From Methylovulum sp. (GTDB lineage Bacteria; Pseudomonadota; Gammaproteobacteria; Methylococcales; Methylomonadaceae), in the NCBI GenBank assembly GCA_028713595.1, contig JAQTNZ010000171.1:1-6151 (forward strand): DNA of 6,151 nucleotides, written 5' to 3'. The position numbers and the translations under genes are program-made. Shown one piece after another: positions 1 through 6,151 of this stretch. Numbering within the stretch: the first letter of the stretch is position 1; each line of letters opens with the position of its first letter. A model generated the notes under the pieces. That model saw nothing but the letters and a program-made list of their open reading frames with translations. It searched no databases and had not been told where the DNA came from.

Positions 1-26
1 CCGACCGGCCCACTCAGGAACTGTTT

Positions 27-215
27 TTAGAACCTATAAATCAAATACCCAAGCAATAAGCCGAAAAGAAAAAGTAACACTTGGCCAGACCCGCCTTTCA
101 ACAAAAACAGCAAATCTGGCGGACCGACCCGATCCGGCCGCACAGGAATTTTATTAGAGGATTGTTCACGAGCACGTGAGCGCTCATGCATATAGTCCCG
201 ATCTTGAACGCCCAT
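27..215 (-). CDS. small single-pass membrane protein, function unknown
   Basis: A 62-aa product. The N-terminal 40 residues are polar and rich in Arg/Asp/Pro. Residues about 45-60 (GQVLLFLFGLLLGYLIY) form one strongly hydrophobic helix ending in a short RF tail, so it should be a tail-anchored inner-membrane protein. I recognise no family. The ATG at 215 has only a weak Shine-Dalgarno (GTGAG about 8 nt upstream); an in-frame ATG at codon 9 is an alternative but has no better site. It faces away from the control region at 216-489. If the genome is circular it is the first gene of the leftward operon, just upstream of rep: its stop lies 26 nt from the window edge and the rep frame reopens about 11 nt later across the junction. 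A role in replication at the membrane or in virion assembly is only inference. Being a real gene rests on the clear helix and the position. Confidence 0.5.
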   Translation of the reverse strand: MGVQDRDYMHERSRAREQSSNKIPVRPDRVGPPDLLFLLKGGSGQVLLFLFGLLLGYLIYRF

Positions 216-241
216 TGGATTAGCTCACAAACGAAAAAGTA

Positions 242-250
242 ATTATGACA
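242..250 (-). promoter_or_regulatory. possible leftward extended -10 promoter element
   Basis: On the minus strand the sequence reads TG-T-CATAAT, an extended -10 element with one mismatch to TATAAT. It would start RNA near 235, about 20 nt before the ATG at 215. No good -35 hexamer lies 17 nt upstream. It is offered as the best visible candidate for the leftward operon promoter; the true one may instead lie among the palindromes at 406-474. Confidence 0.22.
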
Positions 251-405
251 CCAAAATTCCGGCTCTGGCGAGCCTTACTAATAGCCAGGTAAAACCTTTA
301 AAGGCGGTTCCGCAATAAAGGGGTATTTCGTCGAATCGGCAAGGTTTGGGCCTACCGGCCCGGAAAGGTCCGGAAACACAACGACGGACAACCGTATTTT
401 ATTTT

Positions 406-416
406 GTGACAATCAC
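406..416. promoter_or_regulatory. operator-like palindrome O1
   Basis: GTGACAATCAC, a GTGAC-N-GTCAC palindrome with one mismatch. It is the most upstream of three copies, 30 bp (about three helical turns) from the next. It lies just upstream of the -35 box of the rightward promoter, and could also act on leftward transcription. Confidence 0.6.
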
Positions 417-425
417 AAATAATGC

Positions 426-454
426 TTGACTTTGCGTGACCGTCACGTTATTAT
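426..454 (+). promoter_or_regulatory. sigma70-type promoter for the rightward regulator pair
   Basis: TTGACT (426-431), a 17-bp spacer and TATTAT (449-454) make a near-consensus sigma70 promoter. Transcription should start near 461-463, just before the third palindrome, and run into the gene at 490. The perfect palindrome O2 fills the spacer, so a bound repressor would block RNA polymerase directly. Confidence 0.75.
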
Positions 455-455
455 G
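432..455 (+). repeat. 24-nt near-direct repeat, copy 1
   Basis: TTGCGTGAC-C-GTCAC-GT-TATTATG matches the block at 1051-1074 at 21 of 24 positions. In this copy it comprises operator O2 plus the -10 box. Confidence 0.75.
436..446. promoter_or_regulatory. operator-like palindrome O2 in the promoter spacer
   Basis: GTGACCGTCAC, a perfect inverted repeat around one central base, located between the -35 and -10 boxes. It belongs to a 24-nt block repeated at 1051-1074. Confidence 0.7.
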
Positions 456-463
456 TACTTACC

Positions 464-474
464 GTGACAATCAC
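464..474. promoter_or_regulatory. operator-like palindrome O3 at the start of the transcript
   Basis: GTGACAATCAC, identical to O1 and 28 bp from O2. It sits at or just after the predicted transcription start and only 4 nt before the AAGGAG ribosome binding site, a position suited to autorepression. Confidence 0.65.
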
Positions 475-489
475 ACAAAAGGAGCAGAA

Positions 490-780
490 ATGATGAACAA
501 CGCCGACCAACTCCGCACCGTCCGCGATTCCGTAATGGAATCTATGGCCATGCTTCGCGCAGGATTCAAAAACGCCGCAAGCGGACACGCCGCAGAAGCT
601 CGCGGAAAAATAACCCTTGCGCTATCGCTCGGCATTATCTCCACAAAAACCGCTACCGCAGGCGATACATGGATACACGCCGTGACCGTTTTAAAACTCG
701 CCGGACATGAAGACCACCGCGAAACGGCGGAAAAATCAGCATGGACGAATTTTGATGAGCTGATAAGGGGCGAAAAGTGA
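490..780 (+). CDS. small soluble protein, probable phage regulatory-module gene
   Basis: A 96-aa product that I do not recognise. The open frame begins upstream at 436, but that ATG overlaps the promoter and O2. The ATG at 490 follows an excellent AAGGAG 5 nt away, so it is chosen (the next codon is also ATG). The protein has no membrane segment or signal peptide and is predicted mostly helical: residues about 4-30, then an Ala-rich stretch (AASGHAAEARGKITLALSLG) and a C-terminal part rich in charged residues. A helix-turn-helix is not obvious. It is the first gene behind a promoter loaded with palindromes and overlaps the next gene by 4 nt (GTGA). By position it resembles the repressor/antirepressor slot of lysogenic filamentous phages, as with RstR of CTXphi, but no sequence similarity to those is visible. 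A DNA-binding role is inference. Confidence 0.8.
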   Translation: MMNNADQLRTVRDSVMESMAMLRAGFKNAASGHAAEARGKITLALSLGIISTKTATAGDTWIHAVTVLKLAGHEDHRETAEKSAWTNFDELIRGEK

Positions 781-1058
781 AACAGCCAGACGACAACCGC
801 ACCCTAACGCTAATTCCTGAACCGAAAAAACGCGGCAGACCTGCCACCGGCAACGCACGGACAGCAGCACAAAGAAAAGCAGACCAGCGGGCGCGAGACA
901 TGACAGCAGCAATCGAAGAACAGGACTTGTCTGGCGTTTCCAATTCCGGATTACTCGAAATGCTAGCAATGGGCGAAAGACAGGGAATGAAACAGACCGG
1001 CGATTTTGCTCATCTAATCTGGCGTGAAATCGGAAAACGACGCGGCTTTATTGCGTGA
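777..1058 (+). CDS. small basic protein with AT-hook-like motif, putative DNA-binding regulator
   Basis: A 93-aa product starting at GTG 777, which overlaps the stop of the preceding gene (GTGA) and follows an AAGGGG site about 7 nt upstream; coupled translation is likely. Residues 17-25 (KKRGRPATG) contain the Arg-Gly-Arg-Pro core of an AT-hook. They are followed by a long basic helix (residues 28-41, many Arg/Lys/Gln) and an acidic-to-basic helical C-terminal half ending GKRRGFIA. Short phage proteins with a K-R-G-R-P-x-T-G start and a following basic helix are common and generally thought to bind DNA; that is family-level recollection, not a database hit. Its 3' end overlaps the convergent zot by 11 nt, and palindrome O4 begins within its last codons. 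It is the better candidate of the pair for binding the GTGAC-N-RTCAC sites, though AT-hooks prefer AT-rich minor grooves, so a different partner is possible. Confidence 0.8.
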   Translation: MKQPDDNRTLTLIPEPKKRGRPATGNARTAAQRKADQRARDMTAAIEEQDLSGVSNSGLLEMLAMGERQGMKQTGDFAHLIWREIGKRRGFIA

Positions 1059-1866
1059 CTGTCACACTATTATGCGAGTAAACCGGAAGCCACCCTACCC
1101 TCTCGAAAATCTTCACAAGCACATACATTGGCACCCGCCACAGAAGCGAGAGAATAAACCGCCAGCCCAAGGGCGGCGGAAGATACCGACCTTCCAGATG
1201 CCACCGCGAAAGCTGGCTATGCGGACCATGCGGGTAATCATCCGCAATCACCTGCTTAGTGTTGTAACACTGGTAAAGGTCTTTAGAACGGAAAACCCAG
1301 CGATCCGCTTTAATCTTATTCTTGTACATCACCGAACCTATATGCATTTTCGGAAGCTTGAACGGCTTACCATTCTTTTTGAAGGTCCGACCCCATGAGC
1401 CAATTATCGGAATATTAATCTTCGACAAATCGGACATAGGAACAACGTAATCCATGAGCAGGCTGACCAGCTGGGAGTCGATTGCCGTATGCGACTGACA
1501 AAGAAAAATAATATCCCAACCGTATTTACGAGCATGAACAAACCAGTCGCGCATTTCCTTGCGGCCTTTTTCCTGCCAGCTTTGCGAATTCAACCAGGTG
1601 GCCATTTCATCAAGAATCAACAGACCATTATTATCCTCATCATAGCTTTCGTTCGCATTACCCAGCGCATAGAGATCATCCGCTGAAGGTCGATCCGGAA
1701 GCCTGATATACGTAGTTTTCGATTGAGGCGAACTACCCAATTTATCAAGAAAAATATCCAGATTGCCAGCAATCTTACAGCCATTAGTTGCGTACTGTTT
1801 CAGCATGCCGACAGAAGCAAGCGTCTTGCCAGAACCCAGCCCACCCTCTACAAACCAGACTGTCAT
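1048..1866 (-). CDS. zot: Zot / pI-like filamentous phage assembly ATPase
   Basis: This 272-aa protein belongs to the Zonula occludens toxin (Zot)/pI family, the inner-membrane ATPase that extrudes filamentous phage. It opens with a P-loop: Walker A GGLGSGKT at residues 8-15, immediately after a hydrophobic strand. Walker B is LLILDE at 82-87, with the acidic pair D86/E87, followed by the family-typical region WFVHARKYGWDIIFLCQ at 108-124. A hydrophobic segment at about 234-253 is the likely membrane anchor. Only about 20 residues follow, so the large C-terminal periplasmic domain of CTXphi Zot is absent and toxin activity should not be inferred. ATG 1866 overlaps the pVI stop as TAATG with a weak RBS, implying coupling. 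It is the last leftward gene and its 3' end runs 11 nt into the convergent gene at 1058. No secretin follows, unlike gene IV after gene I in M13. Confidence 0.93.
   Translation of the reverse strand: MTVWFVEGGLGSGKTLASVGMLKQYATNGCKIAGNLDIFLDKLGSSPQSKTTYIRLPDRPSADDLYALGNANESYDEDNNGLLILDEMATWLNSQSWQEKGRKEMRDWFVHARKYGWDIIFLCQSHTAIDSQLVSLLMDYVVPMSDLSKINIPIIGSWGRTFKKNGKPFKLPKMHIGSVMYKNKIKADRWVFRSKDLYQCYNTKQVIADDYPHGPHSQLSRWHLEGRYLPPPLGWRFILSLLWRVPMYVLVKIFERVGWLPVYSHNSVTVTQ
1051..1074 (+). repeat. 24-nt near-direct repeat, copy 2
   Basis: TTGCGTGAC-T-GTCAC-AC-TATTATG, 21 of 24 positions identical to 432-455. It spans the convergent 3' ends of the regulator gene and zot. It keeps the palindrome and TATTAT, but the -35 position (GCTTTA) is poor, so promoter activity is doubtful. 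Confidence 0.75.
1055..1065. promoter_or_regulatory. operator-like palindrome O4 inside the 3' end of zot
   Basis: GTGACTGTCAC, a perfect palindrome, about 590-650 bp from the promoter cluster. On the minus strand it encodes the Val-Thr-Val-Thr near the Zot C-terminus. It could bind the same regulator as O1-O3 and allow looping across the two-gene module. Confidence 0.55.
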
Positions 1867-2192
1867 TAGTTGGAATTCCCGATCATCTTGACTTTGGCAA
1901 TCGCCAAGTCATAAGCAGCCCGACATGTCTTTGCGGAAAGAATAAGCGACAACACGCCAGAATAATTCGATGGAACGAACATTCCGAAAAACGCAGTAAG
2001 CCACGCCGGCACAGCAATCACAGACACAATGCTGGCAATAATCAAATTGATGCAAACGAGGAAAGCCACCGTGACCGCCAAGAACGCCGTGACCACCGCC
2101 GCCACCACAATCGCCTTGCGCCCAAGACTTGCCGCCGCATATCCAACAATCGAGCCGAAAAACGAGCCAATCAACAGTAAAAGTTTAAGCAT
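1866..2192 (-). CDS. pVI-like minor coat protein
   Basis: A 108-aa, very hydrophobic protein with an N-terminal membrane helix (about 2-20) and two more at about 26-46 and 49-71, then a short amphipathic C-terminal region ending KVKMIGNSN. Size, hydrophobicity and location between the pIII-like gene and zot match gene VI of M13 and the DUF2523-type minor coat proteins of other inoviruses. Such proteins cap the filament together with pIII and take part in release from the membrane. The start overlaps the end of the pIII-like gene by 8 nt and has an AGGA site 7 nt upstream. The assignment rests on synteny plus composition; I see no diagnostic motif. Confidence 0.8.
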   Translation of the reverse strand: MLKLLLLIGSFFGSIVGYAAASLGRKAIVVAAVVTAFLAVTVAFLVCINLIIASIVSVIAVPAWLTAFFGMFVPSNYSGVLSLILSAKTCRAAYDLAIAKVKMIGNSN

Positions 2193-3522
2193 CTTGTTTC
2201 CTGAACATCAGTTCCACTGAACCCCATGCGCCAAACACCGCAAGCAACCAGCCTAATGCTTCATTAATCATTTGCACGTAGGGGCACAGATTCCAAGACA
2301 CCGTATAGCCATGCACCACATGACTAATCGGGGAACAGCTACCCGCCGGAAATGAAGGGAACCACGTCGACCAGTTCAACGCCTTAAATCCAGTGTAATC
2401 ATTACCAGCATTGGCAAGCTGACTGGTGATTTTTGCATTTTCAGTCGACGCCAAAGAGGTCGAATCCGCGTTCACTGGCGCGGTATAGGTATACCCGCTC
2501 GAATCCAACGAATCCTTAATTTTTTGTTGCGTCGATTCCCGATTGTAATCAGTTGGGAATTGCACCGCTGACGGATCAGACGTAGTCGTGGACGACGACA
2601 CTAAACTACCGCTTGAGTTATAAACATTCGTTACCGTACTTTGCGTAATGTTCGTAGTTGTCACATTACTCACCGGATCAACAACAGAAGGCGCCGCCGT
2701 AGTAGTAGTTTGCTTCGTCGTAGAACCAGTAGGATTGCCACCCGAATCCCGCTGAGTCGTCGTTTCAACCGGACCCGCATTAGTCACCGCAGACGTGCTA
2801 GGCGGATTTAATGGAACCTCAAAACCAGCAGCTTTATAACCATTTGCCATAGCCGCCAATTGCGCCGATGCCGCCGCCAACTTCGTCACCGCACTAGTCC
2901 AATCCGCATCCGAAGGCGGAAAATAATTAGTAGTATCCCCACCACCGGGAACATTTATTGAATTAACACCATAATGACCCGTACAATTCGGACCACTATA
3001 ACTACTCGTTTTACAATCCGCATTAACGTGCGTATCGTCTACTTCAACAATAGTCCAAGCCGACCCGCAACCCGCCTGCGCCTGACACCAACTATTCACA
3101 GTCGCAACCTTAGCAGGCGCAAGCGTTACCACCGTTTTCGCCAAATTACCATCCGGCCCCTGACAAATCGATGTAACCGAACAAACAATCGGAACCAGCG
3201 TTAAAGTAAGACCAACCGGACCCATCGACTTAGCAACACCAATAACCCCCGCTGCTAGCCTTGGCGCATTCGCTACCACAGTCGCCGGTAAACTCAGACT
3301 AACAGCACGAGCGGCACTGGTTTCCGCTACCGCAACCGACCCATTCAAACCCATCTGAGCAGACGAACCCACTGTCTGAAACACCCCGACAGCGGCCCTA
3401 TCTAGATGATATTGCAAATCCGACCCTAAATAGACATTCGGATAATTAATAGTAAAAGGCGCAGCAAATACCGGCAACGACAACACCAACAACGTCACAC
3501 CGGCTACAACACGCCTAATCAT
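2185..3522 (-). CDS. pIII-like adsorption (attachment) protein
   Basis: A 445-aa secreted, membrane-anchored protein. Residues 1-20 are a clear signal peptide (Arg-Arg, hydrophobic core, cleavage after VFA). The N-terminal domain to about residue 230 has six cysteines (114, 120, 146, 152, 170, 180), presumably disulfide-bonded. Residues about 240-320 are a Thr/Ser/Asn-rich low-complexity linker. The C-terminal domain has Cys396 and Cys413 around a short beta-like segment, then a membrane helix at about 419-438 and a short RKQDA tail. This signal - receptor domain - flexible linker - Cys pair - TM plan is that of inovirus attachment proteins, in which the N-terminal part binds the host pilus or coreceptor and the C-terminal part anchors to the virion tip. 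The start overlaps the upstream stop (ATGA) without its own good RBS. The linker recalls TspB-like proteins of neisserial phages, but I cannot confirm homology. Confidence 0.85.
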   Translation of the reverse strand: MIRRVVAGVTLLVLSLPVFAAPFTINYPNVYLGSDLQYHLDRAAVGVFQTVGSSAQMGLNGSVAVAETSAARAVSLSLPATVVANAPRLAAGVIGVAKSMGPVGLTLTLVPIVCSVTSICQGPDGNLAKTVVTLAPAKVATVNSWCQAQAGCGSAWTIVEVDDTHVNADCKTSSYSGPNCTGHYGVNSINVPGGGDTTNYFPPSDADWTSAVTKLAAASAQLAAMANGYKAAGFEVPLNPPSTSAVTNAGPVETTTQRDSGGNPTGSTTKQTTTTAAPSVVDPVSNVTTTNITQSTVTNVYNSSGSLVSSSTTTSDPSAVQFPTDYNRESTQQKIKDSLDSSGYTYTAPVNADSTSLASTENAKITSQLANAGNDYTGFKALNWSTWFPSFPAGSCSPISHVVHGYTVSWNLCPYVQMINEALGWLLAVFGAWGSVELMFRKQDA

Positions 3523-3743
3523 TGGAAACGCTCAAAATACGGTTTTTCACGATCAGGCACCGTACCCGGACATGGCGGCGGACAATCCGGCGCTTTACCA
3601 ACCCCGCAAAGACCCTGATGCCACATGGCATCGATGAACGGCTGAGGCAAACACTGCGGCAAACAGTGGCAATCATCCGCAGATGCCCCCACACTCACCC
3701 CAAACAATACCAACAACCACAACAACCGCTTTGAAGGCTTCAT
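3519..3743 (-). CDS. small secreted Cys/Pro-rich protein
   Basis: A 74-aa product with a convincing signal peptide (MKPSKRLLWLLVLFGVSVG, cleavage after ASA at about 22). The mature part is about 52 residues with six cysteines (25, 27, 31, 46, 54, 58) and many prolines, including DCPPPCPG. It should be a compact disulfide-bonded periplasmic or virion protein. The ATG at 3743 has a GGAG site 8 nt upstream, and its stop overlaps the pIII-like start (ATGA), so both are translated as a unit. Inoviruses often carry a small gene in this slot between pVIII and pIII, but I recognise no family. A plausible role is as a partner or chaperone of the cysteine-rich N-terminal domain of the adhesin, or a virion tip component. 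That is inference from position and cysteine content. Confidence 0.8.
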   Translation of the reverse strand: MKPSKRLLWLLVLFGVSVGASADDCHCLPQCLPQPFIDAMWHQGLCGVGKAPDCPPPCPGTVPDREKPYFERFQ

Positions 3744-3801
3744 TATTCACTCCGCTAGAAGAAAAACACGCCACACCATTACATGCTTTTTTGCTAACAG
3801 T

Positions 3802-3833
3802 CCGGAGAGCCGTGCCGCGAACACGACCCCCGG
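3802..3833 (-). terminator. strong hairpin after the major coat gene, probable terminator or attenuator
   Basis: On the minus strand, CCGGGG-GT-CGTG, loop TTCGCGG, CACG-GC-(T)-CTCCGG folds into a stem of about 12 pairs with one bulge and two G-T wobbles. It starts 6 nt after the pVIII stop. No U-tract follows, so complete intrinsic termination is unlikely. M13 has its central terminator at exactly this place, between VIII and III, which keeps coat mRNA abundant and pIII scarce. The hairpin may also shield the coat mRNA 3' end. Confidence 0.5.
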
Positions 3834-3839
3834 AAAGTT

Positions 3840-4061
3840 TTAAACCTTGTTGGTAAAACGCTTGAACAGCTTGACGATCACCACCAACCCGACAAACGTA
3901 GCAATGACCGGGAACAACAGATCAAACAGCGCCTGCCCATCAGTTTGAATACCGGTCACCGTACCCGCCACCGCAGCAGGCAACGCCGCCATTGCATCCG
4001 CCGACAACATCCCCAACATAAGCAACATGGAGAACAACCACATCTTTATCGAGTTAAACAT
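3840..4061 (-). CDS. major coat protein precursor (pVIII-like)
   Basis: A 73-aa precursor. Residues 1-25 are a signal peptide with a long hydrophobic core and cleavage after DAMA; the mature protein of about 48 residues begins ALPAAVAG. It has an amphipathic N-terminal part, one membrane helix (about 45-64, LFDLLFPVIATFVGLVVIVK) and a basic C-terminus (KLFKRFTNKV) that would face the DNA inside the filament. Size and plan are those of pVIII (M13 mature coat: 50 aa). The mature N-terminus has few acidic residues, only two Asp before the helix core, unlike the acidic surface of M13 pVIII. A strong RBS (GGGAG, 8 nt) precedes the ATG, fitting high expression, and a stable hairpin follows the stop. 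It lies downstream of pIX-like and upstream of pIII-like genes, as in M13. Confidence 0.9.
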   Translation of the reverse strand: MFNSIKMWLFSMLLMLGMLSADAMAALPAAVAGTVTGIQTDGQALFDLLFPVIATFVGLVVIVKLFKRFTNKV

Positions 4062-4123
4062 TTCAACTACTCCCTTTCCTCAGTTACAAAGACTCACGCC
4101 GGAGGAAGGCGGCATGAATTCGA

Positions 4124-4234
4124 TTAGATATTTTCCGAAATACGGCGCAACGTATAAATCAAGAAGCCCATGCCATAGCCGAGACCCCATGCAGACAACA
4201 ACCAGCCGCCCAATTCAACCAGGTCAGCATTCAT
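4124..4234 (-). CDS. pIX-like minor coat protein (36 aa)
   Basis: Found by reading the apparent gap: ATG at 4234 to TAA at 4124 gives 36 residues, beginning MNADLVELGGW, with a hydrophobic helix WLLSAWGLGYGMGFLIY and a basic-then-polar tail TLRRISENI. Its start overlaps the preceding 31-aa gene as ATGA, and it has no strong RBS of its own, so coupling is expected. M13 pIX (32 aa) has the same plan: a Gly/Trp-containing hydrophobic helix, then aromatic-Thr-Arg and a polar end containing Glu. It occupies the same place between VII and VIII. pVII and pIX form the tip that emerges first from the cell. The match is by plan and synteny; sequences this short cannot prove homology. Confidence 0.75.
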   Translation of the reverse strand: MNADLVELGGWLLSAWGLGYGMGFLIYTLRRISENI

Positions 4235-4326
4235 CGCTTCAATCCCGCCGAAAATCCAAGCGCAAACAGCACCACCACCGCGACCACTATCAACAAATCG
4301 TTAAGCTGATAAACCTCTAAGCCCAT
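4231..4326 (-). CDS. pVII-like minor coat protein (31 aa)
   Basis: ATG at 4326 to TGA at 4231 gives 31 residues: MGLEVYQLNDLL, a Val-rich membrane helix, and the ending VVLFALGFSAGLKR. From memory, M13 pVII (33 aa) ends in VVLCFALGIIAGGQR, so the FALG-x-x-AG-x-(K/Q)R tail is shared. Together with size and synteny this makes it a good pVII candidate. A GAGGA site lies about 10 nt before the ATG. It overlaps the upstream 44-aa gene by 10 nt and the downstream pIX-like gene by 4 nt (ATGA). As in M13, VII and IX are adjacent, overlapping and just upstream of VIII. Its product would sit in the inner membrane until assembly starts at the packaging signal. Confidence 0.78.
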   Translation of the reverse strand: MGLEVYQLNDLLIVVAVVVLFALGFSAGLKR

Positions 4327-4451
4327 GACGGATAATTCCTCACACCAAAAAACGGCTGATTACAGATAGCCAACTCCGCATAAATTCGACGCCACACCGG
4401 GCTGGACTCACGCCGCATGTAATTCATCAACGCCAGGTGCCGACTTCTCAT
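4317..4451 (-). CDS. 44-aa small protein, function unknown
   Basis: ATG at 4451 overlaps the stop of the 67-aa gene (ATGA), and the frame runs to TAG at 4317, overlapping the pVII-like start by 10 nt. It therefore fills the gap exactly, which supports it as a real coupled gene. The product begins MRSRHLALMNYMRRESS and continues with Trp, Arg and aromatic residues to end NYPSWA. It is basic, soluble, has one Cys, and shows no membrane helix or signal peptide. I recognise no family. The tight overlaps on both sides are the main evidence. Alternatively it is a non-functional frame kept open by chance over 135 nt. Confidence 0.6.
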   Translation of the reverse strand: MRSRHLALMNYMRRESSPVWRRIYAELAICNQPFFGVRNYPSWA

Positions 4452-4651
4452 ACCTCACCCACTCTTGGAGCTTCGAAGAACGAATGAATCTCAAAGTCAT
4501 CATCAAGCTGGTCATGCGCGGTTTGCACCGCATGGTCCAGATCGGGCGCCCTACCCGCCAACCTCAGCGAGTAGGCAAAACCCAAATCATTCGTCAGAAA
4601 ATGCCCGGAACTGCGGCACTGAATGACGTAGACCCGCCGCAAGTTCATCAT
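4448..4651 (-). CDS. 67-aa small cytoplasmic protein, function unknown
   Basis: ATG at 4651 overlaps the stop of the ssDNA-binding gene (ATGATG), a second ATG following directly. The product starts MMNLRRVYVIQCRSSGHFLT, continues with LGFAYSLRLAGRAPDLDHA and ends in a very acidic DDDFEIHSFFEA stretch. It looks like a small alpha/beta fold: two short strands at the N-terminus, a helix around residues 38-48 and a final strand. There is no membrane segment. Its place directly after the pV-like gene and before the tip proteins, with ATGA overlaps on both sides, suggests a role in replication or in handling the protein-coated single strand. No family is recognised and the function is unknown. Confidence 0.78.
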   Translation of the reverse strand: MMNLRRVYVIQCRSSGHFLTNDLGFAYSLRLAGRAPDLDHAVQTAHDQLDDDFEIHSFFEAPRVGEV

Positions 4652-4950
4652 TTGCTTGCCGGGACGACCTGTACCGGCTTCATCGCAATGACGCGCTGTT
4701 TTTGTGCCTTCCCAGTAGTCACAAGCTCGATAGTCAAATCCGCCATGAACGGGAAGGTAAGATGTTTCATTTTGTGGAATTCGGCGGAAGTACTGAATTC
4801 GTATTCCACCGCCGTAAGACCCTTGGCTACGCCCTTGGATTCGTCCAGTTCAGACTCAATGAACAGCTTGGTAAAGTCATAAACCTTGCCTTCCATCGTG
4901 TCATTGAACATTTTCATACCCATCACTTTGCCGCGCGTTTCAAATTGCAT
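4648..4950 (-). CDS. probable phage ssDNA-binding protein (pV-like)
   Basis: A 100-aa soluble product with a good GGAG site 8 nt before ATG 4950. It is rich in beta-forming segments (KVYDFTKLFIESEL, LTAVEYEFS, LTIELVTTGK, RVIAMKPVQVV), consistent with an OB-like fold. Size and position, directly after rep and before the minor coat genes, are those of gene V proteins, which bind the newly made viral strand, stop its conversion to double-stranded form and deliver it for export; pV also represses rep mRNA translation in M13. Sequence similarity to M13 pV is not evident, so the call rests mainly on synteny, length and predicted fold. Lys/Arg and aromatic residues (Tyr24, Phe26, Tyr50, Phe52, Phe58) could stack with bases. 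It is coupled to the next gene through ATGATG. Confidence 0.68.
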   Translation of the reverse strand: MQFETRGKVMGMKMFNDTMEGKVYDFTKLFIESELDESKGVAKGLTAVEYEFSTSAEFHKMKHLTFPFMADLTIELVTTGKAQKQRVIAMKPVQVVPASK

Positions 4951-4989
4951 TTTTATTACTCCAGTAAAACCGGATTGATGCCGTTAAAC

Positions 4990-5011
4990 CCCGCACTCCG
5001 GAAGATGCGGG
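4990..5011 (-). terminator. hairpin between rep and the ssDNA-binding gene
   Basis: On the minus strand CCCGCA-(10-nt loop)-TGCGGG forms a perfect 6-bp GC-rich stem, followed by G, TTT and A. It lies about 11 nt after the rep stop, within the 71-nt gap before the next gene. It may be a weak terminator, or a processing site that sets the rep/ssDNA-binding mRNA ratio. Confidence 0.35.
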
Positions 5012-5021
5012 ACAGCTAAAA

Positions 5022-6044
5022 TCATGCGAAAGCGTTCGCCAGAATCACATCCTCAGACAAGCGCATCGACAACCGACGATGCAACGGTTCAGGCGAATTC
5101 GCCCAGTGCGGCACATTCAGCCGAGAAGGAATCTTTTTGAACTTGCCGACTTTTTCGAATGCCTGCGCAGCACCACCTTCGATTTCAGCAACCACCGCAA
5201 GCGCCGATCCACACTGTTTAACCAGCCATGCGCACATCGAGGCGTAACTGATTTCCGTGGATTTTTGAATGGTTTTGATTCTTTGCTGATTGGCCTCAAG
5301 CCAGCCGAAAGCCGGATAAGAGGCGGCAAGGTATTCCCCGGGCCGCAATAGCGCATCGAACGGAATTACACGATCCACCGCCTTGAATTCAACTTCAATC
5401 CGACACCAAAGCGAATCACCGTCACCCAACTGTTTACCCTTTTCGTAAATACGAGCATATTTACCGTTGACCCGATGCCCGACATAGAATGTACGACCCT
5501 TGCCATTCGGCTTGTACCAATTACCGCGCTGCTCACAGTCCGGCATGCGCCCACCATTGTTAAACCGCCCTAGCTCAAACTCCTGTTTGGCCTGATCCAC
5601 GCTATAAGTAGACCCGTCATAATCATCATGCGCGAGGTCAAGCCGGGTCAGCCTTGGCTGAATTGCCTGCAACGTCAAGAAGTCATGAAGGCGTTTTTCC
5701 CATCCCGGCTTTGCAGCCGCCAGACCATCACCCGAAACCATGACCAACACCGTATTTCGTTGACCACCATGACAAAGCAAACCGAACTTTTCACCCAGCT
5801 CATAGGATTTTTTGTAGAAATTCCGACCGGACGAATTGGCACAAGTAATGCCATAGCCAAAGATTTTTTCCAGCTTTTCAGAGAAAGAAAGCACTATTTC
5901 GTGATCCGTGACCAACGTACCCGACCCAAACAAATGAGCGGTTGTTTCATGAACAGTAAAATTCAACCAATCCACAAACGCAGTCTTTCCACCCCAACCC
6001 CGGCGCTTAGGAACAAGCAAAACCTTTCCAGAATCAGACAGCAC
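5022..6044 (-). CDS. rolling-circle replication initiation protein (Rep_trans / phage RstA-like)
   Basis: A protein of at least 340 aa resembling the Rep_trans replication-initiation family (as in CTXphi RstA and neisserial phage Rep). Visible hallmarks are FVDWLNFTV at residues 23-31, RLTRLDLAHDDYDG at 131-144 (the conserved RLDLA-x-D motif), and RTFYVGHRVNGKYARIYEKG at 184-203. Tyr200 in RIYEKGKQLG is the best candidate for the nicking tyrosine by analogy with pT181-type Reps. Acidic residues follow in RIEVEFK (215-221). It would nick the double-stranded origin and start plus-strand synthesis. The start is uncertain. GTG 6044 has no usable RBS, and the same frame stays open upstream through DAPPLLTGGESGSGEENVKL to the window edge, a stretch that looks like genuine protein. 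The boundary given here is therefore a minimum. Homopolymer tracts in that extension may affect the frame. Confidence 0.88.
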   Translation of the reverse strand: MLSDSGKVLLVPKRRGWGGKTAFVDWLNFTVHETTAHLFGSGTLVTDHEIVLSFSEKLEKIFGYGITCANSSGRNFYKKSYELGEKFGLLCHGGQRNTVLVMVSGDGLAAAKPGWEKRLHDFLTLQAIQPRLTRLDLAHDDYDGSTYSVDQAKQEFELGRFNNGGRMPDCEQRGNWYKPNGKGRTFYVGHRVNGKYARIYEKGKQLGDGDSLWCRIEVEFKAVDRVIPFDALLRPGEYLAASYPAFGWLEANQQRIKTIQKSTEISYASMCAWLVKQCGSALAVVAEIEGGAAQAFEKVGKFKKIPSRLNVPHWANSPEPLHRRLSMRLSEDVILANAFA

Positions 6045-6076
6045 AAGCTTTACGTTTTCTTCTCCGCTTCCACTTT

Positions 6077-6100
6077 CCCCCCCTGTTAGTAGGGGGGGGG
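6077..6100. repeat. homopolymer stem-loop (C7 / G9), possible origin element or phase-variable tract
   Basis: CCCCCCC-T-GTTAGT-A-GGGGGGGGG: an 8-bp perfect stem, nearly all G-C, with a 6-nt AT-rich loop (ACTAAC on the minus strand). AT-rich loops on GC stems are typical nick sites of rolling-circle origins. The same bases lie in the open upstream extension of rep, where length change of the tract would shift frame. Confidence 0.6.
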
Positions 6101-6104
6101 CATC

Positions 6105-6148
6105 AGCGCTTCGCTCGCCGTCCGGCCCTGCGGTCCGGGCGGCGCGCT
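6105..6148. repeat. tandem GC-rich hairpins, possible origin or packaging structure
   Basis: AGCG-CTT-CGCT (6105-6115) is followed directly by CGCCGTCCGG (6116-6125), a 9-nt loop and CCGGGCGGCG (6135-6144), a 10-bp stem with one G-T wobble. CGCT at 6145-6148 can alternatively pair with the AGCG at 6105. With the C7/G9 hairpin, three stem-loops lie within about 70 nt, like the hairpin cluster of filamentous-phage intergenic regions. Which one serves replication and which packaging cannot be told. Confidence 0.55.
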
Positions 6149-6151
6149 CCA

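What the first reader, a model, noticed from the sequence alone, without database searches (positions are those of the whole stretch)
406..474. Compact operator array with a repressor site in the promoter spacer
Three GTGAC-N-RTCAC palindromes spaced 30 and 28 bp apart lie on nearly the same helical face. They flank and occupy a near-consensus sigma70 promoter (TTGACT-17-TATTAT), and the last one touches the ribosome binding site. This is a textbook layout for cooperative autorepression of the 490-1058 pair and would act as the lysogeny or copy-number switch. I recognise neither the operator sequence nor the proteins from known inovirus repressor systems such as RstR.
Basis: partly seen in the sequence, partly recalled or inferred. 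Interest (0 to 1): 0.7.

Follow-up and report, generated by a model that had tools for sequence, protein, structure and literature searches.

The report
Phage self-switch with mirrored DNA sites
A filamentous bacterial virus carries four copies of a short, nearly mirror-image DNA word, three around one promoter and one on the stop codon of its second gene, and that gene belongs to a large family of small proteins, without a known function, whose genes often carry such words, so its product likely grips these words with one charged helix and would turn its own promoter down.

Summary
The three sites are real: GTGAC-N-RTCAC at 406-416, 436-446 and 464-474. Four exact sites compare with 0.006 expected.

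ORF2, not the gene pair, goes with the sites. ORF2 belongs to a family of 684 profile hits; ORF2 itself matches no Pfam, NCBIfam or PDB entry. The constant part is a GRP tag plus a basic helix, A-[EQ]-R-X4-x-x-X7-R; tails vary. Blind half-site counting puts GTAAC-N2-GTTAC first upstream of relatives, with GTGAC-N1/2-GTCAC high. GTNAC palindromes precede 37 of 77 relatives versus 5 of 146 control stretches. In 47 of 83 loci a -10 box starts within 4 bp after a site (random 4%).

X4 and X7 co-vary with the half-site's middle base: 86 concordant, 0 discordant, 5 ties. My first one-residue rule failed in part and was refined; independence is weakly supported.

Best reading: ORF2 dimers likely bind GTGAC-N-GTCAC and repress their own promoter. 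The lysogeny-switch role and 'same helical face' are not supported; ORF1 looks like a passenger. Binding is untested.

The parts
406..416 (+). Operator site 1, GTGACAATCAC, upstream of the -35
426..431 (+). -35 hexamer TTGACT
436..446 (+). Operator site 2, GTGACCGTCAC, in the promoter spacer, 2 bp before the -10
   Evidence: a -10-like hexamer 0-4 bp after a site in 47 of 83 family loci with upstream sites
449..454 (+). -10 hexamer TATTAT
464..474 (+). Operator site 3, GTGACAATCAC, just past the inferred transcription start
481..484 (+). GGAG ribosome binding site of ORF1 (read from the sequence)
490..780 (+). ORF1, 96 aa, narrow distribution, probably a passenger
777..1058 (+). ORF2, 93 aa, the likely regulator (GRP tag, basic helix, helical tail); GTG start overlaps ORF1's stop
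825..854 (+). Codons of the KKRGRPATGN tag (residues 17-26)
864..917 (+). Codons of the predicted basic helix, residues 30-47; X4 = K34, X7 = Q37
   Evidence: AlphaFold; residue/half-site link
1055..1065 (+). On the other strand it reads VTVT near the end of the zot-like gene
   Evidence: same placement in L140, L148, L157, L162, L168, enriched over other ORF ends
1048..1866 (-). Zot/pI-like morphogenesis gene, convergent with ORF2; its 3' end overlaps site 4

Best explanation
ORF2 encodes a small protein that likely dimerises and uses one basic helix (residues 30-47, predicted) per subunit to read the GTGAC half-sites at 406, 436, 464 and 1055, and binding over the promoter would repress its own operon. 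Shown by calls: the sites; the promoter match; the family; the repeated co-occurrence of family genes with GTNAC palindromes; the coincidence of sites with -10 boxes; the link between helix residues X4/X7 and the half-site's middle base. Predicted: the helix (AlphaFold monomer). Inferred: dimer, direct binding, repression, and an extra role of site 4 (looping or a roadblock where ORF2 meets the convergent zot-like gene). Its use to the phage is most likely to hold this operon, and through it replication or copy number, at a set level; that step is the weakest.
For: Sites far above chance (4 vs 0.006); the paired array is private to this contig in the held host assembly. ORF2 relatives found in IMG/VR by protein have two such sites 34-35 bp apart: L002, with a terminal repeat, has them upstream (GTGACAGTCGC, one mismatch); L001 has them at the contig's far end, upstream only if the contig is circular, which I did not show. 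L140 (Sulfuricella MAG) has two upstream and one on its stop codon. Blind ranking of 5-mer half-sites puts GTAAC-N2-GTTAC first and GTGAC-N1/N2 high upstream of relatives; neither is in the 12 top rows of the controls. 37 of 77 vs 5 of 146, Fisher 1.4e-15. A 5-of-6 TATAAT wholly outside the site, 0-4 bp after it, in 47 of 83 loci vs 4% at random positions. Palindrome-first, with no protein in the query, 39 of 117 IMG/VR stretches have the basic motif within 200 nt upstream vs 31 of 4680 random positions. In 121 listed family proteins VTVT, the translation of GTNAC-N-GTNAC, occurs 43 times vs 0.13 expected by composition; 8 of 9 with DNA are palindromic. Helix residues predict the half-site: 20 G:G, 66 other:other, 0 discordant, 5 ties; the third test, rule fixed beforehand, agrees.
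Against: No binding or expression data. 54 of 153 family loci show no GTNAC-N0-2-GTNAC in the scanned stretch, among them some with the K helix (L145, L146, L171). The pre-registered one-residue rule failed for 4 of 10 Q loci with sites in test set 2 (two of the four after a register correction by eye). Many loci are related: on supported tree branches only one independent pair can be counted (13 changes on the best tree). The AlphaFold model is a monomer of moderate confidence with no structural match. Pseudomonas inoviruses have a separate HTH gene, so the biological role may differ. Pooled spacings do cluster (mainly 25 and 33-34 bp; Rayleigh at 10.5 bp p about 1e-6), but they come from related loci and the window's 30 and 28 bp fall between.
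Confidence: 0.77

Rival explanations
1. The sites work mainly as replication or copy-control iterons bound by ORF2, and promoter control is a side effect.
For: Sites inside the gene of an O-like replication initiator, Streptomyces phage TurkishDelight gp71; family genes on small plasmids, some beside an annotated rep gene; depositor label 'replication regulatory protein RepB' on Pseudomonas phage 42-1.
Against: In 47 of 83 loci a -10 box follows a site within 4 bp; three of four window sites bracket a promoter; the window's Rep gene (5022-6149) has no exact site.
Confidence: 0.2
2. ORF2 activates rather than represses the promoter, or does both depending on dose.
For: Site 1 lies upstream of the -35, where activators bind.
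Against: Site 2 fills the spacer and site 3 lies just past the inferred start, typical of repression (established knowledge).
Confidence: 0.1
3. ORF1, or a complex of ORF1 and ORF2, is the binder.
For: ORF1 is the first gene behind the promoter.
Against: ORF1 has four hits in the protein set, none in IMG/VR and 1 of 237 family genomes; the sites lie directly before the ORF2-like gene in L140 and the Aeromonas plasmids and before a different ORF in L002; no Pfam or NCBIfam family matched ORF1.
Confidence: 0.05
4. A host factor binds the sites.
For: Single GTGAC-N-RTCAC sites occur elsewhere in the host assembly (30 strand-wise matches, 6 of them in the window; 13 for the reversed control pattern); the outer bases resemble a CRP half-site (recalled).
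Against: The paired array occurs only in this contig, and the half-site changes with the element's own helix.
Confidence: 0.04

Closest known systems
RptR repressor of type I restriction islands (PMC12255303; abstract, passages and one results section read)
   Same: Small autorepressor, helical dimer, three short palindromes at the -10, one recognition helix per half-site (its authors' model); its authors call it bZIP-like
   Different: Site TAGCTA, crystal fold with recognition helix alpha4; no chain named RptR among the matches of our profiles in the PDB sequence search
Eukaryotic bZIP basic regions (NFIL3/C/EBP, PMC10941009, passages read)
   Same: Basic helix reading short palindromes, TTACGTAA for NFIL3; one relative, L148, is predicted as basic helix plus a 44-residue helix
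   Different: No sequence match found; ORF2's predicted tail is two short helices, not a zipper; homology not shown
Inovirus repressors Pf4r (PMC8402870, search listing with start of abstract only) and RstR (recalled)
   Same: Phage-encoded regulator of a filamentous phage
   Different: ORF2 matches no HTH family; related Pseudomonas elements carry both an HTH_3 gene and a family gene
PHROG families phrog_6334 and phrog_10506 (unknown function)
   Same: ORF2 matches both over its N-terminal part (E 7e-9 and 1e-6); so do the five relatives scanned
   Different: No function recorded there
Pseudomonas phage 42-1 'replication regulatory protein RepB'
   Same: Family member with GTGACGCGTCAC 1 bp before TATAAT
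   Different: Helix AERARRYR, spacer of 2, longer tail; the label is the depositor's

Membership tests
GRP/basic-helix family defined here (profile A2) | GRPxTG tag followed by A-[EQ]-R-X4-x-x-X7-R | tested here: met
   the window is a row of A2, so this is partly by construction
GRP/basic-helix family defined here (profile A2) | GTNAC-N0-2-GTNAC sites at its own gene | tested here: met
   window; 99 of 153 loci have a site
bZIP | Recognisable bZIP sequence or PDB relative | tested here: not met
bZIP | Basic helix continuous with a leucine zipper | tested here: not met
   predicted models only: ORF2 helices 30-47, 56-64, 75-89; in L148 helix 67-110 is separate from helix 32-58
RptR | Sequence or structural match | tested here: not met
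   no RptR chain named among matches; a missing fold match is weak evidence
RptR | TAGCTA-type 6-bp palindrome | tested here: not met
   (400-480 read by eye)
Ribbon-helix-helix | RHH strand and two helices | tested here: not met
   ORF2 model has no strand; no RHH family. Some relatives' tails look RHH-like by eye only; L143 matched no RHH entry
Cro/C1-type HTH inovirus repressor | HTH_3 or similar domain | tested here: not met
   for ORF2; met by the separate genes in L312 and L319
Autorepressor with promoter operators | Protein binds and represses its own promoter | not testable with these tools
   needs gel shift and reporter

The most novel reading that the evidence does not exclude
One short basic-helix module, a bacterial and phage counterpart of the bZIP basic region, reads GTNAC palindromes by a two-residue code and has been grafted onto unrelated tails: inovirus autorepressors, plasmid regulators, H-NS-fused proteins and O-like replication initiators. 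Genes of the family carry their own binding sites in the coding sequence, as VTVT codons or with the stop codon inside a half-site.
Probability: 0.45. Interest if true: 0.85.

Novelty: new variant of a known kind. Interest (0 to 1): 0.72.

Why it matters
If right, hundreds of unnamed small proteins on inoviruses, small plasmids and prophages become regulators whose target sites can be read from two residues, and their promoters become predictable. It would add a bZIP-like mode of DNA reading to bacteria beyond RptR, make testable whether such modules are old or convergent, and give filamentous phages and small plasmids a regulator type that does not depend on HTH repressors.

Tried and rejected
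Palindrome pair as a specific marker: rejected. 78 of 117 IMG/VR stretches with paired GTGAC-N-GTCAC have no basic motif within 200 nt upstream by my pattern, and 31 of the 39 that do are one group. Three of the 78 are the inoviruses L001, L055 and L058, where the sites go with a family gene in the other order. A scan for GTGACNGTCACNNTATTAT gave 9 stretches that I did not follow up beyond running the family profile on them.

One-residue code (X4 = K reads GTGAC; Q or M does not): held in test set 1 (21 of 22 Q/M loci with sites, the 22nd, L268, mixed; nine of the 22 share one helix 8-mer; one K locus with sites as predicted, L269, and one without, L271, both read by eye because the script misread their register). 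It failed in test set 2 for 4 of 10 Q loci with sites (L285, L286, L297, L304). I then wrote down a two-residue rule and tested it on 13 of the 66 rows listed (some records are listed twice), picked for variety before their sites were seen: 9 of 9 Q/aromatic loci lacked GTGAC..GTCAC; 4 of 4 A/Y loci have GTGACGCGTCAC at the promoter, but three of them also have a non-G in-gene site, and the four are close relatives. In one search five ties, 54 siteless and 17 unassigned rows are counted apart (9 rows are both siteless and unassigned), and 8 rows had no readable helix; one search dropped ties, siteless and unassigned rows and let S stand at X7 with M.

The first -10 test (53 of 83 vs 7%) let the hexamer start inside the site, which favours sites; the stricter form (47 of 83 vs 4%) is.

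Stop-codon site as a roadblock between convergent genes: not general; downstream of L162 the only long ORF listed runs the same way, and at L168 ORFs are listed on both strands. Helical phasing: not supported for this window. PDB and fold searches: nothing convincing. Named phages with ORF2 or L058 as query: no match. The only paper found for six literal sites, on NFIL3, prints one as the complementary strand 3' to 5', so it is a coincidence. Ten paper searches listed no description of this family that I recognised; most listed papers were seen as listings only, and closed papers and preprints are not held.

Full report
What the window is. The 6,151-base window is a whole contig (G000:C171) of an unnamed host assembly. 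It reads as a filamentous-phage genome: Rep (Rep_trans), gp8-like major coat protein, a Zot/pI-like morphogenesis gene and others on the minus strand, and two small genes, ORF1 (490-780) and ORF2 (777-1058), on the plus strand.

The observation. A fourth exact site, 1055-1065, contains the stop codon of ORF2 and shares a 24-nt, 88% identical stretch with 432-455. Four exact sites stand against a mean of 0.006 in 500 shuffles. Pairs 12-42 bp apart occur nowhere else in the held, 77% complete host assembly. The 'same face' claim fails: -51, -120 and about -171 degrees. The last promoter site stops 6 bp short of GGAG.

Which protein goes with the sites. Of four IMG/VR loci found by ORF2's protein sequence only, L001 and L002 carry two sites (L001 at 6017 and 6051; L002 at 8 and 43, GTGACAGTCGC). 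L002 has a terminal repeat and the sites lie upstream of a 70-aa ORF and the ORF2-like gene; in L001 the gene starts at the contig's beginning and the sites lie at its end, so they are upstream only if it is circular. L003 and L004 had no GTGAC-N1-GTCAC, though L004 has a GTGAC-N2-GTCAC site. A Sulfuricella MAG relative (L140) has sites at -51 and -25 and one on its stop codon. ORF1 has four hits, itself included, among 5.8 billion proteins and 1 match, its own, in 237 family genomes, against 27 of 237 for profile A2.

The family. A profile search gave 684 relatives among the 7,993 candidates scored, 120 of them listed. The constant part is RGRPxTG...A-[EQ]-R-X4-x-x-X7-R; the tails differ (H-NS PF00816 in several; a zipper-like helix in L148; RHH-like by eye in some). 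ORF2 matched no Pfam family but for one chance-level hit and no NCBIfam family (5 proteins scanned); 10 relatives stayed below every Pfam cut-off, and over 79 members the best Pfam E-value was 0.006 with no family matched by more than 3. Profile A2 found no PDB chain, A3 only designed proteins and ribosomal L20 at E 0.02 or worse. AlphaFold of ORF2 (79 sequences, mean pLDDT 77.9) gives helices 30-47, 56-64 and 75-89, without a convincing Foldseek match.

Sites are a family trait. Counting all 5-mer half-sites blindly, GTAAC-N2-GTTAC tops the list and GTGAC-N1/2-GTCAC is high, in 44 and 77 loci; neither is among the 12 top control rows shown. 37 of 77 loci vs 5 of 146 control stretches have a GTNAC-N0-2-GTNAC within 300 bp upstream; 34 of the 77 have none there or in the gene plus 200 bp (L002's sites lie farther up). 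Of 136 distinct loci 83 have one within 420 bp, and in 47 of these a 5-of-6 TATAAT begins 0-4 bp after a site, against 4% at random positions. Of 101 family genes 7 have a site on the stop codon vs 14 of 2,741 other ORF ends more than 500 nt away (Fisher 4.5e-6); in six of the seven (window, L140, L148, L157, L162, L168) the stop sits inside the first half as G-TRA-C. In-gene sites leave VTVT: 43 occurrences in 26 of the 121 proteins then held vs 0.13 expected by composition; 8 of 9 with DNA are palindromes. These loci and proteins are not all independent.

The reverse search. Scanning IMG/VR for paired GTGAC-N-GTCAC without any protein gave 117 stretches. In 39 the basic motif lies within 200 nt upstream in an open frame, vs 31 of 4,680 random positions, in 7 crude families, one with 31 members. 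A named relative of that large group, Streptomyces phage TurkishDelight gp71, matches replication-initiation PHROGs, O-like ones among them, so some in-gene sites may be origin repeats; that is inference.

The code. Details of the three tests are in Tried and rejected. Pooled over 153 loci: predicted G/observed G 20, predicted other/observed other 66, ties 5 (all predicted G), predicted G without site 21, predicted other without site 24, unassigned 17 (6 other, 2 G, 9 without site); no discordant case. By distinct helix 8-mer: 14 and 30, 3 ties, 0 discordant, p 9e-12. The rule was partly fitted to these data. The window's own row counts there by site 4 only. On a quick tree without the two positions, 93 of 93 rows agree and both traits change 13 times, but only one independent pair lies on supported branches.

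Named relatives. Pseudomonas phages WX_Y, 42-1 and 5a-DAzarov, Phage blackswan219-1, Aeromonas plasmids pAhy2.5, pAerI, pHS28 and pAsa1, and small Klebsiella and Citrobacter plasmids have family ORFs with sites; in blackswan219-1 and pAsa1 the ORF is not annotated as such. In WX_Y and 42-1 GTGACGCGTCAC is followed by GTATAAT, the same order as site 2 and the -10 in the window.

Mechanism. ORF2 dimers likely occupy sites 1-3 (starting at about -55, -25 and +4 from an inferred start near 461), block RNA polymerase and so set their own level; site 4 may help by looping or as a roadblock. Comparison supports recognition strongly, repression by layout, and the phage-level role only weakly. RptR is the closest worked-out analogue, but membership in its family was tested and not met.

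Noticed in passing
window 6077-6100: A run of seven C, an 8-base loop and a run of nine G lie upstream of the predicted Rep start (6044, minus strand); it may be a hairpin or origin element.
   Followed up: no
window 1048-1080, minus strand: Site 4 reads VTVT in frame near the C-terminus of the convergent zot-like gene (YSHNSVTVTQ), the same peptide that in-gene sites leave in ORF2-family proteins.
   Followed up: partly
L281:1480-2769 (Streptomyces phage TurkishDelight gp71): Replication-initiator-like gene with a basic motif followed by GTGACCGTCAC and further GTGAC/GTCAC words inside the gene, like lambda's origin in O (recalled).
   Followed up: partly
P0008, P0009, P0046, P0093 and others: ORF2-family proteins joined to an H-NS domain (PF00816), some with several VTVT motifs between.
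   Followed up: no
L278, L279, L280: Aeromonas plasmids of 2.3-2.8 kb, two with an annotated rep gene, carry a family gene with two sites 25 bp apart upstream and one site inside the gene.
   Followed up: partly
L029, L091, L067, L122, L129: Other phage contigs carry dense GTGAC-N-GTCAC arrays with no basic motif found nearby by my pattern; another binder may use the same word.
   Followed up: no
L320 (Pseudomonas aeruginosa plasmid CP137443): Three places in one 6.5-kb record match the family and rep/hypothetical genes repeat, so the record looks like a tandem repeat of a small element.
   Followed up: no
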